From: a virus | DNA length: 64,000 bases | Strand: one strand, 5' to 3' | IMG/VR virus record: IMGVR_UViG_3300021437_000010 | Span: 30,552 to 94,551 of that record | Shown: in pieces, positions 1-64,000 of the stretch | Layout of the letters: each line of letters begins with the position of its first letter | How positions within the stretch are numbered: position 1 is the stretch's first letter | Notes under the pieces: model-generated | What the model was told of the DNA's origin: nothing | Databases searched by the model: none | Seen by the model: only the letters and a program-made list of their open reading frames with translations | Translations under genes and position numbers: made by a program

Positions 1-2
1 AG

Positions 3-827
3 AAGCATGGTAGACTCTGGCAAGGGATCGTCATTCCCTGGCTTATCGGAGAGGACTTGTGGCGTATCACTATTCGCGATGAGAAGGCCGTGAAACCTGA
101 TCCTCGCTATAAACAAGTCGCTGGCGGATCTAATGGATTATATCTAGCTGATTCGCTCACCTATCATCGGCCTGTTATTCTAGTGGAAGGAGAGTTTAGT
201 GCACTATCCGTTGCTCAGGAGTGTGGTCAATATGTAGCAGTATGTGCAACAGGCTCAACTGGCGGTGCGCACTCTGATCGGTGGCTAATCAGGCTAGCTG
301 CTCAGGAATTGGTCCTTGTCGCCTTTGATGCAGAGGAGAGCGGAGACCTGGCCTCCAAGTGGTGGCTAGATCTACAGAATGCACAGCGACTACGCCCATT
401 CTGGGAAGATCCAAACCAGATGCTTCAAGATGGTGTAGACCTGTGGGCAGATTGGATTAGCCCACGCCTTCAATCTATCCTTGCCGAGAAAGAGAAGATG
501 CTATCAGAGGTGCTTACTGAGTCATCCGACCAGCTTCCTGAGAGCTGTGAAGACTGTCATACTGCGATGGGGGCCGATGACAGAAGCTTCTTTTACTGGG
601 GACAGGACGCAATTCACTGCTACTGCAACATTTGCCGCGACGAGCAAACAGGCCTCCCACTTGAGAAACCGCAAGCCACCTATGAGCCAATTCAAAGTAA
701 CATCATCCCAGGCTGTACATTTGGCCCGATTGGTACTATCCAAGAACGAGCAGAAGAGCTAAGAGCAGAAGGTAAACAGAAGTGGCTACAAGGCTATGTC
801 AAGCAGAATAGCGCTACTCAGCACTGA
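3..827 (+). CDS. DNA primase, Toprim part (5' end outside window)
   Basis: The frame is open to the left edge, so the N-terminus is missing; the first usable start inside the window (TTG at 57) lies in the middle of a conserved block. What is seen is RLWQGIVIPW, typical of the start of a phage primase catalytic core, then VILVEGEFSALS, the Toprim glutamate strand, and LVAFDAEESG, the Toprim DxE-like acidic strand. The C-terminal third has a cysteine cluster (CEDC, CYCNIC) that may bind zinc. It would make RNA primers for replication together with the DnaB helicase at 23.7 kb. It lacks a recognisable DnaG-type helicase-binding tail; such a tail occurs instead on the HNH protein at 25.1 kb. Family call is firm, subfamily is not. 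Confidence 0.8.
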   Translation, partial: KHGRLWQGIVIPWLIGEDLWRITIRDEKAVKPDPRYKQVAGGSNGLYLADSLTYHRPVILVEGEFSALSVAQECGQYVAVCATGSTGGAHSDRWLIRLAAQELVLVAFDAEESGDLASKWWLDLQNAQRLRPFWEDPNQMLQDGVDLWADWISPRLQSILAEKEKMLSEVLTESSDQLPESCEDCHTAMGADDRSFFYWGQDAIHCYCNICRDEQTGLPLEKPQATYEPIQSNIIPGCTFGPIGTIQERAEELRAEGKQKWLQGYVKQNSATQH

Positions 828-831
828 GAAG
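807..831 (+). repeat. 25-bp direct repeat, copy 1 (end of primase gene)
   Basis: AATAGCGCTACTCAGCACTG plus AGAAG spans the last codons and the stop of the primase gene; 22 of 25 positions match the copy at 4210-4234, which also spans a gene end. Both genes therefore end in similar NSA-x-x-H peptides. Confidence 0.6.
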
Positions 832-879
832 TCTGGTAGTGGCTCTTGATCGATGTTTGGCAGTGTAGTACGGCAGATA

Positions 880-905
880 GGACAGAGAGCGCCAACCCTC
901 TGTCC
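880..905. terminator. hairpin between convergent genes
   Basis: GGACAGAG at 880-887 and CTCTGTCC at 898-905 form an 8-bp stem between the ends of the primase gene (+) and the gene at 918 (-). No long T-run follows, so termination strength is uncertain; the position between convergent genes favours a shared terminator. Confidence 0.5.
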
Positions 906-917
906 ATCGCTGCATTT

Positions 918-1319
918 TTAATCCTTATTGGGAGGAAGTGCTACTACTGGACCGGTGTCGCGTTCATCATCTCCGTTTTTTAATTGCAGAGGTTTCACAG
1001 CTTCAATACTGTACAATTCTTTGCTGCGCAAAATAATTTCAATTTTTCGCTTACGTTGATCTAATCTTACTTGCTCTTTGTTTATTTCTATGTATTCTTC
1101 TACGATCAGATTGATAACAGTCTGATCTATGTTACGTTTCTGCTCTATTGCGTCCAACTTGTTTAGAATTGCATCAGTATCCTCTTTCCTGCTCCTTACT
1201 ACAAGATTTGAGACTGAATTTACTATCCTCTCACCTAACCTCTCAAAATAATTTGTACTGGCTGTTGGACGTTTTAAAGGTTGGCCATTGTCTTTCATCG
1301 GCTCAGGGAGAAAATCCAT
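918..1319 (-). CDS. hypothetical coiled-coil protein
   Basis: A 133-residue protein of unknown function. The middle (about residues 40-100) is rich in Glu, Lys, Ile and Leu with heptad-like spacing and is probably a helical coiled coil; there is no signal peptide, membrane segment or cysteine motif. It is a single gene read towards the primase gene, and no homologous family is recognised. The gene is judged real because no better frame covers the interval and its composition is protein-like. Confidence 0.5.
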   Translation of the reverse strand: MDFLPEPMKDNGQPLKRPTASTNYFERLGERIVNSVSNLVVRSRKEDTDAILNKLDAIEQKRNIDQTVINLIVEEYIEINKEQVRLDQRKRKIEIILRSKELYSIEAVKPLQLKNGDDERDTGPVVALPPNKD

Positions 1320-1520
1320 CTGGTGTATGCCTTTCGAGTACTACTGTTTGTTTTGAATTGATGGCACTACAGCGGATCAAATAGATAGAAGTATTGTAGC
1401 AAAAAAAATATAGGCATATCAAGAATCAATTCGCGATGTTTTGACGGGCCACGCTGGACACGATGCTCCCGGTGCAACGCTCTCTTATGCGCAATATCAT
1501 ACGGTTTTATCTCCTGGTGC

Positions 1521-1556
1521 ATCTCAAATCTAAGGATATTTCTCTAAGGAAATTTC
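1521..1556. promoter_or_regulatory. CTCTA operator, copy 1
   Basis: The block reading ATCTCAAATCTAAGGATAT followed by TTCTCTAAGGAAATTTC lies 5 bases upstream of a consensus -35 box. The first 25 or so bases recur, inverted, at 11897-11925, and the core recurs at 17394-17430. All three lie upstream of genes for small DNA-binding proteins (RHH, RHH, LuxR-type), so this is read as an operator for a phage regulator. Confidence 0.7.
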
Positions 1557-1561
1557 ACGTA

Positions 1562-1590
1562 TTGACAGCCACCAAGAGCATTATTATAAT
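1562..1590 (+). promoter_or_regulatory. consensus sigma70 promoter of the RHH operon
   Basis: TTGACA at 1562-1567, a 17-base spacer and TATAAT at 1585-1590: a perfect match to the sigma70 consensus. It faces the RHH gene at 1648 and abuts the repeated operator on its upstream side. Confidence 0.9.
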
Positions 1591-1647
1591 ATAGTCAGAT
1601 ATAAGCATACATACCCAGTAGACATAACAACCGAACCGGAGGTGACA

Positions 1648-1854
1648 ATGAGAACCGACAACCCCGCTGCCAGACAACTCAACCAATCGATCAGCATACC
1701 ACCAGATGTGTACAAAAAGGTGGCTGCAATCGCAAAAGAGCAAGAACGCTCGTTCTCTTTTATTGTAGTCAAAATGGTGAAAGAGGGACTAGAGCGTCGA
1801 GAGCAGGATAGTGCATCCCAGGATGCGAGTAAGCAATTAGGAGGAGAGATATAG
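1648..1854 (+). CDS. ribbon-helix-helix (Arc/CopG-like) regulator
   Basis: A 68-residue protein. The segment LNQSISIPPDVYKKVAAIAK followed by a second helix fits the beta-strand plus two-helix plan of Arc/CopG repressors, which bind DNA as dimers through the strand. The ATG at 1648 was chosen because GGAGG at 1638-1642 is correctly spaced; an in-frame GTG at 1642 overlaps that site. It is the first gene after the promoter at 1562, so it probably binds the adjacent inverted-repeat operator and controls itself. The C-terminal tail is polar and probably flexible. Confidence 0.75.
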   Translation: MRTDNPAARQLNQSISIPPDVYKKVAAIAKEQERSFSFIVVKMVKEGLERREQDSASQDASKQLGGEI

Positions 1855-1856
1855 CC

Positions 1857-2528
1857 ATGTTTACAGCACTAGATCAAGATTTGTTAACGAAACATGTAGA
1901 GCGTGCAATATTCGAGGTTTTTTGTCGTGAGAACATTAATCTTGTCCTTCAAGCAATGAACCCGCCCGTATCGACAAAACTAGAAGTCTACAACTCAAAA
2001 AAGGAGAAGATGGAAACAATTCTTGCACAGAGCATAAACAACAATGCCTTGCAGGAGAAATTCTATGCAGAAGATGGTGCTGATCTTGATAGAGGTTCAT
2101 TGGATAATATTGAGGAGAAGGCGCTGAGATATGCGAATTTCCTTATATACAAGCACAAACAGAAATACCAATTTATCAAGTACACCAACGAGATAGAATG
2201 GTTTGGCCTTGTGACAGGTGTTTCACAGTTGATGAAATCTGCTGAGTGGAGACATCAGGAAAATAGATACAAAGACCATGAAGCGTGCTTAAGATTTGAA
2301 AGAATAAGAGTTCGACGTGAGGAGAATGTTGCCTTCGCGAAGGGCTGGGGACACGCTAAAAAGCATCCTGACGAGGACTCCAAAGAGCAGCTCGCTTCAG
2401 TTTGGCAGGAAGGCCACAAACGAGTGAGCGATACCTTCTTTCTTCCGTACGAAAAAGAGCTAGAGCAACTTCCCCCAGGTGTAGTACATCCACTAGCATG
2501 GTTAACCGCACGTGCAGGAGGGAGATAG
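1857..2528 (+). CDS. hypothetical protein
   Basis: A 223-residue protein with no family I recognise. It starts 2 bases after the RHH gene, behind AGGAGGAG at 1841-1848, so the two are co-transcribed. The sequence is mostly charged helix; residues about 150-200 are rich in Arg, Lys and Glu. No membrane segment, zinc motif or nucleotide-binding motif is visible. Its place between an RHH regulator and a DUF3102/ParB-like protein suggests a role in plasmid- or prophage-like maintenance, but that is only positional. Confidence 0.6.
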   Translation: MFTALDQDLLTKHVERAIFEVFCRENINLVLQAMNPPVSTKLEVYNSKKEKMETILAQSINNNALQEKFYAEDGADLDRGSLDNIEEKALRYANFLIYKHKQKYQFIKYTNEIEWFGLVTGVSQLMKSAEWRHQENRYKDHEACLRFERIRVRREENVAFAKGWGHAKKHPDEDSKEQLASVWQEGHKRVSDTFFLPYEKELEQLPPGVVHPLAWLTARAGGR

Positions 2529-2533
2529 CTGAT

Positions 2534-3655
2534 ATGTCAAACGAATTAGTGCAAACTGGGTTCTTTGATCTTGGGCCAGCTAGTAATGAGTCTGATGAGA
2601 TCACCATTGACGCCACATGGGCAAGCCTTCCCGATGAAGAGTTTGATCAAGCTGCTACAACTTTTCATGAGCAGCTTGATCAGCAAGAGAATGTCCTGAA
2701 GATGATGACAAGTGAAGTTATACGTAGGAAGGGGGAATTATACATAGCCTACAAGGCAAAACAAGGTCATGGTAATTTTATAAATTGGCTGGGAAGGATT
2801 GGAGTTTCTCAAACTACAGCTAAAGATCATATGCAAATCGTAAGAGAATTAGGAAATACACTCTTAAATCGCCGACGCGTCGGCGATTTGGGTTTTCGGC
2901 AGTGGATTGGAATAGCCCGATCCCCAGAGCGTGACCAGATTGTCACAAAGATAGAGGCTGGCGTCATTGAACCTACTCCCAAAGCCGTCAATGCTGAAAT
3001 AGAAGCAGCTAAGCAGAGAGAAATGGAAGCAAAACGCGCAGCTGTTGATGCAGTCAAGGCAAAGAGAAAGGCAGAAGAAGAAGCAGCAACTGCTCAGCAG
3101 CAACTTGGCATCTTCCAATCTCACTCTCAGTTAGCTCAAAGCAAGATAGATGAGCTAAATAAACAAATTACAGATCTAGTGAAACAAATCAAGACTATTG
3201 AGACGCCTGAAAGGGTAGAAGTTATCCCACAGGAAACCAAAGAGAAAATAGCAAGTTTGGAAGCTCAGGTCAAAACTATTGCTGAGCAGAAAGGGATGCT
3301 CTACCAAGAAACAGAGAAACTGACTGCTGAGTTGAGAAAGCAACGGGACGCAAACGAATCTAGACGCAAGCAAGAGCAATATGAATTTGAGATCAAGAGC
3401 GGATGGAAGAAAGCAACTGAGGCACTCTACAAAGCTCTATCCCAGTTCATTGGTCAGATACCGTCTCCCATCGCTACCCAGGTTTTTGAGGGTGATGAAT
3501 GGGGACGCTATGACCAGATTGAACAGGCACTCAAGCATTTCTATGAGGCTTTTGCTGGCATAAAGACCACAAAGTATAGTAATCAGTTTGTAGAGTCTGC
3601 TGTTGTCGTTTCACCTACAATTGTGGAGGAATACAGTAATGGCACTTCGCGCTAA
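2534..3655 (+). CDS. DUF3102/ParB-like protein with long coiled coil
   Basis: A 373-residue protein; the ATG at 2534 is used because the longer frame upstream overlaps the preceding gene entirely. Residues about 55-110 (KGELYIAYKAKQGHGNFINW, then a helix-turn-helix-like GVSQTTAKDHM) match DUF3102, a Spo0J/KorB-like family found on plasmids and phages of Gram-positive-type bacteria. Residues about 155-290 are a strong coiled coil. The C-terminus contains aromatic-rich helices. Known relatives are thought to act in partitioning or transcription control. The gene carries a perfect 24-bp palindrome at 2866-2889, just after the helix-turn-helix region, a possible binding site. The stop overlaps the next gene. 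Confidence 0.7.
   Translation: MSNELVQTGFFDLGPASNESDEITIDATWASLPDEEFDQAATTFHEQLDQQENVLKMMTSEVIRRKGELYIAYKAKQGHGNFINWLGRIGVSQTTAKDHMQIVRELGNTLLNRRRVGDLGFRQWIGIARSPERDQIVTKIEAGVIEPTPKAVNAEIEAAKQREMEAKRAAVDAVKAKRKAEEEAATAQQQLGIFQSHSQLAQSKIDELNKQITDLVKQIKTIETPERVEVIPQETKEKIASLEAQVKTIAEQKGMLYQETEKLTAELRKQRDANESRRKQEQYEFEIKSGWKKATEALYKALSQFIGQIPSPIATQVFEGDEWGRYDQIEQALKHFYEAFAGIKTTKYSNQFVESAVVVSPTIVEEYSNGTSR
2866..2889. repeat. perfect 24-bp palindrome inside the DUF3102 gene
   Basis: AAATCGCCGACG followed directly by CGTCGGCGATTT, with no spacer. It is much more GC-rich than the surrounding sequence and encodes the LNRRRVGDLG stretch. The length excludes chance for practical purposes; it could be a parS-like site or a small inserted palindromic element. 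Confidence 0.85.
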
Positions 3656-4034
3656 TCTGGTATTCTACAACGGAAACTGGTATCACCCCAGTTTCTTCAA
3701 ACGAGGTCCTTACTGCATTAAACGTGCAAAGTACACATGTCAACATTGCGGTAAAAAGCGAGGTGAAGAATACGTAGCGGATACGGGCCGTACCGACAAA
3801 GTTGTCATCCAAGCAGCTCACTTGGATCATGATCCTGAGAACCCGCGTGCAAGGCTCATGGCTTTATGCAAGCAGTGTCATATGCGCTATGATGGTCCTA
3901 TGCACAGTAGAAAGGGACTTCAAACAAAGAGGCGCAAAATACGAGAAGAAGCCATGCAAGCAGGACAGCTAGAGCTGCCACTGAAGTACAAAAAGCCACG
4001 AAAGAGAAAAGTAGATGTACACTCCATGCCTTAG
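3639..4034 (+). CDS. HNH endonuclease
   Basis: A 131-residue protein. CQHCGKKRG (about residues 28-36), HLDHDPENPR and CKQCH form the zinc-bound beta-beta-alpha metal core of HNH nucleases, with the two CxxC pairs holding the zinc and the His-Leu-Asp-His segment in the catalytic position. ATG 3639 follows GTGGAGGA at 3623-3630 and overlaps the end of the DUF3102 gene by 17 bases, so the two are translationally coupled. The C-terminus is very basic (KKPRKRK) and could contact DNA. Small HNH proteins of this kind are common in phages as packaging helpers or free-standing nucleases; which applies here is not known. Confidence 0.8.
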   Translation: MALRANLVFYNGNWYHPSFFKRGPYCIKRAKYTCQHCGKKRGEEYVADTGRTDKVVIQAAHLDHDPENPRARLMALCKQCHMRYDGPMHSRKGLQTKRRKIREEAMQAGQLELPLKYKKPRKRKVDVHSMP

Positions 4035-4230
4035 TATTCTCAGTCTCCTCAAGGATTTTGAGGGAAAAGTTTCTCTTGATTTTTTAGTGAGTCGAACGAG
4101 TATAAAGCGTGCTGATCTAGAGAAATCTCTTGAGGACTTGGAGAATGAAGGCGTCATTCTTCGTGAGGATGACGCAATTCAACTTGTGAAGAATACGAAG
4201 CAGCACGACAATAGCGCTGTTCGGCACTGA
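4015..4230 (+). CDS. small winged-helix-like protein
   Basis: A 71-residue protein overlapping the HNH gene by 20 bases in another frame. The pattern ILSLLKDFEGKVSLDFLVSR, then ADLEKSLEDLENEGVI and a short strand pair resembles a winged helix-turn-helix. No SD is obvious, so it may depend on coupling. The last 25 bases of its coding region are almost identical to the last bases of the primase gene (807-831). Confidence 0.5.
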   Translation: MYTPCLSILSLLKDFEGKVSLDFLVSRTSIKRADLEKSLEDLENEGVILREDDAIQLVKNTKQHDNSAVRH

Positions 4231-4234
4231 GAAG
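4210..4234 (+). repeat. 25-bp direct repeat, copy 2
   Basis: AATAGCGCTGTTCGGCACTG plus AGAAG, covering the end of the winged-helix-like gene. It matches 807-831 at 22 of 25 bases, and marks a possible ancient duplication or recombination junction. Confidence 0.6.
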
Positions 4235-4309
4235 ACCGCCATATCCAGTACTGCTTGGTGAACTGCTGATTAGCTGTTCAGTCTGTCAAGGGCTCTATGA
4301 TGGTGCACA

Positions 4310-4338
4310 TTGCCGATTGGACAGAATTGGGTTAAGAT
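4310..4338 (+). promoter_or_regulatory. possible promoter of a short transcription unit
   Basis: TTGCCG at 4310-4315, a 17-base spacer and TAAGAT at 4333-4338. It is followed by an SD, a 33-codon reading frame and a hairpin, so a complete short transcription unit can be drawn. Confidence 0.4.
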
Positions 4339-4367
4339 ACGGGGAAAGTAGCAGGAGGAACGAACCA

Positions 4368-4469
4368 TTGAAGATATTTTCAGTTAGCGTAATTATAAGC
4401 CATAACTGTATGCACTACCCGTTTTCGTTATTTGACCCAAACCTGCACATTGCTTGCAAGATGCCATAG
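4368..4469 (+). CDS. possible 33-aa peptide
   Basis: TTG at 4368 lies about 10 bases after a perfect AGGAGG (4353-4358). The reading frame codes for a 33-residue peptide beginning KIFSVSVIISHNC, hydrophobic at the start. It ends 10 bases before the hairpin at 4479. It has no recognised relatives; the strong SD and the isolated unit are the only support. Confidence 0.35.
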   Translation: MKIFSVSVIISHNCMHYPFSLFDPNLHIACKMP

Positions 4470-4478
4470 AGGCTAGCA

Positions 4479-4516
4479 AAAAGCACTTCACGCAATTGAG
4501 CGAACGAAGTGCTTTT
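4479..4516. terminator. strong hairpin terminator
   Basis: AAAAGCACTTC at 4479-4489 pairs perfectly with GAAGTGCTTTT at 4506-4516. The flanking A and T tracts let it act on either strand; on the + strand it closes the transcription unit that starts at 4310. Confidence 0.7.
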
Positions 4517-4815
4517 AGTGTGGTGTGTGACTCAAGCGAGATACGCCCCATTGCTTAGCAAAAATTATTTCAATCCCAGTCGGGCTTCGGTGGAACCTGG
4601 CAATCAGTGACGAGGCCAGGTCCCGTAAGGATCCAAGATATGCCCATGATATCATCCGGCAAGAATGATTGTCAAGCTCGTCACGTGTACAAAAAGTAAC
4701 GCCTAAGAAGTCAAAAAAAGCGAAGAAGAGTAAGTAGCATGTAGTGTAGGAAGGAAGAGTAAAATGGTATCTACTCTCCCTGATTTTGTAGCTCAATTGG
4801 TTGGTCGTAAGGTTG
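4517..4815. other. intergenic region, no supported gene
   Basis: About 300 bases without a convincing gene. A 7-bp hairpin (ACCTGGC at 4594-4600 with GCCAGGT at 4614-4620) is visible, followed by a short lysine-rich frame without an SD. A + strand start at 4764 with a purine-rich SD runs straight into the antisense of the next gene and is not accepted. CTGATTTTG and CACAATCAG near 4780-4828 can pair and may help end transcription of the minus-strand gene at 4816. Confidence 0.4.
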
Positions 4816-5457
4816 CTACCCACAATCAGTATAGCAGAAGTGCTCAATGGCATCAACGCCTTCTCTCGCCTCTGCTAGCAACTTATTGGCGTACTCTTCA
4901 TCGGAGAGCACAACCTCATTACGTGGCCTGTCCCATGGCATTCCATGGTCGAGAGGCTCGTCGGGCACATAGCCCAGATCGTCCTTCAACCAATCAGGCA
5001 GAGGCCCTTCTCGATAATATGCGCTCTTCACGCCATGCTTACGGATCAACCAGTCTTTCTTAAAATCTTTATATCCACTTGAGGCATAGTCAGAGATATA
5101 ATCCTCTAACCATGCCAAGTAACGCTTCCTCTCCTCTTTCTGTTGCTGTTGATTTGCCTGCTCAGCAGCAAATTTAGCCCTTCTGATCCTCTCCCTCCTC
5201 GCATCTTCCTCCTCCTTTTCTTTATTAACGATGAGAGGAAGAAATGGATCGACGTACTCGTCGTATTCCTCTGTGGAAACGAGGAGAGCATTGTAGTGCT
5301 TCATCAGATGCTCTTCCACCTGAAATGACAAGCAGGATATTGTCGCCCGATTGCAGACAAGCCCTGCCTCGTCGAAGATCTCAATGGCGCAATCGGCCAC
5401 TGAAAATGGCCGATTTTTGCTTTCAATAATCTTTGCAATGATAATTGCATCTGACAT
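4816..5457 (-). CDS. hypothetical protein, charged
   Basis: A 213-residue protein of unknown function. Residues about 75-115 are a highly charged helix (EKEEEDARRERIRRAKFA) and the rest is mixed. The start ATG at 5457 follows AGAAAGG with good spacing and is preceded by a GGGGAG/CTCCCC hairpin leader that is also found upstream of the neighbouring frame. A 9-bp inverted repeat (AATCGGCCA at 5391, TGGCCGATT at 5407) lies within the coding region near its start. It is the last gene of a leftward unit that begins at the promoter near 6420. Confidence 0.6.
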   Translation of the reverse strand: MSDAIIIAKIIESKNRPFSVADCAIEIFDEAGLVCNRATISCLSFQVEEHLMKHYNALLVSTEEYDEYVDPFLPLIVNKEKEEEDARRERIRRAKFAAEQANQQQQKEERKRYLAWLEDYISDYASSGYKDFKKDWLIRKHGVKSAYYREGPLPDWLKDDLGYVPDEPLDHGMPWDRPRNEVVLSDEEYANKLLAEAREGVDAIEHFCYTDCG

Positions 5458-5473
5458 CTTGTTTTGCCTTTCT

Positions 5474-5508
5474 GGGGAGAGTTCAATGCCCTCCCCGTCC
5501 TTTCTTTG
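5474..5508 (-). promoter_or_regulatory. leader hairpin before gene at 5457
   Basis: On the minus strand AAAGAAAGGA is followed by GGGGAG, a short loop, CTCCCC and then the SD AGAAAGG. The same order occurs at 5719-5746, so it is a repeated leader element placed just upstream of ribosome binding sites. Confidence 0.5.
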
Positions 5509-5510
5509 AC

Positions 5511-5711
5511 TTACAAAGACTTCAATAAACTCAAAAGCTCACTTTGAGCTTCCCTTATCTTATCAATGACCTCCTGTGTTTTTCTGACATCATCCTGAGT
5601 AACGTTTAAACCTCCATCAAACATATTGGTAAGTAAGCTGCATGTACTGTTTATTTTCTCATTTGCAAACTGAATAAGAGCGAGTTTGTCAACTGTGTGT
5701 GCCTTCTTATT
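5511..5711 (-). CDS. small protein frame without a normal start codon
   Basis: The minus-strand frame codes for about 65 residues ending in IREAQSELLSLLKSL, with a helical, clearly protein-like composition. An excellent SD (AAGGAG, minus strand, about 5713-5718) sits at its beginning behind the repeated leader hairpin, yet no ATG, GTG or TTG is found in frame near it; the first in-frame ATG is only 37 codons from the end. Either the gene has lost its start by mutation, an unusual start is used, or a base is wrong in the assembly. Confidence 0.45.
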   Translation of the reverse strand, partial: NKKAHTVDKLALIQFANEKINSTCSLLTNMFDGGLNVTQDDVRKTQEVIDKIREAQSELLSLLKSL

Positions 5712-5718
5712 TCTCCTT

Positions 5719-5746
5719 GGGGAGGCTCCTCCCCATCCTTTCTTTC
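5719..5746 (-). promoter_or_regulatory. leader hairpin before the 5711 frame
   Basis: On the minus strand AAAGAAAGGA is followed by GGGGAGG, a 2-base loop, CCTCCCC and then AAGGAG. It is the second copy of the leader element at 5474-5508. Confidence 0.5.
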
Positions 5747-5825
5747 TGTGCTATGATGACTTTGGATCAACTTCGCTCGCTGCTGCAGTGCTTGGCTGTC
5801 AGTAGCGGGCCTCTTTCGCGATGAA

Positions 5826-6353
5826 CTACCTCAGAATGCTAAACGGCTTGGAGCCGAATGATCCGCGCTGGCCGAGGTCCTCTGTGCGCTTGCGCGACTT
5901 GATTTCACGACATTCCGCAACCAGATTGCGCTTGCCTTCTGCTTTACGTGAGATATATCCTACAAGGTCAAATCTTTCTTTCCTCTCATTTGAGAGAGAT
6001 ACAACATTGTACTTTGGTTTCTCATCATCACGAACAAGTTCTCCCGTGTCAGACCAGACATAACAACAGCGTTCGTGGTTCCAAGTGGGCTTGTGCTCTA
6101 CAACCACTGGTGCAGGCGTTTCTCCTTGCATTGCCTGCTCCCACTCATTCCAGTTGCTGTTGCCTTGCGCTACAGGAGCCGCAACCATCTCACGACGCTC
6201 TAGCTCAAAGCGAGCATCATAGCTGGCCCAGCGGTTTTTGAGTGCTAGGACTCGCTCGTGTGAGATGAGCCACTTAAGGTACTTATCATCACACGAGCTA
6301 ATCTCTTTTCCCTTATATTTCTTCCCGAAATTGATGATCATATTGTTCGCCAT
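5826..6353 (-). CDS. DUF3820-like protein
   Basis: A 175-residue protein. The N-terminal 40 residues (MIINFGKKYKGKEI, then DDKYLKWLI) match the short DUF3820 motif, in which a glycine-rich strand precedes an EIP/EIS-x(4)-YLKWL helix; that motif is found in phage proteins and in fusions to exonucleases. The remaining 130 residues are polar and not recognised. It is the first gene of the leftward unit driven by the perfect divergent promoter at 6416-6444. The molecular function of the family is unsettled. Confidence 0.6.
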   Translation of the reverse strand: MANNMIINFGKKYKGKEISSCDDKYLKWLISHERVLALKNRWASYDARFELERREMVAAPVAQGNSNWNEWEQAMQGETPAPVVVEHKPTWNHERCCYVWSDTGELVRDDEKPKYNVVSLSNERKERFDLVGYISRKAEGKRNLVAECREIKSRKRTEDLGQRGSFGSKPFSILR

Positions 6354-6415
6354 TTCAATGCTCTCTTTCCGCTAGTTGTTCTTCAGCGGGCCGTTGCCTC
6401 GCTGCTTCTATATAG

Positions 6416-6444
6416 ATTATAAACCCTTGTCGGGTTATTGTCAA
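6416..6444 (-). promoter_or_regulatory. leftward consensus promoter with operator in the spacer
   Basis: On the minus strand TTGACA (6444-6439), 17 bases and TATAAT (6421-6416): perfect consensus. The spacer carries TTGTCGGGTTATT on the + strand (6428-6440), one copy of the operator of this divergent region. ATAAACCCTTG and CAAGGGTTTAT flank it as an 11-bp inverted repeat. Confidence 0.9.
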
Positions 6445-6462
6445 GGGTTTATCAGAGCGAAT

Positions 6463-6510
6463 TTGACAAATTTCCCGTTTCGGGTTATACTCATAATAAC
6501 CCGACAAGGA
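6463..6510 (+). promoter_or_regulatory. rightward promoter with two operator half-sites
   Basis: TTGACA at 6463-6468, 17 bases, TATACT at 6486-6491. CGGGTTAT (6481-6488) overlaps the -10 and AATAACCCGACAAGG (6496-6510), the reverse complement of the sequence in the leftward promoter, covers the expected transcription start. Occupancy would shut both promoters. Confidence 0.85.
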
Positions 6511-6534
6511 TACATAAAGGAAAGGAGAGAACTT

Positions 6535-6795
6535 GTGGACGAAAACATAAATCTGTCTGAGTGGTACAACCCCACTGAAGCAGCTCTTGTTATTAGTAAA
6601 AATAGTGGCAAAGTGATCAAATCTGAATACGTTAGGAAACTTGCCCAATATGGCAAAATCAGGAAGATAAAGATTAGCAATCGGGCAAGTCTTTATTGGA
6701 AATCCGACGTTGATCACTACCTTGTGGAGGAACGAGGAGTACGATCTGGTAAAGCTGCAAAGAAGAGAGCTGCGAAACTAAAAGAAGTCGCTTAG
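6535..6795 (+). CDS. excisionase-like helix-turn-helix protein
   Basis: An 86-residue protein starting with GTG at 6535, 12 bases after AAAGGAAAGGAG. LSEWYNPTEAALVISKNSG followed by KSEYVRKLAQYGKI and a basic wing fits the winged-helix fold of MerR-like excisionases. The C-terminus is a lysine/arginine-rich tail. It lies directly behind the rightward promoter of the divergent region and is the natural candidate for the protein binding the TTGTCGGGTTATT sites, hence a self-regulated switch for both directions. Confidence 0.7.
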   Translation: MDENINLSEWYNPTEAALVISKNSGKVIKSEYVRKLAQYGKIRKIKISNRASLYWKSDVDHYLVEERGVRSGKAAKKRAAKLKEVA

Positions 6796-6798
6796 CCA

Positions 6799-6840
6799 GA
6801 CTTGGCGGTTCATCGCCGTAGGAAGCATCGCCGCCAAGTC
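6799..6840 (+). terminator. hairpin after the excisionase-like gene
   Basis: GACTTGGCGG at 6799-6808 pairs with CCGCCAAGTC at 6831-6840, with GCGATG/CATCGC pairing inside. No T-run follows, so it may be an attenuator or RNA-stabilising hairpin rather than a full terminator. Confidence 0.5.
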
Positions 6841-6901
6841 CTAGACCCTGTTTGCACGCCTTTGGAGACGTGCTCAATTTGATAAGGAAAGGAACCCTAT
6901 C

Positions 6902-7501
6902 ATGTTTGACAGTGTATCACAATCATTGGTTGCCATTGAAAACAATGTACCACTTGCTGATAGCCGCATCGTGGCTGAGAAACCTGATATTCAGCACGGC
7001 CCATTCATGACAAACACCGTTCTGAAATATCAGGGACAGGTCGAAGCAAAGTGCGGACTAATCCATTTTGAAAATGGAGCAGTGAAAACTGCAACTAGTC
7101 GGAGTACGAAATATCAAAGATATGCTCGTCTCACTGAATTGCAGACAAATGCATATCTTGGGCTGGTGAAAAACACACCACAGTCTGTTGAACTCAAAAT
7201 CGACTTGGCAGTAGCTTTTGATGAGGCAAAGAGGATTATTGCTAACTTACAAGTAACCGACAATCAGCTCCAAGACGTTTTTGAAACTCTCAGAGACGCA
7301 AAACTGCTTCGAAGCACAATCGAAGACCTGGAAGATAAAGCGCTCAGTCTTCGCAAAACACTACAGTTTCTAAAAATTGGAGAGGAGATGATGTTCCCAG
7401 GTCAATCTAAGACGCGTGGTAAGCGCACGGCATTCCCTGTAAAACTGATCAAAACAAAATCAGGCAACTTTGTAGCACAGTATCTACTATTGTTTGAATA
7501 G
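6902..7501 (+). CDS. hypothetical protein
   Basis: A 199-residue protein read from ATG 6902, which follows AAGGAAAGGAACC. The first 80 residues look like a beta-rich domain (NTVLKYQGQVEAKCGLIHFE); residues about 95-165 are helical. No family is recognised. Its last 100 bases overlap the oppositely directed YopX gene, which is unusual for this compact but otherwise tidy genome and may mark a junction. Confidence 0.55.
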   Translation: MFDSVSQSLVAIENNVPLADSRIVAEKPDIQHGPFMTNTVLKYQGQVEAKCGLIHFENGAVKTATSRSTKYQRYARLTELQTNAYLGLVKNTPQSVELKIDLAVAFDEAKRIIANLQVTDNQLQDVFETLRDAKLLRSTIEDLEDKALSLRKTLQFLKIGEEMMFPGQSKTRGKRTAFPVKLIKTKSGNFVAQYLLLFE

Positions 7502-7776
7502 TCTGCTTGGCTCAAGTTGCACAATCGGACATCCTGTGCAGTAGCATCCTCTATTCTTATTATATCTCCCTCATATATCATTTTGCCATTGCAGTCTTTG
7601 AGACCTACGTATTGCATGATCTCTACATTGTCAGGATAACCCGTGTAGAAATCATCATGAAAATCATCCCCAAAAATCATCTTTGCTGCTTCAGAAGAAT
7701 AAACTATGCCCTGATAAGGAAGATCTATCATAGCCTTCCTATCTCTATCCCAAACTCGGAAACTTATATCTCTCAT
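7402..7776 (-). CDS. YopX family protein, C-terminus possibly replaced
   Basis: A 124-residue protein. MRDISFRVWDRDRKAMI at the start and IMQYVGLKDCNGKMIYEGDI at about residues 53-72 are the two hallmarks of the YopX family of phage proteins, whose function is unknown. After the EGDI motif the family usually continues with a beta-rich domain; here the last 45 residues do not look like it and lie antisense to the gene at 6902. It overlaps the upstream gene at 7773 by 4 bases (ATGA), so translation is coupled. Confidence 0.75.
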   Translation of the reverse strand: MRDISFRVWDRDRKAMIDLPYQGIVYSSEAAKMIFGDDFHDDFYTGYPDNVEIMQYVGLKDCNGKMIYEGDIIRIEDATAQDVRLCNLSQADYSNNSRYCATKLPDFVLISFTGNAVRLPRVLD

Positions 7777-8000
7777 GGTCGCTCCTCTTCTTCCGGCGTT
7801 GTGACTGCTCTGCCAATAGCGAGAAACTTTCCACCCAGCGTCTCTACCTCCTGTAGTCGTCTGAGCAGCTCCACAGCATCGTGAAACGCTCCCGCTATCG
7901 ATTGGTGTCTGTCGTTCGCTACGCTTCTCAGTGCGTCGTAGGTGCTCTGTGCGATGTCAATGCGTGTGCGTTTACGCTTCTCAGCTAGGATCTGTTTCAT
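7773..8000 (-). CDS. small RHH-like protein
   Basis: A 75-residue protein. KRTRIDIAQSTYDALRSVAN followed by a second helix (SIAGAFHDAVELLRRL) fits a ribbon-helix-helix fold. It overlaps the genes on both sides by 4 and 20 bases and is part of the leftward operon. It could be a repressor or an antitoxin-type partner, but no toxin lies next to it. Confidence 0.55.
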   Translation of the reverse strand: MKQILAEKRKRTRIDIAQSTYDALRSVANDRHQSIAGAFHDAVELLRRLQEVETLGGKFLAIGRAVTTPEEEERP

Positions 8001-8220
8001 TCTTCTTCTCCGCTTGTATTGCCATTATGCTAGTTTGCACTGATATCAAATTTAGCGTCTTGTTTAGCTGGTCGAGATTGTCAACTATTTTTAGCAGCAA
8101 ATAGTTCTGTGTGACTGCTTGGTACTCCTCCATTGATATACCGTTAATCTCCAGAACTGCTTTCATCTCGTGCTCAATGCCTATTCTGAGATTATCGATT
8201 AACTCTAGTCTTGTGTCCAT
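7981..8220 (-). CDS. hypothetical helical protein
   Basis: A 79-residue, mostly helical protein with a Leu/Ile heptad pattern between residues 40 and 70 (YLLLKIVDNLDQLNKTLNLI). No cysteine motif or membrane segment is seen. It overlaps both neighbours, which supports translation as part of the operon. Function unknown. Confidence 0.5.
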   Translation of the reverse strand: MDTRLELIDNLRIGIEHEMKAVLEINGISMEEYQAVTQNYLLLKIVDNLDQLNKTLNLISVQTSIMAIQAEKKNETDPS

Positions 8221-8624
8221 TTTGTTTCCTCCTCGTTTTGCGCTATGTCCTGTGGTGTCCTATACCCTTGCAAGTACACCATAACTCTTTTCTCTGCCAA
8301 CAAAAAGCCGTGCTTGCGATGATGGGCACAGGCTCGACAACAAGGTGCCGTATTGTCATATGTAAGACCACGTGCAGGATCTACCATCTCTATCATGCTG
8401 TATGTGTATTCCTGGCACCAAGCGCACAGGCCCTTAAAATCCGATATAACCGATATCCATTCGCGAAGTGTCAATGTGGCTGTCAATCCGCTTTTACGCG
8501 CCTTATGCAATGCCGTTTCCACACGGTCAAGCTCACGCGCCGAATCACGTGTAAGACAGGTTGGACAGAGCCCGTACGCGTGACGCGCTGAGAAGTCAGT
8601 GCCGCATATTACACAAGTACTCAT
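8205..8624 (-). CDS. zinc-binding HNH-like protein
   Basis: A 139-residue protein with two zinc sites. The N-terminus has CVICGTDF and CPTC, a rubredoxin-like knuckle pair. Residues about 68-112 (CAWC, then AR-GLTYDNTAPCCRACAHHR) follow the spacing of an HNH nuclease zinc core with an N in the right place, but the expected His pair is weak, so activity is doubtful. It lies in the leftward accessory operon. Confidence 0.55.
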   Translation of the reverse strand: MSTCVICGTDFSARHAYGLCPTCLTRDSARELDRVETALHKARKSGLTATLTLREWISVISDFKGLCAWCQEYTYSMIEMVDPARGLTYDNTAPCCRACAHHRKHGFLLAEKRVMVYLQGYRTPQDIAQNEEETKWTQD

Positions 8625-8626
8625 GC

Positions 8627-9067
8627 TTATATGCTCTCTTCCATAGGTAAGATGTTATTCAGTATGCCTATGATGTTTTTAGTTAAAACCATACTTCTAA
8701 GGCGGTACAAGCGGGAAACGTATTCTTTTTCTGTGAGCATTTCGCCTTCGTAGAAGTGACCACGAGCACAATCATTCACAGGTAAGGCGCGAAAAGCCCA
8801 TATATCAGGCCAATAGGATACGATGAGAAATGGAAGTGGTCCCTCATTATATCCATCTGCTAATAAAGCTATTGCTCTGTATGATGGATGCTTTAGATCA
8901 GGGTCTTGAGCAGTAAAACGCTTATAATCTACGATTAATACTGGTTTGCCTATGTTATACTCAACTCCTAAGAAATCAATATCAACACAAGGGCAGTTAA
9001 ATCCCCACTCACGATGTCGGTTGCTCAGCTCCTTATCACGCCAGTTGGTACGCTCGTAACTAGTCAT
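8627..9067 (-). CDS. possible PD-(D/E)XK-type protein
   Basis: A 146-residue protein. The stretch CPCVDIDFLGVEYNIGKPVL followed by IVDYKRF gives the order D-x-D...V-x-D-Y-K seen in a family of phage proteins with a PD-(D/E)XK-like core: acidic residue on one strand, D/E-x-K on the next. No other catalytic feature can be confirmed by eye. Its end overlaps the methyltransferase start region by a few bases. Confidence 0.45.
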   Translation of the reverse strand: MTSYERTNWRDKELSNRHREWGFNCPCVDIDFLGVEYNIGKPVLIVDYKRFTAQDPDLKHPSYRAIALLADGYNEGPLPFLIVSYWPDIWAFRALPVNDCARGHFYEGEMLTEKEYVSRLYRLRSMVLTKNIIGILNNILPMEESI

Positions 9068-10409
9068 CTATGGATACCCCCAAACTCTGCTTCACTTTTT
9101 CCGAACTGGCCTTAACACACGTCTCATCAATATCACATCCAACAAATCTACGTTCCATCTCGATGGATACCATACAGGTGGCTCCTCCACCAACGAATGG
9201 ATCGCAGATAAGTTGATTCGTCTTGGTAAAGCGCCTAATGATATCTGCCATACCGCTTTCAGACTGTCCCCACTCGTGTTTGCTTTTATCGTTTTGATTG
9301 ACGTCACTCTTGCAAACATCGCCTATCCATTCACCCGTATACTCGCCTTTGACATACCAGAGAAGAGGTTTCCAGAAGGAATTGACGTTCCTTTCCCAAA
9401 GCTGAGGCGATTGACCACCAGGGGTCAAGTATGCACACATCCATTGATACGCTAAACCAGTGGAGGCTAATCTTTCCATGATCTCTTGTATATATGATTG
9501 CCCTGTCATCACTACAAGAGAGCCACCTGGCTTTAATGAATACTGAGCAAACTGTGCCAGATCGCTATAAACAGAGAGGTATTCTCGTGGATAGGGTGGA
9601 TCACAGATAATACAATCGATGCTTTCAGATTTCACATGTTGCGATAGGTCTGCTACTGAACAATGATAGAGGGTGCAATGTTCCGCTTTCTTCATGGCTT
9701 CGAGATATCTCTGGCGTGCCTCTTCTTGCTGTCTGAGTTGTTCTTCCTCTTTTCGCTTCTGCTCCTGCTCTGCTTTCTCTTCAGCCTTGACTATTTTATC
9801 AAGCGTATTCCAGGCTGCTGTAATGCTTTGCTCATTGAGTTGAGTGCGCAAGATATCTCCATAGCGAAATGTATCATCATGTCGTAACTCTCGATCAATC
9901 CGTTCAACTACTGCCTTACCCTTCTCGTAAGTGACACCAGAGCCAAGACCAACACGACGGGCAATGATATTGCGAACCTCACCACCCTCCGAAAAATTTT
10001 TCGGAGGGTAACTTGTATTTCCCCTTTTTTCTCTTTCTTCTGCTTTTGCCTTCTCTATCGGTTCCCATGTCATTCCCTCCCTTATCTGCTGTTCAGGAGT
10101 CTTCCCCCGATTTTCGTTTTCCCGCAAGAGGCGTTCCATCTCAGATTCTGGCGTAGCGAATGTCTCAACTACAACGGGAATCTCTGTATAACCAAGTGCC
10201 TTAGCAGCATGGTAGCGTCTATGACCACTGATAACCACATGCTCAGGATTTACGGTAAGCGGCTTGATCCACCCAGACTCTGAGATGCTTTGCTGTAGGT
10301 CCCTGACATCCTCATCGCCGTATATCTCGACATTGCGTGGGTGTGGCTTCAAGAGATTGATATCAATCTGCTCCACGACTACGTTTGATGGTGATATATC
10401 TACTGCCAT
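9060..10409 (-). CDS. ParB-nuclease/DNA methyltransferase fusion
   Basis: A 449-residue two-domain protein. Residues about 10-105 are a ParB/sulfiredoxin-type domain (LLKPHPRNVEIYG, then VISGHRRYHAAKALGY). A charged coiled coil (about 215-255) links it to a class beta amino-methyltransferase: DPPY (motif IV) at about 270 precedes DPFVGGGAT (motif I, S-adenosylmethionine binding) at about 403, the beta-class order used by N6-adenine and N4-cytosine enzymes. ATG 10409 is used because AAGGAG lies 9 bases upstream; the longer frame has no SD. Such fusions are frequent orphan phage methylases that protect DNA from restriction. A perfect 26-bp palindrome (9984-10009) lies in the coding region between the two domains. 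Confidence 0.9.
   Translation of the reverse strand: MAVDISPSNVVVEQIDINLLKPHPRNVEIYGDEDVRDLQQSISESGWIKPLTVNPEHVVISGHRRYHAAKALGYTEIPVVVETFATPESEMERLLRENENRGKTPEQQIREGMTWEPIEKAKAEEREKRGNTSYPPKNFSEGGEVRNIIARRVGLGSGVTYEKGKAVVERIDRELRHDDTFRYGDILRTQLNEQSITAAWNTLDKIVKAEEKAEQEQKRKEEEQLRQQEEARQRYLEAMKKAEHCTLYHCSVADLSQHVKSESIDCIICDPPYPREYLSVYSDLAQFAQYSLKPGGSLVVMTGQSYIQEIMERLASTGLAYQWMCAYLTPGGQSPQLWERNVNSFWKPLLWYVKGEYTGEWIGDVCKSDVNQNDKSKHEWGQSESGMADIIRRFTKTNQLICDPFVGGGATCMVSIEMERRFVGCDIDETCVKASSEKVKQSLGVSIDD
9984..10009. repeat. perfect 26-bp palindrome inside the ParB-methylase gene
   Basis: ACCCTCCGAAAAA followed directly by TTTTTCGGAGGGT. It encodes the SYPPKNFSEGG stretch just after the ParB-like domain. 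Together with the palindrome at 2866 it means that both ParB-like genes of the phage contain a long perfect palindrome in the same relative place. Confidence 0.85.
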
Positions 10410-10413
10410 GCAC

Positions 10414-10599
10414 TTATTCTCCTTCGATCTTTGCTTGCTTAAGCAACTCTTGTGCAATCACTGCTGAAAATGCTTTGTATCTGTCATGTGTAAACTCCCA
10501 TGGTTTTGACAGTATTCCCCACTCTAGAGGTAAAACACCTTCAATCTGTAATTTCAAACATGTTTCATGATACAATTCAGCTAATTCTAGCGCTGTCAT
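10414..10599 (-). CDS. small hypothetical protein
   Basis: A 61-residue protein ending 4 bases before the methylase start. It is helical and aromatic-rich (LPLEWGILSKPWEF). No family recognised; tight spacing on both sides (4 bases to each neighbour) supports it as an operon member. Confidence 0.5.
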   Translation of the reverse strand: MTALELAELYHETCLKLQIEGVLPLEWGILSKPWEFTHDRYKAFSAVIAQELLKQAKIEGE

Positions 10600-10603
10600 G
10601 CTC

Positions 10604-10999
10604 TTACTCTCCTATCTTTTCTATTTGTTCTTTATTATCATGTGCCTTCTGACATACAGCGTAGCAATAGCCACAAACATAGAGCCCGTCATCTTGTTTT
10701 GTCACCGCGATAGAATGCTTCTCACATGCTGCATTCGTGCATAAACAGCATAAGCTCCTGATATCCTTATTACAGTTGTATCGGTAACATTTTTCAGGCT
10801 CTTGTTCTTGTGTCTGTTCTATTTGCTTTGCGAGCGTATCAATGATTACTTTTGCCTCATGCTGCATCATATGCGCAACGGCTAACAATCCTTCGTTTGT
10901 GTCTGGGTGCTCTTTCGAGTACGCTGCTAGAGCGCGAAGTATGTTGATGAACTCGTTTATACCATACAAATACTCTTCTTTGGTTGTTATCCGCATCAT
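10604..10999 (-). CDS. protein with C-terminal zinc finger
   Basis: A 131-residue protein. The first 70 residues are helical. The C-terminal 55 residues contain CYRYNC, CCLC, CEKHSIAV and CGYCYAVC, a cross-brace zinc-finger pattern. The same pattern (CDEC, CSRCENVVCDQH, CNGCYQLC) makes up almost all of the 68-residue protein at 19745 on the other strand, so the two are paralogous modules. Function unknown; DNA, RNA or protein binding are all possible. Confidence 0.6.
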   Translation of the reverse strand: MMRITTKEEYLYGINEFINILRALAAYSKEHPDTNEGLLAVAHMMQHEAKVIIDTLAKQIEQTQEQEPEKCYRYNCNKDIRSLCCLCTNAACEKHSIAVTKQDDGLYVCGYCYAVCQKAHDNKEQIEKIGE

Positions 11000-11019
11000 G
11001 TCGTTATTCCACTAAACTG

Positions 11020-11265
11020 CTACTGAAACTGCTCATCGATCATGATAACTACCTCAAGCTTCACGCTCGGATCTGCCATCACAGCTTCAATGCGCTTTTT
11101 GACGTCTTGCGCAATAAGTTCTGGTGTATACTTCTCATCATCGTTTGCACTGCCAAATCTTGAATATGATGGTTGTCCTTGTGTGAAATACGTTTGTGGC
11201 CCGTCTGGTGATCCTCGATCTACCACTTTCGTATACCGTATGTCTGTTGTTCTAGTAAATGACAT
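11020..11265 (-). CDS. hypothetical protein
   Basis: An 81-residue protein starting at ATG 11265. The N-terminal half is polar and probably unstructured; the end is a helix plus strand (VKLEVVIMIDEQF). No recognised family. It is part of the leftward operon 11818-4816. Confidence 0.5.
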   Translation of the reverse strand: MSFTRTTDIRYTKVVDRGSPDGPQTYFTQGQPSYSRFGSANDDEKYTPELIAQDVKKRIEAVMADPSVKLEVVIMIDEQFQ

Positions 11266-11277
11266 GTGTTGCTCCTT

Positions 11278-11631
11278 CTAGGGTACTATCGTTTTTTGCC
11301 ACATTGAAACTCGAAAGCAGGCACGTATGCACTCAGCAAAGTCAAAATCTTCTTTTGTGCACATGGACATGCCAACAAGCATATCTGCCTTGCAATAGAC
11401 ATAAGAGGTGAAGTACGGGCTGTGCGGTCTGCTGATTTGTATGATGGTATCGTCAATATCGGCAAACACATAACCATATCGGCTAAGCCGTTCTTTTGCG
11501 AGTGAGTACTGATCAGAGTCTTCATCTCGTGATGCTGGCTTTACTCTATCTAGCATGAACGTTATGACAGGCTCTTGTTGTCCATTAATGATTATGCATT
11601 CTTCTTCTGCTAATGGAGACGGGAAAGACAT
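11278..11631 (-). CDS. hypothetical protein
   Basis: A 117-residue protein, co-oriented and closely spaced with its neighbours. It is a mixed alpha/beta sequence with the segment YGYVFADIDDTIIQI. No motif I can name. Confidence 0.5.
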   Translation of the reverse strand: MSFPSPLAEEECIIINGQQEPVITFMLDRVKPASRDEDSDQYSLAKERLSRYGYVFADIDDTIIQISRPHSPYFTSYVYCKADMLVGMSMCTKEDFDFAECIRACFRVSMWQKTIVP

Positions 11632-11635
11632 GACA

Positions 11636-11818
11636 TTATCCTTTCTCCTCTTTTACAGTTTCCTGATTATTTGATGCAGCGTAGCTCTTTTCGACACGCC
11701 ACATCACCTCTTGATTAAACGAGCGTCGGTTAACTTTAGAACTCTCATGAAGTTTGTCAAGCAACACGAGAGGAACGTATATTGTAGCCCGTTTGTATTC
11801 CTCATGTTTACGTCTCAT
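11636..11818 (-). CDS. RHH (Arc-like) regulator, head of leftward operon
   Basis: A 60-residue protein. KRATIYVPLVLLDKLHESSK, then SFNQEVMWRVEKSY, is a ribbon-helix-helix: a strand that reads DNA and two dimerising helices. It is the first gene of the leftward accessory operon and lies about 50 bases from the largest copy of the CTCTAGAG operator (11869-11925). No SD is obvious before ATG 11818, so it may be translated weakly or from a nearly leaderless mRNA. Confidence 0.7.
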   Translation of the reverse strand: MRRKHEEYKRATIYVPLVLLDKLHESSKVNRRSFNQEVMWRVEKSYAASNNQETVKEEKG

Positions 11819-11868
11819 GGCGTCATGGTAACATGCGGTATTGACTTCGAAAAGAGAGGTAAAGGTCC

Positions 11869-11925
11869 TAGAGATATTTCCTTAACGAAATATCTCTAGA
11901 GAAATATCCTTAGATTTGAGATGCA
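11869..11925. promoter_or_regulatory. CTCTAGAG operator, copy 2 (double palindrome)
   Basis: TAGAGATATTTC (11869-11880) and GAAATATCTCTA (11887-11898) form a perfect 12-bp inverted repeat with a 6-base spacer. It runs into GAGAAATATCCTTAGATTTG and AGATG, the inverse of the sequence at 1521. It lies upstream of the RHH gene at 11818. Confidence 0.8.
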
Positions 11926-11983
11926 TAATGTGACTTTACCTTGTTGGGCGCGTGTCCAATCTGTTACACAAGAAAATGGACAT

Positions 11984-12019
11984 AAGAATGCCTCTATCGC
12001 TTCTGATAGAGGCATTCTT
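11984..12019 (-). terminator. 15-bp perfect hairpin terminator
   Basis: AAGAATGCCTCTATC (11984-11998) pairs perfectly with GATAGAGGCATTCTT (12005-12019) around a 6-base loop. It lies just beyond the stop of the split BRO gene (12022) on the minus strand; on the + strand it is followed by TTTGTT, so it may act in both directions. Confidence 0.75.
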
Positions 12020-12021
12020 TG

Positions 12022-12122
12022 TTATATGGTGTGATCTGCACCCCAGAACACTCTTTGTATAACTCTCTCTTTTCCAAGAATTGCAATGCCAAACTGCACT
12101 TTGTCCCCAACTTGCTTTTTAT
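12022..12122 (-). pseudogene. 3' fragment of BRO-N antirepressor gene
   Basis: About 33 codons ending in RVIQRVFWGADHTI and a stop at 12022, three bases before the terminator. The frame joins the 5' fragment at 13617-14157 if 12123-13616 (1494 bases, a multiple of three) is removed: the junction would read KPMDIKF-Y-KKQVGDKVQFG. The exact edges are inferred from the element's ends, so the join could be off by a few bases. Confidence 0.6.
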
Positions 12123-12211
12123 CTCTTGGCGGCGTAAAACCCCTTGCTTTAGCTATGGGGATATAAGCCGCTTCCTTGTTTGGGGCTTGGGAATTGGGGT
12201 CCCATAACCGC

Positions 12212-12240
12212 TTGACGTATGTCCAATTTGATGCTACAAT
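12212..12240 (+). promoter_or_regulatory. promoter of RHH-tnpB
   Basis: TTGACG at 12212-12217, 17-base spacer, TACAAT at 12235-12240, six bases before the RHH start codon, so the transcript is nearly leaderless. Confidence 0.7.
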
Positions 12241-12246
12241 AGACAT

Positions 12247-12399
12247 ATGAAAGACACTATGAAGTCGCTTAGCATCCGGCTTCCTGAATACCTGTTGGAA
12301 CAAATAAGGGAAGCCGCAAAGCAGAATAACCGCTCTATCAACGGAGAGGTTCTCACCGCATTGGAAGAGCATGTCAAGAAACAAAAGAAAGGCAAATAG
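12247..12399 (+). CDS. Arc-like RHH protein carried by the TnpB element
   Basis: A 50-residue protein, MKDTMKSLSIRLPEYLLEQI followed by REAAKQNNRSINGEVLTALE, an almost textbook Arc-type ribbon-helix-helix with the (R/N)-S-I/V-N-x-E turn between the two helices. It ends 3 bases before the tnpB start, so the two are one transcription unit inside the element. Likely role: repressing tnpB or the element's own promoter. An RHH partner is not part of the standard IS605 plan. Confidence 0.8.
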   Translation: MKDTMKSLSIRLPEYLLEQIREAAKQNNRSINGEVLTALEEHVKKQKKGK

Positions 12400-12402
12400 G
12401 CA

Positions 12403-13575
12403 GTGAGTAAGCAGAAGCGGGCGTACAAGTATCGGTTCTATCCGACCGACGAGCAAAAGCGTATTCTTGCGCAAACGTTCGGATGTGTCCGCTATGTGTA
12501 CAATTGGGGACTGCATACCCGCTCTGCTGCCTACAAGCTTGGACAAAGGCTCTACTACAACGATCTTGCTGCCATGTTGCCAGATCTCAAGCGTGAGTAT
12601 CCTTGGCTTGGAGATGTCTCCAGTGTGCCTATTCAGCAGTCTCTTCGCCACTTGGATAAAGCCTTCAAGAACTTCTTCGAGGGACGCGCCAAGTACCCAC
12701 ACTTCAAGAAGAAGCAGAATGCCCAATCGGCTACGTACGCTGCGAATGCATTCAAGTGGGATGGGAAACATCTCACTCTTGCGAAAATGGATGCTCCTCT
12801 GGGTATCCACTTGCACAGGAAGCTCCCCAAAGATGCAAAACCTAGCTCGGTCACTATCACCAAGGATTGCGCCAACCGCTATTTTGTGTCCATGCTGGTA
12901 GAGGACAAAATCGAACATCTGCCAGTGGTCAATGCTATGGTTGGTCTGGACCTTGGTCTCAAATCGATGGTCATTCTCTCGACGGGTGAGGCTGTCGGCA
13001 ATCCCAAATTCTACGCCCAAGATGAGAAGAGACTGGTAAAAGCTCAGAGACGGCACGCAAAAAAGAAGAAAGGTTCCAAGAACCGGAACAAGGCCCGTCT
13101 CAAAGTGGCCCGTGTTCACGCTCGTATTCAAGACAGAAGACGAGATTACCAGCACAAACTCAGCACACGCATAATTCGCGAAAACCAAGTGATTTGCGTG
13201 GAGAGTCTGGCCGTCAAGAACATGGTCAAGAACCACAAGCTTGCAAAGGCTATCAGCGATGTGGGATGGGGAGAGTTCGTTCGACAACTGGACTATAAAT
13301 CCAAGTGGTATGGACGTACCCTGGTCAAGATTGACCGCTTCTTTCCCTCTAGCAAAACCTGCCATGACTGCAAGCATGTTCTCGACTCCTTAACCTTGGA
13401 CGTGCGTGAATGGGCATGTCCCCAATGTGGCATTGTTCACGATCGTGACACTAATGCCGCGCTAAACATTCTGGCCGAGGGGCTCTCGGCGTCGGCCTGT
13501 GGAGGGAGTGTCAGACCCGTTCGGGCGAAAGCTCGTCGGGCAACCCCCGTTGAAGCAGGAAACTCTCGTTCGTGA
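12403..13575 (+). CDS. tnpB: TnpB RNA-guided endonuclease
   Basis: A 390-residue protein of normal TnpB length starting at GTG 12403. The N-terminal helix-turn-helix (KYRFYPTDEQKRILAQTFG) precedes a RuvC-like nuclease whose three acidic residues are all present: D in VGLDLGLKSM (about 182), E in ICVESLAVKN (about 265) and D in HDRDTNAALN (about 350). A four-cysteine zinc finger (CHDC ... CPQC) sits between the last two. TnpB cuts DNA next to a short motif guided by an RNA from the element's right end and promotes retention of the element. The protein looks intact and active. Confidence 0.95.
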   Translation: MSKQKRAYKYRFYPTDEQKRILAQTFGCVRYVYNWGLHTRSAAYKLGQRLYYNDLAAMLPDLKREYPWLGDVSSVPIQQSLRHLDKAFKNFFEGRAKYPHFKKKQNAQSATYAANAFKWDGKHLTLAKMDAPLGIHLHRKLPKDAKPSSVTITKDCANRYFVSMLVEDKIEHLPVVNAMVGLDLGLKSMVILSTGEAVGNPKFYAQDEKRLVKAQRRHAKKKKGSKNRNKARLKVARVHARIQDRRRDYQHKLSTRIIRENQVICVESLAVKNMVKNHKLAKAISDVGWGEFVRQLDYKSKWYGRTLVKIDRFFPSSKTCHDCKHVLDSLTLDVREWACPQCGIVHDRDTNAALNILAEGLSASACGGSVRPVRAKARRATPVEAGNSRS

Positions 13576-13616
13576 GAATGAGAAGCCCCTGCCCTTTAGG
13601 CATGGGGAGATGTCAC
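13440..13616 (+). ncRNA. probable omega RNA (reRNA) of TnpB
   Basis: In IS605 elements the guide RNA overlaps the 3' end of tnpB and ends at the right end of the element. Here the region after the last RuvC codons is rich in paired segments (GAGGGGCTCTCGGCGTCGGC, then CCCGTTCGGGC) and closes with the GCCCC/GGGGA hairpin at 13585-13606. The bases beginning at 13617 would be the guide. The 5' boundary is not defined. Confidence 0.6.
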
Positions 13617-14157
13617 AGAACTTAATATCCATAGGCTTACGCTTGCCCCTGGTGAAAGAGTTCTCAGGATACTTCTCATTTTCCAGTCCCTTAAGCAAAG
13701 CTTTCTTTTGACCGCTAGCATGCATCAGATCTTCGTAGAACTGAATCGCTATCCTCAAAAGCTCGGGGTCGTCAAGTAGGTCGAGATGAGAAATTTCGTT
13801 GTAGCCTGTTAAGCTTAGTTCGCCGTTTATGCTATACGAGCCAGTTTTGAAGATGGCTGGTAGAACTTCCCCGAAAACCCACTCACGAAACGGAATTGCA
13901 TTTGGCTTGTCCGATCGTGCAACAAAATCCAGGTAATTTGGGAAGGAAATGCAGGTGCACATTTGCCGACCCCCTTTGGTAAGGACCTCGATTGAATCGA
14001 CCCCCTTTGGGAATAGTAATCGTTTTACGACATCACTGGGATTGCCAATTTCCAAGATCTTGCAGGCGTCGGCAAGAATGGGCATTGGCTCGTTGCTAAC
14101 CCAAACGACACGAACGGGTTGACTGTTGAACTCAAAAAGTTGTAATTTATTATCCAT
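13617..14157 (-). pseudogene. 5' fragment of BRO-N antirepressor gene, split by TnpB element
   Basis: Residues 1-110 (LFEFNSQPVRVVWVSNEPMP, KRLLFPKGVDSIEVLTKGGR, FREWVFGEVLPAIFKTGSY) are a BRO-N domain, a DNA-binding fold found in phage antirepressors. The reading frame continues through about residue 180 and then enters the IS605 right end, giving a nonsense tail. AAGGAG precedes ATG 14157 with good spacing. With the 3' fragment at 12022-12122 the original protein would be about 213 residues. The truncated form still contains the complete BRO-N domain and might retain function. Confidence 0.8.
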
Positions 14158-14303
14158 GTAAGGTTAACTCCTTCTTGTTGTGTGTCTCCAAAGCAACTAA
14201 CTTGTAAGACACATAGCACGTACACCTCTTGCGAAAGAAGTGCGAACGGTGGTTAGGGGTAGTCAGTGTGGGCTTGTCGAGGGCATTGGACTGACTACCC
14301 CTG

Positions 14304-14537
14304 CTAAGCGGCTTCCTTTGTCTCTTCCTTTGCTGGTTTCTTTTCTTCCATAGTCCATGGCTTCTCTTTTGCCTCTTTGATCCTATTGGCATCTACCACA
14401 GACATGTAAGCACGGTTATCAAACCTAAACCTATGTGTCTTTATGCCAAACCCTTTTATGTAGTAGTAGAGCGATGATCGCTTTATTCCTACATACGCAG
14501 CTACTTCTGCCAAGGTCATGTATTCTTTTCCCTCCAT
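14304..14537 (-). CDS. excisionase-like helix-turn-helix protein
   Basis: A 77-residue protein, start ATG 14537 behind AGAAAGGAGG. EYMTLAEVAAYVGIKRSSLY followed by YYIKGFGIKTHRFRFDNRAY is the winged helix-turn-helix of the MerR/excisionase family (helix, recognition helix, wing). The C-terminus is Lys/Glu/Ala-rich. It is read from the promoter at 14558-14586, immediately upstream of the BRO-N gene. Confidence 0.75.
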   Translation of the reverse strand: MEGKEYMTLAEVAAYVGIKRSSLYYYIKGFGIKTHRFRFDNRAYMSVVDANRIKEAKEKPWTMEEKKPAKEETKEAA

Positions 14538-14557
14538 AGGTCCTCCTTTCTAGTGAA

Positions 14558-14586
14558 AGACTACCACAGATGACTGATTTTGTCAA
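14558..14586 (-). promoter_or_regulatory. leftward promoter of the excisionase-like gene
   Basis: On the minus strand TTGACA (14586-14581), 17 bases, TAGTCT (14563-14558). It faces away from the rightward promoter at 14623, forming a divergent pair. Confidence 0.75.
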
Positions 14587-14622
14587 CCACTATCAAATAC
14601 CAGAGATTAGCAGCTAAAGGTG

Positions 14623-14651
14623 TTGATTTCTGTTGAAAGGTGTGGTATACT
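14623..14651 (+). promoter_or_regulatory. rightward promoter with extended -10
   Basis: TTGATT at 14623-14628, 17 bases, TATACT at 14646-14651 preceded by TGG, an extended -10. The same TGTGGTATACT core is used by both homing-endonuclease promoters at 34272 and 39027. Confidence 0.75.
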
Positions 14652-14656
14652 TTGAA

Positions 14657-14838
14657 TGTCCCCTCGGAAATATCCAGGGACAATAAAAAGACCGCCTCTG
14701 TGTCCGCAGAGATGGCTTGTCGGAGTGCTCCGACAAAGAGGTACAGGGTTGCAAACAGCCACTTTTGAGTTAGGCCGCAATGGCGGCGTCATGTGTCGAT
14801 ATTAGGTCTCGTAATAATATCGAAAAATAGGAGGCAAT
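14657..14838 (+). ncRNA. structured 5' leader of unknown class
   Basis: About 180 bases between the promoter and the GTG at 14839 hold a series of hairpins: TGTCCC/GGGACA (14657-14682), CTCTG/CAGAG (about 14696-14711), a 9-bp perfect TTGTCGGAG/CTCCGACAA with a 2-base loop (14717-14736), GCCGC/GCGGC near 14774-14787 and a CGATATTA/TAATATCG pair near 14797-14821. No terminator run and no known riboswitch motif is recognised. It may be a leader regulating the operon 14839-15834. Confidence 0.45.
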
Positions 14839-15126
14839 GTGAGTACAAAAATTATCACCGTGTGCGGTTCTATGCGGTTCTTCCGCGAAATGCTTGTATA
14901 TGCAGGGACATATACTCTAAACGGGTACATTGTATTAATGCCTTTTGTTACAGGGGCAGGAGGTGACGTGAAGTTTGAATTAGATGAGCTTCATAAACGG
15001 AAAATTGACCTGAGCACATCAGTGCTTGTGGTCAATATCGGCGGATATATCGGAGAGAGTACCCGTAGTGAGATCGCTTACTCCTTGAGCAATGGCAAAT
15101 CAGTAATTTATGTGGAGGAGGCATAA
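14839..15126 (+). CDS. DUF4406-like (nucleoside 2-deoxyribosyltransferase-like) protein
   Basis: A 95-residue protein starting at GTG 14839 after AGGAGG. ITVCGSMRFFREM at the start and VLVVNIGGYIGESTRSEIAY near residue 70 match the Rossmann-like nucleoside deoxyribosyltransferase/DUF4406 fold, in which the G-S motif binds the nucleotide and the GES-T-x-EI motif carries the catalytic Glu. It may act on nucleotides or nucleotide signals. First gene of a three-gene operon closed by the terminator at 15851. Confidence 0.7.
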   Translation: MSTKIITVCGSMRFFREMLVYAGTYTLNGYIVLMPFVTGAGGDVKFELDELHKRKIDLSTSVLVVNIGGYIGESTRSEIAYSLSNGKSVIYVEEA

Positions 15127-15467
15127 TGGACATTATTAACTATTCAAGGATGCACGCGTCTTTACGATCGCAGCTTGAAGAGATTATGCTGCTATTGGAC
15201 GCGCTCGATTCTACAGATATAGCCATTTTTGATTTCGTGATGGATGCTCTTGAGATTGTCGAGAATCGGTACAACGACTCGACGCTCTCCAGAGTAGCAG
15301 ATGTTTTTGAAGATGGAATGTGTATCCTTGACGATCTAGGATTTATCAAGGATGATGCCAGAATTGTAGAGCGGAAGCTTAGAAGTCAAGCTCTTGATGA
15401 CATTGATATCAAGAGCTTGACCCAGATCCTCACATCTTGGGCTGACGCGGAGGTACCCCATGTTTGA
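15126..15467 (+). CDS. hypothetical acidic protein
   Basis: A 113-residue protein whose ATG overlaps the preceding stop (TAATG), hence coupled translation. It is acidic and helical, with many Asp, Leu and Ile. No family recognised. Confidence 0.55.
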   Translation: MDIINYSRMHASLRSQLEEIMLLLDALDSTDIAIFDFVMDALEIVENRYNDSTLSRVADVFEDGMCILDDLGFIKDDARIVERKLRSQALDDIDIKSLTQILTSWADAEVPHV

Positions 15468-15834
15468 GGTTAGCATTACTGGCTGGACATCCGATAATCA
15501 CGGTGTCCAGTTGCCAATATGTCAGGTGGCATCATCGGTGCCGATTAAAGTCGCTCGTATAGAGTATGATAGTTATCCCAGCGGCTTGATTGATGTCTTT
15601 GTTGTAAGCAAAGGTCCTTACATGATATCACGCGTTCTCTGGAATGCGTCAAGGATCTACATCTTAATAGACAGTATCAGTGCCATATTAGTAAATGCAG
15701 GTAATAGTGTAGGCGTGTTCTTGTATTCGTTTAGTTCTAGGCTCGTTGTCAACGGTATTCGATCTCAAAATACGCAAGGTATCGAAAATCTCTTCCTACG
15801 TCTGGACGACGGGGAAGTGTTTCACGTTGTGTAG
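15460..15834 (+). CDS. hypothetical beta-rich protein
   Basis: A 124-residue protein overlapping its predecessor by 8 bases. It is beta-rich and hydrophobic (IDVFVVSKGPYMISRVLW), without a clear signal peptide. No family recognised. It is the last gene before a strong terminator. Confidence 0.5.
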   Translation: MFEVSITGWTSDNHGVQLPICQVASSVPIKVARIEYDSYPSGLIDVFVVSKGPYMISRVLWNASRIYILIDSISAILVNAGNSVGVFLYSFSSRLVVNGIRSQNTQGIENLFLRLDDGEVFHVV

Positions 15835-15850
15835 TGCAATCAGCGGTTTC

Positions 15851-15884
15851 AGGAGAGTGCGCTTGGTGGTGCCTCTCCTTTTTT
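15851..15884 (+). terminator. rho-independent terminator
   Basis: AGGAGAG (15851-15857) pairs with CTCTCCT (15873-15879) and is followed by a run of six T. It ends the operon starting at 14623. Confidence 0.85.
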
Positions 15885-15905
15885 GCTGCAGAATGTAGTT
15901 AGATA

Positions 15906-16364
15906 TCAGTCTGTGCCCAATTCAACCGTTTGTCGCACAGCAGCAAACTTTTCAGTGTCTCGATCTTTCGTTATGAGCATATGCTCATAACTGCGATATG
16001 CAGTCATGACCTCTTCAGGCGTACCATACAGAGCTAACCTCCACATGTCAGTTTCAAGTTGTTCTGATAAGGAACATTCTTCCTTGAGCAAATGCAACCA
16101 AATGAACACTTGCGAATATGTCAATGGAAATTCTCCTTTAATAGCACGGCAAATAGCAGAATGTTGTATACCGCCTGTGCTGTACGATTTCTGTATGTGC
16201 CCGTTCCTTATCAAATAATCGCGATATGACACTGACCTTCTTCCTAGCTCACGTTGACTGATACCGGCATGATCGCACAAAAAACTCAGCAATAATCCAA
16301 ATACTTTACGTGCATTAGAATGAAATATTGCTGATATCTCGTGTGAACGGTCCTTTTTAGACAT
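15906..16364 (-). CDS. CI-like repressor (helix-turn-helix)
   Basis: About 152 residues from ATG 16364; this start is preferred over 16394 because AAGGAGG lies upstream of it (spacing is long, 13 bases). HAGISQRELGRRSVSYRDYL followed by GIQHSAICRAIKGEFPLTYS forms a lambda-repressor-type (XRE) helix-turn-helix with an insertion between the helices; the C-terminal half is helical and may be the oligomerisation domain. No LexA-like autocleavage Ser/Lys motif is evident. It is divergent from the Cro-like gene at 16642 across a set of AAGTGGTA operators, the arrangement of a lysogeny switch. Confidence 0.7.
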   Translation of the reverse strand: MSKKDRSHEISAIFHSNARKVFGLLLSFLCDHAGISQRELGRRSVSYRDYLIRNGHIQKSYSTGGIQHSAICRAIKGEFPLTYSQVFIWLHLLKEECSLSEQLETDMWRLALYGTPEEVMTAYRSYEHMLITKDRDTEKFAAVRQTVELGTD

Positions 16365-16453
16365 TGTATGTTTGAGACCTCCTTCGCTATCCATGACTAT
16401 TGTTCAATGGCACGTAGCATAGCATAGACGTGCCGTAATAGCACAAGGTGCCA

Positions 16454-16554
16454 AAGTGGTACTAGCTAAGAAATACCACTTAAGTGTGATTGTCCTCCTA
16501 TTGACAAGTGGTAAATAAAAAACATTTGCGCAAGGTTGTGAAATCTTTACCACT
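16454..16554. promoter_or_regulatory. immunity-region operators (AAGTGGTA half-sites)
   Basis: Four copies of AAGTGGTA alternate in orientation: 16454-16461 (+), 16474-16481 (-), 16506-16513 (+), and AGTGGTA at 16548-16554 (-). They make two inverted repeats between the divergent repressor and Cro-like genes. Further GCRCAAGGTTGTG-like direct repeats occur at about 16529-16545 and 16572-16590. Confidence 0.75.
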
Positions 16555-16641
16555 GCATATGAAACACATCGCCCAGGGTTGTGGTGTCATAAATAGTGCT
16601 TGTGTATCCTAGCTTCAAACGGCTAGAAACTAGGTCTTTAT

Positions 16642-16860
16642 GTGCTCAGGCAATTGTTTAGCACTCGTCTCAAACAAATCAGGAAGCAGCAAAAGATGAC
16701 TCAAGAGAAACTTGCTGAGGCCGTAGGGGTGTCAACATCAACCATCCAAAGATGGGAATATGCGGATGATGCTCCATCATTTGACCGGATTGAGGTATTG
16801 GCACGAGCACTAAACGTTAGGGCAAGAGACCTCTTCGATTTCGGGGACACTGAGATTTGA
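16642..16860 (+). CDS. Cro/CI-type XRE regulator
   Basis: A 72-residue protein. LKQIRKQQKMTQEKLAEAVG followed by VSTSTIQRWEYADDAPSFDR is a canonical XRE helix-turn-helix. GTG 16642 gives the full frame; a TTG a few codons on (FSTRLKQI) is possible too. With no second domain it resembles Cro and probably competes with the repressor at 15906 for the shared operators. Confidence 0.85.
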   Translation: MLRQLFSTRLKQIRKQQKMTQEKLAEAVGVSTSTIQRWEYADDAPSFDRIEVLARALNVRARDLFDFGDTEI

Positions 16861-16947
16861 TCTGCTGTGTAGCGGAAAACTAAGCCAGCAGATCAGCAAA
16901 CGCGATGCCTCAAGATATGGAGACGCGTCAATAGTCATAAACGCACC

Positions 16948-16979
16948 AGCTACCAAATATTAACATTGGTAGCTTTTTG
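16948..16979 (+). terminator. rho-independent terminator of the Cro-like gene
   Basis: AGCTACCAA (16948-16956) pairs with TTGGTAGCT (16966-16974), followed by TTTT. A second hairpin without T-run (ATCTGCTG ... CAGCAGAT, about 16859-16893) lies directly after the gene. Confidence 0.85.
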
Positions 16980-17049
16980 CCATGGTTTAGGAACCTCAAC
17001 AAAATACCCCTGATGTACACCACATCGTAACCTGCAAAGATAGTTACTT

Positions 17050-17232
17050 TTGAGTAGAAGAACGTATAGTACTCATACTAAGGTGTTGCTACAACAGCAA
17101 CGCTCAGGACAAAGGCCAGTCCTTGACCAAACTTGTTTTCATCGAAGAAAAGAGGTACTACAACTCCCACGATGTCTACTATTTGCGCAATAGTGAACTA
17201 GAATATTTCAGTTACCCCCGTCGGGATTTTTT
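17050..17232 (+). ncRNA. candidate small RNA
   Basis: No gene is found between 16861 and 17529. A promoter-like TTGAGT (17050-17055) with 18-base spacing to CATACT (17074-17079) precedes a segment of hairpins (GTTGCT/AGCAAC, AGGAC/GTCCT). The segment ends in CCCCGTCGGG-A followed by six T at 17227-17232. This could be a phage small RNA of about 145 bases; the terminator stem is short, so the call is tentative. Confidence 0.35.
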
Positions 17233-17261
17233 GTTCATTTTGCCGCATGTACAAAATGAAC
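17233..17261. promoter_or_regulatory. 10-bp inverted repeat
   Basis: GTTCATTTTG (17233-17242) and CAAAATGAAC (17252-17261) with a 9-base spacer. It is operator-like, in the long non-coding stretch upstream of the LuxR-type gene. Confidence 0.5.
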
Positions 17262-17342
17262 ATACGCGCATGTAAGTTTCTACGCAAGCACATACGCTTG
17301 TATGGCAATTACGAGTCTAAGCAATCTTCATGCAATCTTTAT

Positions 17343-17356
17343 AGAACAAGTGTTCT
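17343..17356. promoter_or_regulatory. possible LexA (SOS) box
   Basis: AGAACAAGTGTTCT contains GAAC-N4-GTTC, the core of the Gram-positive-type LexA site. It lies about 175 bases upstream of the LuxR-type gene and 50 bases upstream of the third CTCTAGAG operator, and could link the early operon to DNA damage. A single match of this length is suggestive only. Confidence 0.35.
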
Positions 17357-17393
17357 TGAACCTCACAAAATGGCTTCTGCGTACGTCTAAGAA

Positions 17394-17436
17394 CCATCTA
17401 AGGATTTTTCTCTAGAGAAATTTCCTAAGAGACATA
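17394..17436. promoter_or_regulatory. CTCTAGAG operator, copy 3
   Basis: CATCTAAGGATTTTTCTC followed by TAGAGAAATTTCCTAAGAG. TTTCTCTAGAGAAA (17407-17420) is a perfect 14-bp palindrome. It shares ATCTAAGGAT and TTTCTCTA with copies 1 and 2. Confidence 0.7.
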
Positions 17437-17529
17437 GCCTGATTTATTCGAGAAAATAGAGTTACCGACTCATGCTTCATCTCCCCCAGGTCCCAATTGA
17501 GTCGGCAATATTAGAAGAAGAGGCAGATC

Positions 17530-17769
17530 ATGGAAACGATCCAAGCAAACAAGTTGCCAAACTTCACTCCGCGTGAATTAGATGTGATTCAACTCCTCGC
17601 ACATTTCAAGACACGCAAACAAATATCTGCGTGTCTTAGCATAACGTATGATACTGTTGACTCTTATATGCATAGCATATTCAAGAAGGTAGGTTTGCAC
17701 AAGCAAGTAGAGCTTATCGCGTTTGCAAATGAAAACGGGTTTGGCAAAGATGAGGTAATCAATGGATAA
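17530..17769 (+). CDS. stand-alone LuxR-type helix-turn-helix protein
   Basis: A 79-residue protein consisting only of a GerE/LuxR DNA-binding domain: FTPRELDVIQLLAHFKTRKQ, then AC-LSITYDTVDSYMHSIFKKVG. The usual T-x-R-E-x-x-V-L start and the recognition helix are clear. The E. coli-type receiver or ligand domain is absent. It has a relative at 19944 in the same operon. It starts the main early operon, behind the third copy of the CTCTAGAG operator and a 7-bp CCGACTC/GAGTCGG leader hairpin (about 17463-17505), and is probably a transcription regulator of early genes. Confidence 0.8.
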   Translation: METIQANKLPNFTPRELDVIQLLAHFKTRKQISACLSITYDTVDSYMHSIFKKVGLHKQVELIAFANENGFGKDEVING

Positions 17770-18100
17770 AAAGACACTGTATAAATTTTTGCCATACACA
17801 TCCAATCTTGATGCAAGAAGCATTTACAGAGCACTTGAGAGGCATTTCAAGGTTGGCATCAGCTGCCAACGATGTACGTGTTATCACCGATACGGTCTAA
17901 TGCTAATTACAGGCGACTATAGTAGTTTTTACGAGCACATTACAGATGTCGGCAACGAAGGCAGGAAAAACGCCATTGCACATTTTGAGTGGTCATTTGG
18001 TCAGGTTACAGACTCAGGCTTGATTACAATTGAGCAACGTGATGAACGACTCTATGAGGTTGTTTTCACGCAGTTGGCACCAAAGGAGGTCCTAGTATGA
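17762..18100 (+). CDS. hypothetical protein
   Basis: A 112-residue protein overlapping its predecessor by 8 bases. It contains a short CQRCTCYHRYG motif near residue 35 that might bind a metal. No family recognised. The end overlaps the RusA gene start by 4 bases. Confidence 0.55.
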   Translation: MDKKTLYKFLPYTSNLDARSIYRALERHFKVGISCQRCTCYHRYGLMLITGDYSSFYEHITDVGNEGRKNAIAHFEWSFGQVTDSGLITIEQRDERLYEVVFTQLAPKEVLV

Positions 18101-18552
18101 ATGATTTGTATTTTGAGCCTGCAATTGCAACATTCGAGCTGCCATTGCCACCTGGAATAAACAGTTCCTATGGTATAGGCAAATCAAGGACAACAGGCAA
18201 TCCTCGTATTGTATCTAATGAGCAACACAAGCAATTCAAAAGAGATGCGGCTCTGCTTGCTAATAATCAGCTTCAATTGATGGATAAGCCGAATAGATCT
18301 ACATATGAGCGTGCGATTGAGCAAATCAACAAATACAGATTGTTCATATTCCTTGAAGTTCTGTTCTTCCTTGAAGATATCTTGTCTCGTGATGAGGATG
18401 GCGGTCTTAAAGTGGTGCAGGACGTAGTTTGTCAATGCATAGGTATCAATGATAAATATGTACTAGGTGCGCATTTATGCAAGCGCAAGTCAAATAGCAA
18501 TTCAAGATGCGAGATTGCTGTCTACATAGCAAATCAGGAGAACGCGCTATGA
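18097..18552 (+). CDS. rusA: RusA-type Holliday junction resolvase
   Basis: A 151-residue protein. LPLPPGINSSYG at about residue 12 is the start of the RusA fold; SRDEDGGLKVVQDVVCQCIG followed by INDKYV at about residues 93-120 carries the acidic residues that bind magnesium (D, D and a later D), though the usual DN-LLK is DGG-LK here. RusA cuts four-way DNA junctions during phage recombination and packaging. Overlaps of 4 bases on both sides show coupled translation. Confidence 0.8.
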   Translation: MNDLYFEPAIATFELPLPPGINSSYGIGKSRTTGNPRIVSNEQHKQFKRDAALLANNQLQLMDKPNRSTYERAIEQINKYRLFIFLEVLFFLEDILSRDEDGGLKVVQDVVCQCIGINDKYVLGAHLCKRKSNSNSRCEIAVYIANQENAL

Positions 18553-18947
18553 GACGAATATTTAAGCGAGTGGCTGCCTTTGCCCCTGTAAAGAAGAACA
18601 AAGAATACCGACATGCGGTCCCTAGATCATTTAAACAGTTCAAACTCGACAAACGCGTTTTCCAAGAGATTGACACATGTTCGTTTATCAGACCATATGT
18701 TATTGGAGAAACTGATGGATTTGATTTGCCAGAGGGCATTGACCTAAATCAGATTAAATGGACATATGTACTAAGTCCAGGTGATTTAGATCATGTAAAT
18801 AAACATATGTTGCAATTGCCAACACATCTTGGAGCAGTCGTGTTCGACATGTTGGAAGGCGAAAGAGCACACGCGAGAGTACTTCTCACGCAAGAGCAGA
18901 TGAAGATTATACACGAGTCGGCAAAAAAGCGAGAATATTCCCGATGA
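18549..18947 (+). CDS. hypothetical basic protein
   Basis: A 132-residue protein; ATG 18549 overlaps the RusA stop (ATGA). The first 35 residues are strongly basic; the rest is mixed. No family recognised. Confidence 0.6.
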   Translation: MRRIFKRVAAFAPVKKNKEYRHAVPRSFKQFKLDKRVFQEIDTCSFIRPYVIGETDGFDLPEGIDLNQIKWTYVLSPGDLDHVNKHMLQLPTHLGAVVFDMLEGERAHARVLLTQEQMKIIHESAKKREYSR

Positions 18948-19297
18948 GATTTGCGATTAAGTGTCCCCGCTGCGGCTCTACAATCAGGTTAGAACCGCCG
19001 TGGATGAGACTTATCTATTCATGTCGTTGTAAGCCTGAGAAGGCCATGCTGGCCTTCTCATTGCGATTGGAGGCCACTCAATCGCCAACATCCACACATG
19101 ACGAGTTGAATCCAGAAACCATCGCTCGTATGTATTATTATATTCGAGAGTTGCGAGTAAAACATGCAGGCACATGTAATCTATGCAAAGCCGTTGCTGA
19201 ACAAGGATTAGTGTGTCCTGACCTGGAAGAGCTGCGTATAGTGTGCAATAAGTGGTTATCTTTGAAAATAACATGTCCAGAGGAGAAACACATATGA
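18944..19297 (+). CDS. protein with N-terminal zinc ribbon
   Basis: A 117-residue protein. IKCPRCGSTIRLEPPWMRLI followed by YSCRC forms a zinc-ribbon at the N-terminus; a second pair (CNLC, VCPD) occurs near residue 85. The 4-base overlap with the gene before supports the start. Function unknown; zinc ribbons usually bind nucleic acid or protein. Confidence 0.55.
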   Translation: MRFAIKCPRCGSTIRLEPPWMRLIYSCRCKPEKAMLAFSLRLEATQSPTSTHDELNPETIARMYYYIRELRVKHAGTCNLCKAVAEQGLVCPDLEELRIVCNKWLSLKITCPEEKHI

Positions 19298-19758
19298 GCA
19301 GAGCACAAGGCACCGAGCTACTCAAACAACGCGTGCGAGTCTCGTTCGATTTTGATGTCATTTGTAATGACGGGCCAGTACATAATTCAGGCAACGATGA
19401 TGATGATGTGAAACAGTACGATCTGGCCCTGCTCAGGAGCTTCCTCAGCGCCGACAAAGAGAAACTCCTCCACATGCTGGTGGACGCTATCGGCGCTGAG
19501 ATGGGCCTGAATAGCACTGATAGCTTCATGAGACAGTTCTTACCAGAGATAGATATAAACAGCCACGTCCTGTTCAGCAAGGCCATAGGCGGGCTATGTG
19601 GCGATGTAGGAGATTATTGGAGAGAGACACGAGATGATAGTGATCTCCCATGGGGCGAAGTCCTCACTCTTGCCACTGAAAAGCTTTTCGAATGCTTCAA
19701 AGCAGAGTTCGTGAAAAGTAGTTACACGGTGATAGGAGAAAATAATGTCATATGTTAG
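19294..19758 (+). CDS. hypothetical acidic protein
   Basis: A 154-residue protein; ATG 19294 follows AGAGGAG and overlaps the previous stop. It contains an Asp-rich stretch (GNDDDDVKQYD) and long helices. No family recognised. Confidence 0.55.
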   Translation: MSRAQGTELLKQRVRVSFDFDVICNDGPVHNSGNDDDDVKQYDLALLRSFLSADKEKLLHMLVDAIGAEMGLNSTDSFMRQFLPEIDINSHVLFSKAIGGLCGDVGDYWRETRDDSDLPWGEVLTLATEKLFECFKAEFVKSSYTVIGENNVIC

Positions 19759-19951
19759 AGGTAAGTGCGATGAATGCAAGTGTGAGAATGAATGGAAGCA
19801 TCCATGTTCTAGATGCGAGAATGTTGTATGTGATCAGCATGCGCATATTGCACGATCATATAAAGATGAAAGTTGTACATATGTATGTAACGGTTGTTAT
19901 CAGCTATGCATGGAAGCATACAGACGGAAACAGCGGCGTGATAATGAATGA
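19745..19951 (+). CDS. small zinc-finger protein
   Basis: A 68-residue protein made almost entirely of paired cysteine motifs: CDECKC, CSRCENVVCDQH, CNGCYQLC. The spacing equals that of the C-terminal half of the protein at 10604, so the two share a module. It overlaps both neighbours. Confidence 0.6.
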   Translation: MSYVRGKCDECKCENEWKHPCSRCENVVCDQHAHIARSYKDESCTYVCNGCYQLCMEAYRRKQRRDNE

Positions 19952-20201
19952 CAGCAAAAAATCGTTGACAGCACGCGAAACCGAAGCCTTGCATCTACTT
20001 GCGCAAGGCATGTGTAACGCAAAAATAGCTGAAATATTGGTTGTTGGGGAAAGATCAATTCAGGAGTACGTACGTAGAATCATGCGTAGAACGGGTATCC
20101 ATAATCGCGTGTTGCTCGCTTTCTACGCATTTCGCGAAGGGTATGTTACGAATGCTGAAATAAAAGATGCTATAGAGCTAGAGAGGCAGAAACAAACATG
20201 A
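19944..20201 (+). CDS. second stand-alone LuxR-type helix-turn-helix protein
   Basis: An 85-residue protein read from ATG 19944, which overlaps the zinc-finger stop by 8 bases. LTARETEALHLLAQGMCNAK followed by IAEILVVGERSIQEYVRRIM is a clear GerE/LuxR DNA-binding domain, similar in length and plan to the protein at 17530. Having two such minimal proteins in a phage early operon suggests paired control, possibly as homo- or heterodimers. Confidence 0.8.
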   Translation: MNDSKKSLTARETEALHLLAQGMCNAKIAEILVVGERSIQEYVRRIMRRTGIHNRVLLAFYAFREGYVTNAEIKDAIELERQKQT

Positions 20202-20410
20202 GCAAAGATGACATATTTGAGACATATTGGTGTAAAAAGCCAGACGAGGTGGATATACGCATATCGCCCTCATGGACACCTGGATGGAGAGAAGATATAA
20301 CACAACCATGCGCACAAGGCAAAACATATGGAGAAGCTGTTAACACCGCAAAAGAGACGCTAGAGATGCTTGTCAAAGCAACCAATGACGAGGAGGAAAA
20401 CATAATATGA
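20198..20410 (+). CDS. HicB-like protein without HicA
   Basis: A 70-residue protein. WTPGW, then GKTYGEAVNTAKETLEMLVK, resembles the strand-helix core of HicB antitoxins (the G-x-T-x-x-E-A-x-x-N-A motif). No C-terminal DNA-binding domain and no HicA toxin is adjacent, so it is an orphan, perhaps an anti-toxin or regulatory remnant. Confidence 0.5.
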   Translation: MSKDDIFETYWCKKPDEVDIRISPSWTPGWREDITQPCAQGKTYGEAVNTAKETLEMLVKATNDEEENII

Positions 20411-21012
20411 GCCAATACTGGGTAGATACAGAATTTTTTGATAATGGTTGGACAATAGATTTAATATCTATTGGAATAGTTAGTAGCGACGGAAGAGAGT
20501 ATTATGCTCAACATTCTGATTTCAGCTATAATCCATATCTGACTCAATTCATATCTGAAAACACTAAATGGGTAAAAGATAATGTTTTCCCTTATCTTCG
20601 TGTGTGTTCAGGAGATGTGTCTGGATTCATAGAAGAAACTAAAAAAGGATTGCTGAACGCTCCTAACGAAAATCACAGCGGCGTAGGAAGATGCTATAAA
20701 AGTGATTGTCCTTGGCGTACACACGAAGAACTTAAAAATGAGATAGGTGATTTCATGGATGCTGAGGAGCACGGCAAGCCTGAACTGATAGGTCGGTGCT
20801 CTGGATATGACTTTGTAGCACTATGCCAACTATTTGGAACTATGATGGATCTCCCCAGTAAATGGCCTCATTATATCCGTGATCTTCAGTACCTTTTAGA
20901 CGTGCAATATATATCTGATGATGAGTTGCCACAACAAGATGGTAACGCGCATAATGCATTAGATGATGCACATTATATTAAGAAATTATGGGAATACATC
21001 GTAGGCAAATAA
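20407..21012 (+). CDS. DEDD 3'-5' exoribonuclease (RNase AS-like)
   Basis: A 201-residue protein. YWVDTEFFDNG at the start gives the D-x-E of motif Exo I, CSGYDFVAL the Asp of Exo II, and HNALDDAHY the His-Asp of Exo III (DEDDh). This pattern matches the 3'-exoribonuclease family of Rv2179c (RNase AS) that trims A-rich RNA. A C-x(5)-C pair in the middle is an insertion. It may turn over RNA during infection. Confidence 0.75.
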   Translation: MSQYWVDTEFFDNGWTIDLISIGIVSSDGREYYAQHSDFSYNPYLTQFISENTKWVKDNVFPYLRVCSGDVSGFIEETKKGLLNAPNENHSGVGRCYKSDCPWRTHEELKNEIGDFMDAEEHGKPELIGRCSGYDFVALCQLFGTMMDLPSKWPHYIRDLQYLLDVQYISDDELPQQDGNAHNALDDAHYIKKLWEYIVGK

Positions 21013-21135
21013 GGAGAACACAATATGAGCACTACATGCGCACACCCTAACATCACTGAGAATAACGACCTTACGAATTGCAGATGCAGAACGCGAAAAG
21101 CTGAGAAAACCCCATCAAATACGCACGTAGAGGGG

Positions 21136-21181
21136 TTGACACCTTGCCCAACATATGGCATACTGTCCTTGTTGGGCAAGG
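21136..21181 (+). promoter_or_regulatory. promoter with a 12-bp inverted-repeat operator
   Basis: TTGACA at 21136-21141, 17 bases, CATACT at 21159-21164. CCTTGCCCAACA (21142-21153) fills the spacer and its perfect reverse complement TGTTGGGCAAGG (21170-21181) covers the start site. A repressor binding both arms would block it. It drives the genes from 21203 to DnaB and beyond. Confidence 0.85.
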
Positions 21182-21202
21182 CCCGCAAAGAAAAGGAGGA
21201 AC

Positions 21203-21406
21203 ATGGAAATGGACCAGGTCAAGGCGATATTCCGATCTACGGGTTGGACAGTACACATACGCAAACGGTGCAAGGGAACAGAGTACATCTATGCAGCGCG
21301 AAGGATCGGGAAGGGAGTCAAAGAGGTCTATTTTGCTCCCAAATCGAAAGTAGACCTAATGGACGAAGAGCAGGTACTAGAGAAACTAGCCAACGTCACC
21401 AAATAA
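21203..21406 (+). CDS. small hypothetical protein
   Basis: A 67-residue protein; ATG 21203 is preceded by AAGGAGG with ideal spacing. The middle reads IYAARRIGKGVKEVYFAPKS, a basic beta-rich core that may bind nucleic acid. It is the first gene behind the operator-controlled promoter at 21136. No family recognised. Confidence 0.65.
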   Translation: MEMDQVKAIFRSTGWTVHIRKRCKGTEYIYAARRIGKGVKEVYFAPKSKVDLMDEEQVLEKLANVTK

Positions 21407-21411
21407 AAAAG

Positions 21412-21427
21412 GCCTCCGTTTGGAGGC
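21412..21427 (-). terminator. hairpin with T-run on the minus strand
   Basis: GCCTCC (21412-21417), loop GTTT, GGAGGC (21422-21427). Reading leftwards it is followed by TTTTTT, so it would stop antisense transcription; on the + strand no T-run follows. Confidence 0.5.
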
Positions 21428-21603
21428 AATGGACAATTGAACTATTAGCAGTATCAAGCTTCTTCTCACGCGTGTGGCAACAAAATGAAAAGAGGCCTAG
21501 AGATTCACTCGTCTCTGTTACAAGCATACATGATCAAACCAAAATTTGCAATGGTTTTCAGATCGTCTTGTGTAACAGGGTACACAAAGGAAAGAAAGTA
21601 CCC

Positions 21604-22482
21604 ATGAAAGAACGATTTAACCCTTTAAACTTCAAAGCCATTGAAACCAAGTATGATGGATACAAATTCCGCTCAAGACTCGAAGCGAGATGGGCGACCT
21701 TCTTCAATGCCCTTGATATCCCCTATGAGTATGAAAAAGAAGGGTATGACCTAGAGGGGACATGGTATCTCCCTGATTTTTGGTTGCCTAAGCAAGAGTA
21801 CTTTATCGAAATCAAAGGGCAGGAGCCAACAGAGGAAGAGGCAAAAAAAGCAAAAAACCTTGCACTCTACACCAATCAATCCACGCACATCATTTCTGGT
21901 AATATTGCAGTGCCAGGTCATAAGAATGCACATTACATTCATTCTGCACATCCCCCGCTTATTCGTCTTAGCTGGCTAGATGAGTCAGGGCACCAAGAGA
22001 AAGATATTCCAACATCCTTGGATGCCCGCATAGCCATACAGAGACTTGATGAATTAGGGATGGAATTTGGAGTCGCAATGTTTGCTGGTGGTCTCAAGCG
22101 GCTAACAATAAAAAGAGCATATAATCAGTCTCTTGCTCTAGACTGGCTAGAGTCGCAAATAGAGTTAGATATACATAACCTTCACAAATTACGTGATCTC
22201 ATGCCGTTGCTAAAGAAATGTGAGAATGAACTATTTAGCATATTCTCGCAGACAGACAAAGAGAGCAATGAAAATTATAGGGTCTATGTCATAGGACAGG
22301 ACGAAGATCCTGCTCGACTAGAATGGCAAGCCTGTACTTATTGTAATATGGTTGTTATTGCTAGTGCCTCAATAAAAGGTTCAGACCCTTGGACCTGCCC
22401 ATGTTGCAAACGAGGATCTGTCACCAATGATTCCCCTCGCCTACTTGCTGCATACGAAGCAGCTCGTCAGGCCAGATTTTAG
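21604..22482 (+). CDS. PD-(D/E)XK nuclease with C-terminal zinc finger
   Basis: A 292-residue protein from ATG 21604, which is the first start after an AAAGGAAAG ribosome site; the frame is accidentally open further upstream. YKFRSRLEARWATFFNALDI at about residue 20, then YLPDFWLPKQEYFIEIKGQE at about residue 53, contains PD-x(8)-E-x-K, the catalytic core of PD-(D/E)XK nucleases, as in phage Vsr/Holliday-type enzymes. Residues about 250-270 hold CTYC ... CPCC, a zinc ribbon. It lies immediately upstream of the replication initiator. Confidence 0.75.
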   Translation: MKERFNPLNFKAIETKYDGYKFRSRLEARWATFFNALDIPYEYEKEGYDLEGTWYLPDFWLPKQEYFIEIKGQEPTEEEAKKAKNLALYTNQSTHIISGNIAVPGHKNAHYIHSAHPPLIRLSWLDESGHQEKDIPTSLDARIAIQRLDELGMEFGVAMFAGGLKRLTIKRAYNQSLALDWLESQIELDIHNLHKLRDLMPLLKKCENELFSIFSQTDKESNENYRVYVIGQDEDPARLEWQACTYCNMVVIASASIKGSDPWTCPCCKRGSVTNDSPRLLAAYEAARQARF

Positions 22483-22502
22483 ATAGGAAGCGAGGTGAAA
22501 TA

Positions 22503-23693
22503 ATGAGCAGAAGGCATAGTGTTGTAAGACATCAGGCAAATTACTTCTATGTTCCACTAGAAGATGATTTTCTTGCTATGTATGAAAAAATTGCCAAAGA
22601 ACTAGATCCTGAAAAGATACAGCAAGGTAAGCCAAAAAGCGCATCTAGTGACTGCAAGGCAATGATTGCTGCTATCCTTGAAGGATGGATGAATAGTAAA
22701 CGGACCACGGCCAAAGGCGAAGAGGACCTCTACTCTTACTTCTCTATCGACCAGCTAGTACAACAACTCAGAGGGCGATACAAGCGAAGTGTAATAATCC
22801 AGTGCTTAGGAGAGATGGAAGTAGAAGGAACCTGTACTGATCCCCAGACAGGCGATATACACACGGGAACCATCAAAAAGCGCCCGTATCTTCAAAACAT
22901 GTACGGTTACGTTTTAAACCTACCCGTAGTACAAGCACTTATAGATGCTTTACCAGAACAATCACCCTATGACATCAAAGCCAGACCAATACTTGGGCGT
23001 CCAAAGAAAAGCAGTCCAAAAACGGACGGTATTTCTGAAGAATGCAGTCCAAAAAAAGACTGCATTAAAGAAGAGAAAAGCAGTCCAAAAAAAGACGGTA
23101 TTTCGGTAAAGCAGTCCAAAAACGGACCGATTAACGCGAAAAGCAGTCCAAAAAAAGACACCCCGTTCTATACACAGAATAGTAATACACAGAATAGTAA
23201 TAACACAGAAGGAAAGAACGTAGGTGGCAAGACCATTCAAGCCACAAAGACCGAACCGGATTCGTCCACTCTTTCGCTCACTTCTTCTTCGTCTTCTCAA
23301 CTTCTCCACATTGGGGAGAAGTTATCCACGCAAGAGACCGTGACTCCAAGTCAAATACCAGTACCCTCCGAGTCAAATGAAGTGAAGCGGGTACAGGGAT
23401 ATTGGAAGAGTCTGGGTCTCATAGTCAAAATCTCCGAGCACTGGGTCATTCTTTCTGAGCATGTCCACAGCTTTGAAGAAATGGACAGCCTCTTTAAGCA
23501 TACGCAGTCCTGGGTTAATAACAACCCTCGTGTTACAGACAAAACAGTCCATCCTGGCAATCTTGTGAATTGCCTCAATGGCTGGAAGCAAGCACAAGTG
23601 TCACTCACTCAAGTCAGTCAGACAAAAGAAAAGGAAGTCGTAACCGTTGGGAATAGGCATCTTGTGAGTTTTAGTTCACGACCACGATTGTAG
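22503..23693 (+). CDS. replication initiator (lambda O / replisome-organiser-like)
   Basis: A 396-residue protein. Residues about 1-150 form a winged-helix DNA-binding domain (SIDQLVQQLRGRYKRSVIIQ, then CLGEMEVEGTC). Residues about 165-290 are a low-complexity linker with five copies of a K/S-S-P-K-K-D unit. Residues about 295-370 are a second folded domain likely to contact the helicase. The plan (DNA-binding domain, repetitive linker with the origin inside the gene, helicase-contact domain, DnaB next door) is that of lambda O. The gene is followed by dnaB after 9 bases. Confidence 0.75.
   Translation: MSRRHSVVRHQANYFYVPLEDDFLAMYEKIAKELDPEKIQQGKPKSASSDCKAMIAAILEGWMNSKRTTAKGEEDLYSYFSIDQLVQQLRGRYKRSVIIQCLGEMEVEGTCTDPQTGDIHTGTIKKRPYLQNMYGYVLNLPVVQALIDALPEQSPYDIKARPILGRPKKSSPKTDGISEECSPKKDCIKEEKSSPKKDGISVKQSKNGPINAKSSPKKDTPFYTQNSNTQNSNNTEGKNVGGKTIQATKTEPDSSTLSLTSSSSSQLLHIGEKLSTQETVTPSQIPVPSESNEVKRVQGYWKSLGLIVKISEHWVILSEHVHSFEEMDSLFKHTQSWVNNNPRVTDKTVHPGNLVNCLNGWKQAQVSLTQVSQTKEKEVVTVGNRHLVSFSSRPRL
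23011..23210 (+). other. probable replication origin: five iterons plus AT-rich repeats
   Basis: GCAGTCCAAAAA occurs at 23011, 23044, 23080, 23111 and 23143, that is every 31-36 bases. Several copies extend into a dyad (GTCCAAAAACGGAC or AGTCCAAAAAAAGACT). Immediately downstream TACACAGAATAGTAA is repeated in tandem at 23171-23185 and 23186-23200, with a third partial copy, giving an AT-rich stretch suitable for unwinding. All lie in the linker region of the initiator gene. Confidence 0.7.
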
Positions 23694-23702
23694 GAGAAAA
23701 CC

Positions 23703-25046
23703 ATGGAAAAGCAATTACCACAAAATGTTGAAGCTGAGAAGTGCGTTCTGGGTAGCATTCTGATCGACTCTGAGTCTATTACACTGGTAGCTGACTTCCT
23801 CAAGTCGAACGATTTTTACCGCAATGAGCATAGGCAAATCTATAGCGGTATGCTCAGTATTTATGCTCAACATGAGCCAGTAGATTTTCAGATACTTGCT
23901 GAGCAGCTAGAGCGTGATGGCCAACTAGAGGAAATCGGTGGATTTAGCTATCTCATGTCACTCATGAATGAGGTGCCTACCAGTAACAATATAGAGTCTT
24001 ATGCGCGTATCGTCAAGAAGAAAGCAGAAAAGCGAGAATTGATTAGAGCAGCTGGGATAATCGCTCAATCTGCTTATAGTGAGGATGAAGACGCTCTTTC
24101 GAAAGCAGAAGAGTTAATTCACTCTGTTAATCAGGGTAAGAGCATCGCTCGTATAACATCTCTTCAAGATGCCGTTTCGCGTTTCATCACCAAGTTAGAT
24201 AAGTTGCATGAAAATCGGCTTAAAGGCGTTGTGTCTGGTGTGCCTACTGGGTTTAGAGTGCTCGATCAAATCTTGGGAGGTTTTCAGCCCTCTGATCTTA
24301 TTGTCCTTGCAGCCAGACCCGCCGTTGGTAAAACTTCACTTGCTCTAAACGTTGCATTGCGCATTATCAAGGACACAACGCATAAGGGCAACAAAATCAT
24401 GATGTTCTCCCTAGAGATGGGAGAGGAACAGTTAGTTCGTAGGCTGATGTCAATGGAAGCAACGGTTGATCAAACGCGGCTGAGGACCGGAGACATTGAG
24501 GATGATGAGTGGGAACGGATTATGGCCGCCGCTGGTACGCTCTCAACTGATCGGATGTGGATTGATGATACACCTGCCATCTCGCTTACAGAGATGAGAA
24601 GCCGTGCACGCCGTATTCAATCTGAGCATGGGCTAGACTTGATCCTTGTTGACTACATGCAACTCATGAAAGCAATGCAACCCAACGGTAAACACATTGA
24701 GAACCGGACGCAAGAGGTATCTACCATCAGTCGTGGTCTCAAAGAGTTAGCAAGAGAGCTAAATGTCCCCGTAGTAGCGCTAGCACAATTGTCCAGGGCA
24801 GTTGAAAACCGCGCTGACAAGACACCTCAATTGTCTGATTTGCGTGAAAGTGGAACGATTGAGCAAGATAGTGATGTCGTGATGTTCATTCATCAAGATC
24901 CTAGCCAAGAGATGAAAAACAACGGCTATGCACTAAACATCATGGTAGCCAAACATCGTAACGGACCTGTAGGAGTTGAGACGCTGTGGTTTACACCGCA
25001 TCTTACAAGGTTTTCTGACATTGAACAGCAATTTAATGCTGACTAG
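23703..25046 (+). CDS. dnaB: replicative DNA helicase DnaB
   Basis: A 447-residue protein of full DnaB length. The N-terminal domain (PQNVEAEKCVLGSILIDSES) precedes a RecA-like motor: Walker A AARPAVGKTSLALNVA near residue 205, Walker B LDLILVDYMQLM near 315 and the arginine-finger region near the C-terminus. It unwinds DNA ahead of the fork as a hexamer, loaded by the initiator encoded just upstream. ATG 23703 follows TAGGAGAAAACC. Confidence 0.97.
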   Translation: MEKQLPQNVEAEKCVLGSILIDSESITLVADFLKSNDFYRNEHRQIYSGMLSIYAQHEPVDFQILAEQLERDGQLEEIGGFSYLMSLMNEVPTSNNIESYARIVKKKAEKRELIRAAGIIAQSAYSEDEDALSKAEELIHSVNQGKSIARITSLQDAVSRFITKLDKLHENRLKGVVSGVPTGFRVLDQILGGFQPSDLIVLAARPAVGKTSLALNVALRIIKDTTHKGNKIMMFSLEMGEEQLVRRLMSMEATVDQTRLRTGDIEDDEWERIMAAAGTLSTDRMWIDDTPAISLTEMRSRARRIQSEHGLDLILVDYMQLMKAMQPNGKHIENRTQEVSTISRGLKELARELNVPVVALAQLSRAVENRADKTPQLSDLRESGTIEQDSDVVMFIHQDPSQEMKNNGYALNIMVAKHRNGPVGVETLWFTPHLTRFSDIEQQFNAD

Positions 25047-25067
25047 CAACCAGAAAGGATTTTTATC

Positions 25068-25823
25068 ATGAATACACCAAATCAAGATCGCATCCAAGAG
25101 TTACGTACAATGCCATACGAGGCATACTTGAAGACGTCAGAGTGGAAAGCAAAGCGAGATCAGTCACTGGAGCGTGATGGTTATCGCTGTCGCGCCTGCA
25201 ATAGTAGCGAAAAACTACATGTACACCACCGCACTTATGCACGACGTGGGAACGAAGATATCAATGACCTGACCACTCTTTGCCAGAGTTGCCATGAACA
25301 CTTCCACAAAAAGATAAGCCAGACTGAAATCATGGTACAAACCTATGATGCACCTGTAGTCATTCTTTCTAACGAAGAACAGGCTCTACGTTTGGAAGAC
25401 CAATTAATTGGTCTGATTATGCGGTATCCCGATGTGTGCCCGCATCTTGCAGGAATACTCCAGGAATGTGATTTTATAGATACCAACACACAAGAATTGT
25501 TCTGTGTATTCAGCAATACATATTCTTCTGATGCTTCTTTTACGCTTCAAAATCTTGAACAATTTGTACCATCAGGCCTGATGCCTACTGCACTCAGGGC
25601 GATGAAGTCTATGAAGTTAGAACATCTGATTGATGAGGCAAAACAAGTGAAATACGCTAGAAAGATAGCAATGCGCATGAAACGCTTGATGTTGTCGAGA
25701 TCAAACGAAAAATTGCAGGTGCTTATAGAAGAGGCTGCTATTTCAGGTGATATTGCTGCTGAGGGTCAACTCAGACGAAATATACAAGAAAATCGCAAAC
25801 TAATGCTGATACTGCATATGTAG
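25068..25823 (+). CDS. HNH nuclease fused to a DnaG-like helicase-binding domain
   Basis: A 251-residue protein. Residues about 20-85 are an HNH nuclease: CRACNSSEKLHVHHRTYAR and DINDLTTLCQSCHEHFH, with the HH pair and both CxxC knuckles. Residues about 100-250 (ALRLEDQLIGLIMRYPDVCP, then a helical bundle ending in RRNIQENRKLMLI) look like the C-terminal DnaB-interaction domain of DnaG primase. The gene follows dnaB after 21 bases. An inference is that the nuclease is tethered to the helicase. The HNH part is firm; the DnaG-tail similarity needs a profile search. Confidence 0.65.
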   Translation: MNTPNQDRIQELRTMPYEAYLKTSEWKAKRDQSLERDGYRCRACNSSEKLHVHHRTYARRGNEDINDLTTLCQSCHEHFHKKISQTEIMVQTYDAPVVILSNEEQALRLEDQLIGLIMRYPDVCPHLAGILQECDFIDTNTQELFCVFSNTYSSDASFTLQNLEQFVPSGLMPTALRAMKSMKLEHLIDEAKQVKYARKIAMRMKRLMLSRSNEKLQVLIEEAAISGDIAAEGQLRRNIQENRKLMLILHM

Positions 25824-25854
25824 ACGCAGAAAGCGAAGAGGAGAAAGCATCGTG

Positions 25855-26052
25855 ATGACGAACGAACAGATCTTGCAGTGGGCAGCTAGTATAAACTTCG
25901 CACATATCAACATCACGCCGACCTGTCATATTCGCTATGGCAGGCAGCAATGGGAAACGAGACTACCAGAACTCACTGCTAAACAGAGGATGACATTGCA
26001 GGGCAAGATTGAGCGATGTGAAGCAAGGTTATCGAAAGAGAGAGCATCATGA
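25855..26052 (+). CDS. small hypothetical protein
   Basis: A 65-residue protein. GTG 25852 and ATG 25855 both fit behind GAGGAGAAAG; ATG is preferred. It is helical with an ITPTCHIRYG strand. The end overlaps the next gene by 4 bases. Confidence 0.5.
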   Translation: MTNEQILQWAASINFAHINITPTCHIRYGRQQWETRLPELTAKQRMTLQGKIERCEARLSKERAS

Positions 26053-27224
26053 GCACAATGATAGCAACCAGAACTGTGTATCCCATTGGGTACTCGACGC
26101 TTGGCTCTCAAGAGTACATTGACGGGCTGATGAGCAGCCCGCAAACGCTCTTGATCGACACAAGGATCAGCCCTAAATCCTGGAATGCAGAGTGGAGCAA
26201 AGATGCACTGCAAGAGAAATATGGCGATAGGTACCGTTGGGCAGGACGGTACCTAGGCAATACAGCGTTACGGACTGGTCGTATTGCGATCGCTAATCCA
26301 GCGGTAGGCATCAAAGGACTGATCACGTATCTCAACGAAGGGCATGATCTGGTTCTACTTTGTCAATGCAGGCAATTTTTGAATTGCCATATGAGCGAGA
26401 TAGTGAAGCTTTTACATGATAAGATGCCAGAGGTTGAGGTCGTGCAGCAACAGTCCGATACTATCCCATGCTTAAGCATCAGACAGCCTTGGGCTTGGCT
26501 CATTGTCAACGGTTTCAAGAATATTGAAAATCGTGATTGGCCAACAGATTACAGAGGCCCGTTGCTCATCCATGCTGGCAAGGCTTTTGATGAAGACTGC
26601 TTCACTCGCACTACAATTGATCTCGATCTCTTTGATCGTTTCGGGATCGAAGTATTCAATTCGATCCCAAGGTGCACCACAGATTATCGATTAGGCTGCA
26701 TTATCGGTCAAGCTGATTTAGTTGATGTGGTCGAGAAGAGCGATAGTCGATGGTTCTGTGGTGACTACGGATTTGTTCTGGAGAATGCAAGGACTATCGA
26801 CCCTATCCCTTATGCTGGCAAACTTAAACTCTTCGATGTGCCTAGAGATGTTGTTCAGGTTGCTCCTGTTTGCTCACCAGAAGGCCAAGAAGAGGCATTG
26901 GTAGTTGAAATTGATGCAGAGGAGGTTGTAGACATAGCGCCTCCAGATTTGGCTCCTGGCAATAATGCTGAGGATAACAAAGAAATCCATAACCATTGTG
27001 TTGTCTGTGGAGAACTAGCAACAGTTGCCAGTCCATCTGGTCGAGAGGACAGCATCTATTGCGAAACTCACGGACATTGTTTAAGATGTGGGTCAAGCGT
27101 CGAGCATTTCGTAAGGCATCCATACATCACAAATTACGTCTGTAAATGCGTTGTCCAGTTTGAGATGCAAAGGCAACGCGATGAGGATATAAAGCAAGCA
27201 AAGCCTGTAGCATTTAGTTTTTGA
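26049..27224 (+). CDS. DUF488-ASCH-zinc finger fusion
   Basis: A 391-residue three-part protein. Residues about 10-125 (YPIGYSTLGSQEYIDGL, IDTRISPKSW, YGDRYRWAGRYLGN, LLCQC) match DUF488. Residues about 138-265 (CLSIRQPWAWLIVNGFKNIE, then YRGPLLIHAGKAF) are an ASCH domain, the PUA-like fold that binds RNA or modified bases. Residues about 310-370 hold CVVCGELA, CETHGHCLRC and CKC, a zinc site. DUF488 and ASCH in one chain suggest recognition or processing of modified nucleotides; the reaction is unknown. Confidence 0.75.
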   Translation: MSTMIATRTVYPIGYSTLGSQEYIDGLMSSPQTLLIDTRISPKSWNAEWSKDALQEKYGDRYRWAGRYLGNTALRTGRIAIANPAVGIKGLITYLNEGHDLVLLCQCRQFLNCHMSEIVKLLHDKMPEVEVVQQQSDTIPCLSIRQPWAWLIVNGFKNIENRDWPTDYRGPLLIHAGKAFDEDCFTRTTIDLDLFDRFGIEVFNSIPRCTTDYRLGCIIGQADLVDVVEKSDSRWFCGDYGFVLENARTIDPIPYAGKLKLFDVPRDVVQVAPVCSPEGQEEALVVEIDAEEVVDIAPPDLAPGNNAEDNKEIHNHCVVCGELATVASPSGREDSIYCETHGHCLRCGSSVEHFVRHPYITNYVCKCVVQFEMQRQRDEDIKQAKPVAFSF

Positions 27225-27274
27225 GAATTCAGGTAGTTGCTCTGAAATATGGGTAACTACCTTAGAGGTGTGTT

Positions 27275-27364
27275 ATGCATATAACGCTTTGGGAGTGCGT
27301 TGTAGGTGCTCCTGTCATTGTGTTTAGCGTTATGTGCATCATTGAATTATTTAGAAAGGACTAG
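27275..27364 (+). CDS. 29-aa membrane peptide
   Basis: ATG 27275 lies 6-10 bases after GAGGTG. The peptide MHITLWECVVGAPVIVFSVM, then CIIELFRKD, is one hydrophobic helix with a charged C-terminus. It ends 4 bases before the dCTP deaminase start, so the two are co-translated. Small membrane peptides of this kind are easily missed; the role is unknown. Confidence 0.5.
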   Translation: MHITLWECVVGAPVIVFSVMCIIELFRKD

Positions 27365-27368
27365 TATT

Positions 27369-27971
27369 GTGTTGTCAGACAAGCGCATCATTGAAGAGAT
27401 GCAAAATGGCAATATTGTCATTGAGCCATTTGACGAGCGGCAATTAGGCACTAACAGCTATGATTGCCGATTAGGTGAATGGTACTTTGCTCAAGACATC
27501 GAAGGCCAGGAACTGCGTCTCTTCAGCGAGGACATAAGAACATCATGGGGAGGGCCACGCAAAGCGAAAAATGGGGAGATCCCTGTGAGGCCTGGTGAAA
27601 CTATCTTAGCGCATACCATGGAGATTGTTGGTGGACAAAACGGATTCCTTGCTAAAATGCATACGCGCTCTACAGTTGCAAGAAGTGGATTAAGTGTATG
27701 TAGGTGTGCAGGTTTAGGAGATGTTTTTTACATCAACATCTGGGTGATGGAGATTTCAAATCATACTCACAATACTATCTGGATACCAGTTGGAGGACGT
27801 ATTTGTCAAATGTGCTTTTATGAGACGGGAGAAACGCTAAAGAGTTATTCTGGCAGCTACGGGCAAAAGGAGGCATGGTCACCAAATGATATGTTACCTT
27901 CGGCAAAGTCTGATTGGTCAGTAGCAGAGTATCGAAATAGAGAGGAAAATAATGGAAGTACCGCCAAATAG
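27369..27971 (+). CDS. dcd: dCTP deaminase
   Basis: A 200-residue protein from GTG 27369, behind AAAGGA. QLGTNSYDCRLG at about residue 25 and HTRSTVARSGL at about 95 are the trimer and nucleotide-binding motifs of the dCTP deaminase/dUTPase fold; the catalytic Glu is in WVMEISNHTHN. It converts dCTP to dUTP, feeding thymidylate synthesis by ThyX at 28583. A 20-base overlap joins it to the next gene. Confidence 0.9.
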   Translation: MLSDKRIIEEMQNGNIVIEPFDERQLGTNSYDCRLGEWYFAQDIEGQELRLFSEDIRTSWGGPRKAKNGEIPVRPGETILAHTMEIVGGQNGFLAKMHTRSTVARSGLSVCRCAGLGDVFYINIWVMEISNHTHNTIWIPVGGRICQMCFYETGETLKSYSGSYGQKEAWSPNDMLPSAKSDWSVAEYRNREENNGSTAK

Positions 27972-28176
27972 TGATCACTACAAGAAACTAGCAATCGAGC
28001 CGTTGACTGTCATTCTCGCAAATAACTATGGTTTCCTCAAAGGCAACGCTATCAAGTATTTAATGCGAGAAGAGTACAAGAATGGCGTGGATGATTTAGA
28101 GAAGGCGATATGGTATATCAAGTTACTCGTCAAAGAGCGAGAGCGTGCAAATGGCGAGATTATTCGAGAAGACTAA
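27952..28176 (+). CDS. DUF3310 (SaV-like) protein
   Basis: A 74-residue protein. DHYKKLAIEPLTVILANNYG and KGNAIKYLMREEYKNGVDDL, then EKAIWYIKLL, match the DUF3310 family common in phage nucleotide-metabolism regions. Its function is not established. It overlaps dcd by 20 bases. Confidence 0.8.
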   Translation: MEVPPNSDHYKKLAIEPLTVILANNYGFLKGNAIKYLMREEYKNGVDDLEKAIWYIKLLVKERERANGEIIRED

Positions 28177-28334
28177 TAAGCCCATCAGCAGATAGCCTAC
28201 AGACTATCCCTGCAAAACAACAGGTGGCTTGCAGTAGTATAAAGCTATATTCTACCGCGAAGCCTGATACTCTCTCAGAAACGCATTGTGACGCGATATG
28301 GAGCATCCGACAAAATCAGGAGGTGATCAACAAC

Positions 28335-28586
28335 TTGGCAAAGTCAACATGTGTCGCTTGCAGCGAGGTATTCTTCTCAATCTCAGGTTTCAATATGCAT
28401 CGTGTAGGTGGATATGGTGATGCCATATATAGTGATAAACAAGTCATAGGATATACAAAACCAGATAGAAGGTGCTTATCACCTCTTGAAATGGCAAGCA
28501 AGGGTATGGGCAGGAACAAGAGAGGACTATGGTCAACAGGTCTTTTTGATGCTTCTATGTTCGAAAAGAAAGGAAGTGAAGAATGA
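28335..28586 (+). CDS. FDXHR-type putative zinc-binding protein
   Basis: An 83-residue protein from TTG 28335, 11 bases after an unusually perfect SD (AGGAGGTGATC, 28318-28328). CVACSEVFFSISGFNMHR and RRCLSPLEMASKGMG are the cysteine pair, F-D/N-x-HR motif and RRCL motif of this family of small phage zinc proteins. A longer upstream frame has no SD. It overlaps thyX by 4 bases. Confidence 0.7.
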   Translation: MAKSTCVACSEVFFSISGFNMHRVGGYGDAIYSDKQVIGYTKPDRRCLSPLEMASKGMGRNKRGLWSTGLFDASMFEKKGSEE

Positions 28587-29422
28587 GCAATCCAACAGTT
28601 TTCACCACATCGCAAGGCACGCGCTACCTCAAAGAGCCGGGCGTTGTTCTTCTCTCCAGGCCGTCTGTAGATCTCTCTGGTATGTCGGCTTTTCTTGATG
28701 GTCTGGGCTGCTCAGAGTATCTCAATGACCCGACCAATTTACCCAGTGGTACGCAACTCTGCAAGACTGCTGGCCAGCTCTGCTACATGTCGTTCGGAGA
28801 GAAACGAACAAAGAATGACAATGCTGAGAAGTATTTTGAACACATTAAAGAGGCGTATCATGGCAGTGTATTAGAACATGCTAACTACAGTGTATTGCTT
28901 TATGGCGTGTCTCGCAGTCAAACACATGAACTAATCACGCATAGGTTTCTTAGCAAGTCTCAAGTGTCACAACGCTATGTATCAGGCAATTTATTGCGTT
29001 TTGTTGAGAGACCAGAATATCAGGATGATGAAGAGTTACATGCGATGTTTGAGGAGCGTATTGATAAAACATTCAAAGAGTATCATATCATTGCAGGTAA
29101 ATTGCTAGAAAGGCAAAAGGCAGGAAATAAAATACTGATTGCTGATATTAAGACTGACCTGAGAAAGAAGGTCAATCAGGCGGCTCGTTCAGTTCTTCCA
29201 AACGAAACAGAAGCTCCATGCATAGTAACGACAAATATACGCGCATGGAGACATATCATAGAATCTCGTGCGCATATAGGAGCGGAGATAGAGATACGCG
29301 CATTAGCCATGAAAGTGTTTCACCTTCTTCAATCTACTGAGCCGATTCTCTTTGCCGACTATACAGTAGAAGGGCTTGCAGACGGCACTGAAGCGGTTAG
29401 AACAGAATACCGCAAAGTGTGA
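28583..29422 (+). CDS. thyX: flavin-dependent thymidylate synthase ThyX
   Basis: A 279-residue protein. ELITHRFLSKSQVSQRYV near residue 120 aligns with the ThyX signature RHR-x7-S, but the first Arg is Thr here (THR). EAPCIVTTNIRAWRHIIESR near residue 210 is the second conserved block. ThyX methylates dUMP to dTMP using FAD and methylene-tetrahydrofolate. Together with dCTP deaminase it gives the phage its own dTTP supply. Confidence 0.9.
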   Translation: MSNPTVFTTSQGTRYLKEPGVVLLSRPSVDLSGMSAFLDGLGCSEYLNDPTNLPSGTQLCKTAGQLCYMSFGEKRTKNDNAEKYFEHIKEAYHGSVLEHANYSVLLYGVSRSQTHELITHRFLSKSQVSQRYVSGNLLRFVERPEYQDDEELHAMFEERIDKTFKEYHIIAGKLLERQKAGNKILIADIKTDLRKKVNQAARSVLPNETEAPCIVTTNIRAWRHIIESRAHIGAEIEIRALAMKVFHLLQSTEPILFADYTVEGLADGTEAVRTEYRKV

Positions 29423-29551
29423 TTTCACCGTCCGTGCAATGTCTGCACGACCTGTTGACAATCAACATAACTGTATGTTACTCTTTGTGCATGAAGAGGC
29501 AATTGTGCCTCGCTATTATTTCAAAGTCAGTTTTAGAATGAGAGACAAACA

Positions 29552-29755
29552 ATGACACAAACAAACACCGGATTGTTGACCGTTCGTGAAGTAGCACAAT
29601 CTTTGCGTGTCGATGATACAACCGTGAGGCGTTGGATTAAAAATGGTGTATTAGCGGCAATTTCGTTACCACATAGAAATACTCGTCAGGCTTATCGAGT
29701 AAAAAGCGATACTCTTAACGAGTTGCTTATGACCACCACAGTAGCCACTGCCTAG
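29552..29755 (+). CDS. excisionase-type helix-turn-helix protein
   Basis: A 67-residue protein. LTVREVAQSLRVDDTTVRRW followed by IKNGVLAAI and a wing is a typical excisionase/MerR winged helix. It stands alone between a promoter-like TTGACA (about 29454) and the terminator at 29759. It may be the Xis of a prophage form, although no integrase is in the window. Confidence 0.8.
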   Translation: MTQTNTGLLTVREVAQSLRVDDTTVRRWIKNGVLAAISLPHRNTRQAYRVKSDTLNELLMTTTVATA

Positions 29756-29758
29756 CCC

Positions 29759-29793
29759 TTAGACCAGCTTGCTTCCTTGCAACTGGTCTCTTA
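29759..29793 (+). terminator. rho-independent terminator
   Basis: AGACCAG-C-TTGC pairs with GCAA-CTGGTCT around a TTCCTT loop; CTTATTT follows. It ends the excisionase-like gene. Confidence 0.8.
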
Positions 29794-29943
29794 TTTACAC
29801 ATACAGTACATGATGACAGGACATACGTTCAACTAGAGAGAATACGTTGATATATGCAAATACATCATTTAGAGAGACAGCCTGGATATAAACCGGGGAG
29901 CCTTGTGAGAGGTTGGCATAGGCAGAATTCAGGAGAATTGAGA

Positions 29944-30369
29944 ATGACAGATGCTATGGATGCAATCAAAATAGAGAGAAATAATACCGACAGATTACCA
30001 CCAATAGACGAACAACCAACAATAATAGAAATGACTGCTATTGCTAAATCGCCTCCGATGACTACCGAAAAAATGACTGCGCAGATACTTACACCTCTAC
30101 CAGAAAAGCAATCGCATATCAAGACAAGAGAGGTCTTATGCTTTGAAGTGCGCGACGCGCAAGCAAATACACTTGATTTGATAGAAGAAGTTATGGATAT
30201 TTGTGCAAGAGAATTACACAAATATCCATTTAAAATAGCATTATCGACATTACGTTATTTGGCAATGTATGGACATATAGAATCAATAAATAAACAATCT
30301 AGCATCAAATTGGTGTGTGCCGATAACACGGCAGATTACGATGTTATGGCAATGTGTGAGGCAGAATGA
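29944..30369 (+). CDS. hypothetical protein
   Basis: A 141-residue protein; ATG 29944 follows CAGGAGAATTGAGA, whereas the ATG 90 bases upstream has no SD. The first 65 residues are Pro/Thr-rich and probably disordered; the rest is helical with CFEVRDAQANTLDLIEEVMD. No family recognised. Confidence 0.5.
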   Translation: MTDAMDAIKIERNNTDRLPPIDEQPTIIEMTAIAKSPPMTTEKMTAQILTPLPEKQSHIKTREVLCFEVRDAQANTLDLIEEVMDICARELHKYPFKIALSTLRYLAMYGHIESINKQSSIKLVCADNTADYDVMAMCEAE

Positions 30370-30482
30370 CAAATATTGTATTTTATCTTGCGCTAATATT
30401 AATAGATGCATTGGCAATGATAGGCATGGCTCTCACTGCATACGCTGCAATATGGCTTCATTATCATGTCACAAAACAATAA
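30366..30482 (+). CDS. 38-aa membrane protein
   Basis: ATG 30366 overlaps the preceding stop (ATGA). MTNIVFYLALILIDALAMIG, then MALTAYAAIWLHYHV, is almost entirely one long membrane helix or a hairpin. No family recognised. Confidence 0.5.
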   Translation: MTNIVFYLALILIDALAMIGMALTAYAAIWLHYHVTKQ

Positions 30483-30602
30483 CGAGTATACGCGCTGTCT
30501 TCACATTGGTGTATAATCGTCTTGACAAATCATTTTGAATACGGCATGCTATGAATGTACCACGAATGAGGTGCAAGAAACAGAAGTGAAAATGGAAAAA
30601 CA

Positions 30603-30806
30603 ATGGAAATTGCACTAGAAGAGCTAGAAGCAACAACAAAAGAGGTTTTCTTGTCTCATGGTCAGCCTTATGCGTTGAAGTTCCAAGGGCTAGACGGGAA
30701 ATGTCCCGTGCTACCTTGTACCGGTATGTCAAAGAGGCTGAGCTGCCCACGTAATTATCAAATTTCTGCTCACAGAGTTCCAAAATTTACAAGGAGGCAC
30801 CAATGA
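30603..30806 (+). CDS. small hypothetical protein (uncertain)
   Basis: A 67-residue frame with a weak SD. Its stop overlaps the ATG of the next gene (ATGA), which favours it being real, but the composition of the second half is not strongly protein-like. Confidence 0.35.
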   Translation: MEIALEELEATTKEVFLSHGQPYALKFQGLDGKCPVLPCTGMSKRLSCPRNYQISAHRVPKFTRRHQ

Positions 30807-31096
30807 GTAGTGAGGTAAAAAAATCTTGGGGAGGTAAACGCCCTGGTGCTGGTAGGGTCCCAGGACTTACAGAAGCAGAAGAACTGCATAGAGCGAAAGT
30901 AATTCAGAAGTTCTCGTATATGTCTGAGCTTTCAGACAAACTCCCAATACAGTTGATGCCTGTAGAAGTCCCTTGCCAATCGTCTGGATGCTTTAATATG
31001 ACCGAAAAAGGCATATGGCAACTAGTACGAAAGGCTTGGAGTGTCAGGCCAATTTGCGACAAATGCATCAGAGGTTTGTCAGAAGAAGCAGAATAA
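30803..31096 (+). CDS. small zinc-motif protein
   Basis: A 97-residue protein, ATG 30803 behind AAGGAGG. KKSWGGKRPGAGRVPG at the N-terminus is the G-G-x-R-x-G-A-G-R motif common at the start of small phage DNA-binding proteins (terminase small subunits and regulators). CQSSGC ... CDKC in the second half may bind zinc. Confidence 0.55.
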   Translation: MSSEVKKSWGGKRPGAGRVPGLTEAEELHRAKVIQKFSYMSELSDKLPIQLMPVEVPCQSSGCFNMTEKGIWQLVRKAWSVRPICDKCIRGLSEEAE

Positions 31097-31236
31097 TGTA
31101 TTCGCTCCAAGCGTATTGCCTCGAAAACTACGCGCTTGGAGCTAACACAAGACAAACCATTGCTTGCCTAGGCTACCTAGATTTTAACAGTCTGGTCGCC
31201 TCTATGCAAGCTCTCGCAAAAGGAGACCAGAATTGA
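31096..31236 (+). CDS. small hypothetical protein
   Basis: A 46-residue protein whose ATG overlaps the previous stop (TAATG) and whose stop overlaps the TTG of the next gene. The coupling on both sides is its main support. Confidence 0.45.
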   Translation: MYSLQAYCLENYALGANTRQTIACLGYLDFNSLVASMQALAKGDQN

Positions 31237-31982
31237 AAGAGTTACAAATAGTCGAGTACAAAGGTACACGTATCCTGACAACAGCACAATCAGCTGAGTT
31301 CCTTGGGACCGATGTCCAACTTATTGTTAATAACTTTAACCGCAACAAAGGCCACTATACACTAGGAGAAGATTACTTTGCACTAGAGGGAAAAGAGAAA
31401 ACAGAGTTCTTAAAGAACCTACCCCAAAATGATTTAGGTTCAAAGCACGCTAAAATTCTTTACCTCTGGACAGAGTTCGGCGTCATGCTGCATGTCAAAT
31501 CCATAAACACTGATGAAGCATGGAGAGCATACAAAATAATGCTGCGTGACTACTTTAGATTGGTGGCAAAGGAAAAGCAGTCTCAGCAAGAGCAGATCTT
31601 CACGAAGGATGTACAGTCACGCTGCATAGCTAATGAGAAACTCTTGAAGGTTGGTTTCTGGTGTGTAGTGACAGAGATGTGGAGAGAGGCTTGGACACTT
31701 GAAGCATTTCAAAAAGAGCTAAAGCCTAGTAGCTTACCGGACGGATCGTGTGGCACAAAGTGGAGAAACCACCTTAAGGATATTAATCATCCACTCCTAT
31801 GCAAGAGCTATCAGGCCTTCTTGCACATTCCAAACAATAAAAACCTGTTTAAGGTGTGGGTATACCCTGATGCCTTACTCTTTGAGTTTCGTAAGTGGTT
31901 GCGAGTTGAGTATGCAGAATACTACAAGAAGGACTACTCACCGTCACGATTGAAAGGCACTGACAACAAACAGATCAGCTAG
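31233..31982 (+). CDS. ORF6N-domain antirepressor-like protein
   Basis: A 249-residue protein starting at TTG 31233 behind AAAGGAGACCAG. EYKGTRILTTAQSAEFLGTD followed by NFNRNKGHYTLGEDYFALEG is the ORF6N domain, a DNA-binding relative of KilA-N found in phage antirepressors. The C-terminal 130 residues (AWTLEAFQKELKPSSL, WRNHLKDINHPLLC) form a separate domain. It is the last gene of the rightward early region. Confidence 0.8.
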   Translation: MKELQIVEYKGTRILTTAQSAEFLGTDVQLIVNNFNRNKGHYTLGEDYFALEGKEKTEFLKNLPQNDLGSKHAKILYLWTEFGVMLHVKSINTDEAWRAYKIMLRDYFRLVAKEKQSQQEQIFTKDVQSRCIANEKLLKVGFWCVVTEMWREAWTLEAFQKELKPSSLPDGSCGTKWRNHLKDINHPLLCKSYQAFLHIPNNKNLFKVWVYPDALLFEFRKWLRVEYAEYYKKDYSPSRLKGTDNKQIS

Positions 31983-31998
31983 CGGCTAACTCATTCTT

Positions 31999-32029
31999 CC
32001 CCTTGCACATCTTGCAGGGGGATTTTTAT
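31999..32029 (+). terminator. rho-independent terminator of the early operon
   Basis: CCCC-TTGCA (31999-32007) pairs with TGCA-GGGG (32013-32020), followed by ATTTTTATTT. It lies between the convergent early and late operons. Confidence 0.85.
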
Positions 32030-32319
32030 TTGACAATTACAGCAAATACTAGCTTTAGCGCATAAATCAAAAATATGGCGGACATGATCACTGTGCATAC
32101 AATAACATAATTGCGGTTTGATAATATTGTTTCAGATATCTGATGTGGCGAAGGCAGCTTCTTTGCTTTGTCCCACGATTGAGGGTAGTGCGTCACTTTA
32201 TGAATAGCAGGAGGCACAGTAGGAAGAGGAGATGTGTTTGACTTGTGAAAGTCTTTATTTATCTGGCGGGAGATAGTCGCAGGATCGTAAAGATCCTCTT
32301 GAGGCTTAAATTGGTTCAT
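32026..32319 (-). CDS. protein with C-terminal membrane anchor
   Basis: A 97-residue protein from ATG 32319, which has GGAG upstream; the longer frame begins without an SD. The first 65 residues are polar and Pro-rich; the end is one membrane helix (IVCTVIMSAIFLIYALKLVF). It is the last gene of the late operon and could be a lysis accessory protein. Confidence 0.5.
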   Translation of the reverse strand: MNQFKPQEDLYDPATISRQINKDFHKSNTSPLPTVPPAIHKVTHYPQSWDKAKKLPSPHQISETILSNRNYVIVCTVIMSAIFLIYALKLVFAVIVK

Positions 32320-32522
32320 GGCTTTTTCTCCATAGAGAGAGATTGACGGTTGATTGATCATAATGCGCACTTTTCTCAGCATTGTTTGGTCGAGTAATTT
32401 CTGGTTGCGTTTTCTTGCACGCATAGTATTTTGCTCAGTCGATATACGCCTCCATTGTAGCATACAAGCCAGTTCAGGACAAGAGAGCACGCCACGATAA
32501 ACGACCCTCTTGCTTGCTTCTG

Positions 32523-33287
32523 CTAAGCACCAACTGATTTTATTGTCCAGAAGTCTGATGACAATCCCCTGTTAAGGAGATATTGGTAGTCTAGGTAGAA
32601 ATACCCTTGATCACCCCAGTTGCCCCAACTATTGCGACATGTAAATCTGCTAGTGCTGTCATCATATCCCACTGCAAGTACCGCATGTCCTCCTAATACA
32701 CTCTCACCTCGTGTTGGCATAGGCACTATTCCCGTGCTTGCCACTTCTGCACTTTCAAAGCTTTGGTAGACAGTGAAGCCCAGGACAAACGGATAACCAC
32801 TCGCCAAGCATCCTTTCATCTGGCCAAGATTTTGAGCAATACGCTGGTAGGAGAGTGCTCTATCCCGTAGCGCGTCTTGATAACACTGGGCAGGCGGAGT
32901 GACCGTGAATTGTGAGATATCATATGGCCATTCATTCTCTGGACAAACACCTTGAGAGTTTACGCTTTTTATACCATCACGTATTTGAGCGCCGCTATCA
33001 CTGTCTATTGTTCCTTCCATATCTCTCTCATTGTAGTAAATGTACAGCCTCGATGGCATGAAGCATAGTGTATTCTGCTTCATCTGGTCGAACTCAATAG
33101 CCGCCGCAATGGCATTTGCTGTACAGGAGCCCAACTGTCCTTGATCATAGACGAGCGGACACTGCGGTCTCAAGTCAACGCGGGGCGGCAGCGCTTGTAG
33201 ATGTTCGATTGGGGCAGAATAGATATGGTCGCGATGATCGGCAAGGTCCCTGATATATCCGTAGAAGTGTTTGTTCTTGACTTTCAT
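32523..33287 (-). CDS. papain-like (C1) cysteine protease
   Basis: A 254-residue protein. LVYDQGQLGSCTANAIAAAI near residue 45 holds the oxyanion Gln and the catalytic Cys; GGHAVLAVGYDD near residue 200 the catalytic His; CRNSWGNWGDQGYFYLDYQY the Asn. All four key residues are present, so it should be active. There is no signal peptide, suggesting it is released by holin/lysis or carried on the virion. A C1 peptidase in a phage late region is unusual; it may cut host surface or intracellular proteins. Confidence 0.85.
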   Translation of the reverse strand: MKVKNKHFYGYIRDLADHRDHIYSAPIEHLQALPPRVDLRPQCPLVYDQGQLGSCTANAIAAAIEFDQMKQNTLCFMPSRLYIYYNERDMEGTIDSDSGAQIRDGIKSVNSQGVCPENEWPYDISQFTVTPPAQCYQDALRDRALSYQRIAQNLGQMKGCLASGYPFVLGFTVYQSFESAEVASTGIVPMPTRGESVLGGHAVLAVGYDDSTSRFTCRNSWGNWGDQGYFYLDYQYLLNRGLSSDFWTIKSVGA

Positions 33288-33296
33288 GCTGCCTCC

Positions 33297-33773
33297 TTAG
33301 TGAATGACTATAGACTTCCAATTCGTTGCAATCTCAGTTTGTGCTTCTTTTAGTGGCATCTTACCACTGCACACCTGAGCATGCAGAAAATTCTCAATTT
33401 GATCTTTTATATGTGCATTGTATGGTCCCGCGTATAGTTCAGGCCATAGGTTCTTTATATCATTTGATCCTCCAATTTCTAAGCTTATCAGGTGATCAAC
33501 TTCATATTGTCCTGGTGTATGTGTTGTGATATTATACTCCGCATACACCTGATCTTTCTCAGATTGTGGCACATTGCGCACTGACTGGGTATATCCAGGT
33601 GTGCAGATCTGAGCAGTTGTTACATTCGGGAAGATAGATCCTGGCGTGCACCGAAGGTCTGGTAGCCCGTTTTGAGCCGAGCAATGTGACTGAACCAATT
33701 GCACATTTTGTTGTTGTTCAACTCCACAGCTAGAGATGATGAGGAAGAGAGCTAACAGAATAAAATACTTCAT
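33297..33773 (-). CDS. secreted lipoprotein HNH-like nuclease
   Basis: A 158-residue protein from ATG 33773. KYFILLALFLIISSCG is a lipoprotein signal with a lipobox Cys at about residue 16. YEVDHLISLEIGGSNDIKNL, then WPE, is the D-H-L-I-x-L-E-x-G-G-S...N-L-W-P-E motif of an extracellular HNH-type nuclease family. It may sit on the host membrane of a lysogen or be released at lysis, perhaps attacking incoming or extracellular DNA. It is placed in the lysis module between the membrane protein genes and the C1 protease. Confidence 0.75.
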   Translation of the reverse strand: MKYFILLALFLIISSCGVEQQQNVQLVQSHCSAQNGLPDLRCTPGSIFPNVTTAQICTPGYTQSVRNVPQSEKDQVYAEYNITTHTPGQYEVDHLISLEIGGSNDIKNLWPELYAGPYNAHIKDQIENFLHAQVCSGKMPLKEAQTEIATNWKSIVIH

Positions 33774-33790
33774 AATAGGCGTTTCCCCTC

Positions 33791-34054
33791 TCACTTAGGT
33801 AGGAAATGTAGCACAAGATAACCGATAACAGCCGTTGCTGTAACTGCTAACACCCACTGAACTATATCATTCCTCATTTTTAGACGTTCAAGGATCTTAC
33901 CAACGATGATTTCATTTTTTCGTATATCTCTGATATCATCATCGTGTACTTCAGATCTTTTCATCATTTGTTTGAGCTGCTCGTCTGTTCTGATTTGCAG
34001 CTCTACTATCTTCTCTAGGAGATGATCGTGTTGGTCAATTCTTGGGTCGGGCAT
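33791..34054 (-). CDS. XhlA-like membrane-bound lysis protein
   Basis: An 87-residue protein from ATG 34054 (overlapping the stop of the gene before, TGATG). Residues about 5-60 are a charged coiled coil and residues about 65-85 (VQWVLAVTATAVIGYLVLHF) a membrane helix, the plan of XhlA/hemolysin-type holin partners. Confidence 0.65.
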   Translation of the reverse strand: MPDPRIDQHDHLLEKIVELQIRTDEQLKQMMKRSEVHDDDIRDIRKNEIIVGKILERLKMRNDIVQWVLAVTATAVIGYLVLHFLPK

Positions 34055-34230
34055 CACTGCACTGCCGACAATTTTACAATCTGCGCTGCAAGCGTGTTGA
34101 TCTGTAGTAAGTTTTTTGCTGCGGGCAATTGCTGCAATGTCGTGATCTCGTCCTGTAATGCAATAATTTCTTGTTTTAATTGCTCGTTTTCAGTTTGTAA
34201 TTGTGTGATTAGATCTTTGTCAATGTTCAT
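34054..34230 (-). CDS. 58-aa coiled-coil protein
   Basis: ATG 34230 follows AGGAGGTTTTTAAC. MNIDKDLITQLQTENEQLKQ, then EIIALQDEITTLQQL, is a near-perfect heptad coiled coil. The stop overlaps the XhlA-like start (TGATG). It probably partners the XhlA-like protein or the holin. Confidence 0.6.
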   Translation of the reverse strand: MNIDKDLITQLQTENEQLKQEIIALQDEITTLQQLPAAKNLLQINTLAAQIVKLSAVQ

Positions 34231-34248
34231 GTTAAAAACCTCCTAAAC

Positions 34249-34277
34249 TTGCTTGTAGAGCCATTTTGTGGTATACT
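34249..34277 (+). promoter_or_regulatory. homing-endonuclease promoter A
   Basis: TTGCTT at 34249-34254, 17 bases, TATACT at 34272-34277 preceded by TGG. The region TTGTGGTATACTGA and the downstream GAGGTCAAATTGACATG are nearly identical to 39021-39052, in front of the GIY-YIG gene. Confidence 0.8.
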
Positions 34278-34357
34278 GATGAGGTCAAATTGACATGGTT
34301 TTGCCCCCGCGTAATTACAATTACCGGAGGCGTGATAACAAGGAGTTCACCCAAGTT

Positions 34358-35392
34358 ATGCCTAACAGTATACCAGAAAAGCCTACTCAGTGCGCATTCG
34401 ATTTTGAAGCGCTTACCGTTCAATCTTCTGAACAGGAAGTTTATAAATTTACTGAGCTTCATCCTCCCTCTATGAAGCAGTGTACTAGATGTAAGAAGCA
34501 CAAACCTGCGACGACTGAGTTTTTTAACCGCAAGAGAAAGACATCCCTTAATTCTTGGTGTAAACAGTGTATGACTGAATACATGAGAGAGAAGCGCGGG
34601 ACCCCTGAACCTCCTCCTGATGGATACAAACAGTGCAGTGTGTGCAAGCAAGTTAAACCCGCTACACGTGAGTTCTTTGAACGTAGCAGGACATTTCAAC
34701 GTCAGAGAGAGTCGAAATGCCGTCAATGTCAAGAACGAATTGCAATTGACAACCGTGAAGATTCGCAGCAATCTTTGAGACAATGTAGTGCATGTGAAAA
34801 GTGGAAACCAGCCACCATTGAGTTTTTTCACCAACGCAATGCCAGGAAATCGGGGCTGTCTTCTTGGTGTATAGACTGTCATCTTGGATACAACCAAGCG
34901 CATATAGAGAAACGCACGCAATACAATTTTGATTATCGTCAAACGCACAAAGAAGAGGCGCGTTTGAGCCTTAAGCGATGGAAGGAAAACAACAAGGAAT
35001 ACATCAGAACACGCAGTAGGAGATATTATATAGAAAACAAGGAACGGATGAATGAACATGGAAAGCAACACTATCGGTCTCATAGAGAACAAAGGAAAGC
35101 ACTCAATCGCAACCGACGCGCTCGCAAGAAAGCAATTCCTGGCACACTGACTGCTTCGCAGGTACAGCATAAGCTGCGATTGCAGCATTTCCGATGTTAC
35201 TATTGTTCTGCTAAGTTTGAGAGAAAAAATGGTAAGTACATCTACCATCTTGACCATATTGTTCCTCTTTCCCGCCCAGAAGCAGGGCCACGTCACGATA
35301 TGTCTTCTACTGCTATTGCTTGTCCTTGTTGTAACTTGAGTAAAGGGACAAAGCTGCCTCACGAGTGGCCTAATGGAGGTAGGCTTCTTTAA
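34358..35392 (+). CDS. HNH homing endonuclease with three zinc fingers
   Basis: About 344 residues from ATG 34358 (AAGGAG upstream, similar in position to the GIY-YIG start); an ATG at 34295 would add 21 residues but lies in the conserved leader. Three tandem modules of the form C-x2-C-K-x-x-K-P-A-T-x-E-F-F...C-x2-C (about residues 43, 83 and 127) are followed by a basic helix and a C-terminal HNH core (CYYCSAKF, HLDHIVPLSR, CPCCNLSKG). It is inserted on the opposite strand between lysis genes, and its stop overlaps the amidase stop by 3-4 bases. It looks like a free-standing homing nuclease. Confidence 0.85.
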   Translation: MPNSIPEKPTQCAFDFEALTVQSSEQEVYKFTELHPPSMKQCTRCKKHKPATTEFFNRKRKTSLNSWCKQCMTEYMREKRGTPEPPPDGYKQCSVCKQVKPATREFFERSRTFQRQRESKCRQCQERIAIDNREDSQQSLRQCSACEKWKPATIEFFHQRNARKSGLSSWCIDCHLGYNQAHIEKRTQYNFDYRQTHKEEARLSLKRWKENNKEYIRTRSRRYYIENKERMNEHGKQHYRSHREQRKALNRNRRARKKAIPGTLTASQVQHKLRLQHFRCYYCSAKFERKNGKYIYHLDHIVPLSRPEAGPRHDMSSTAIACPCCNLSKGTKLPHEWPNGGRLL

Positions 35393-36354
35393 GAGCTAGC
35401 GAGTTGTTTGATCTGCGCTAACTTAGTCTGTTCAGCTTGAAGTTCTTGAGCTAGCGTAGATTGTTGTAAAGACGCAATTTTCCCTTGCAGTATAGTGATC
35501 TGGGGGTCTTGTCCAACTCCTGAATCGATATGTGCCATATATACGGGACCCGTAGATCCAGGTGGGTTATCTATCAATCTGCTTGGATCATAAATAAGTA
35601 CCCCTCTTTCAAATCTTTGATATACTGTGCCTATCTTGCCTGCAATACCATTTTCTACCCCTGTAGGAAGACCGAGATGAGTAAGACCACATAAGGCATC
35701 TCCACCAAACTTGCGGTAAAAGTCTAGTATCGCATGCCCAATAACAAAGCCGTTTTTACATGTCCACATTGTATTATCGGTGCCTGAAAAGTGGCTGGCT
35801 ACTGTTGGATTAGTTAAATCTATTGTCATAGGTTGGTCTCCTCCATTTAAGTAAGTCCAGAGAGCATTCCAGTCCAGAGCCCCTGGACATCTAGCGCGAT
35901 TTATTGGGTCGATGGATGCATGGGGAGCTATACCAGTATTGTTATCAGCTTCATGCATACCTATGCCGTTCCGTTGGCAGATGTCTTTTATGAGTGCAAA
36001 ACTTGATTTTTGCTGTTCTGGAGTAAGAGCATTTGAATTATCGGTTGATAATTTTACGTGCTCTATACTGATAGTATAGTAATTCGGGTTTCCAGTCCAA
36101 TTAGGATTGTTTACGACACCGTTAGCATAGCTTCCATCCTTCTCACTAATGGTTTGTACTACAGTTCCATCTTGACCTACAATGTAATGTGAGCTTACAG
36201 GCTCACTCCCACCTTCAGTGCTTTTGAAATAATCTGCAATGCCTTGGGCACTAGACCCGCCAGCAGTACCGTGAACTATTATAAAGCTTTTCTTGCCTGT
36301 GTCGGGGAAGAAGTTATTATTAGGGGACCATATGGCACTAGGATAATCAGGCAT
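35389..36354 (-). CDS. N-acetylmuramoyl-L-alanine amidase (endolysin)
   Basis: A 321-residue protein. The N-terminal 170 residues are an Amidase_2 domain: IIVHGTAGG (first zinc His), ISIEHVKLS, HASIDPINRARCPG (second His and Cys ligand). It cleaves the bond between muramic acid and the peptide of the host wall. The C-terminal part (about 180-275) has a repeat-like wall-binding region and the last 30 residues are a coiled coil (LQGKIASLQQSTLAQELQAE). It overlaps the holin gene by 8 bases. Confidence 0.9.
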   Translation of the reverse strand: MPDYPSAIWSPNNNFFPDTGKKSFIIVHGTAGGSSAQGIADYFKSTEGGSEPVSSHYIVGQDGTVVQTISEKDGSYANGVVNNPNWTGNPNYYTISIEHVKLSTDNSNALTPEQQKSSFALIKDICQRNGIGMHEADNNTGIAPHASIDPINRARCPGALDWNALWTYLNGGDQPMTIDLTNPTVASHFSGTDNTMWTCKNGFVIGHAILDFYRKFGGDALCGLTHLGLPTGVENGIAGKIGTVYQRFERGVLIYDPSRLIDNPPGSTGPVYMAHIDSGVGQDPQITILQGKIASLQQSTLAQELQAEQTKLAQIKQLASS

Positions 36355-36559
36355 TAGTTTGCTCCTTCTGCACAGTTACGCGCTCAATAGGTGGCATCAC
36401 TGCATTTTGCACTATCTCTCCAGGTGATTTGAACCACCATCCTATCACTATTGCCGCTATAGCAATAACTGTCTCTTTTGAGCTTGGAGATATCCAAACA
36501 AGAAAGCTGCAAAAGACAATCACCATCGCGCTTACAGCAGCATACGGCCAAAGGTTCAT
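36347..36559 (-). CDS. holin-like membrane protein
   Basis: A 70-residue protein from ATG 36559 behind AGGAGG. Two membrane helices (NLWPYAAVSAMVIVFCSFLV and ETVIAIAAIVIGWWF) are joined by a short loop, with a charged C-terminus. Size, topology and the neighbouring amidase fit a holin that makes the hole through which the endolysin acts. Confidence 0.7.
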   Translation of the reverse strand: MNLWPYAAVSAMVIVFCSFLVWISPSSKETVIAIAAIVIGWWFKSPGEIVQNAVMPPIERVTVQKEQTNA

Positions 36560-36570
36560 ATTTCCTCCTT

Positions 36571-36900
36571 TTATGGTATGCATTCCCATATTCCAAATTT
36601 CAAAGTTCGTTGCGATGTTGTGCCTTTCTTGGCAACAACTCTTGTGTCATTCATTCCAGTCAATGCAGCATCAGCAGATGACAACGTGTACGTTATTTGC
36701 GCTGGATTTCCGCCACTGGCTGCTACTAGATTGCTAAATGTACCTGTGCCGTTTGTTGCTTGTTTATTCGAAATATTGATCATCACAAGTGTAAAGTCAG
36801 TTGTTGCTAGTCCTGTGATGTCAAAATTACCGCTATCAGGCACTAAGCTAAATGTCCATGGTGGCTTGCCATCTCCTTGGTTCCATGGTGAGATGCCCAT
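36571..36900 (-). CDS. BppU-like baseplate/tail domain protein
   Basis: A 109-residue protein. NQGDGKPPWTFSLVPDSGNF, then DITGLATTDFTLVMINISN, resembles the N-terminal domain of phage baseplate upper proteins (BppU/DUF2479), which describe a polymer of beta strands. It lies between the tail fibre and holin genes. Confidence 0.55.
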   Translation of the reverse strand: MGISPWNQGDGKPPWTFSLVPDSGNFDITGLATTDFTLVMINISNKQATNGTGTFSNLVAASGGNPAQITYTLSSADAALTGMNDTRVVAKKGTTSQRTLKFGIWECIP

Positions 36901-36901
36901 A

Positions 36902-38635
36902 TTATGCTCCTTTCAGTATAGCTATGCCGTCATGTGTATTGCCTGTTAAAATACCGTCGCGCGTATTGCCCAATGCTGATCCATCACGACCATAGCCAAC
37001 TGCCAAAATAATTATTGTTGGCAATACCGCCAATTGTGATAGCGATCCACTATCATTGCTGATATTCGACTCAACACCTGAATACGTGTCTAAAAATACT
37101 GCGATATCTACAGCGTTTAATGCTTCGATTGGAATATATATACTCGATATGATGAGTATGTCTGAGCCTGTGCTGACATCAACTCTCCAACTCTGCATGC
37201 CACCAAAATCAATACCCACCGAGCTGTCCGTGCCGTTCATATTGTTGGTTGTAATCCCTGCCGATTGCTGTGTAAGGCCACCGCTGCTTGCATCATCGAT
37301 AGTATTACTCTCTATGAGGATAGTATTATCGATAGCTAGTAGGCTGTCTGCACCCGACAAAGCCTCTACACCGTTCTGCTGCACGCCATTAATATCAGAG
37401 CCCGTACTAGCATCAACAGTCCATTGCTGAATACTGCCCAGGTCACTAACAGAATTGTTCTCAATTAGTACGGCCGTATCTATAAATATTGAGTCATCAA
37501 TGCCAGTATTGTTTTCTGTGAGTACTGTATTTACAGTATAAAGAGTATTATCTGAAATAGTATTGTTATCAATGAGGATTGTACTGGCCGTGGCTAATAA
37601 GTTGTCTGTTCCTGTAAGCGTATCGATCCCACCTTGCTGCATGCCGCCGACATCATTAGTTGTATTACTCTCTACAAAGACGGTGTTGTTTATAACAAGC
37701 AAAATATCAGATACGGTGTTATTGTCCGTAAATACGGTATTGTAAATATAGAGTGTAGAGTCGGAAATAGTATTATTTTCAACAAGATTTGTGTTCTCAA
37801 TTGCCAAGAGGCTATCAGCTCCAATATTGTTCTCGATCAAGACAGCATTATCAGTAAATAGGAGGCTATCTACTCCTGTAAGTGCCTCTATTCCCCATTG
37901 CTGTGTTCCTGATACATCACTTCCCGTAAGCGCTTCTATCCCTGATTGTTGAATACCGCCCACATCTGACCCAGTAAGTGCATCGACTCCCCAACTCTGC
38001 ATGCCACCAAGATCACTGCCTGTGTTGCTATCCGTGCCTGACATGGTGTTTGTGGTAACACCGCTGCCGTTATCGGTGACAGTCAGATGGTCGTAATATC
38101 CTGTTCCGCCTCCTGGTTGGAAGTATGCTCCATAGCGACCGGCGGCGGAGAAAGTTGAATCAGTCACGCTCAACTGCGGTGTGCCTGGTTCGCTATTTCC
38201 ATCAAGCCACACAGTTGCACTAAGTGAGGTATTGGATAACACCATGCGTATCCAACAATATTGGTTTGCGCCGTATGAGAAACTTGTGTTGGCAAGATTT
38301 GTGTGCGCATTTGATACAATCTTATCAAGATTGAACGTCTGACTATGTAAATAGGCCAGATAACCGTTAACTCCAGATGAGTAACGGCCAAACACTCCGA
38401 TATTTGTACCATTGGAGTCAGTGGCACAACGTATAAGAATATTGACGGGTGCAGACGTACCGGAGCTTATTTGAGCATAGAGATCATTTCCTACTACAGC
38501 GGTTCCTTCGTTAGAGGCAATATTCGTTGTGCTGACCACGCCAGACGTATCCATGGTATAAGTCGATCCATCACTGGCAGTACCCCAACCGCTTTGGTTT
38601 GTACGAATAAATGTATCAGTTGCAAGTGTTGTCAT
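36902..38635 (-). CDS. tail fibre with LamG-like head and repeat stalk
   Basis: About 577 residues from ATG 38635 (AAAGGAGG upstream). Residues 1-180 form a concanavalin/LamG-like carbohydrate-binding domain (DTFIRTNQSGWGTASDG, DHLTVTDNGSG). Residues about 185-540 are repeats of two units, GSDVGGIQQSGIEALTG-like and N-N-T-I-S-D-x-x-L-x-x-x-N-T-V-L-like, presumably stacking as a beta-solenoid stalk. The C-terminus is a short GN-T-R/H-DGI repeat. It is probably a receptor-binding fibre. Confidence 0.7.
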   Translation of the reverse strand: MTTLATDTFIRTNQSGWGTASDGSTYTMDTSGVVSTTNIASNEGTAVVGNDLYAQISSGTSAPVNILIRCATDSNGTNIGVFGRYSSGVNGYLAYLHSQTFNLDKIVSNAHTNLANTSFSYGANQYCWIRMVLSNTSLSATVWLDGNSEPGTPQLSVTDSTFSAAGRYGAYFQPGGGTGYYDHLTVTDNGSGVTTNTMSGTDSNTGSDLGGMQSWGVDALTGSDVGGIQQSGIEALTGSDVSGTQQWGIEALTGVDSLLFTDNAVLIENNIGADSLLAIENTNLVENNTISDSTLYIYNTVFTDNNTVSDILLVINNTVFVESNTTNDVGGMQQGGIDTLTGTDNLLATASTILIDNNTISDNTLYTVNTVLTENNTGIDDSIFIDTAVLIENNSVSDLGSIQQWTVDASTGSDINGVQQNGVEALSGADSLLAIDNTILIESNTIDDASSGGLTQQSAGITTNNMNGTDSSVGIDFGGMQSWRVDVSTGSDILIISSIYIPIEALNAVDIAVFLDTYSGVESNISNDSGSLSQLAVLPTIIILAVGYGRDGSALGNTRDGILTGNTHDGIAILKGA

Positions 38636-38704
38636 ATTGCCTCCTTTCTTCTCATATTTGCTATAAATGAGTGCACAGGAACGCCATGCACTCATTGCTC
38701 TTTT

Positions 38705-38923
38705 CTAGCTAATCTTTATTGTTACATGATGCCCTACAAGATTTTTAATAGCCGTAAGAGCTTCTACAGGTGCGTTGTACCAACGCCACACAATGGTTGT
38801 AGGCGAGCTATTCACAAGTTCGCATCCTTTGCCATCATGCTCAGCATGGATAGTTGATCGTATCGCATCGGTATTTGCGGTAACGATAATATGTTCTGTC
38901 GGTGTTGGTACGGTTTCTGGCAT
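38705..38923 (-). CDS. small tail-associated protein
   Basis: A 72-residue protein of beta character (IIVTANTDAIRSTIHAEHDG, VWRWYNAPVEALTAI). No family recognised; located between tail fibre genes in the late operon. Confidence 0.5.
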   Translation of the reverse strand: MPETVPTPTEHIIVTANTDAIRSTIHAEHDGKGCELVNSSPTTIVWRWYNAPVEALTAIKNLVGHHVTIKIS

Positions 38924-39003
38924 TGTAAACTCCTTATGTTCTAATTAATTGGAATGTGTCGAGTGAAAAGCAACGTTGAAAAGGCCGTAAATAGGCGGAG
39001 ATG

Positions 39004-39032
39004 TTGCTTTAGTGGCTGACTTGTGGTATACT
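39004..39032 (+). promoter_or_regulatory. homing-endonuclease promoter B
   Basis: TTGCTT at 39004-39009, 17 bases, TATACT at 39027-39032 preceded by TGG. It has the same boxes, spacing and downstream sequence as promoter A at 34249, followed in both cases by a hairpin and GTGATAACA. Confidence 0.85.
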
Positions 39033-39112
39033 GAAGAGGTCAAATTGACATGTGTTTGGCCCAGCGATGCTGAAACATCCTGAGCCGTGATAACAGAAAG
39101 TTGGTTTCTGCT

Positions 39113-40291
39113 ATGGATAGTATTGTACCTCAATCCGACCAAAAACACCAGCTCCGTAGTGACTATTATGTTTACTACCTCAATCGTCCCCCAAAACCTG
39201 ATACTCCTAGCCACCTTATTAACCCTGATGGAACTGTCACGTTCTATATAGGGAAAGGCAAAGGGGCTCGTTTTCAGCAACATGAATGGTGTGCTAAGAG
39301 AGAGCAAAAGTGTAGACATCTGACATGTCGTGTTATTCGGAAGGAATGGCGCAATGGCGGACAAATCGCCAAAGAGAAAGCCTACGAAGGCCTGACTGAG
39401 TCTGAATCTCACGAACTTGAAAAGGCACTTATCGCTTACGGGCGTTCGATCGGATTGCCATTGATCAATCTCACTGATGGGGGAGAGGGCATTTCTGGAT
39501 ACAAAGGTGATACTCACCCACCCTCGCAAAGAGAAAACCACCGCCAAAGCATGAAACGAAACTATTCTGACCCTGAGAAACTTGAACGCTTTCGGCAAGT
39601 TCATATTGAGTGGTGGGAGAATAACCACCAGGCACGTGAAGCAGTCAGAAAGAGATTTGAAGATCCTGCTGTACGTGCCAAGGCTGGTGAAGCAAACATC
39701 GGTAATGCCTACCATGCCAAGACATACGAAGGGTTTCAGAGCCCGATGGGTCAGGTCTATACAAACGTTCACCATCTCAAGAAGTTTTCTGAAGAGCACG
39801 GACTCCTTTCTGCCAAGATGTGTCAAGTAGCCAATGGAGAGAGACTCTCCCATAAAGGTTGGACTAGATATCCCCCGTTGGAGAGAGAGCAAAAACCGAC
39901 CTATGCAAAAGCGGGGTTCAAAGATCCGAACGGGGTCATTTATGAAGCTGAGTCCATCCCTAGCCTTACTGATTTTTGTCGTGAGCATGATTTGGCAAGG
40001 ACATGCATGACACAACTTGGAACAGGAACGCTTCATTCGCATAAAGGATGGACACGTTACCCTGAAATCAAGGCGGAACGAGACTATCACGGAACCTATA
40101 CGGGTCCGTCTCTTTTGAGCCCAGAGGGTACCGTGTACACCACTGAAGAGATCGATAATCTTACTGCTTTTTGTCATAAACATAACCTGCAAACTAGCAA
40201 TATGTCCCTTGTTGCTCAGGGAAAACAACGTGCCCACAAGGGGTGGACAAGATTCCGACCTGAAGACCCTGCCCAATCCACTCTGTTCTAA
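39113..40291 (+). CDS. GIY-YIG homing endonuclease with three C-terminal NUMOD-like repeats
   Basis: About 392 residues from ATG 39113. YYVYYLNRPP then FYIGKGKGARFQQHEW is the GIY-YIG nuclease core, with YIG and the catalytic Arg; EKALIAYGRSIGLPLINLTD holds the conserved Glu. After a basic linker three repeats of about 60 residues follow, each with S/D-P-x-G-x-V-Y...F-C/S-x-E/K-H-x-L...H-K-G-W-T-R, a NUMOD-type DNA-binding module. It lies on the + strand beside an intron-split tail gene on the minus strand, and is the likely partner for spreading of that intron. Confidence 0.9.
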   Translation: MDSIVPQSDQKHQLRSDYYVYYLNRPPKPDTPSHLINPDGTVTFYIGKGKGARFQQHEWCAKREQKCRHLTCRVIRKEWRNGGQIAKEKAYEGLTESESHELEKALIAYGRSIGLPLINLTDGGEGISGYKGDTHPPSQRENHRQSMKRNYSDPEKLERFRQVHIEWWENNHQAREAVRKRFEDPAVRAKAGEANIGNAYHAKTYEGFQSPMGQVYTNVHHLKKFSEEHGLLSAKMCQVANGERLSHKGWTRYPPLEREQKPTYAKAGFKDPNGVIYEAESIPSLTDFCREHDLARTCMTQLGTGTLHSHKGWTRYPEIKAERDYHGTYTGPSLLSPEGTVYTTEEIDNLTAFCHKHNLQTSNMSLVAQGKQRAHKGWTRFRPEDPAQSTLF

Positions 40292-40302
40292 TCTCCAACT
40301 AT

Positions 40303-40335
40303 CTAGTTATGATGTAATAGCAACATCATAACTAG
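40303..40335. terminator. 13-bp perfect hairpin between tail gene and endonuclease
   Basis: CTAGTTATGATGT (40303-40315) and ACATCATAACTAG (40323-40335) with a 7-base loop. It overlaps the stop codon of the spliced tail gene on the minus strand and follows the GIY-YIG stop on the + strand, so it serves both. Confidence 0.75.
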
Positions 40336-41462
40336 AGCTTCACCTGACATGAGGCTGAAATGTTATTGCTGTTGTCACATCTCATAGGCGTATTTATAAG
40401 ATGATCAACATAATTGTTAGCTGCTGCTGCTGAACTGACATTGACAAGCCAGAAAGTTGTATAGTTCAGTTTTGTTACTCATGCACTTTATGCATGGACT
40501 ATCTCATTTCTGGATAGTTCTCTGGTTTCATTCGCTATAGCCAGAGGTCGGATCGTATCTTACCTTTCGGCCCTGCGTGCGATCTCTACGGCGTCCCTTG
40601 CGGGTTCCCTCGGTATTGTCCTTGCGTTAGGAGTTCCACCGATACAGCAGGTTATCGATCAAGCAACCTTTTTGGCTACTTGAAAGCGGCAACTATTTCT
40701 TTTACCGTTTGAAGTAGATCCTCCATTCGTTGAATTCTTGAAGACGAATACAGTTGTCATACTTCTATTACCCGCACCAGTTGTAGCAGATCCAGTAAAT
40801 GCTCCTGCTGACAAGTTACCACTGTACTGCTCAAGTACGCTACTTTGGTTTGCTTTCAAGTTAGCGTTTGATGGATTTTCCGCAACGTTAGGAATTGGCA
40901 CAACAGCAGTTCCAATGGCATACGCTGCATTCGATGTGTAAGACACTGTTGTCAGGCTGGTAGCATTTTGAGTTGCAGCACCGTTCATTGAAACCGTTTG
41001 CGTCTGTCCAGTCCCGAAACCGACTAAAATCTGTGTTACGGTAGCATTGGCAGGAGATGGGTAGTTTAGCGGTATCGCAGCTGGTATCGCTGCAACTGCT
41101 AGGCTTGTAACGGCAGTCTGACCATTGGTGAGAGCTGTCGTCAAGGTTGTACTGCCATCGTTATTGTTGATATAGATGTTGTTGAAGACAGCAGCAGGAA
41201 CAGCATTGTTAATAGCGCACGTCAGTATATTCAGTGCGCCCTGGTCAGTAAGTGTTTTATTTGACCAAACGCGCTTTTTTGGTTTCCCTGTCTTGGCATC
41301 GGTCTGGACAATCTCCCACAGACCAGTAGGTCCGTTCTCACGAGCGCTGTACATCTTCGAAAAATCTGCGAAGTTGCGAGGCCGTACCGAACTTTTCCAG
41401 TACGGAGCATAATCTACAATCAGCTCTTCGCTGTCGTATGAACGATCTAAAATCGCTTGCAT
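40332..41462 (-). CDS. tail/fibre protein, two exons split by a group I intron
   Basis: Exon 1 is 41462-40704 (253 codons, in frame), exon 2 is 40466-40332 (44 codons plus stop); the intron 40703-40467 is removed. The joined protein has 297 residues. Without splicing translation would stop 14 codons into the intron at 40659. The junction reads TSNG-NYTTFWLVNV, and exon 2 continues with YVDHLINTPMRCDN, a natural-looking C-terminus of a tail protein. The N-terminus has a QTDAKTGKPKKRVWSNKTLT block and the middle is Ala/Thr/Asn-rich beta sequence. It lies among tail-tip and fibre genes. Confidence 0.8.
40467..40703 (-). ncRNA. group I self-splicing intron (237 nt, no ORF)
   Basis: Seen on the minus strand. 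P1: exon CGGT plus intron AA pairs with TTGCCG, with the U.G pair exactly at the splice site. P10: ATAGTT, just before the guide, pairs with exon 2 AACTAT. P2: TCAAGTAGCC/GGTTGCTTGA. P3: CCTGC/GCAGG. P4: TCGGT/ACCGA. P6 cap: CCC-GCAA-GGG. P7: GATCG/CGATC, inside AAGATACGATCC, which matches the S consensus AAGATATAGTCC. P8: GCC-GAAA-GGT. Three P9-type hairpins follow (CTCTGG/CCAGAG, CTATC/GATAG, CATGCA/TGCATG). The last base is G. Both exons stay in frame after removal. Confidence 0.9.
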
Positions 41463-41486
41463 TGTTTATCCTTCCTTGCAAAGTGA

Positions 41487-42440
41487 TTAGAATGAGCCAC
41501 CATTGGCGTATAAGAGCAATGTTCCTGTTGTTGCTCCTGACGTCCATGCTGTTTGTTGCACTTGCAGATAGCGATATCTGCGGGCACTACCGTATATGCC
41601 TGTAGAAGTGGCCGTTGTTGCTGCACTTCCTGATGTAGCACTTGTGGCAAGTATAGAGACGAAGTTAATACCGTCATTAGAGCCTTGAAAGGTAAGTGTG
41701 CCTCCCGTCGCCACTGCATCAATTTGGAGAGTCCACATTTCGTATGCACTGATATCAACTGAAGGAACTAATAGTGCGTTAGTAGCACCTGCTACGAGAC
41801 CTGTGATATTCGTGCCTACAAGAGTTGTTGGAGGAGGAACATTTGAAACAAGTGATCCATTTGTTGCACTGAAAAGACTAAACTTGACAATGTCCCCACC
41901 AACAGGAGCGCCGTATATGCCGAAAAAGCCAGTAGAAAGCGTATTGTCTGAGGCTAGTACACTCCAAGGCACTGGCTCAGTTGTTAACGCATCCCATACA
42001 CGTACTTTCAAAGTTGAACCGATGATCTGAAATCTCATAAGATATTCAGTATCAACTGATGTAGAAAATGCAGCAGATCCGAGAACTGTATCGGTGCCGC
42101 TTATGCTTCTGCCAATTTCCACTGTATTTGAGTGGATATCTGCAAAATAGTAGTGGTTCGTGTCTGCACACCGCAGCACAGCACCAGCAACCGCACTTGT
42201 GCTTCCACCTTGAACAACAGAAACGAGCACTTCAGTATCAGCTTGCGATGTGCCGTAAACATATGCGAAACGGACACTATTGTTTAGATAGGTCATAATG
42301 ATGTGGTTTGAGGCAAAAGACGGTGTTTGGTTTCCCGCTACTTGTACCCAGTTATTGCCGTCAGATCCAGGACTAATAGCGTTTGGGCTACCTCTTCCAC
42401 TTGTCAGGCATGTGTCCGCTGCAAAATTGATAAGTGTCAT
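41487..42440 (-). CDS. tail protein with LamG-like domain
   Basis: A 317-residue protein. Residues about 1-190 (LRCADTNHYYFADIHSN, then VRVWDALTTEPVPW) resemble a concanavalin/LamG-like carbohydrate-binding domain as in the fibre at 36902. The C-terminal 100 residues (MWTLQIDAVATGGTLTFQGS, then NDGINFVSI) form a second beta domain found in phage structural proteins. A likely virion surface or adsorption protein. Confidence 0.6.
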   Translation of the reverse strand: MTLINFAADTCLTSGRGSPNAISPGSDGNNWVQVAGNQTPSFASNHIIMTYLNNSVRFAYVYGTSQADTEVLVSVVQGGSTSAVAGAVLRCADTNHYYFADIHSNTVEIGRSISGTDTVLGSAAFSTSVDTEYLMRFQIIGSTLKVRVWDALTTEPVPWSVLASDNTLSTGFFGIYGAPVGGDIVKFSLFSATNGSLVSNVPPPTTLVGTNITGLVAGATNALLVPSVDISAYEMWTLQIDAVATGGTLTFQGSNDGINFVSILATSATSGSAATTATSTGIYGSARRYRYLQVQQTAWTSGATTGTLLLYANGGSF

Positions 42441-42452
42441 AGTTGTGCTCCT

Positions 42453-42800
42453 TTACTTTCCAATGAGAGAGAGACTAAACGTGAAGGACGGTGATGTGCC
42501 ACCGATATTCCACAGCACTTGAATGGTTCCGGTAAACGACTCAGATTGTGTAAGGCCTGCCCCAATCGATTTAGAGTCTACTCCGGTTGCCGTGCGCGAT
42601 GTGCTCGACCAGAATGTATACCATATACCATCAGCACCTAATCTCTGGACAACAAATTGAAGTGTAGGACTTGTACCTGTGACAATTGTTGTGTTTGCAT
42701 CAAATGCAAGCTCATTGAAGGCACTAACACTGAGTTGACCACTACTTCCACTGACTGTACGCGCTAATGATGTTAAAGTATAAACTGTCTGTGCGCTCAT
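42453..42800 (-). CDS. small structural beta protein
   Basis: A 115-residue protein. TSPTLQFVVQRLGADGIWYT and LWNIGGTSPSFTFSLSLIGK resemble a segment repeated near the end of the 1506-residue tail protein (TGTTPSFTFSASIVGK), so it is a duplicated domain of that protein as a free gene. Confidence 0.6.
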   Translation of the reverse strand: MSAQTVYTLTSLARTVSGSSGQLSVSAFNELAFDANTTIVTGTSPTLQFVVQRLGADGIWYTFWSSTSRTATGVDSKSIGAGLTQSESFTGTIQVLWNIGGTSPSFTFSLSLIGK

Positions 42801-42807
42801 GATACTC

Positions 42808-45800
42808 CTACAATATCTGATTAAGTGCTTTTTCCCAATCCCCTAGCGACGGTCCTTCCGTCGCCGTTATGTTGAAAAAGTATGATTGAGATGGAGATCC
42901 TGTGTCCATCTTAAACCGTTGCGATCTGTCAGCGCTCGTAATAAGCATTTGAGCATCGTTTATTCCTAATGATGGAATAAACACACTTACATATTGCCCA
43001 CATGCCAACCCTGTTCTTTTTGTTACAAATGTAACTGTGCGTCCAATTAAACCATATTGCTGTAAACGACTATCTCCTAGATTTTGTGCAGTTGTTACAT
43101 CAATATTCTGAGATGATACATCTTCTACCGCTTCCACAACTCCAATGTTGGCAAGTCCTACATCTACCTTGCCTACGATAGAGGCAGAGAAGGTAAAACT
43201 AGGTGTAGTGCCTGTTATTGTCCATCGCAAGCGAATTGTGGAACCAAGACTCTCTTTTGTTGACCCAAGAGGTCCTATTGTTTGAGGTAACACGGATACG
43301 GTATTAATAGATGCTGGTTGGTAAATGATGTTATAATTACCGTTTGCGTCTTTTCTCTCTATGAAGAACTGTATAACAGGAGAAGTACCTGACACCGCTG
43401 TAATGTTGATATCCAGGATAATAACGCGACACAGGCTTACGTCAAGATCATTGCTATTTCCATTTACTGTTTGCGCAGCGGAAGCCTGATTAAGGAGAAC
43501 TTGCACAGGAGCGGAGAGACCACATTGATTTCGATATGCCTTTTGAGAAGTTGTAAGAGGGAACTGACCAGTATTATCACGAATGACCGTAGTAGTAGTT
43601 TGTCCCGTATATGTAATAACAAGTTGATCCGTACTTACTAGAATAGTTCCTGATGTGTCTTGCGCTAATGTATTAGATCCAACTTGATAGTAAAAATTCT
43701 TGCCTGTTGTACCTTTAAGGCCGAATGCCTTTGCTTGACCATTTAGTGTTATTGATGACATTGAAACAACATTGTACTTAAGAGCCCATGACGTACTGTT
43801 TGCATCTCCTATGTGCAGTTCATTGGTAAAAATTGTAGACTGCACACCAGTAACAATATGCCTATTCCGATAAAGGTCCGCAAGATACTGAACTTTTGCG
43901 CCAATAGTGTCTTTTGTTGTTACTGGCCATGGTGCTGGTACTGTTTGCCTAGGTATGAATACGAATGAGCCATCGGCCTTTATATTCCAATAGTAGCTGG
44001 ATTGCGTTGCAATGCCTTTAATGTTATCTGATCTATATGTATTTACATAGTTTGCAGTCGGTATAAGCGAGCCAACGCCTATATTTGGATTGGTGACTAA
44101 TGTTGTTATGTCGGTTACTTGAGGTGTAACGGTAGGATCTGTAGAGGTAAGCGTTACTTTAGTGTAAACATTCTTACCGGTTAGATTATCTCCAAACGGT
44201 TGTATCCTAAGATTATAGAATTGTGACGTACCTGTATCGTGTGCAAGGCCACACTGCCCCCCTGCAAGGGGTGAGCCGTCTGTGTACTGGAATATCTGCA
44301 CACCATCAAAGTAGGCCGTGATAAGTCCTCCAACTATCGTTACACGGATGCGGTGATTATCCCCGCGAATAAATGTGATGTTTCCTTGAGTGGGGAATGT
44401 GCGCGTACCAGCAGACATACGCTCCAGTACAAGCTTATTAGGAGTATTGGAACTTAATGAGTCATTGGCAACTAGTGCGTAATAATTGTTTGTATTTGAG
44501 CATCTGAAGACAAGGCCGCCAATATCAGCTCTATCCATATCGCAGAGAACATCTACATCAGAAGTGTTAATAGCGCCATACAGGAGAAGCGCAAGAGACC
44601 CACCCGTGATTGTGATACGACTATTCACGGTGTCCCACGTCCAGGATCCGATGCTTCCACCATTGCCAAATGTAGAGGTGTAATTGCCGCTGTTCAGAAG
44701 ATTGAAGCTATCAAGTGTGGGCGAGGGCTGTTGATTGATACCAGATATAGCGCCGCCGCTTGCCACATTGGTATAGGTAATACCATCTAGCGATGTAGCA
44801 ACTACAACGCTTGTATTTGTCGGCGTGATGGCATTCCATGATACAAGCGTGCTTCCACACGTGCCGACTCCTGATAGTGAAAGGGCTTTGCTTATACGTG
44901 TCCCTGAGCTGCTAAAGCCTCCCAAAACATAACATTTGAAATACTGAACTTGTGGCATGCTTGCAGCACTAGCGGTGGTCAGTGTGATGCGAAACTGGAC
45001 TGATATACCACTGAGTGACTGGGCAAGTGTCAGATTTGGAATGGGGCCACCGTTAGTGACCGTCTGAAATGAGGTGCCACCATTAATTGTGCTCTCCACA
45101 AGGATCGTAGTGGACTGATTATTGATAGAGGCATCTTGCCATGTGACAACACTGTTGAGATAGGTAGAAGCCGCTGTGAGCGATGTGGAGGAGGACAGCC
45201 ACGTGCCTGTAAGCGTCACAACCGATAGGCCAAAATTATTGAATTGCCCCTGATAACCAACTGTAGCACTAGAATTGGATGCCCTAAGACCAACGTAGCC
45301 ACTGCCTGTGTATGTTGAGTCTGTTGCATTTATATATTGTATATCGTCAAGCCATACTTGGTGGTTACTACCATTAAAAATTACTTTTAGCTTATGCCAT
45401 GAATTAGCCGTGATTGCAAGAGTAGCTGTTGCCACTTGGGTACGCGTACCTGTTGAAGCTGCTGAACTATTAGATCCTCTTTGGAGAGCTACTGATGTAG
45501 GAGTTACCTCAACAGCATATGCATAGTTTGCATCATAATTACTCCAACCAGTTGTTCTGTATACAATTCCAGGTTTCCCGTATGTTACATCGGCATATAT
45601 GTCAGTCTCAGCGATAGCATTTTGCCATTGTCCAAGCCAGTTAAGCTGGGATCGTCCTTCTAATCCAATTCCGACCTGTATCCAGAGGTTTTTGTAATTG
45701 CAGTGCTGACTGACGGTTGTGTTAGACGGTCCCGATGCACCTCCGCCAAATATCGTCATATTGGTGAGATTAGCTGTACTCCAATCGCGTACGCCTCCAA

Positions 45801-47328
45801 AGAGAGAGAGTATGCCCGCAGGGGCCGTTGTATTGGTAAGTGTTGTACCTGTATTCCATTCCGATGTAGTGGTTGCTGAAACAGTAACATCTGACTTTGA
45901 TGCAGCATAGGATGGATTAAGGGTACATATCATGCTTGCCAGAATTGGCTTAGACTCAGGAGATGTGCCTGCCAACTGCTGAAATGTTTGCCTGAACGTG
46001 ATTGTTTTGCCTGCGATAGAGAGACCTGCAAGATAATTGGGCAACACGGCGTTATTCGTGCAGGCAATATATGAATTACCGCCATCAAGGCTGTATTCAA
46101 TTAAAATATTGGTATTTGTTGGAGTTATTGCTTTCCATGAAATGAATCCGCTTTGTGCTATTTTTGTCTGATCGACACTATAAGCAGGGCTCACACGGTT
46201 TGCTGTAGCGCAATCGTATGTATTAACAATAGTACATGAAATGTTAGAATAGCCACTGTTTTGCATCTGCTTGGGAGGATTGACATTAAGTGTCCCACCG
46301 AAAAACGTATTGACAACCGCATCGTTAACATCTACCTCAAGTATATTTTTAATATACACCGTATACGTGCCGCCATTGTCACCCTCAATTGCTACATCTA
46401 CATGTGAAATTGTTTTACCATTGAAATTATCTAAAAGAAATTTACGATGGTACCATCTACCGTCCGCAAAGCCTGCAAGATTATGATTTGGATGTGGAGG
46501 TATATTTTGCGCATCATTATAGGGCCACGTCTGAGTTGCATCTCTTAGAGTTGTGCCATCAGTGAATATAATATCGACTCCTGCTTCCATCTGAGGACAT
46601 GTAGGAGCCAACCATATATCATATGCAAGATATCTGCCTGTGATGATGCCAATAGAGCCACCAGCGAATATTTGAATATATGTGTAGGCGTTACCGTCAC
46701 TTACAAGCGATTCAGTACCGACAATTTTTAGTGTAGCAGTGGCAGTAGGCGCTAGCGTGTTGGCAGAGGATGCAACACCGTTCAGTGTCCCACTGGAAAA
46801 GATAGATGTACTGTTTTCCGCGACAACCGTTACCGCGCCCGCTGCTGCTAACTCCAAATCACCATCACCTACATTCAAAGAGGCAACGACACCATTCAAG
46901 TTACCTGTCGTAAAATCAGCTAATGTACTGCTTGTATCAACAGCGTAATTTGCCAATATTCCCAGGGGCCACAAGTTTTTAACCTGATCTACTACTATGG
47001 CACCTGCATACTGATTGACATACTGACTACTTGAAATAAGCGAGTCAACCACGCGCACTCTATCCGTGCACTGTATCTCGTGATAGGTAACCGTACCTAT
47101 ATCTGTATGGCGCGTAACGTTTTGTATGCTCCCATAGAACAGCAATCCTTCTAATGTATCGGTTGCAGTAACAATTTGCCCATTTAAAAATATGTATGAG
47201 TTGTTTGCATCAAATACAGTAAAAGAGCATGTTGATATTTGTTCTATTTTATCAGGAAGAACGAAAGAACCGTCAACAATAGGATAAGACGTATTATTGA
47301 TATTGACCGTAAGAGATGTAGATGTCAC
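42808..47328 (-). CDS. large tail tip / tail-associated protein
   Basis: A 1506-residue protein directly after the tape measure gene, the position of the tail-tip (Dit/Tal-like) hub. The first 100 residues (LTVNINNTSYPIVDGSFVLP, then FTVFDANNSYIF) resemble the N-terminal ring domain of tail hub proteins. Several LamG-like domains (RCSNTNNYYALVANDS), fibronectin-like strands and a C-terminal SIVGK module follow. It probably joins the tail tube to adsorption proteins. The start overlaps the tape measure stop by 4 bases. Confidence 0.7.
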   Translation of the reverse strand: MTSTSLTVNINNTSYPIVDGSFVLPDKIEQISTCSFTVFDANNSYIFLNGQIVTATDTLEGLLFYGSIQNVTRHTDIGTVTYHEIQCTDRVRVVDSLISSSQYVNQYAGAIVVDQVKNLWPLGILANYAVDTSSTLADFTTGNLNGVVASLNVGDGDLELAAAGAVTVVAENSTSIFSSGTLNGVASSANTLAPTATATLKIVGTESLVSDGNAYTYIQIFAGGSIGIITGRYLAYDIWLAPTCPQMEAGVDIIFTDGTTLRDATQTWPYNDAQNIPPHPNHNLAGFADGRWYHRKFLLDNFNGKTISHVDVAIEGDNGGTYTVYIKNILEVDVNDAVVNTFFGGTLNVNPPKQMQNSGYSNISCTIVNTYDCATANRVSPAYSVDQTKIAQSGFISWKAITPTNTNILIEYSLDGGNSYIACTNNAVLPNYLAGLSIAGKTITFRQTFQQLAGTSPESKPILASMICTLNPSYAASKSDVTVSATTTSEWNTGTTLTNTTAPAGILSLFGGVRDWSTANLTNMTIFGGGASGPSNTTVSQHCNYKNLWIQVGIGLEGRSQLNWLGQWQNAIAETDIYADVTYGKPGIVYRTTGWSNYDANYAYAVEVTPTSVALQRGSNSSAASTGTRTQVATATLAITANSWHKLKVIFNGSNHQVWLDDIQYINATDSTYTGSGYVGLRASNSSATVGYQGQFNNFGLSVVTLTGTWLSSSTSLTAASTYLNSVVTWQDASINNQSTTILVESTINGGTSFQTVTNGGPIPNLTLAQSLSGISVQFRITLTTASAASMPQVQYFKCYVLGGFSSSGTRISKALSLSGVGTCGSTLVSWNAITPTNTSVVVATSLDGITYTNVASGGAISGINQQPSPTLDSFNLLNSGNYTSTFGNGGSIGSWTWDTVNSRITITGGSLALLLYGAINTSDVDVLCDMDRADIGGLVFRCSNTNNYYALVANDSLSSNTPNKLVLERMSAGTRTFPTQGNITFIRGDNHRIRVTIVGGLITAYFDGVQIFQYTDGSPLAGGQCGLAHDTGTSQFYNLRIQPFGDNLTGKNVYTKVTLTSTDPTVTPQVTDITTLVTNPNIGVGSLIPTANYVNTYRSDNIKGIATQSSYYWNIKADGSFVFIPRQTVPAPWPVTTKDTIGAKVQYLADLYRNRHIVTGVQSTIFTNELHIGDANSTSWALKYNVVSMSSITLNGQAKAFGLKGTTGKNFYYQVGSNTLAQDTSGTILVSTDQLVITYTGQTTTTVIRDNTGQFPLTTSQKAYRNQCGLSAPVQVLLNQASAAQTVNGNSNDLDVSLCRVIILDINITAVSGTSPVIQFFIERKDANGNYNIIYQPASINTVSVLPQTIGPLGSTKESLGSTIRLRWTITGTTPSFTFSASIVGKVDVGLANIGVVEAVEDVSSQNIDVTTAQNLGDSRLQQYGLIGRTVTFVTKRTGLACGQYVSVFIPSLGINDAQMLITSADRSQRFKMDTGSPSQSYFFNITATEGPSLGDWEKALNQIL

Positions 47329-50300
47329 AGTCCACTCCTTATCGGTCCTGTAGTTCTGGCAGATTTCACAAGCCGCGAACCAATCACATCGGTCATCTCA
47401 CGCCCATCAATATAATTATGGACGTGAACAACCGTTCCCCCTTGCAAGACGGAGTTGAGCTGAGAGTTAGGCGTGATTCGGGAGCCCTTGGGCACATACA
47501 TCAATTCTGGGCCGCGCTCTCCCACCACAGCCATTCCACCAGGCGCATAGTTCGTTCCATTGGCATAACCCACGTAAGATTTGCCCGATGCTAGGCTTAA
47601 AATTCCAGGAACATGAAAAACATCTCCATACCTGCTTTTAATATAGCCGATAGCGGCAGCGGAATTGTCAACTGGATTATCAATGTTTCCATGGCCAGGA
47701 AGTGCATAAGCAGCAAAGGTGGAAGGTATTGTTTGAAATAGACCCTGTGATGGGTGACCTGCAAGAGCATTCGAATCGGTCAGATTTATCGCGTTTGGAT
47801 TCCCCCCTGATTCGTCCATCGCAATGATGCCAAGATCAGGGCCCCAAATTGCAGGAGTGCCAGTCAAGCCCATCGCCGTGGCAATCCAGGATGCTACGTT
47901 GCCTGGGATATTTACAGGGGTGCCGTCAGGGCCTAATCCACCGAATTTAGGCATAATCTTATCGATCCAACTGACAGCCCAATCCTTGACCTTATTGACC
48001 AGTCCTGATGCGATCCCGCTCAATTGACCAGGAAGCGTCAAATGGATATTCATAGCGTTCATGACATTATCGAGAATGGACTTTGCTCCCCCTCCAATCC
48101 ATCCCATAATTGAGCTTGCAATATCTCCAATACCACCTGCATAACCTGGTATCTTCCCCCCTGCAAGGAGTTGCTCCGTGACGCTGTTGGGTGCTACCTT
48201 TGCGCCCTTGGGCAGAAACACAAGCTCTCTGCCCTTCTCCCCTACAATTGCAGGGCCTCCTGGGTGAGCATCCGTGCCAGTAGCGTAGTGGGGTATGCGG
48301 CCCACTGGGATATGCCCCACTGGATCGCCCGCCCCAAGGGCATGGGCAATACTGTTAATTCCCGTGCCAAATAAATTGATAAATGTCTCAATGCCCGATA
48401 ATCCATTGTTGAATACATCTATTGAATTATTCACAAAAGATCGCACAACACCACCAATTGCATCTCTTGCGCTATTAAAAGGTTTCATGATGTTATTAAA
48501 TATACCCTCAGCTTTACTTGTTATGGTGTCTTGTATCCATTTCCATGCGTTCCCTATATCAGTTTTGATAGTATCCCAGAAACCCGCTATCTTACCTGGT
48601 AATTTGCTAAACCAATCAACAACTGTGTTGTACATATCGATTACCCACTTGCCTACGCGCCCAGGTAGTTGGGCAAACCAGCTGACAATACCATTGATCA
48701 TATCAGGTATGATAGAGTGCCCAACGAGCTTATCGTACAAATCAGTGAAATACTTCACAATGGCAATCCAAAAACCACCTATGATGCCACCAACAAGCCC
48801 AACGGCAGCCTTAAATACACCTACTATAATGTCCCACGCGCCCTTTAGTATCCCCACGATGCCATCCCAAATAAGCTTCAGGTCATTTCCTAAATTGCTA
48901 AAACGGCCCGTGATTAAATCCATCAAAAACAGGAATATACCACCAATGATTTTAAATATGCCATTGAGTATCTCAACCAATCCAGTAAACACTTGCACAA
49001 TTCCCGCCACCGCCATGCCTATTCCAAGCGCTAATCCCGCAACCACGCCTATAACAAGCCCGATTGCCACCAATAGGACGCCAAGCAGTATCTCGCCTAT
49101 CACCTTTAATGCAGGCATTGAGTCATTAAACGCTTTTGTCAGATCTTTCCATGCAGGAGCAAAGCTAGACACAATAATATCCCAAATTTGCTTAAATATA
49201 GCCCCAACCCCAGAGAATACAGGCCCCATACTGGCAAAAAAGTCACGAACAGGCTTTGAATTATTGTAAAGATTAATAAACCCAACCACGAGGAGAGCAA
49301 CCACAGCACCGATAGCGCCCGCTAGCGCTATCCATGGAAGAGCGGCAACATCAAGCGCAAGAAAGGAAACAGTGGCCGCAATAATTCCAGGCGTCATGAC
49401 ACCAACCACAGCACCAGCAAGAGCAAGGGCTCCTATTTTTGCTAAATTTAAAGCATCATTATGTTTGCCTAAATATGTTGTGATATTAGTTATTGTGTCT
49501 GAAAACTTCTTTAAGCCTGTAACAAGGTTGTTTGCCGCATCTTGCATTATACCGCTCTTAATAATCCAGTTTCCTGTCTGTGTGATAATAGGCATGATTT
49601 GGTCTAACAATTTACCTAAGATAGGCAGAAGTGCCGTGCCTAGCTTGATGCCAAGAGTCTCAACTATCTCACGAGCTTGGTCAAGCTTGAAATTGAATGT
49701 TCCTTGCACGTCGGCCCAACCTTGTACACTTGTTCCTCCTGCATTCATTGCTTTGGAAATAGAGTCAACATTTGAGGTGAATGTGCTCATGTTAGCATTT
49801 CCTAACATCAAGGCAACATTTAAGCCTGTAGCACCTCCCATGATATTCTTTAATGCTGCTTTAGCTGCTTCACCACCCGCAGGAAATTTCTTGCCTACTG
49901 CATCTGTTATCTCCTGAATAGTAAATGCAAGCCCCTTGTTCGATAAATCATCACTGACCTTTTTTGCAGAGAGACCAACATCGATCAGAGAACTTGACGC
50001 AACCTTATTAGGAGCTGCTAGCGCTCGCATTGCATTGGCAAGGTTCTGAGACGCGTTCTGAGCAGACATCCCTGCATTCGTCATTGTAGCGATCGCGCCG
50101 CCCACTTGAGGAAATGAGACTCCTAGTGAAGAAGCCAAGGGAAGGACCGCGCCCATTGAATTAGCCAAGTCTTGCAGATGGGTCTTTCCACTTGCGACGG
50201 TTGTAACAAGCGCATTCATTGCACCTGCAGCATCAGTTGATTTCAGATGATAATCAGTAAGGATGGTAGTGACAGCATTTGCTGTAGTACCAAGATCTGC

Positions 50301-50714
50301 ATTTCCTACTTTTGCGCCTTCGGCAGCAATCTTGAGAACATTTAAACCATCCGCTCCGTGATATCCAGCACTCTCAATCATGTACATACCGGATGTAAGC
50401 TGAGATGTAGACGTACCTGTATCGACGGCCATCTGCAATATGCCATCTGAGACTGATTTGATATTGCTTGCACTTTCTCCAGCACCCGTAACCAAACTAG
50501 CCATACCCGTTTGAAAGTCAGCAGCCATTTTCGTAGAAGCAACACCAATCCCGACGAATGCAGCACCAGCAGCTAGAGCCACACCACCTGCAAAGGAGGC
50601 TAGCCTCTGAGATGTCTCATTGACACTATCAGAGACACTCTTTATATCCGCTTTTGACTTGTCAGCTCCAACGACACTGACAACTGCTTGGATCGCAGCT
50701 GCTGTTATTGCCAA
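47325..50714 (-). CDS. tail tape measure protein with C-terminal lytic domain
   Basis: An 1129-residue protein. The N-terminal 350 residues (KADIKSVSDSVNETSQRLAS, AADFQTGMASLVTGAGESAS) match TP901-type tape measures. Several hydrophobic helices lie at about 410-680. Residues about 1000-1080 (IIAMDESGGNPNAINLTDSN, LFQTIPSTFAAYA) are an SLT-like lytic transglycosylase motif with the catalytic Glu, used to pierce the host wall. Two GEKGRELVFLPKGAKV-like repeats are present. Its length sets the tail length. Confidence 0.92.
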   Translation of the reverse strand: MAITAAAIQAVVSVVGADKSKADIKSVSDSVNETSQRLASFAGGVALAAGAAFVGIGVASTKMAADFQTGMASLVTGAGESASNIKSVSDGILQMAVDTGTSTSQLTSGMYMIESAGYHGADGLNVLKIAAEGAKVGNADLGTTANAVTTILTDYHLKSTDAAGAMNALVTTVASGKTHLQDLANSMGAVLPLASSLGVSFPQVGGAIATMTNAGMSAQNASQNLANAMRALAAPNKVASSSLIDVGLSAKKVSDDLSNKGLAFTIQEITDAVGKKFPAGGEAAKAALKNIMGGATGLNVALMLGNANMSTFTSNVDSISKAMNAGGTSVQGWADVQGTFNFKLDQAREIVETLGIKLGTALLPILGKLLDQIMPIITQTGNWIIKSGIMQDAANNLVTGLKKFSDTITNITTYLGKHNDALNLAKIGALALAGAVVGVMTPGIIAATVSFLALDVAALPWIALAGAIGAVVALLVVGFINLYNNSKPVRDFFASMGPVFSGVGAIFKQIWDIIVSSFAPAWKDLTKAFNDSMPALKVIGEILLGVLLVAIGLVIGVVAGLALGIGMAVAGIVQVFTGLVEILNGIFKIIGGIFLFLMDLITGRFSNLGNDLKLIWDGIVGILKGAWDIIVGVFKAAVGLVGGIIGGFWIAIVKYFTDLYDKLVGHSIIPDMINGIVSWFAQLPGRVGKWVIDMYNTVVDWFSKLPGKIAGFWDTIKTDIGNAWKWIQDTITSKAEGIFNNIMKPFNSARDAIGGVVRSFVNNSIDVFNNGLSGIETFINLFGTGINSIAHALGAGDPVGHIPVGRIPHYATGTDAHPGGPAIVGEKGRELVFLPKGAKVAPNSVTEQLLAGGKIPGYAGGIGDIASSIMGWIGGGAKSILDNVMNAMNIHLTLPGQLSGIASGLVNKVKDWAVSWIDKIMPKFGGLGPDGTPVNIPGNVASWIATAMGLTGTPAIWGPDLGIIAMDESGGNPNAINLTDSNALAGHPSQGLFQTIPSTFAAYALPGHGNIDNPVDNSAAAIGYIKSRYGDVFHVPGILSLASGKSYVGYANGTNYAPGGMAVVGERGPELMYVPKGSRITPNSQLNSVLQGGTVVHVHNYIDGREMTDVIGSRLVKSARTTGPIRSGL

Positions 50715-51268
50715 TTACTTATTTCTCGCTTCTAATGTTTTCTTTGCTGATGCTTCTGCATTCATTGCTATTACCGCTTTGTCAAACCACCACACGGGCT
50801 CTTTCATTAACTCTATAGGTGACATGTTCAAGTATTTTGCAGCTTGTATTACTGTGTACCAATCTGGACATTCCCCCATTCCTCCTTCAGTCGCGATGTA
50901 ACGGCCCAAGTTGAGCTGCTCTAGGCTTGGGCCGTCTGATTTGGGCGTATATCCTGCATGATGGCAGTGAGTATTTCGCCTCTCACCACAATGCCGACTT
51001 TGATCATTCGATCTGCTGTAAGCGGGATTACTGTCTTGCCATCATCTTCAAGCAGATCCCAGGACTTCATAAGACCTACAAGCGTCTCATTATATGACCT
51101 AAAGCTTTCTGAGATGGTGTCTTCTTTCATCGTATTCAGCGCGTTAAGCTGCACAAATGTCTCTTCTGTGATTAAGTTAGGATAGTACTCTATGTTTAGT
51201 GCATCTTCATCAAACATAATTTTGATAGGCTTGCACTTTGCTGAAATGTGACTAAGTTTTACTGCCAT
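50715..51268 (-). CDS. tail assembly chaperone GT, -1 frameshift product
   Basis: Translation from ATG 51268 slips back one base at CCCAAAT (50945-50939) and continues in the other frame to 50715. This adds about 74 residues (GPSLEQLNLGRYIATEGG..., ending in AKKTLEARNK) to the first 108 codons of the G protein. Such G/GT pairs are found just upstream of the tape measure gene in most siphoviruses. The second frame has no start with an SD of its own near 50909, consistent with frameshifting. Confidence 0.8.
50902..50945 (-). other. programmed -1 frameshift site
   Basis: On the minus strand the slippery heptamer C-CCA-AAT (50945-50939) is in frame. After a 4-base spacer CGGCCCAAG (50934-50926) pairs perfectly with CTTGGGCCG (50910-50902), a 9-bp stem with a 15-base loop. 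Slippery site, spacer and stem together are a textbook arrangement. Confidence 0.85.
50921..51268 (-). CDS. tail assembly chaperone G
   Basis: A 115-residue protein, the normal-frame product. The helical N-terminal domain (AVKLSHISAKCKPIKIMFDE) fits tail chaperones that coat the tape measure protein. Its gene ends at 50921, between the two arms of the frameshift hairpin. Confidence 0.7.
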   Translation of the reverse strand: MAVKLSHISAKCKPIKIMFDEDALNIEYYPNLITEETFVQLNALNTMKEDTISESFRSYNETLVGLMKSWDLLEDDGKTVIPLTADRMIKVGIVVRGEILTAIMQDIRPNQTAQA

Positions 51269-51275
51269 AAATCCT

Positions 51276-52298
51276 CTACAATGCTGTTATTAAGTTTGTT
51301 ACTGTTACCATCTGTGATTTACCGGAACCCCATGCTGCATCTTCAACAACCGTGCATTCCCATTCCAACGCATACACACCTTGTTCATCCTTAAATGCTG
51401 TTGGTTTGCCAAATTTTACTGCCATATCATGTTGGAATGTGTTGTATACCGCTCCTGGACCGTCAGATGCGATTTGGGGGCCTTGAGCAGTTACGCGCAG
51501 ATAGTAAGTCGTGCCCGACTCAAGAGCACCTAGCGGGATCGTCATGCCTTCGGCGTTAGCTTCGAGTAAAAGCTTAATGGTTGCTTTAGGAACCAAGTCA
51601 ACATGAGCGGTATAGCCAAGATTTGCACGGTTAAGCGGGAAGAATGTTCCGTAGACGTTTGTAAAGAGATAATCGATTGAGAAACACCGCAAAATCTGAG
51701 TAGTGCCAAGACCTGCACTTGTTGTGTCGAGATATACGTTCCAATGCTTACCAACGACAGGAGCAGTTACAATGGTTGTAGGCGATGCTGTCATTGTTAT
51801 ACCGTCTGTAATGGGCAGTCCTACAAATTTGCCCGATGCCGTTACATCACCTTTGCGCATTGCTTTATAGCCGAACTCTGTAAAGATGAGATACGCAGTT
51901 TGACGTGCACGTATTGCATCACCTTGCTGGAGTGTGTATGTCTGGGGAACCACCGATCCGGTTAATGGAGGCGTGTATATCCAGTCCTTAGCAGTTGCAG
52001 ATGAACCATGAGCCGCTACTGCTGATGATCCCATGCAACTTGCAAGAGGATATATCACACCGTTATAGTCAAGGTTTCCCGCTAATGTTCCTGAAACAAA
52101 CTCTGTATTCTCTTCTTGTGCAGATGGATACTTATGTCCTGTTGACGTGTAATAGTTCACATCTCCATCAATACCAAGCACGAAATCAAAGCACTCAATA
52201 AGTTTCCCTGCTGCTACTGCCGTTCCTAATGCTGATGTAGACTCAGCTCCGAGTTGGACTCTTTGGTTTACTGATGCGCTTTCCTGTGTCCATGTCAT
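51276..52298 (-). CDS. major tail tube protein
   Basis: A 340-residue beta-rich protein at the position of the tail tube gene (between the head-tail genes and the tail chaperones). VNYYTSTGHKYPSAQEENTE and YNTFQHDMAVKFGKPTAF are typical of tail tube or Ig-like fused tube proteins. No catalytic motif. Its length suggests an added C-terminal domain. Confidence 0.7.
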   Translation of the reverse strand: MTWTQESASVNQRVQLGAESTSALGTAVAAGKLIECFDFVLGIDGDVNYYTSTGHKYPSAQEENTEFVSGTLAGNLDYNGVIYPLASCMGSSAVAAHGSSATAKDWIYTPPLTGSVVPQTYTLQQGDAIRARQTAYLIFTEFGYKAMRKGDVTASGKFVGLPITDGITMTASPTTIVTAPVVGKHWNVYLDTTSAGLGTTQILRCFSIDYLFTNVYGTFFPLNRANLGYTAHVDLVPKATIKLLLEANAEGMTIPLGALESGTTYYLRVTAQGPQIASDGPGAVYNTFQHDMAVKFGKPTAFKDEQGVYALEWECTVVEDAAWGSGKSQMVTVTNLITAL

Positions 52299-52335
52299 TA
52301 TTTATCTCCTGTGCACTTGACGCATGCACTGCATA

Positions 52336-52740
52336 TTAGATACCTCTGAGCTTGCTCTCTATTGCACTTACAGCAGACTCGAATGAACTTTCAGCAGCAT
52401 CTACAGCAGGTACAAGATATGGCTGAGCACGAGTGTGGACAGTTCCAAATTCCTGAAACACAGCGTAGTTTGCTCCAACGCCGACATATGCAGTAAATCT
52501 ATCTTCTGGTTGCGGTATTTCTGGCAATACATACGAACCTTCGTGTGTTGGTGCGCCGATTTTTCCGTAACTACTGCCTTGCTCTGATACACTGTAAACA
52601 CTGCTCTGGAGGAAACCTGTTAATACAGGTGCGTTTGCAGCCGCTTGTTCTTCAATATCAGATGCGGTTTGCACCACTACATCGGCTAATGCATCATAGA
52701 GACCTTGCGCGACCTTATCGAAATTATTAAAGGAAGCCAT
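52336..52740 (-). CDS. HK97 gp10-like head-tail connector
   Basis: A 134-residue protein. IEEQAAANAPVLTGFLQSSV, then ANYAVFQEFGTVHTRAQPYL and VPAV, is the HK97-gp10 signature (A-P-V-x-T-G-x-L ... Y-A-x-x-x-E-F-G-T ... QPYL-x-PA). Acts at the head-tail joint. Confidence 0.85.
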   Translation of the reverse strand: MASFNNFDKVAQGLYDALADVVVQTASDIEEQAAANAPVLTGFLQSSVYSVSEQGSSYGKIGAPTHEGSYVLPEIPQPEDRFTAYVGVGANYAVFQEFGTVHTRAQPYLVPAVDAAESSFESAVSAIESKLRGI

Positions 52741-52750
52741 CGATAAACTC

Positions 52751-53032
52751 CTACTTGGGATAATGCCAAGTTCCAGGCTTCATACTCTCATCATGTGCAG
52801 AGGACATAACATTGAAACATCCCCCAATAGCATTGATGTCTCTCACGAGCAATCCAACAGTACCATCAGGAAGCGTGTCTGCTACCGTTGCTGCCAATAT
52901 GCCATGTCCTTCACGATCATCAATGTAGTACACTTTGGTGCCTACGCTTACATCCTGCAAAATTGCCAATGCGCTTGCACCGTGATATCCACCAGAGTCA
53001 ATCTTGCCTACATCAGGAATATCTTCATCCAT
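52751..53032 (-). CDS. small structural-region protein
   Basis: A 93-residue protein of beta character (GTKVYYIDDREGHGILAATV). No family recognised; between head-tail connector genes. Confidence 0.5.
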   Translation of the reverse strand: MDEDIPDVGKIDSGGYHGASALAILQDVSVGTKVYYIDDREGHGILAATVADTLPDGTVGLLVRDINAIGGCFNVMSSAHDESMKPGTWHYPK

Positions 53033-53046
53033 GTCTTGTACTCCTT

Positions 53047-53484
53047 TTACATCTGTTCGTTAATGACACGGTATAATCCACCCATGCTTGTGTATTGTAT
53101 TCCTGATACATCCTCATCGTATTGGATAGGATTTTCACGAAATACACTCAAAATCCAGCTACCAGTTACTGGAATATTTCGTAGCCCTTGGTTGCCTCCC
53201 AACACGATATCAATCTGAGATGCGAGAGCCCATACAGCGGTAGCACTAGTCATTGGTCCGCTCGCTTTAACCTGATAAAGACCTTTTACCAGCACTCGCA
53301 CGCCATTTACAGTTAGAGAGTCAATGGCAGAATGAAACGCTACAATGCAAACAGGCAAAGGAGTTTGAACAGGCACAAATGATCTGGCAACACCCCCAGG
53401 ACTAAGACTCATCAGTGTTGCATCATTTGAGAGTGTTACGATCAGGAATTCAATCCCGCTTACAATCTCATGAACTGCTGTCAT
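53047..53484 (-). CDS. tail terminator-like protein
   Basis: A 145-residue protein. GIEFLIVTLSNDATLMSLSP, then VNGVRVLVKGLYQVKASG, follows the alpha/beta plan of tail-completion/DUF3168-like proteins that cap the tube. The position next to the HK97 gp10-like gene supports it. Similarity is modest. Confidence 0.55.
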   Translation of the reverse strand: MTAVHEIVSGIEFLIVTLSNDATLMSLSPGGVARSFVPVQTPLPVCIVAFHSAIDSLTVNGVRVLVKGLYQVKASGPMTSATAVWALASQIDIVLGGNQGLRNIPVTGSWILSVFRENPIQYDEDVSGIQYTSMGGLYRVINEQM

Positions 53485-53511
53485 TTACCTTTGCCTCTAT
53501 CGCATAACTAA

Positions 53512-54567
53512 CTATTTCCACACAATTGTGAGATCTACTGCAACCGAGGTTGTGATGCTTAAGCCAGTTGAGAAAGCAATGTCATAGATCGCTGAGAATG
53601 GGGGCATCGATGTTACCGTACCAATGGTCATGATACCTATCACAGGAGTTGTATTTGTCAATGCGTCATCAGCTTCAACAGTTCCTGCTACAGGTTTGTT
53701 AACAACAATAGCATGTAATACTCCTGCTCCTGTTTTTACAAGCGTCGTAGTTGCAGAAGATATATGCGTATAATTGTATCCACCGATCGTAACAGTTCCT
53801 TGCACTCCTACAGTGACAGGCTTAAAGATTGCTGCAGCTGCTACCCATGGCTTTGATGCTGCTATTGTTGCTTGAGGTATGATTGGTGCACAATTAGAAA
53901 CGAACTGCGATAATGATGCGAATGAGTATAAACCCGCTGGAGTCACTGTGTTTAATGAGGAGTCAACTGACCAGCCTGTCCCTGTTACTGCTGTTACTGC
54001 CTCTGCTGTGGTTCCAACTCCTACACCAAGGAAAGCCAATGCGTTAGGAGAGGAAGAAGCAATAGCCGATGTGCTAGCCGTTGTGCCAGTATTTGTACCA
54101 ACTGATGACTGATCAGGCTGTCCCGTTATCTGCGCAAGTAATCCGCTTACTTCATAGATTTCCATACCCATGGAAGCAGCTGTACCTGCATTTGTAACTG
54201 TGACCGTATTAGCTCCTGCAACAATATTGACGGCGTAGAAGATAGCTACTTCAAATGTTGTGCTAAGAGGTTCAGTCACCGCTTGCGTATAGGTATTACC
54301 TGCACTGTCAGCAACGGTCATGGCTGTGCCATTGCCGCAACCACAAACGACAATAATAGAATTACCAGCCACGTTGCTTGAAGCAAACGCTTTTGCTAAT
54401 GTTGCAACCGAGCCCGTGCTAACGTTATTCGTTTTTTGCACGATAGATGGTGTGCATGATACATTTGCAGATCCGTCTAAATTAACCTTTAGTTCTTGAG
54501 CCTGATTGATCGAGTCAGCAAGATTGAAGTTTGCTGCGGGCTGAAATGGCGACACGGGTAATGTCAT
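53512..54567 (-). CDS. hypothetical structural (Ig-like) protein
   Basis: A 351-residue Ala/Thr/Val-rich beta protein (VGTNTGTTASTSAIASSSPN). The middle part resembles the D-S-A-G-N-T-Y...-A-V-N-I-V-A-G-A-N-T-V-T-V motif of proteins displayed on virions. Probably a decoration protein; no specific family. Confidence 0.5.
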   Translation of the reverse strand: MTLPVSPFQPAANFNLADSINQAQELKVNLDGSANVSCTPSIVQKTNNVSTGSVATLAKAFASSNVAGNSIIVVCGCGNGTAMTVADSAGNTYTQAVTEPLSTTFEVAIFYAVNIVAGANTVTVTNAGTAASMGMEIYEVSGLLAQITGQPDQSSVGTNTGTTASTSAIASSSPNALAFLGVGVGTTAEAVTAVTGTGWSVDSSLNTVTPAGLYSFASLSQFVSNCAPIIPQATIAASKPWVAAAAIFKPVTVGVQGTVTIGGYNYTHISSATTTLVKTGAGVLHAIVVNKPVAGTVEADDALTNTTPVIGIMTIGTVTSMPPFSAIYDIAFSTGLSITTSVAVDLTIVWK

Positions 54568-54588
54568 TTCGTACTCCTTGCATGTATG

Positions 54589-54969
54589 CTAAAGTGATCC
54601 TTGTGTTGGCAGAAGCTCTTGCGCAATGATCTCTATTGTTGTATGTGCTTCTGCTGGTACGTTAACATTGTGTATGGTGTAGATACGTGTTTTGTACAGT
54701 ATTCGCATTGATGCATCAATGGGTTGCGATGGTCTGTATCGTATTAAGATTTTTGACAACTTCGTATAATGGATTTGTTTTTCTATAGAGACAGGAAAGC
54801 CCTTCCATGTCTCTATATGTGCCATTGTCTTGATATAGTTCGTCCAAGTCTTTACGCTGCTACCTGTTGCATCAATCGTGATAACACTGCTCTGTATAGT
54901 TATGGGCCTATTGAATGAGCCTGAGCCTGTAGTTGTGTCTGCTGCACTAAGTACGTCTGCTCCTGACAT
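54589..54969 (-). CDS. head-tail adaptor (head closure) protein
   Basis: A 126-residue protein. FNRPITIQSSVITIDATGSS, MAHIETWKGFPV, KILIRYRPSQPIDASMRILY and IYTIHNVNVPAEAHTTIEII fit the phage head-tail joining family (SPP1 gp16/ HK97 gp7 group). It plugs the portal channel after packaging. Confidence 0.8.
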   Translation of the reverse strand: MSGADVLSAADTTTGSGSFNRPITIQSSVITIDATGSSVKTWTNYIKTMAHIETWKGFPVSIEKQIHYTKLSKILIRYRPSQPIDASMRILYKTRIYTIHNVNVPAEAHTTIEIIAQELLPTQGSL

Positions 54970-54970
54970 A

Positions 54971-55630
54971 TCACACCCAACTCACTCGTTTTGCTAAAAG
55001 CTTATTGGTAATTTGTTGCAATTGAGCTACATCACCAGCAGCTTCACGATACTGATACCAGTAACCAACAAGTTCTAGCATCGGTTGCATTAGGTCCTGT
55101 GGTATCGAATAGGACTGTACTGAGTCGTAACCTGCATAATAGGTAAACTTCCAGAAGTTAGCAGTTACAGGAACTTGAAAGTAAAATCGTGCAGGTTCCG
55201 ATGTGTCATCAAGCCAAGTCGCGGGCGGCGTGATGATAAAGTTTGTCCAAGTATCAAAAGCGGTTATTTTCGTCTGCACTGTGATCGCTTGGGCAGATTG
55301 TACAGGCGGCATCGGCAAGTCAAAGTAGAACTGAGCAGGACCGAAAGGGTTGGCACCGAGCTGCTCTTGATATTGGTACCAATTCGGTCCCTGCTCAATT
55401 GGGCCACTCAACACACCTCCAATAGGCCTCTCAATTGTCTCGACAAGTTGGATCTGCTGAGTAGCAATAGCGCGTCCTGTGATCGTCTCTGTCATTGAGC
55501 GCGCACGGGTAATGAGTTCAGCAATGGTTGAGTCATCATCGTCAAAATCGACACGCAGGTATGCCTTAGTGTCCGTGAGCGTAATTGGCTCAACTGCAAC
55601 TGGAGTGATGACCTTCCACTTTGTACTCAT
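54971..55630 (-). CDS. head-tail connector (gp6-like)
   Basis: A 219-residue protein. PITLTDTKAYLRVDFDDDDS, then TIAELITRARSMTETITGRA, is the N-terminal helical region of the gp6/gp15-type adaptor family. The C-terminus ends in IPQDLMQPMLELVGYWYQYR. It sits under the portal. Confidence 0.85.
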   Translation of the reverse strand: MSTKWKVITPVAVEPITLTDTKAYLRVDFDDDDSTIAELITRARSMTETITGRAIATQQIQLVETIERPIGGVLSGPIEQGPNWYQYQEQLGANPFGPAQFYFDLPMPPVQSAQAITVQTKITAFDTWTNFIITPPATWLDDTSEPARFYFQVPVTANFWKFTYYAGYDSVQSYSIPQDLMQPMLELVGYWYQYREAAGDVAQLQQITNKLLAKRVSWV

Positions 55631-55640
55631 TAACTATTCC

Positions 55641-56081
55641 TTAAACACGGCTTGGCGCAAAGCGTGGGCGTCCTGTGAGAATAACAGCATCAAACAGCAA
55701 ATTTGCTGAAGACGATGTAGAGTTTAGGCGAATATAACGCTTGCCTCCGATATAGCCGACTCTCCAGTTGACCGCAGTTCCTGCACTGGAGATTGCTGTA
55801 GGTTGTGCATTGCCAACCGCTACAGGAGTATGATCTGTTGCTGATGTGGCACTCCATGCGATAAGATCAGCATTCGCAACCGTATTAGCAGTTGAAGCAT
55901 CAGCCGACTCCTCGACAACAGGTGTTAAGGTGCCACTAGTGTATGTGCTGCAAAGTATCTGGACACAGGCACCATCAAAGCCTTGCAGGTCTACCCAAGG
56001 ACTGACTTGACTGCTTGTAATTGATGGAGGTGCTGCAATTCCAGTATAGAAGCTTCCAACCTCAGATACTACGTCTCTCAT
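55641..56081 (-). CDS. small structural protein, possible decoration
   Basis: A 146-residue protein (SPWVDLQGFDGACVQILCST, then RVGYIGGKRYIRLNSTSSSA). The pattern is that of small head proteins found directly after the capsid gene. No firm family. Confidence 0.5.
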   Translation of the reverse strand: MRDVVSEVGSFYTGIAAPPSITSSQVSPWVDLQGFDGACVQILCSTYTSGTLTPVVEESADASTANTVANADLIAWSATSATDHTPVAVGNAQPTAISSAGTAVNWRVGYIGGKRYIRLNSTSSSANLLFDAVILTGRPRFAPSRV

Positions 56082-56129
56082 GTCTTTTACCCTTTTATAT
56101 TACTGTTGTTTCGTTACAACGTTCAATAA

Positions 56130-57455
56130 TCAGCTAGTAGCAATTTTAAGTGCGCGGAACGACTCAGGAAGTAGAATATCGCCACCGACACGTTGGCGAG
56201 CAATAAATCCTATCAATCCAGAAGCCGCATAAAGCTCATTGAGTTGCTGCATGCTCATCATCACCCGATCAACGATCATGTAATTCTTGAAGTCGCCAAC
56301 GATGAGAGGATAGGCGTTAGCTGCAATCTCAGGCATGTCTGGCATCTCAAGGTACGGCCTATCATAGATTGTGCTTGGGAGGTTGCTACCCGCGAATGGT
56401 TGCCACAATGGACGGTTTTGTGCATCCTTCAACAATCGGATAGAGTTGAGTGTTGCACGGGTCATGATGAAAGTGGCATTAGGAGCGTAGTCAGCTTTGA
56501 GATCCATGAACACATTTAATATGCAGTCTGCTGTGATGGTTGTTGCGTTTCCAGAAGGGACATACGCAATTGCATCGGTAACGTTGTTTTTACCAGCAGA
56601 TCCACCTGTATAGCCCGATGAGGCTTTAATTGGATAGCTCAGGATGCCACGAGGCTTACCGTTACCATCTCCAGATACGAAAGCCAAGCCTTCAGTTTTT
56701 GCGAATTGGAGAGTGAGACGCTCTTTAATGAAGTCTTCAAGATTGAACTGTGAGTCCTCAATATTTTGCTGAGAAAGGAGCAGGAGACCACGCATCTCGT
56801 GTACAGGGATCGAGATCATACCCACTGTTGGGGTATTGGAGTTGGCAAAAGCCGCTTGCTCAGTTGACCAGTATGCTGTGGTGTCGGCTGCCAACGCGGG
56901 TATTTGTATTTTTTCTGCACTCGTTGTCTGCACGCGGCAAATACCACGCATTTTTGAGATAAGTAACTTATACTCTTGCAACTCATCCATGAAGTCGGTA
57001 GAAGCGAAAAAGCCACCTGTGGTAGCATCACCCGCATAGAGCGTTTTGCGTTCTGCTGGCATGTATGCTTGTAGAATATGTGACTTCTCTTCTGTGGTCA
57101 TCAGATCGAACTTGCCAGCACTTCGAATGGCTTTGGCAAAGGCTGCATGGTGCGCGCTCCGCTCTTTTTTACCATCGCTTGTCTGGAGAGGAGGACGTTG
57201 GTTTGATAATTTGTACTCGTTAAGAGTTTTTGTCACACTCTCAAGATCATTGCTTTGGGATTTAAAGATCTGCTCTAGCTCAGAGATACGATTGCCGATC
57301 TTATCCATATTCTCTTTGTATTCAGCAGGCATTTGACCAGTTTTTGAGGTTAATTCCTCTCCAAGCTTCTTTTGCTCTTTGTCAAGATCATCCACGCGAC
57401 TTCTCAGATCATGCGTGAGAGTCTTAAACTCGTTCATGTAATCTGCTATTGCCAT
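56130..57455 (-). CDS. HK97-type major capsid protein
   Basis: About 441 residues from ATG 57455 (behind AAGGA); the ATG at 57467 lies in the SD. The first 110 residues are a helical coiled coil (delta domain) that is usually removed by the protease; the fold continues with RKTLYAGDATTGGFFASTDF and ends in IGFIARQRVGGDILLPESFR, then ALKIA, the classic end of HK97 capsid proteins. Confidence 0.95.
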   Translation of the reverse strand: MAIADYMNEFKTLTHDLRSRVDDLDKEQKKLGEELTSKTGQMPAEYKENMDKIGNRISELEQIFKSQSNDLESVTKTLNEYKLSNQRPPLQTSDGKKERSAHHAAFAKAIRSAGKFDLMTTEEKSHILQAYMPAERKTLYAGDATTGGFFASTDFMDELQEYKLLISKMRGICRVQTTSAEKIQIPALAADTTAYWSTEQAAFANSNTPTVGMISIPVHEMRGLLLLSQQNIEDSQFNLEDFIKERLTLQFAKTEGLAFVSGDGNGKPRGILSYPIKASSGYTGGSAGKNNVTDAIAYVPSGNATTITADCILNVFMDLKADYAPNATFIMTRATLNSIRLLKDAQNRPLWQPFAGSNLPSTIYDRPYLEMPDMPEIAANAYPLIVGDFKNYMIVDRVMMSMQQLNELYAASGLIGFIARQRVGGDILLPESFRALKIATS

Positions 57456-57504
57456 TATGCTTAACATCCTTATGTGTATTCGTCTCTACGTTAGGTCGTT
57501 GCAA

Positions 57505-59253
57505 TCAGCGAGGTTTCAATTCCTGAAATAACGAGGCCAACGCTAGCTCAAACTCTCTCTCCTCCTCCGCAGTGCTTTTTTGCGAGTGCGTTGGGGTGCC
57601 ACGTGCCTCTTGTTGAGACGGGGTAGCGCAAGTGCTCTTGCCTTCCTGTTGTCCATCATCAGGTTTGCCAGAATCGTTACCTGCATATGGTGTTTCCGCA
57701 CCTTGCATTGTATTTGCAAAGTCATCAGCAGCCGTACGAACTGCTTTTGCATGCTCTTTCATGATGTCCATAGCCTTATCGGCATGATCATGCATGGAGT
57801 CGGCAACACTCTTAATGCTTTGGGCTGTAGCTGCACTAATAGCGCGTCCAGATTTTGTATTATCGTTAGCTATATCAGCAAGATTGTCGGCTGTATCATG
57901 CATAGCATTCGCATGATCTCGCATTGCTGCTTTTACGCTTTTAGCAAGATCTTTCATACTTTTTACATGATCATCGATTTTTTGCTGATTAGTCGAGGAT
58001 ATCGGCTTGCCAAGCTTGGCTGAACGTCTACGATTGTTGCTCATCCATCCATAGTTTGATTGGCTATCACTGCCATATTGCATGGTGTAATCTGCTGGAC
58101 AAGTGGAACTATCTGTTAGATATCCTGATAGATCACACTCAATAGCCTCTGGAACGAACTTAGATAGCACTAGAGTTTTGAAGTCATCAAGAGCAGCGCT
58201 TACGTCTGCTTCTGGTTGATCACCAATCTTAAATGCATCTAGAATTGCGCAAGTGAGCGAGCAGATAAATACGTCTTGCCAATCCTCTAAAAGATCAGAG
58301 CACATTTCTTCTGCATAATGCTCTTGTACCGTCTTGTATTCTTTAGATTTTCTTGTCATATGTCTCCCATAAGACTTATCATCATTCTCCCAAGGAGGCA
58401 CCATATCCATTTTTTTGTAGTAGGTTGCAATTTTAGCTTTTACACCTGCCACATCATCTATGTTCGCACCGCCCATAGCGCCCATAATAACACCGGCACC
58501 GGATATGATGCCTTGCGGAATAGCTTTCATCTCGCCACCACTTTTAGCGACAAAGGGGAACTTACAATCTGCAAGTTTTTCAGGTGGTGATTTTGCGACC
58601 CAAAAGAAACACTGAGCTGCTTTTGACCAATTGACCTCATCCCCACTAGTAGCCCATTCTTGGATATCCTTCTTGGCTTGCGCCCCATCCCACTTCGTAT
58701 CCTTGTCTGCAAGAGGCCATGATGTTTTGCCTGATGCGGATTTAACATCGGTTACCACTGCTTCTTCATTGGCGGGGAAAGTAACCAAAGAGCCTTCCCA
58801 TAGACGTAATTCCACTAAATCGCGTATCATCTTTCCATCAATTTTTACATAGTCAGATTTAATGGTGTCGTAGCCTATTGATTGTTGGAATACATACCCT
58901 TTCTTTAATGCGCTGTATGCTTCTTTTCCTTTTTGTACGTCTAGATCTATCTCAAGCTCAACAAAGAGTCCGATATTGTCTTCTTTTGCTTCAAGATAGC
59001 CTCCGATGGGATTATTCGGATCATGTTGCCACAAGAGAGGCATGATATAGCGTTTGTTGTTAGCTTTCTTATATTCATACTTGTTTTGTAGTGTTCTTTT
59101 AAACGCTCCAGGTCTTACACGATCACCCTGATCATCGATATTATCAAAGGTGCTCAAGTAACCCTTCACAATGCCTTTTTCATCATCAAAGTCTTTGGCA
59201 TGAAATGAAAAAGCTTTTGTTTGCCTTGTGATAGTTGCCGCACTTTTACTCAT
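57505..59253 (-). CDS. HK97-type prohead protease fused to insertion and scaffold
   Basis: A 582-residue protein, about three times the usual length. Residues about 10-170 are the protease: KGIVKGYLSTFDNIDDQGDR, PLLWQHDPNNPIGG (catalytic His), LRLWEGSLVTFPANEEAVV (catalytic Ser). Residues about 180-280 hold another module (WSKAAQCFFWVAKSPPEKLA, CKFPFVAKSGGEMKAIP). Residues about 300-480 are mixed and 410-510 a helical region with repeated D-H-A/M-D heptads, which probably acts as scaffold and is later degraded. It overlaps the portal gene by 4 bases. Confidence 0.85.
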   Translation of the reverse strand: MSKSAATITRQTKAFSFHAKDFDDEKGIVKGYLSTFDNIDDQGDRVRPGAFKRTLQNKYEYKKANNKRYIMPLLWQHDPNNPIGGYLEAKEDNIGLFVELEIDLDVQKGKEAYSALKKGYVFQQSIGYDTIKSDYVKIDGKMIRDLVELRLWEGSLVTFPANEEAVVTDVKSASGKTSWPLADKDTKWDGAQAKKDIQEWATSGDEVNWSKAAQCFFWVAKSPPEKLADCKFPFVAKSGGEMKAIPQGIISGAGVIMGAMGGANIDDVAGVKAKIATYYKKMDMVPPWENDDKSYGRHMTRKSKEYKTVQEHYAEEMCSDLLEDWQDVFICSLTCAILDAFKIGDQPEADVSAALDDFKTLVLSKFVPEAIECDLSGYLTDSSTCPADYTMQYGSDSQSNYGWMSNNRRRSAKLGKPISSTNQQKIDDHVKSMKDLAKSVKAAMRDHANAMHDTADNLADIANDNTKSGRAISAATAQSIKSVADSMHDHADKAMDIMKEHAKAVRTAADDFANTMQGAETPYAGNDSGKPDDGQQEGKSTCATPSQQEARGTPTHSQKSTAEEEREFELALASLFQELKPR

Positions 59254-61091
59254 ACAAGTACCTCTTCCATAAATCGTCTGTATTGCTGCCTAGACATTGT
59301 TTTTGCCTTGCTGCGTCTTGGTATATGGGGCAAAGATTTCTCTTCATCCTCATCGTCTTCCTGCTCCTGCTGAGCGGCTACATCCTTGTCATGACGAGAA
59401 GCAAGAAGTGCCACACCGAATGCAGCAGCGATGCCTGCGATGCTCCAATTACTGATAGAGTCGTGATCAGCACCGTCAGGAATAAAGAGTGTATATGCCT
59501 TGCATCTGCAAAAGCGGTGGCAATCCTCTGGTACGTCGCAACCATTTGGGAATGAGTCATCAATGTCTACCATCACACCGTCATTCTCTAGGCAAAACTC
59601 GCAAGCGTCTGCAGCACATTGCCAAATCTTATAATTCGCTTGTTGTTTTGTTTTGCGATAAGGCAAACGAGTAACAATTTTGTGATCATTAGCACGGTGT
59701 TTGCTGCCTGAGTTTTTTGCTGGAGGAACATCATTTGGCTCCGGTGCTGGCTTCTGTGGAGGTTGCTGACTTGGCTGTGTTGGGTCAGGTAATATCGGCT
59801 CTGGCTCTGGCTTTGGTGGAGCGGCGGGCTTCAAGAGGCTTTGTTCAGCATATTTATCAAGCTCAGAAACACGCACTAGGACAGCACCAAATCGGAATAC
59901 ATCGCCTCCTGGAGTTGGAGGCAAACCTGCAAGCTCACGAGCTTCATTCAACGTACATTCACCACTCATCCACATCTTATTAGCACGATCAGCCTTAGCA
60001 TCTTTTTGCGCTTGTATCATCTCCTGTATGACTTCAACACTCTCTTTGTCATAATATAGAAATGCATTTTTGAGATCTTTGTACATCGGCAAAAGCCATG
60101 TATTCCAGAGAGCATAGAGATCATCAAGTTCAGGAAATATTGCTTCAGTGTATGATGCTACTTTTGCTTGCTGCATATTTTCATAGGTAGTTGATGATGT
60201 ATCGCCAATTAGCTGAGGAGAAATATTGTAGATATTGGCAATAGCAGCGGCATTGTATTGTATTCCTGGCAACCAATCCATCTGAGCAGGTTGCAATCCT
60301 ATAGAGGTCCAAGTCAGGCCAGCATCAAGTACTGGAGAACGACCCGCATTGCGAGAGCCATGGAACTTATGATTAAGCTTTGCTTCAAGCTCATTCTTGT
60401 CATTTGGAGAAAGCACCGTTGGAACAGTCCAGGCACCAGCAGGACGGGCCATATTCTGGAGTAGAGCAAGGTTCCATTTCTTTGCTGCAATGGACTGATC
60501 AGCAAAGATAGCAGCGGCCTCTAGCGGGCTCATACCAAACATATCTTCAGAGATAGGATGCCAGTACTTCGTGTGTCCTATTTCGGTAGGAGAGATGAGC
60601 ATTGACCCAAGCGAGTCGTATTTATATCCGATTATGCCGCGTGGGCTCTGGAGTACGATCTTTGTTTGGTCAGGTCGTAGAGTCCACATCTCATTAGGTG
60701 GTTGATTGGGATTAGCACGTAGAACGTACTGAAATGCATTGCCTGATAACAATTTGTAGCTGATCAACGCTTCACGATAGGCAACACCGCTATTCTCATT
60801 ATTAGGCTTTTTGAGAAGATCAAGAACAGGATGAGAGTCTATCTCCTTTTCCATCGTTGCGTCTTTGTAAAGTATTGGCTGTATTGCCGAACCATTACGC
60901 GCTATATACGATATGCATTTATAGATTGTATCGTTGTCTTGATAACCTTCACGTGCAAAATTGCGATAATTCCTCTCCATACGCTTCTCTTGTGGCGTAT
61001 TGTAGATGTATGGAGTACCTGAATATGCAGGATTGAATTTTTCTTCTTTTGTAGGAGAGAATGCTGAAGCGAGACGAGAGAAGATATTCAT
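59250..61091 (-). CDS. HK97-type portal protein with C-terminal cysteine-rich domain
   Basis: A 613-residue protein from ATG 61091, whose first base is the last base of the terminase stop (TGATG). The first 420 residues match the HK97 portal family (EKRMERNYRNFAREGYQDND, LSGNAFQYVLRANPNQPPNE, GMSPLEAAAIFADQ, ELAGLPPTPGGDVFRFG). After a proline-rich linker, residues about 505-550 have CAADACEFCLENDGVMVDID and CHRFCRCKAYTLF, the zinc/cysteine pattern of MuF-like minor head proteins. This appears to be a fusion of portal and minor head domain. Confidence 0.9.
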   Translation of the reverse strand: MNIFSRLASAFSPTKEEKFNPAYSGTPYIYNTPQEKRMERNYRNFAREGYQDNDTIYKCISYIARNGSAIQPILYKDATMEKEIDSHPVLDLLKKPNNENSGVAYREALISYKLLSGNAFQYVLRANPNQPPNEMWTLRPDQTKIVLQSPRGIIGYKYDSLGSMLISPTEIGHTKYWHPISEDMFGMSPLEAAAIFADQSIAAKKWNLALLQNMARPAGAWTVPTVLSPNDKNELEAKLNHKFHGSRNAGRSPVLDAGLTWTSIGLQPAQMDWLPGIQYNAAAIANIYNISPQLIGDTSSTTYENMQQAKVASYTEAIFPELDDLYALWNTWLLPMYKDLKNAFLYYDKESVEVIQEMIQAQKDAKADRANKMWMSGECTLNEARELAGLPPTPGGDVFRFGAVLVRVSELDKYAEQSLLKPAAPPKPEPEPILPDPTQPSQQPPQKPAPEPNDVPPAKNSGSKHRANDHKIVTRLPYRKTKQQANYKIWQCAADACEFCLENDGVMVDIDDSFPNGCDVPEDCHRFCRCKAYTLFIPDGADHDSISNWSIAGIAAAFGVALLASRHDKDVAAQQEQEDDEDEEKSLPHIPRRSKAKTMSRQQYRRFMEEVLV

Positions 61092-62749
61092 CAGTCGTAC
61101 CCCCATCCGTGTTGGCTAGCCCAGGCAAAAGGATCAATCTTCGCGATTTCTTGCACGGGGACGCGGATGAAATGCACGGGACCTGACGTAGACTCGACAG
61201 GAACAGGATCTCCTGCAAGCGGGATAGCAGGAGTCACGACCTCATCAGCCGCCATTGAAACATTATCAACGATATCATCATGAGCAGCGCGTGGAAACAA
61301 CAACAATTCAGACTCTAGATCATTTATCCATGACGAATTCTTGCTAAAATAAAATTTACCATTTTCCATCCATATAGAAGCAGTAGAAGCACGTGAAACT
61401 TTGTCATGAGTAGGATTGTATTCTCGACACGGAATACCTTCTGCTAGTGCCTGCTGTATGAGCGCTAGTTGATAGCCAACGCGCTCTATTTTGAAGTAGG
61501 CTTTAGGATGTTGGAGATAAAGCAGACGAAGCTGTTTTAGCTGATCAGGGTTACCAATGTGTGCACGTATGAGATCAAGCAAGATCAAATCGCGTTCTGG
61601 AGTCACTGCCCAGATAGCAAACACGGTGTAGTCCGCACTTTGTTTGCTGCTGATAGCGAGATCAACCGTTACGAATTCCCAACATTGCGACTTGAGAATA
61701 GATCGCACACCGTTAGTGGTTTCAAGAATGTAAGCCTGATCAATCTCGTTAAAGTATCGGAACCATTCACGCTTGAATTGTCCACCACCACTTGGTACAG
61801 GCGACTGCTGGTACTGTGCAGCAAACCCAATGCTACCCAAGTCTCGCTTGTATCTTGCGAGTGTATCGTGATTGAAGCGCTCTGGCCATAGCAGTTCACC
61901 TTCTTCTGTGCGTGGATCTTCCCAGCCCAACATCGTAAAGCATTTACGATTGGGCTCAAATTCAGCAGGAAGGTTGAGATGCACCCAATCAGGGCGCTCA
62001 TTCAAAATGATGCCTGATACATCTTCAGCATGTATACGCTGTCCAATAACAATCATGCAATCTTTCGATGCATCATTCATTCGACTTGACCAGACTTCCC
62101 GAAACCACGTGTTAGCTGACTCACGTTCTGTAGCGCTGTGAGCTTCAGAAGCAGAATGCATATCATCTATATTTAATACACTTCCGCCTTCACCTGTCGT
62201 TGTTGATCCTACTGAAACCGCCAACTGATACCCCATCTTGTCATTCATAAAAAAGCGTTTTGCATTCTGTTGAGGATTTAGTGTGAACTCTTTTTCTCGT
62301 ATGAATTCCATTGATTGCGCATCATTTGAGAGTTTGAAGTCTTGTCCATAACGATCTTGGAACCATTGCGATTCAATGAGGTTGCGTTTCTTGAGATTGT
62401 CTCTTATAGCTAGGTTGAGCCCATAAGAAGCGCAAAGAAAACGCTCTTCCGGTCTTTGCAGCCAATCCCACACGGGCCAAATCACACTGCATATCGAGCT
62501 TTTAGAGTGCCTAGGAGGTATGTTAATCAGGAGAAATCGTATCTGCCGTAAAGTCAGAGCAGTCAGATGATCACACATGGCGTCAAGGCACCAACCATCA
62601 ACAAATGGGCTTGGATCAACATAACGCCATGCACTCGTGACAAACTGCTTTAGAGAACGTCGCATCTCCTCAGCTTCAGCAATCATCAGTAGGGTATTGG
62701 CAAGATTTTGATTAAGTGCAGTCACTGGAGACGGCGTGCGTTTAGCCAT
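61091..62749 (-). CDS. terminase large subunit
   Basis: A 552-residue protein. ATPase part: LLINIPPRHSKSSICSV (Walker A-like) near residue 80 and VGSTTTGEGGSVLNIDDMHS (Walker B-like D-D) near 180-195. Nuclease part: FVTVDLAISSKQSADYTVFA near 350 and LLFPRAAHDDIVDNVSMA near 490, giving the D-x-x and D-D of the RNase H-like fold. It packages DNA into the prohead. It overlaps terS by 8 bases. Confidence 0.95.
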   Translation of the reverse strand: MAKRTPSPVTALNQNLANTLLMIAEAEEMRRSLKQFVTSAWRYVDPSPFVDGWCLDAMCDHLTALTLRQIRFLLINIPPRHSKSSICSVIWPVWDWLQRPEERFLCASYGLNLAIRDNLKKRNLIESQWFQDRYGQDFKLSNDAQSMEFIREKEFTLNPQQNAKRFFMNDKMGYQLAVSVGSTTTGEGGSVLNIDDMHSASEAHSATERESANTWFREVWSSRMNDASKDCMIVIGQRIHAEDVSGIILNERPDWVHLNLPAEFEPNRKCFTMLGWEDPRTEEGELLWPERFNHDTLARYKRDLGSIGFAAQYQQSPVPSGGGQFKREWFRYFNEIDQAYILETTNGVRSILKSQCWEFVTVDLAISSKQSADYTVFAIWAVTPERDLILLDLIRAHIGNPDQLKQLRLLYLQHPKAYFKIERVGYQLALIQQALAEGIPCREYNPTHDKVSRASTASIWMENGKFYFSKNSSWINDLESELLLFPRAAHDDIVDNVSMAADEVVTPAIPLAGDPVPVESTSGPVHFIRVPVQEIAKIDPFAWASQHGWGYD

Positions 62750-63221
62750 TGCTCGCCTCCTTCAACTTCAATGCAAAAGCTTTGAACTCGACTAATTGCT
62801 TTGGAGACATAGAGCGAGTGTCAATTGTTATGGCGCTAGATGATTGTATATCGGCATTAATATCTATTTGTTGTTTTTCTTTATACTCAGGAAGATTAGC
62901 TTTCGCATAGGTGTTTGCTAGTGTATCGCTCCACTTATGCAACATGAGAGGATTGCCATTTTGATCATACACTACTTTGCCCATTGAAGTTACTGGCTCA
63001 TCCCAGCCATGAACGGCGCGTTGGTAAAAGGAACTACGAGCAGTATCCCTTGTCCGTTCTATTGCTTCTTCCCAGCCCTTTGAAAATTCTTTATACTTTT
63101 CGCGCCAATTATATGCACCTTCACGAGATATTCCGGCACGATCGCAAGCAAGTGAAATATTAGGATTTTCACGAAGAGACGCTAGGAACAGCGCCATAGT
63201 CTCGTTACGTTGTTCTGTGGT
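62742..63221 (-). CDS. terminase small subunit
   Basis: About 159 residues from ATG 63221, behind AGAGGTGGCCCT. The longer frame (63362) is rejected because it would begin upstream of a strong terminator hairpin. RENPNISLACDRAGISREGA followed by YNWREKYKEF is a helix-turn-helix like that of small terminase subunits; the C-terminus (SPKQLVEFKAFALKLKEASN) is a helical oligomerisation or contact region. Binds pac/cos DNA. Confidence 0.8.
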   Translation of the reverse strand, partial: TTEQRNETMALFLASLRENPNISLACDRAGISREGAYNWREKYKEFSKGWEEAIERTRDTARSSFYQRAVHGWDEPVTSMGKVVYDQNGNPLMLHKWSDTLANTYAKANLPEYKEKQQIDINADIQSSSAITIDTRSMSPKQLVEFKAFALKLKEASNG

Positions 63222-63310
63222 CATAGGGCCACCTCTGCGCATTGCATGCGTATTAGATGTCAAGTTGTCATTTCGCGCATTATCTTCGTTCAATCCAAGG
63301 TCTCCAAACA

Positions 63311-63353
63311 AATAAAAACGGGCGTTGCTCTCGTGATGAGAAACAACGCCCGT
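63311..63353 (-). terminator. strong terminator upstream of terS
   Basis: On the minus strand ACGGGCGTTG pairs with CAACGCCCGT (63353-63344 with 63327-63318) and is followed by TTTTTATT. It stands between the gene at 63378 and terS, so it must be read through, by-passed or used as a control point for the late operon. Confidence 0.85.
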
Positions 63354-63377
63354 GTGAAACACAATCTGAGCTGTATA

Positions 63378-63587
63378 CTATTTTGTTGTTCTTGTTCTTA
63401 TTCGACTTCTGCCAGAGACTTTATGCGAATACATATCTCTGTAGGTGATCGGATATCCATCCTGGAATATTATCTCAATTGATCCGTGTCCACTTGTAGA
63501 TTTGAAGTATTGCGACTTCTCCTCAATCCACCGGGATAGTTCAGATGGAAGATTGCCATTCTGATCGGTATCAATTGAAACATCCAT
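63378..63587 (-). CDS. small hypothetical protein at the head of the late region
   Basis: A 69-residue protein. WIEEKSQYFKSTSGHGSIEI, then IFQDGYPITYRDMY, ends in a basic tail (RSRIRTRTTK). No family recognised. It lies between the promoter at 63619 and the terminator at 63353. Confidence 0.55.
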   Translation of the reverse strand: MDVSIDTDQNGNLPSELSRWIEEKSQYFKSTSGHGSIEIIFQDGYPITYRDMYSHKVSGRSRIRTRTTK

Positions 63588-63618
63588 AAAACTATTACCT
63601 AAATCTTACTCTATATCA

Positions 63619-63647
63619 ACTGTAACACATACGTACAAACTATGCAA
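63619..63647 (-). promoter_or_regulatory. promoter of the late region
   Basis: On the minus strand TTGCAT (63647-63642), 17 bases, TACAGT (63624-63619). It faces the gene at 63378 and the structural operon beyond. Confidence 0.65.
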
Positions 63648-63876
63648 GAGGTTGTAGAGACGTCCGTTCTCCCCTTAAGCTCAAACCGTCAAAATCTTAC
63701 CCTGTTGATACTGGTGGCATTTTGATAGAATGTCCAAAGATACCACCGAACATTCACAAAGCCATTTCTCGACCTTCTGGACGATGACATTTCTTAGCGG
63801 CGGGACGTTCCTGCAACTATTCTCTCTATCCGATTCCCGCTTGCACCGGATAGAGCACCATCACAAGAACTTTAAC
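63648..63876. other. non-coding stretch with hairpins
   Basis: No gene is supported. CTCTATCCG (63824-63832) and CGGATAGAG (63847-63855) form a 9-bp stem. GGTGGCAT and ATACCACC near 63710-63745 form another. Confidence 0.5.
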
Positions 63877-63953
63877 GGCATGGAGTGGAATCGAACCACT
63901 CAAAGAACAAATCACGTGTTGGGAGGACGACCTGCTCTAAAACCTATCATGCC
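63877..63953 (-). tRNA. tRNA-like gene, D and anticodon arms degenerate
   Basis: The minus strand shows a 77-base unit. GGCATG pairs with CATGCC as acceptor stem (the seventh pair is A.C), TA occupies positions 8-9 and AGTGG-TTCGATT-CCACT is a perfect T-arm. The D-stem and the anticodon stem cannot be folded convincingly; CTCCCAA could be an anticodon loop (CCC, glycine), but its stem has mismatches. It may be a decayed tRNA, a tRNA-like mimic, or a tRNA fragment at a junction. Isotype is unresolved. Confidence 0.45.
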
Positions 63954-63962
63954 ATGTCTGGT

Positions 63963-63994
63963 TGGAGCGAGAGATGGAACCGTTTACTCGCTCC
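63963..63994. repeat. 8-bp perfect hairpin at the window end
   Basis: GGAGCGAG (63963-63970 region) and CTCGCTCC (63987-63994) with a 15-base loop, close to the tRNA-like unit. It could be part of a second RNA gene cut by the window edge; no tRNA fold is visible. Confidence 0.4.
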
Positions 63995-64000
63995 GATCAG

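Follow-up and report, generated by a model that had tools for sequence, protein, structure and literature searches.

Our analysis points to a family of cis-encoded antisense RNAs that is likely to be transcribed from, and to repress translation of, mobile-element genes, and two members of which lie at the starts of two nuclease genes in the window, i.e., the whole 64,000-nucleotide stretch of DNA analysed here, which runs from base 30552 to base 94551 of a virus record of 94,551 bases. Sequence comparison establishes the structure, covariation, strand, promoter position, start-codon position and spread of this element.

Both nuclease genes, one of the HNH and one of the GIY-YIG type, run opposite in strand to the surrounding late genes, and the promoter TTGCTT-17-TATACT occurs ahead of each (Table 1). 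The original prediction held that the two genes share promoter, leader, hairpin and GTGATAACA despite having no protein domain in common, and both halves of that statement are borne out. A 28-mer, GGTATACTGANGAGGTCAAATTGACATG, recurs at 34270 and 39025 with zero mismatches (0 such matches expected in shuffles), with no third copy in the whole 94.5 kb virus record, and the hairpin and GTGATAACA sit at equal offset in the two cassettes. The proteins belong to different Pfam families (HNH versus a weak GIY-YIG match below the curated cut-off), and their direct comparison found no similarity (best E 0.59); being unrelated, they are not the product of a simple recent whole-gene duplication. Conservation of the sense promoter and of the GGTCAAATTGACATG block is limited to the group of phages to which the window belongs, as is the perfect GTCAAATTGAC palindrome, possibly an operator. 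A hammerhead-like CUGAUGAG text at 34277 was dropped as not conserved, the other copy reading CTGAAGAG, and CTGANGAGGTCAAATTGACATG was abandoned as the element core, being confined to the window plus two further records, with most looser matches due to chance. A near-identity search of INPHARED with the window gave no match.

Table 1. Features of the two nuclease cassettes, in positions of the window
Feature	Position	Strand	Remark
Sense promoter TTGCTT-17-TATACT of the HNH gene, extended -10 (TGG)	34249..34277	+	Identical in L003 and L004
GTCAAATTGAC palindrome, directly past the predicted sense start	34284..34294	.	Possible operator
Hairpin P1' of the antisense RNA: 7 bp + 5 bp, bulged G, UGUA loop	34303..34331	-	
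Hairpin P2', 5' end of the antisense RNA; spans ribosome-binding site and AU of the start codon	34335..34359	-	
Antisense extended -10 TGG-TATACT within HNH codons 4-6; predicted RNA start ~34360	34367..34375	-	
Complete antisense element, HNH copy	34303..34374	-	Covariance model R1, 68.7 bits
HNH homing-type endonuclease, 344 aa	34358..35392	+	
Sense promoter TTGCTT-17-TATACT of the GIY-YIG gene	39004..39032	+	
GTCAAATTGAC palindrome, second copy	39039..39049	.	
Hairpin P1' of the second antisense RNA; apical stem GAUGU/GCAUC	39058..39086	-	
Hairpin P2' of the second antisense RNA; perfect on the antisense strand only	39090..39114	-	
Antisense -10 box TACAAT within GIY-YIG codons 4-5; predicted RNA start ~39115	39122..39127	-	
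Complete antisense element, GIY-YIG copy	39058..39129	-	Covariance model R1, 76.0 bits
GIY-YIG endonuclease, NUMOD-like C-terminal repeats, 392 aa	39113..40291	+	Pfam matches below curated cut-offs

Read on the sense strand, the P1 hairpin is longer than earlier described, i.e., GCC-C-CCG-(C)-GUAAU..AUUAC-CGG-A-GGC, and includes a bulge as well as a C.A position. A second hairpin, P2, emerged unsought and pairs GTGATAAC with the start-codon region (GAU... with ...AUG), a pairing that beats re-dealt partners (0/2000). On the antisense strand, 24 sequences support 22 pairs with 92.1% of cells paired, and their double-changed cells number 113 versus 36 in shuffles, far above slid versions as well; in a larger set of 86 sequences, fitted to a covariance model, double changes occur at all 21 pairs (533 versus 150, 0/500 shuffles). 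The earlier reading of a conserved stem with changed bases as a selected RNA structure thus stands, with strong covariation of two hairpins, but the strand under selection is the antisense one. Across phyla, P1' is nearly invariant, keeping its bulged G and U.G-closed loop, while P2' varies freely, its sequence following the overlapping gene and its loop usually carrying an anti-Shine-Dalgarno stretch. The invariance of the bulged G and loop, set against the free variation of P2', suggests that P1' has a protein partner.

Several measurements bear on the choice of strand. Sense-read helices contain many A.C mismatches that are G.U wobbles on the other strand, where G.U pairs number 65 versus 6 A.C. 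The antisense strand folds better in most of the 24 instances, with an energy sum of -676.7 versus -558.1 kcal/mol for the sense strand; the respective values are -21.3 versus -17.2 kcal/mol for the element of the HNH cassette and -25.5 versus -18.8 kcal/mol for that of the GIY-YIG cassette, the sense strand also being able to form both hairpins, less stably. A helix search treating G.U and A.C alike returned 33:6 for the first 24 loci (p 5e-4) and 59:16 for 33 later-found loci (p 9e-7). Because the bacterial sequences were aligned by fitting to the model, only these two ratios, together with the -10 logo and the count of 17 genes in 20 described below, are to be taken as independent figures.

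The promoter evidence lies within the coding start itself. An A...TA pattern occupies codons 4-5 in 17/20 downstream genes, which are not all independent, versus 0.76% elsewhere in the same genes (p about 1e-33); the remaining early codon pairs that were tested gave 0-1 of 20. In the 17 genes, codon 5 is ATA, GTA or CTA regardless of amino acid, and the pattern means that the antisense strand carries a TANNNT -10 box at fixed spacing from the start codon, thus placing the predicted antisense RNA start near that codon. Loci found without using the -10 give an antisense logo of TA.A.T at sense +15..+10. The extended -10 G is present in 56/76; a weak TTG lies 17 bp upstream in the first set, outside which the -35 is weak. 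The S-I-V/P-P peptide once noted at the start of both nucleases is indeed a common N-terminus, but is mainly a by-product of the antisense -10 box and hence mainly a DNA signal. A U-rich, intrinsic-terminator-like tract follows P1' in the Rep/Actinomycetota type; in the phage group of the window there is no U-run after P1' (AAAACC, AAACAC) and no visible terminator.

These data bear directly on an alternative in which the element is a sense 5'-UTR structure, the nuclease mRNA folding to hide its own ribosome-binding site as in T4 I-TevI or Aeh1 mobE. Sense P2 does pair GAUAAC with GUUAU(G) and loop out the Shine-Dalgarno sequence, and control of this kind is known from the homing endonuclease genes of T4 (PMC2988022). 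We nonetheless regard this as unlikely, given that the sense-helix mismatches are A.C where the other strand has G.U, that the antisense fold is stabler, that the conserved -10 faces the opposite way, and that locus L115 retains the hairpin with its start codon outside the stem. As the structured RNA is antisense, with its own predicted promoter inside codons 4-5, the element is probably not a sense 5'-UTR leader.

The original prediction called for a covariance-model search for the leader in other genomes, and such a search now yields many phage and bacterial copies before varied genes. The P1 hairpin pattern detected about 24 distinct copies in virus contigs, and a pattern on P1' alone detected 38 virus contigs, every one confirmed by R2 or R1. 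A pattern scan of 257 Gb of genomes gave 28 matches, of which 1 was true, the other 27 being chance matches with unpaired apical stems. In phage records, true copies score at least 43 bits with model R1 and chance matches at most 25 bits, and some phages hold several R1 copies, each with a different nuclease gene. Among bacteria, the element occurs in 46/347 Actinomycetota, 18/350 Chloroflexota and 2/146 Cyanobacteria genomes, with scores dropping to about 28 bits such that the weakest copies are uncertain; the retrained model R2 found it in 0/200 Bacillota and 0/200 Pseudomonadota genomes. Two weak model matches, L143 (a repeat array) and L145, were treated as false and excluded from the start-codon and -10 tallies, while being retained in alignment A3 and model R2.

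Neither strand of the element is matched by any Rfam 15 family (HEARO, 6C, RNA-OUT and ctRNA families included), and no description of such an RNA family was found in the open-access literature. Known RNAs do occur as neighbours of the element, distinct from the element itself: a HEARO RNA at L030 545-807 (-), on a phage contig also holding an antisense element, and a group I intron at L014 36-273 (-), close to an HNH copy. An int-alpA RNA match at L022 2162-2229 (-), in the vicinity of a primase gene's antisense element, is near threshold (30.7 bits versus a cut-off of 35.8) and was rejected as lying at another place and in another sequence.

The genes beneath the element are diverse. Hairpin-pattern copies precede HNH, EndoVII, AP2-HNH, GIY-YIG, primase-polymerase, Rep and helicase genes, and the P1'-pattern contigs again feature nuclease genes, including LAGLIDADG. 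Pfam families downstream comprise HNH types, Endonuclease_7, AP2, Cas1 (6), Prim-Pol, REP_ORF2, integrase, resolvase, transposase and ArdC; replication initiators (Prim-Pol, REP_ORF2) would be the targets in some copies, nucleases being commoner. In Gordonia phages, a copy scoring only 28.2 bits with R2 lies at the start of a tyrosine integrase gene. The start codon of an ORF of at least 60 aa falls within 5 nt of the expected place at 62/82 and 28/32 loci, compared with 11-13% at random places. Starts of cas1-like genes are overlapped in Actinomycetota/Chloroflexota genomes (L129, L131, L139, L163 and L172, as well as L219-L221), and no other recognisable cas genes were seen among the neighbouring ORFs of three cas1 loci when their translations were inspected by eye. 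At the Cas1 loci the element occupies a short gap between co-directional ORFs, which makes control likelier at translation than at a sense promoter.

Certain Chloroflexota copies (L126, L128, L130, L134, L138, L140 and L146) stand alone, without start-codon overlap. Several of these lie beyond a sense-strand terminator, and several have a CCU-type P2' loop, as might be expected if the element were a stand-alone, trans-acting small RNA, its gene often situated at the 5' ends of mobile genes and its anti-Shine-Dalgarno loop targeting other mRNAs; the near-invariance of P1' across phyla is likewise compatible. This nevertheless appears improbable, since in 76-88% of cases the copy extends over a single gene's start codon with fixed spacing, and P2' follows the sequence of that gene.

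The antisense promoter might instead face outward, driving neighbouring phage genes on the antisense strand via a leader and thereby sparing them from silencing by nuclease insertion. Reading along the antisense strand does lead into a gene 70-135 nt onward in the window, L004 and L014, and T4 nuclease genes carry promoters for their neighbours (PMC2988022). At L120, the elements (1729-1800 and 2102-2172) belong to nuclease genes arranged back to back, so that the predicted antisense RNAs face each other over a 300-base gap with no such gene between, and U-rich tracts follow P1' in many copies; we thus consider outward expression very improbable as the role of the element.

The original prediction also proposed that nuclease bodies are exchanged behind a common control element, and here the lysin loci are informative. 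A pattern of promoter plus 15-mer gave two further phage records, L003 (AP2-HNH gene) and L004 (EndoVII gene), in which, as in the window, the nuclease adjoins a homologous lysin gene (56-57% identity; with a small gene between in L004). The nuclease family differs at each of the three loci (HNH, AP2-HNH, EndoVII), while the leader and first ~20 codons are near-identical, thus supporting body exchange behind a shared front end in this group; the position of the element before many unrelated genes is in keeping. Some 20 N-terminal residues (SIPEK.TQ.TF.FDAL; 34358-34420, + strand) are common to the HNH nuclease of the window, L003, L004, L014 and L116, whose HNH, AP2-HNH and EndoVII nucleases are otherwise unrelated; this likeness past codon 5 is not explained by the antisense promoter. 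For the further suggestion that the leader is by itself a mobile unit, no evidence was found. That the element acts as DNA, its folded single strand being a site of recombination or replication (an attC-like site or a HUH target) and so aiding body exchange, is most unlikely, for while a bulged one-strand hairpin near mobile genes and the exchange at the lysin locus would suit it, it would predict neither a sigma-70 -10 at fixed spacing nor a fixed place over start codons, and the bodies differ by gene rather than by flanking repeats.

We thus return to the cis-antisense reading, for which the following steps are proposed. A sigma-70-type promoter (extended -10, weak -35) in nuclease codons 4-6, facing upstream, would start transcription of a small RNA, some 60-80 nt long, close to the start codon. 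Its 5' hairpin P2', complementary to the ribosome-binding site and start codon, would be followed by a short linker and by the 3' hairpin P1' with its invariant bulged G and U.G-closed loop. Pairing of this RNA with the nuclease mRNA would block translation initiation, steps that we infer from known cis-antisense systems (RNA-OUT, ctRNA), and the DNA-cutting or DNA-moving enzyme would thereby be kept scarce. A broader proposal, to which we would give slightly under an even chance, is that the element is a portable antisense module of one fold, taken up by mobile-element genes that are unrelated to one another (homing nucleases of at least five families, recombinases, initiators and Cas1) in Actinomycetota, Chloroflexota, Cyanobacteria and their phages, in which P1' would be read by a common host factor, and promoter, RNA and ribosome-binding site would move together with bodies swapped behind them.

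Antisense RNAs on mobile genes have usually been described one element at a time. If the proposal is true, one structured family over nuclease, integrase, initiator and Cas1 starts in three phyla would constitute an RNA brake common to selfish elements. The restraint of free-standing homing endonucleases outside T4 becomes directly testable, the covariance model annotates start codons and mobile genes, and a possible RNA-binding partner is indicated in Actinomycetota and Chloroflexota.

Among known systems, CfrI of cyanophage S-PM2 (PMC12197685) is likewise an antisense RNA of a phage with a homing endonuclease gene close by; unlike the element here, CfrI has its gene between psbA and that for the endonuclease, and it is linked to psbA, with no such structure or position reported. 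The cluster A mycobacteriophages Alma and RedRock express a non-coding RNA in the prophage (PMC7157519) which, like the element, is an actinophage non-coding RNA; model R2 gave no match in the Alma or RedRock region. In T4 and Aeh1, hairpins that sequester the ribosome-binding site limit translation of the homing endonucleases I-TevI, segB and mobE (PMC2988022), a limit at the RNA level similar to that which we infer here. Those are sense hairpins with late-promoter escape, the T4-type promoter making transcripts that lack the 5' half of the hairpin, whereas the strand selected here is antisense by G.U polarity and stability, and the sense promoter lies upstream of both hairpins.

Similar in design are the countertranscribed RNAs of plasmids, short antisense RNAs over the ribosome-binding site of the initiator that control rep; the primase and Rep copies here have a U-tract after the last hairpin, and the copies in the phage group of the window have none. 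The present structure differs in matching no Rfam ctRNA family and in being kept over unrelated genes, i.e., nucleases, integrases and Cas1 besides rep. RNA-OUT of IS10 and art200 of IS200 are antisense to a translation start and have their own promoter. Both are cis antisense RNAs that down-regulate transposase (PMC4963395), and the element resembles them as a small, structured RNA that lies antisense over the point where translation of a DNA-mobility gene begins and that has a predicted promoter of its own. RNA-OUT and art200, however, each belong to a single insertion sequence, while the element, without an Rfam match, presents one structure over many unrelated genes in three phyla.
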